Shown piece by piece: positions 1 through 5,666 of a DNA stretch of 5,666 nt. Made by a program: the position numbers and the translations under genes. The notes under the pieces were generated by a model. The model was not told the origin of the DNA. It saw only the letters and a program-made list of their open reading frames with translations, and did not search any database. This DNA comes from Candidatus Zixiibacteriota bacterium. Lineage in GTDB: Bacteria; SM23-81. Each line of letters begins with the position of its first letter. The first letter of the stretch is position 1. Where the stretch lies: the NCBI GenBank assembly GCA_030628225.1, contig DAOVRJ010000168.1, positions 1-5,666 on the forward strand. The letters run 5' to 3'.

Positions 1-1383
1 GCCTACATAATCCGTCATCAGCAGCTGAATTTCTGCTCTATCATGAGAGATCACCACCCATTCCTCGCTGTCGAAAGTTCCCTCTTTGCTCCATGGGGGG
101 ATATCCGGAAAGTTGAACGGGCTTTTCGGCGAGGCCTCCCGGGCAGCCGTCTGAACCGCCCGATGCGCAAAGACCACCGCCTCCAGCAGCGAATTGCTGG
201 CCAACCGGTTAGCTCCGTGAACACCCGTATGTGCCACCTCTCCGCAGGCATATAGCCCTTGGATGGCCGTCTGGCCCTCCAAGTTCACCACCACCCCTCC
301 ACACATATAATGTGCCGCCGGCACAACGGGGATCCAGCTCTTGGTGATGTCTATCCCCCGGGCGAGGCACTCGCCATAGATATGCGGGAATCTTCTCATC
401 AGGAACTTGGCCTCCAGATGGGTCACGTCCAAATACACACATTCCTGGCCGCTTTTTTTCAGCTCCTGGTCAATGGCCCTGGCCACCACATCCCGGGGCG
501 CCAGATCTCCCCTGGTATCATAATTCTCCATGAAGGCTCTGCCATCGGCCAGCCTTAAAATCCCCCCCTCCCCCCTTACTGCCTCGGAGATAAGGAAAGC
601 CATCGTGCCTGGGTGATAGAGGCTGGTAGGATGAAACTGGGTGAATTCCAGGTTGGCCACCCCAGCCCCGGCACGATAGGCCAGGGCCAGGCCATCTCCG
701 GTGGCAATTTTGGGATTGGTGGTGTTGGAATATAACTGACCGCTTCCACCGGTGGCCAACAGAGTTGCTCTGGCCAGGAATCTCCTGACCGCTTTTCCCT
801 CGGTGTCCAGCACGTAGGCACCCCAGCAGTGTATTTTACCCCGGGAACCTTTGTCCTTCATCTTTAAATGATGCTCGGTGACCAGGTCAACTGCTATGTG
901 ATTCTCATAGATGCGAATCTTCTCGCACTCCTTGGCCCGAACCAACAGAGTTCGCTCCAGCTCCCTGCCGGTCATGTCTGCGGCGTGAACGATGCGCTTT
1001 CGAGAATGTCCCCCCTCCTGGCCTAGATCTAAAACCTCCTCGCCGGATTCGTCCTTCCGCTTGCTGAACTGCACCCCCCAGGCCATCAGCTCCCTGATCC
1101 TCTCCGGTCCCTCCCGCACCACAACCTCCACAGCCTCCCGGTTGTTCAGGTCGACCCCTCCCTTCAAGGTATCCTCGATGTGCAGCTCGAATGTATCGTG
1201 GGAGGAGAGCACTGAGGCGATGCCTCCCTGGGCATAGTTTGTGTTGGATTCGGCCTCCTCCTTCTTGGTGACCACCGCCACCGTCCCATACTGGCTCACT
1301 TTCAGGGCAAAAGAGAGACCGGCTATTCCGCTGCCGATGACTAAAAAGTCGGTTTGAACGATGTCGGTTTTTGCGGAGCCCAA
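1..1383 (-). CDS. nadB: L-aspartate oxidase NadB (3' end cut by the window edge)
   Basis: NadB is a cytoplasmic FAD enzyme that oxidises L-aspartate to iminoaspartate, which NadA condenses with dihydroxyacetone phosphate to quinolinate in de novo NAD synthesis. One uninterrupted frame of 461 codons runs off the left edge; the family is usually about 510-540 residues, so part of the C-terminal helical domain is missing. Visible motifs are the FAD-binding GSGIAGL (residues 17-23), NTNYAQGGIAS (46-56), EGGHSRKRIVHAADMTGRE (from E123), FHPT (H251), LAPRDVVARAI (R297) and HGANRLASNSLLE (H389, R393). The last three correspond to the substrate-binding and catalytic His/Arg sites of E. coli NadB. The EGGHS and HGANRLASNS motifs favour NadB over the fumarate reductase/succinate dehydrogenase flavoprotein. 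No in-frame ATG lies near the start; TTG at 1383 is chosen because GAGGAGGT lies 5 nt upstream and the FAD motif then falls at the normal distance. No nadA or nadC is visible. Confidence 0.95.
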   Translation of the reverse strand, partial: MGSAKTDIVQTDFLVIGSGIAGLSFALKVSQYGTVAVVTKKEEAESNTNYAQGGIASVLSSHDTFELHIEDTLKGGVDLNNREAVEVVVREGPERIRELMAWGVQFSKRKDESGEEVLDLGQEGGHSRKRIVHAADMTGRELERTLLVRAKECEKIRIYENHIAVDLVTEHHLKMKDKGSRGKIHCWGAYVLDTEGKAVRRFLARATLLATGGSGQLYSNTTNPKIATGDGLALAYRAGAGVANLEFTQFHPTSLYHPGTMAFLISEAVRGEGGILRLADGRAFMENYDTRGDLAPRDVVARAIDQELKKSGQECVYLDVTHLEAKFLMRRFPHIYGECLARGIDITKSWIPVVPAAHYMCGGVVVNLEGQTAIQGLYACGEVAHTGVHGANRLASNSLLEAVVFAHRAVQTAAREASPKSPFNFPDIPPWSKEGTFDSEEWVVISHDRAEIQLLMTDYVG

Positions 1384-1387
1384 CGAA

Positions 1388-1395
1388 ACCTCCTC
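1388..1395 (-). promoter_or_regulatory. Ribosome binding site that fixes the TTG start of nadB
   Basis: On the minus strand this reads GAGGAGGT, nearly a full anti-Shine-Dalgarno match, with 5 nt between GGAGG and TTG at 1383. The alternative in-frame GTG farther upstream (about 1405-1407) has no comparable site before it, and the ATG at 1433-1435 is in another frame. The TTG start is therefore the supported one. Confidence 0.8.
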
Positions 1396-1438
1396 GATGA
1401 ACTGCACGTCTAAGGGAGGAATTTCTATACTGCATGTT

Positions 1439-1451
1439 GATCGAGTCGATC
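1439..1451. promoter_or_regulatory. Short palindrome upstream of nadB, possible operator
   Basis: GATCGA-G-TCGATC is a perfect 6-bp inverted repeat around one central base, 56-68 nt upstream of the nadB start codon, between the gene and the repeat-filled region. The position suits an operator or promoter-proximal protein site. It does not resemble a NAD-pathway regulator site (NiaR, NrtR, NadQ) that I recognise, and a palindrome this short can occur by chance. Confidence 0.2.
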
Positions 1452-1499
1452 GAAGCTCGTTAGTTCTTTGAGGATTTCCACACTTCCCTTTTCCCCACC

Positions 1500-1633
1500 C
1501 CAGGATTTAGGGGTTAGGGGAAAACCAGAAAATCATGTTCTACACGGTTAGTTACATATCGGGAGGTGGAGGTGGGGTCCCTAACCCCTGATCCCTAACC
1601 CCTGTCTTTCCGGGATCCCTAACTCCTAACCCC
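1500..1633. repeat. Intergenic hairpin repeat, copy A
   Basis: The left arm opens with CCAGGATT and contains AGGGGTTAGGG (1509-1519), which pairs perfectly over 11 bp with CCCTAACCCCT (1579-1589). Pairing can extend outward because GGATT (1503-1507) faces ATCC (1591-1594). The enclosed core of about 59 nt has GGGGAAAA (1517-1524), CATGTT (1534-1539) and GGAGGTGGAGGTGGGG (1562-1577). The right arm continues with more CCCTAACCCC words and one CTGTCTTTCCGGGA unit beginning at 1602. I do not recognise a named repeat family. Confidence 0.65.
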
Positions 1634-1639
1634 AACCCA

Positions 1640-1703
1640 ACCAGGGTATAGGGTATAGGGGTTAGGGAAAAGAATAGAACCAAAAAACTCATGTTATCTC
1701 AAC
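1640..1703. repeat. Intergenic repeat, truncated copy B (left half only)
   Basis: A left arm (CCAGGGTATAGGG followed by TATAGGGGTTAGGG) runs into AGGGAAAA (1664-1671) and CATGTT (1690-1695), as in the other copies. It then stops at about 1700, where the left arm of the next copy begins with CCAGGATT. The GGTGG...GGGG stretch and the right arm are absent. This looks like a nested or partly deleted copy. Confidence 0.5.
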
Positions 1704-1936
1704 CAGGATTTAGGGTTTAGGTGTATAGGGGTTAGGGTTTAGGGGAAAACAAAAAAACCATGTTTTATCACAGTGAGTTGCATGTTGGGTGGCGGAAACG
1801 GGGTCACTAACCCCCAACCCCTGATCCCTAATCTCTGTCTTTCCGGGGTCCCTAACCCCTGATCCCTAATCCCTGTCTTTCCGGGGTCACTAATCCCTGT
1901 TCCCTAACCCCTAACACCCAACCCCTAACCCCTCTT
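1701..1936. repeat. Intergenic hairpin repeat, copy C with expanded right arm
   Basis: The left arm (1704-1745) carries AGGGGTTAGGG (1727-1737). It can pair with the identical complement CCCTAACCCCT at 1850-1860 and with other C-rich words in the right arm. The core holds GGGGAAAA (1742-1749), CATGTT (1759-1764) and GGGTGGCGGAAACGGGG (1787-1803), with the same 17-nt offset from GGGG to CATGTT as copy A. The right arm (about 1805-1936) is much longer than the left because a 38-bp unit is duplicated in tandem inside it. Confidence 0.6.
1835..1910. repeat. 38-bp tandem direct repeat, two units
   Basis: CTGTCTTTCCGGGG begins at 1835 and again at 1873, exactly 38 bp apart. In both units it is followed by TC(C/A)CTAA(C/T)CCCTG(A/T)TCCCTAA. 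A third, diverged and truncated unit (CTGTCTTTCCGGGA) begins at 1602 in copy A. The small period and high identity suggest recent duplication by slippage or unequal exchange. Confidence 0.7.
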
Positions 1937-2004
1937 TTTGAACGGACACCTATTTTTCTTTCCAGGATCCAGGATCGCATCTCCACAATCCCATGCCCAG
2001 GATC
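1937..2004. repeat. Right border of the nadB-side repeat
   Basis: CCTATTTTT (1949-1957) is followed by two overlapping CCAGGATC words (1962-1976) and a third at 1997-2004. The other locus ends the same way, with CCTATTTTT (3164-3172) followed directly by CCAGAATCC (3173-3181). This similarity is the basis for treating it as a border of the repeat element. Confidence 0.45.
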
Positions 2005-2054
2005 TTGTCACCTTCTTTGATTAAATAATGTAAATACTCATACAAAGCTCGAAC

Positions 2055-2852
2055 TTAAACGCTCAACAACAAACCTAACAAACCCACAGCCCAGCAGTAA
2101 AAGGCGAAATAGCAGAGCTTTCCTCTGCGAACCACCCTGAGCAGGACCTTGATGGCTGCGTAACCGGAGATGTAAGCAGCCATCGTCCCCAGAAATAGGG
2201 AGATGAAGGCTGAAGACGATGGAGGCAATCTCCAGAGATCGACGGCCTTCAGGGCCGTGGCCCCCAAAATGGCCGGCAGGGCCAGCAAAAAGGAGAATTT
2301 CACCGCCCTGTCCTTATTCACCCCCTGAAAGAGGGCAGCACCGATGGTTGCTCCTGACCGGGAAACACCCGGCAGGATGGCCAGGGCCTGGGCGCAGCCC
2401 ACCAGAATGGCCTCCTTGATGCCCACGGCCTTTTTCCCCGCTGGTACGTAACGGGTCAGCCAGAGGATCAGGCCGGTGAGCAGAAGCATAAAGGCGACGA
2501 GAATGGTACTGGAGAAAGCTTTCTCCACGCCCTCTTCCAATAGAAGACCCACCACGGCCGCGGGTATAGATCCCACCAGGATAAGGCCCGCCAATCTCAG
2601 ATAAGGATCACCACGGACGCCTCGGCCCACGACAAACCGCCCGCTGGAGAGGATCATGCCACCCACCTCCCGCCGAAAAGCGGTCACCGTGGCCAGCAGG
2701 GTCCCGAAATGAACAAAGACCACGAAGGCCAGATCTTCCCCCCCCAGACCCAGGAGGTGCTTTGCCAGGGCCAGATGGCCCGAGCTGCTGATGGGCAAAA
2801 ATTCGGTGAGCCCCTGCAAGAGTCCCAGGAGGAGAGATTCAATGGCGGACAC
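2055..2852 (-). CDS. uppP: Undecaprenyl-diphosphatase UppP/BacA
   Basis: UppP is an integral inner-membrane phosphatase that converts undecaprenyl diphosphate to undecaprenyl phosphate. This recycles the lipid carrier for peptidoglycan, O-antigen and other envelope glycans, and overexpression gives bacitracin resistance in known cases. The 265-residue product matches the usual family length. The first signature QGLTEFLPISSSGHL (residues 13-27) holds the (E/Q)xxxE pair Q13/E17 and H26; the second, PGVSRSGAT (161-169), holds the catalytic-type R165. Several hydrophobic membrane segments fill the rest (about 90-107, 117-134, 186-203, 215-238 and 248-264). The start is GTG at 2852 with AAGGAGGT at 2856-2863, 4 nt from GGAGG to the start. 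The gene stands apart from its neighbours, with 431 bp upstream and 671 bp downstream, both carrying the same repeat family. It is probably transcribed alone. Confidence 0.96.
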   Translation of the reverse strand: MSAIESLLLGLLQGLTEFLPISSSGHLALAKHLLGLGGEDLAFVVFVHFGTLLATVTAFRREVGGMILSSGRFVVGRGVRGDPYLRLAGLILVGSIPAAVVGLLLEEGVEKAFSSTILVAFMLLLTGLILWLTRYVPAGKKAVGIKEAILVGCAQALAILPGVSRSGATIGAALFQGVNKDRAVKFSFLLALPAILGATALKAVDLWRLPPSSSAFISLFLGTMAAYISGYAAIKVLLRVVRRGKLCYFAFYCWAVGLLGLLLSV

Positions 2853-2893
2853 GCCACCTCCTTAGAGGTTCAAAAAACTTACGGCCGTTTTAA

Positions 2894-2920
2894 ATTACAA
2901 TGCCGGTGGTAAAAAGGCAA
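2894..2920 (-). promoter_or_regulatory. Possible sigma70-type promoter for uppP
   Basis: On the minus strand TTGCCT (2915-2920) and TGTAAT (2894-2899) are 15 nt apart, inside an AT-rich stretch 40-70 nt upstream of the GTG start. The -10 box is good, but the spacing is shorter than the usual 17, so this is a tentative call. Confidence 0.3.
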
Positions 2921-3011
2921 GGAAAATAAAAAAGGACTTGATAACGTTCCTCCGGTGTTCCCACAGGCCAATACCGTCGGGGAGATGGCCAATTATCTGA
3001 ATTGATGTGTA

Positions 3012-3027
3012 GGGGGAAGTCTCCCCC
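3012..3027. other. Small GC hairpin at the left edge of repeat copy D
   Basis: GGGGGA-AGTC-TCCCCC forms a perfect 6-bp stem with a 4-nt loop. Neither strand has a T-tract after it, so it is unlikely to be an intrinsic terminator. It sits about 17 bp before the CCAGGATT that opens the repeat, and may be a structural element in the uppP upstream region. Confidence 0.35.
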
Positions 3028-3043
3028 TCCCAACCTTTCCACT

Positions 3044-3190
3044 CCAGGATTCAAGGGGTCAAGGGGCCGAGGGTTCAAGGGAAAAGCAATTCAAAACCTG
3101 TTGATGTTCCCAGTGGTGGTGGACGGGGATCGCTCGAATCCCTGAATCCTCGAACCCTTGAATCCTATTTTTCCAGAATCCTGGAATCCT
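3044..3190. repeat. Intergenic hairpin repeat, copy D (uppP side)
   Basis: The left arm begins with CCAGGATT; AGGATTCAAGGG (3046-3057) pairs perfectly over 12 bp with CCCTTGAATCCT (3155-3166). Further words (GGGTTCAAGGG at 3071-3081; TCGAATCC and TGAATCC in the right arm) allow more partial pairing. The core has GGGAAAA (3079-3085), GATGTT (3103-3108) and GTGGTGGTGGACGGGG, matching the nadB-side copies in order. The right border is CCTATTTTT then CCAGAATCC (3164-3181). The arm vocabulary differs from that of copies A to C. Confidence 0.6.
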
Positions 3191-3236
3191 ATCTTTTTAT
3201 CTGGACAAGAATCCACCAAACGCCTTCACCAACAAA

Positions 3237-3258
3237 GGGCTCCGATCTCTCGGAGCCC
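3237..3258 (-). terminator. Intrinsic terminator after the beta-barrel gene pair
   Basis: GGGCTCCGA (3237-3245) and TCGGAGCCC (3250-3258) form a perfect 9-bp GC-rich stem with a 4-nt loop, starting 25 nt after the stop codon at 3284. On the minus strand the stem is followed by TTTGTTGG, a short imperfect T-tract. Position and strand fit termination of the 3284-3853 gene and so of the upstream cluster. Confidence 0.75.
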
Positions 3259-3283
3259 TCTCTGTTATACGATGTTCTTTCCG

Positions 3284-3853
3284 TCACGGCTTTAGCATAT
3301 AGGTGATCGTGCCGAAAACCCCGAAGTGATCCGGGTCGGCGATGGCGTATCTGGCCTCCAGGCCGCCCCTCAAGTTGGGTGACAGCTCCATCTCCACACC
3401 ACCCACAGCGTGAAAGCCGATGTCCGTCTCCGAATCATCTGCATCTATGTTCCCCAAATACGGATCCTTGTACTCCCAGCTGCAGCTGAACATGTGCAGG
3501 TCCAGCCCGCCGCCGACAAAGGGGCTGACGGTGCTCTGAGTGGGGATCATGTACTTGGCCGTGGCCCCGATCATCAGGTCGCTATAAGACCAGTCGGCCT
3601 CCCAACCCATGTAGGACTCGCCATAAGACTTGGACCAGTAGTCCACACTGCCCTCCAGCCTAAGGGCAGGGGTGATGGTGCCCAGATCGACCACCACGCC
3701 TATGTCGAAGGTGCCATCGATGGGATCCTCGGGCTTGACGTAGCCCAGCCTGCCGCCAACGCCCATGAAACCGATGTCGGCCGCTGCCGCCATGTCCGCA
3801 AACAGCAGACAGGCCAAAACTGACACCAAAATCAGCAACGCTGTTCTTCTCAT
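3284..3853 (-). CDS. Small outer-membrane beta-barrel protein (second of a tandem pair)
   Basis: This 189-residue protein has a clear Sec signal peptide (MRRT, then a hydrophobic core, and likely cleavage after the AAA run at about residues 22-25). Mature length, alternating glycine- and aromatic-rich strands, and segments such as PFVGGGLDLH (111-120), DSETDIGFHAVGG (140-152) and EARY (166-169) fit an 8-stranded OmpA/OmpW-like barrel of the general outer-membrane beta-barrel superfamily. The last residues are ITYMLKP, not the usual terminal aromatic. It is a paralog of the gene immediately upstream, with the same motifs in the same order. ATG at 3853 follows AGGAGGTG with a good gap (6 nt from GGAGG). 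It is separated from its paralog by 110 nt and followed by a terminator. The ligand, and whether it is a pore or an adhesin-like barrel, cannot be told. Confidence 0.8.
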   Translation of the reverse strand: MRRTALLILVSVLACLLFADMAAAADIGFMGVGGRLGYVKPEDPIDGTFDIGVVVDLGTITPALRLEGSVDYWSKSYGESYMGWEADWSYSDLMIGATAKYMIPTQSTVSPFVGGGLDLHMFSCSWEYKDPYLGNIDADDSETDIGFHAVGGVEMELSPNLRGGLEARYAIADPDHFGVFGTITYMLKP

Positions 3854-3887
3854 CCTTCACCTCCTGATTGACAGCACAACGTGAAAG

Positions 3888-3893
3888 GTTATA
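3888..3893 (-). promoter_or_regulatory. Possible -10 element between the two beta-barrel genes
   Basis: The minus strand reads TATAAC, 35-40 nt upstream of the second beta-barrel start. No good -35 box is found 16-18 nt farther upstream, so independent expression of the second gene is only a possibility. Confidence 0.2.
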
Positions 3894-3915
3894 GCGGAAG
3901 ATCGTCGTGCTCCTC

Positions 3916-3947
3916 GCTCGCCTCTTCCTTCACCCCCTCCGGCGAGC
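3916..3947 (-). other. Hairpin in the spacer between the paralogous genes
   Basis: GCTCGCC (3916-3922) and GGCGAGC (3941-3947) form a 7-bp GC stem around an 18-nt loop, starting 17 nt after the upstream stop codon. No T-tract follows on the minus strand. It could attenuate transcription or protect the 3' end of the first message, which would set different levels for the two proteins. That role is inference. Confidence 0.3.
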
Positions 3948-3963
3948 CGGTGGAAGTAACAGT

Positions 3964-4569
3964 TTACGGAAGCTTGAAAGTCACACCAGCATAAAGCGAT
4001 GTCGACTTGGTGGACCCACCCTCGGCGAAGATGACCCCATATCGCCCCTCGGCGAAGAACTCAAAGGGAAATAGCGGAAGGCTCACCAGCAGACCACCCA
4101 GGGCGTGAGCTCCTGTCTGGGTCTCGGAGTAGTCGGTGTCCAGGGGGATCTCATATGGAACGCCCGTGATGCTCACGCTGGAGCTGACGAAATGCATGCC
4201 CAGGCCGGCGCCAACGTACGGCTTGATGGGACTGAGCGGCGGTGAAATGTTGTACTTGGCCGATCCGTACAGGGAGACGATCCGAAAGGTCACATCGGCT
4301 TCGACCACCTGCACCCCCGGGATGGAGAAGTCATATTTTTTCTGAGCGTACTCGGCGCTGGCATCCAGATCGATGATCGGCAGGGTACCGATCTTCAGAT
4401 GGCCCCCTATCAGGGTCATTCCATCAATTTTTTCGTCTGTGTTGGGGTCATCCAGGCTTAATGTTCCCACCCGCAGGCCAAAACCCAGACCAGTCAGGGC
4501 ATAAGCAGTGCCGCTGCTCAAGAGCAGGATGACAGCCAGAGCTACAGCGCAGCACTTGGTCTTTCTCAT
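3964..4569 (-). CDS. Small outer-membrane beta-barrel protein (first of a tandem pair)
   Basis: This 201-residue protein starts with a Sec signal peptide (MRKTK, hydrophobic core 7-17, TAYA then L25, signal peptidase I cleavage after A24). The mature part reads as short amphipathic strands separated by polar loops, with PYVGAGLGMH (117-126), DYSETQTGAHALGG (146-159) and AEGRYG (173-178). These match PFVGGGLDLH, DSETDIGFHAVGG and EARYA in the downstream gene, so the two are tandem paralogs. The family is a general OmpA/OmpW-like barrel; no peptidoglycan-binding or enzymatic domain is present. The C-terminus is VTFKLP, so proline replaces the typical terminal aromatic residue. ATG at 4569 follows GGGGAG (4574-4579), with a further AAGGAGG upstream (4583-4589). 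A TTGACA promoter candidate lies upstream. The spacer to the kinase gene is 91 nt. Confidence 0.8.
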   Translation of the reverse strand: MRKTKCCAVALAVILLLSSGTAYALTGLGFGLRVGTLSLDDPNTDEKIDGMTLIGGHLKIGTLPIIDLDASAEYAQKKYDFSIPGVQVVEADVTFRIVSLYGSAKYNISPPLSPIKPYVGAGLGMHFVSSSVSITGVPYEIPLDTDYSETQTGAHALGGLLVSLPLFPFEFFAEGRYGVIFAEGGSTKSTSLYAGVTFKLP

Positions 4570-4587
4570 TTTGCTCCCCTTTCCTCC

Positions 4588-4620
4588 TTGCCTTTTCCAG
4601 GCTCATGGGTTGGAAGGCAA
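4588..4620 (-). other. Possible 5'-leader stem-loop before the first beta-barrel gene
   Basis: TTGCC(TT)TTCCA (4588-4599) can pair with TGGAAGGCAA (4611-4620), giving a 10-bp stem with a 2-nt bulge and an 11-nt loop. It sits between the predicted promoter and the start codon, and overlaps the upstream AAGGAGG. Abundant outer-membrane protein messages often have stabilising 5' stem-loops. However, the predicted transcription start (about 4614) would clip this one, so its existence in the RNA is uncertain. Confidence 0.25.
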
Positions 4621-4650
4621 TAAATAACACAAGTTTTCCCTCTTTGTCAA
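4621..4650 (-). promoter_or_regulatory. Sigma70-type promoter candidate for the beta-barrel genes
   Basis: On the minus strand there is a perfect -35 TTGACA (4645-4650). The best-placed -10 region is the AT-rich TTATTTA (4621-4627), 17-18 nt downstream, a weak match to TATAAT. The start codon is about 50 nt beyond. This suggests the barrel pair can be transcribed apart from the kinase gene, whose stop codon is at 4661. Confidence 0.5.
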
Positions 4651-4660
4651 CCATTTTTTA

Positions 4661-5578
4661 TCACATCGCCATTAAATCCTTCAAGGTCTCCAGCTCCTCG
4701 ATGCCGTTTAGTCCGCACTTAATACCGGCGACCAAGTTGGCGAACCGGCTGGCTTTTTGGGAATCCCCAGACCGGGCGTGCTCGGCCACGAAGGCAGCCA
4801 GGAACACATCGCCACAGCCGGTGGTGTCCTTGATCTGCATAGGCGAATGGGCGCGGAAACGCTCCAGCCCAACGCCCTCTCCCGAGGCACTGATCATGGC
4901 GGAGCCCTCAGCGCCCAGGGTGATCAACAAGACGGAGGATCCGACCTCCATGACTTTCTGGCCAAAGGAGAGCAGAGCCTCTTCCGAGTCCATCTTGGTC
5001 CCATAGAACAGCTGTGCCTCCCCCCGATTCACCTGAACCACATCCGCCTGGGCCATCCATTCAGGCCAATTGGACACCTGCCGCCAGTACCGCCGCCCTT
5101 TCCGGTCAATGCCCAGAGTCAGGCTGTGCATGTCCGTGTAGATAGTGGCCCTGGTGTTGGCCCTAACCCGCTTCATAGTCTCCAGGGTCAGGTCGCGGCC
5201 GGAGATGAAGTTCACCAGCAGAATATCGGCGTCCAAAAATGGGGCGATATGCTCATAGGTCAGGGTCGGCACCCCACCCTCCAGCACCTCCTCCCTTTCG
5301 CCGGCTGAACGGTAGGTCAAAATGGCGTGATTGTTCTGCTGCCCAACCACGCGGACGCCATCCAGGGAGATCCGCGGATAGCGGGACAGGATGACCTTGA
5401 CCGGATCTTGCACATCCCGACCCAGGTTGACCACCGGTAAAATAGCCGTATCCGCCTCCATCAGAATAGCCAGAGACAGGATGCTGTACAGCAGTCCGCC
5501 GTAGCTTTCCCTGACCTGCCCACCGGGCAGCAGAATGGTATCCCGGTTAATGGTGCCCAGAACGGCTATTCTGGTCAC
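4661..5578 (-). CDS. PfkB-family carbohydrate/nucleoside kinase, substrate unknown
   Basis: This 305-residue protein is a full-length ribokinase/PfkB-fold kinase, which transfers the ATP gamma-phosphate to a sugar, sugar-phosphate or nucleoside hydroxyl in the cytoplasm. The C-terminal signature is DTTGCGDVF (251-259), with the anion-hole GCG and catalytic base D257. The NxxE metal/ATP motif is in VNRGEA (N184, E187), and TLGAEG (T220, G222, G225) is the usual nucleotide-site loop. The N-terminal half is atypical: the substrate-side GGxxxNxA signature reads GGLLYSIL (27-34), lacking the Asn. The start is GTG at 5578, overlapping the upstream stop by 4 nt, with GGAGGAG 8 nt before it. The overlap implies translational coupling to a gene whose end resembles a GT9 glycosyltransferase, so a sugar substrate for envelope glycan synthesis is plausible. 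It is not a clear HldE, RbsK or adenosine kinase. Confidence 0.85.
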   Translation of the reverse strand: MTRIAVLGTINRDTILLPGGQVRESYGGLLYSILSLAILMEADTAILPVVNLGRDVQDPVKVILSRYPRISLDGVRVVGQQNNHAILTYRSAGEREEVLEGGVPTLTYEHIAPFLDADILLVNFISGRDLTLETMKRVRANTRATIYTDMHSLTLGIDRKGRRYWRQVSNWPEWMAQADVVQVNRGEAQLFYGTKMDSEEALLSFGQKVMEVGSSVLLITLGAEGSAMISASGEGVGLERFRAHSPMQIKDTTGCGDVFLAAFVAEHARSGDSQKASRFANLVAGIKCGLNGIEELETLKDLMAM

Positions 5579-5666
5579 GGAGTTTTCTCCTCCTGTTCCA
5601 GAATGGCATCGATGGCCTGCAGAACTTGCCGGGGAGAGATCTCCCTCATGCAGGCGAAAGTCCTCC
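5575..5666 (-). CDS. C-terminal end of a gene, possibly a GT9 (heptosyltransferase-like) glycosyltransferase
   Basis: Only the last 29 codons and the TGA (5575-5577) lie in the window; the rest is beyond the right edge. The tail reads CMREISPRQVLQAIDAIL and then a short acidic end, EQEEKTP. A Cys-Met followed by an I-(S/T)-P-(E/R)-x-V helix is typical of the extreme C-terminus of GT9 family enzymes (lipopolysaccharide heptosyltransferases WaaC/WaaF and relatives), which use ADP-heptose to build the LPS inner core. From so short a piece this is a guess from pattern memory. The reading frame itself is well supported, because its stop overlaps the kinase GTG in the sequence GTGA, a common arrangement within operons. 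Confidence 0.5.
   Translation of the reverse strand, partial: RTFACMREISPRQVLQAIDAILEQEEKTP

Follow-up and report, generated by a model that had tools for sequence, protein, structure and literature searches.

The gaps on either side of the uppP gene in Candidatus Zixiibacteriota bacterium hold hairpins with a similar order of parts, which raises the question of what these hairpins are and how they came to occupy both gaps. The window, meaning the whole stretch of DNA that was analysed, was one complete contig of 5,666 bases from a genome of 2.34 Mb in 306 contigs. Its minus strand carries all five genes: nadB, uppP, two outer-membrane beta-barrel genes and a pfkB-type kinase gene. Copies A, B and C of the repeat were located between nadB and uppP, and copy D between uppP and the first barrel gene, so that uppP is placed between two repeat-bearing gaps. 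Copy B and the tails that follow C and D were read from the sequence.

1500..1603, plus strand: copy A, TTAGGGG-type hairpin (left arm 1500-1520, purine-rich loop 1521-1577, right arm 1578-1603)
1609..1640, plus strand: extra right-arm unit of A (CCGGGATCCCTAACTCCTAACCCC), then the CCCAACCCAACC module (direct repeat families D1/D2)
1641..1702, plus strand: copy B, truncated, consisting of the left arm and the start of the loop
1703..1831, plus strand: copy C, TTAGGGG-type hairpin (left arm 1703-1744, loop 1745-1800, right arm 1801-1831)
1832..1935, plus strand: tandem 38-45-nt right-arm extensions of C (D1/D2 families)
1949..1970, plus strand: CCTATTTTT and CCAGGATCC tail after C
2055..2852, minus strand: uppP, undecaprenyl-diphosphate phosphatase (Pfam BacA, 5e-75, and NCBIfam)
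3043..3166, plus strand: copy D, AGGATTCA-type hairpin (left arm 3044-3081, loop 3082-3130 with GGTGGTGGACGGGG, right arm 3131-3166)
3167..3190, plus strand: ATTTTT tail and small CCAGAATCCTGG palindrome after D

Direct reading confirmed the presence of hairpins A, C and D and of the truncated copy B, all described in an earlier sequence-only reading of this DNA. Copies A and C have 17 nt between the G-run and CATGTT or ATGTT, and copies B and D have 25 nt, in agreement with that reading; the tail of CCTATTTTT and CCAG(G/A)ATCC that it assigned to the repeats in general was found after C (1949-1970) and D (3165-3180) and was absent from A. What had been missed is that the arms are tandem arrays of 7-8-nt units, and that the unit differs among copies while the two arms stay matched. 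In hairpins A, C and D the arms measured about 20-40 nt and the loops about 50-57 nt. Copy D corresponds to inverted repeat I1, with 37-nt arms that are 73% complementary, and copy A is also covered by inverted repeats I10 and I7. A covariance model built from 12 copies and run on the contigs of the compared genomes matched copy A at 1502-1603 with 55 bits (A being a member of the training set) and copy C at 1719-1829 with 58.5 bits, the latter having relatives on about 20 other contigs. The junction between B and C was seen again at G000:C21, the same truncated B-C composite occurs in L100, and full versions of copy B were found at L099:143 and L101:2480.

The arms of D-type copies are made of degenerate 8-nt AGGATTCA-like tandem units and those of the A-C type of 7-nt TTAGGGG-like units; smaller classes are built from CGGAACTC, AGAGATC and CGGGAATC. 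Whatever the class, the right arm carries the complement of the left-arm unit, and arm complementarity was 16-17 within a class vs 6-10 between classes. The loops share a plan of about 40-60 nt with an A-rich start (GGGAAAAC) and a G-rich end. The similarity between the two loci on which the sequence-only reading relied was real but modest: a profile of the 8-nt-class loop scored 6.4 bits in A and 5.4 bits in C against a 1% shuffle threshold of 4.3, and 24 of 35 loops of other classes exceeded the 1% shuffle level, although these loops are not independent of one another. Copies of the TTAGGGG class have a C-rich module upstream and tandem right-arm extensions, the number of which varies among copies, and the CCCAACCCAACC module was found upstream of many other 7-nt-class copies too. 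Further repeats accompany the hairpins. Many D-type copies have a second dispersed repeat, GGTTGCAGCCTAAAGGTCAGAGGGTGTTGTGTCTCTGCGGC..., next to the right arm (L079, L080, L081, L084, L085, L087), and a third repeated module, ending in GGCACGCCGGCTGCAGCGAGGGGGAAACTTCCCCCTCCCAACCC, stands before several TTAGGGG-class copies, upstream of the left arms in L090, L092, L099 and L106. Upstream of some left arms (e.g. L121:7080-7145), a C-rich tract between two left-arm pieces is complementary to the G-rich loop end; pairing of the two would make an H-type pseudoknot or a different fold possible.

The proposal that the repeats are a dispersed element rather than local low complexity was borne out by the genome search, with matches to both D and C on many other contigs; a genome devoid of further copies, which would have refuted the proposal, was not what the search showed. 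BLASTN with copy D gave E values from 4e-61 to 1e-9 on other contigs of the same genome, including a copy at C248 with 96% identity, complete copies at C17 and elsewhere, and a graded series of further matches, while copy C gave values from 1e-58 to 1e-23. Flanks differed between copies that share a core. Several copies were located at contig ends, as repeats break assemblies. The covariance model detected 52 sites in this genome and 26 in a relative, the only genome of the same family compared, of which about 1.5 Mb was analysed. Of the 78 sites, 77 lay wholly outside genes predicted with a simple gene caller. At many sites the arms of about 20-40 nt form terminal inverted repeats of a short, non-coding, dispersed element. 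A search of the genome contigs with UppP for a related locus found no relative.

Outside the family the distribution was less regular. Model matches in two genomes of the same phylum and another family were weak, lay mostly in apparent coding sequence and were set aside as apparent chance matches. The model matched 12 of 290 sampled genomes in a patchy manner, and the 8-nt AGGATTC hairpin, with other loops, was detected in at least 115 stretches across GTDB species, mostly Desulfobacterota and Nitrospirota. For this octamer hairpin no description was found in the literature, in an incomplete search that is weak evidence of absence. The TTAGGGG class is confined to this genome, where its pattern had 164 matches vs 4 in the relative, against 103 for a reversed-pattern control in this genome. 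Octamer hairpins of Desulfobacterota often lie beside another palindrome, either TTCTCCCAATTAGTTGGGAGAA-like or CCATCGGCTAAAGCCGATGG-like (L144, L189, L198, L204 and the flanks in L150, L197 and L201).

One candidate for a dispersed intergenic hairpin is a non-autonomous transposon that is moved in trans, either of the REP/RAYT (Y1 transposase) kind or a MITE. REP stems are short, carry a GTAG-type tetranucleotide and have an associated RAYT. Our hairpins resemble REP/REPIN elements with RAYT transposases (PMC3116915, PMC8266576) in being dispersed between genes, and a search for transposase and reverse transcriptase genes that covered the Y1_Tnp and RVT_1 families found three RAYT-like genes in each of the two genomes and one IS200-type TnpA here. 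However, the hairpins showed neither the GTAG-type foot nor the RAYT association: GTAG or GGAG was present at the 5' foot in just 1 of 48 copies, and no such hairpin was found within the 450-nt flanks of RAYT-like genes in either genome. Mobilisation by RAYT was set aside on these grounds. Like MITEs, the elements are short, dispersed and non-coding with terminal inverted repeats; unlike them, they have tandem-array arms whose unit changes between copies. Flanking direct repeats, as a sign of target-site duplication, were not in excess (P 0.34), the outer boundaries of the copies being fuzzy. The IS200-type gene is not the source of the hairpins either. Bounded by CCCCCGCTCGTGAGCGGGGG hairpins, it splits the right arm of a heptad hairpin of the AAAATGC class (G000:C221, about 8000-8730; L078), and, since it was inserted into that hairpin, it is the only one of the Y1 genes with heptad hairpin halves beside it. 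We therefore regard mobilisation of this kind as improbable, and consider that the element reads as MITE/REP-like in behaviour but lacks the REP hallmarks.

The hairpins could also act as transcribed structured RNA or as transcription terminators on the neighbouring genes. Predicted folds are stable (copy D, -66.2 kcal/mol vs -50.4 ± 4.3 for shuffles, z -3.65), the A-C region also folds better than shuffled sequence (z -2.7), and T-runs follow many right arms while A-runs precede some left arms. Against this, no preference for gene orientation was detected between co-directional genes (15 sense vs 19 antisense), and the convergent, divergent and co-directional gaps that hold copies (3/7/34) matched the background of all gaps (14/31/155), with no preference for gene ends and no enrichment between convergent genes. 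Neither a terminator nor a cis-acting leader fits well with such even orientation and background-like gap types. Terminator-like sites in the region were not in excess (4 vs 3.3 expected), and an Rfam search returned no match up to E 1. Base-pair covariation, for which RNAalifold and the model alignment both looked supportive, was considered as a proof that the structure is one of RNA, and was dropped because shuffled 3' letters nearly matched and because, in a register-free test within classes, an element's own arms paired no better than arms from different elements. A register-fixed test on the model alignment did give better self-pairing (P 0.002 or less); since that alignment had been fitted to the structure, we gave more weight to the unbiased test, which leaves no compensatory signal within a class. 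An RNA or terminator function thus appears distinctly unlikely. Where the sequence-only reading had offered a mobile element or an RNA or DNA structure, the absence of orientation bias and of within-class compensatory pairing, together with the lineage-specific gains described below, leans to a dispersed repeat at the DNA level; the mobile part, as far as known transposases are concerned, was not supported.

The period of 7-8 nt was not restricted to the classes of the window. An unbiased scan of gaps for inverted repeats with both arms periodic, with lags of 4-13 tested, found periodic-armed hairpins in 34 of 150 gaps of this genome (on contigs chosen for model matches), 33 of them at lag 7 or 8 (period 7: 26; period 8: 7). 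In the relative, all 13 periodic hairpins from 472 gaps on contigs with no strong model matches were at lag 7 or 8, as were 60 of 65 in 232 gaps, biased by retrieval, from Desulfobacterota, Nitrospirota and other contigs. In E. coli, 200 kb with 73 gaps yielded no periodic hairpin, and none was found in dinucleotide shuffles at lags 6-9 (for E. coli, of the first 50 kb only). At least 12 unit sequences had a 7- or 8-nt period, among them AAAATGC, GATCCTGG, ATCGTGA, ATCGTTG and GAGATTC, and hairpins of the same build with different units are found in many other bacteria. Desulfobacterota and other MAGs also have heptad-armed hairpins, with units that include ATCAAAG, GCAAATT and GTTCACG (L138, L219, L234 and further stretches).

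The telomere-like look of the TTAGGGG arms and the arrays of 7-8 nt bring to mind a repeat-adding reverse transcriptase (telomerase-like, retron or DRT). The assembled parts of both genomes contain no PF00078 gene and the units vary widely, and we consider such an origin very improbable.

Comparison of orthologous gaps in the two genomes revealed turnover. Conserved gene pairs enclosed 80 gaps, of which 3 held the model element in both genomes, 6 here only and none in the relative only. For periodic hairpins of any unit, compared in 44 orthologous gaps of at least 60 bp, the corresponding numbers were 5, 6 and 0, with 33 gaps empty in both. Joint occupation exceeded expectation (P 0.0004, or P 0.02 when both gaps were at least 200 bp). 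The AGGATTC class was kept in two shared gaps, L079/L119 (with conserved flanks) and L086/L121; the units differed in three others, with TTAGGG vs AGGATTC in L114, AGAGATC vs ATCGTTG in L103 and other units in L100. Copies of the TTAGGG class at L093, L100 and L084 had no counterpart in the orthologous gaps of the relative. The gap table therefore indicates that copies are gained in one lineage and also that the same gaps are occupied repeatedly.

Joint occupation of 5 of 44 gaps, three of them with different units, is not expected from random insertion and may mean site-linked formation or a function. The hairpins might be products of their own gaps, quasi-palindromes growing in place by replication template switching between the arms and slippage of 7-8-nt units, so that many unit types re-arise in the same gaps with no mobile unit. 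Template switching is a published route to the creation and maintenance of hairpins (PMC8794818, PMC7202029). This explanation would fit the period common to so many unit sequences, and its main support is the occupation of both genomes' gaps, three of the five with different units, which is not well explained by copying. However, loops common to many unrelated sites within a class need copying, the arms lack, in the unbiased test, the self-pairing advantage that frequent inter-arm copying should give, and the 73 E. coli gaps held no such hairpins. We regard growth in place as possible, though doubtful.

We favour, with moderate confidence, a dispersed non-coding intergenic repeat at the DNA level that spreads by copying and has its arms reshaped by slippage of units. 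Transposition-like or recombinational copying would carry copies of a source hairpin of each class into new gaps, and these copies would then decay neutrally. The data can be explained with no regulatory role. Copying of class-specific sources followed by decay explains the shared loops, the gains and the absence of compensatory changes. Slippage of 7-8-nt units at the hairpin would make arms longer or shorter or give them another unit, and would explain arm lengths that differ in unit steps.

The closest precedent is the inverted GGGAATC heptamer repeats of Xanthomonas. Rehm et al. 2015 described these as degenerate, G-rich, dispersed arrays, about 90% intergenic and with no strand preference, with 70-75 facing array pairs per genome able to form a stem-loop (PMC4692102). 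Our repeats are likewise degenerate 7-nt tandem units in intergenic DNA whose facing arrays could form a stem. They differ in having 8-nt units too, in that five or more classes with a common architecture each have matched arms, and in the change of unit at orthologous gaps, whereas for Xanthomonas a single unit and no conserved loop or several classes have been reported. A GGGAATC-type unit is not the main one here, where AGGATTCA and TTAGGGG prevail and the CGGGAATC class is a minority. Cyanobacterial heptanucleotide repeats, known from Calothrix and as GGGGA(C/T)T from Nostoc, are also heptameric, tandem and intergenic, some being rich in CCCC/GGGG; unlike our hairpins, those of Nostoc have few reported inverted pairs (PMC4692102). 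Marine Beggiatoaceae have TAACTGA direct heptanucleotide arrays, likewise in intergenic gaps; unlike our hairpins with drifting units, these have one unit, and one indirect repeat has been reported (PMC4679880). No explanation of the 7-nt period was found in the descriptions of the Xanthomonas and cyanobacterial heptamers.

Heptamer arrays, including facing ones, were thus known before for single units in Xanthomonas and cyanobacteria. Here, many units, matched arms and a common architecture come together in one lineage, along with orthologous gaps that show turnover. Tentatively, a process common to several bacterial phyla and so far unrecognised may build intergenic hairpins of 7-8-nt units, and rebuild them, whatever the unit. 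It would copy the unit into each of the two arms, and one gap could then carry hairpins of different units in related genera. Such repeats affect assembly, through contig ends, and intergenic annotation in uncultivated lineages, and the present set makes it testable what sets the 7-8-nt period and what couples the two arms.
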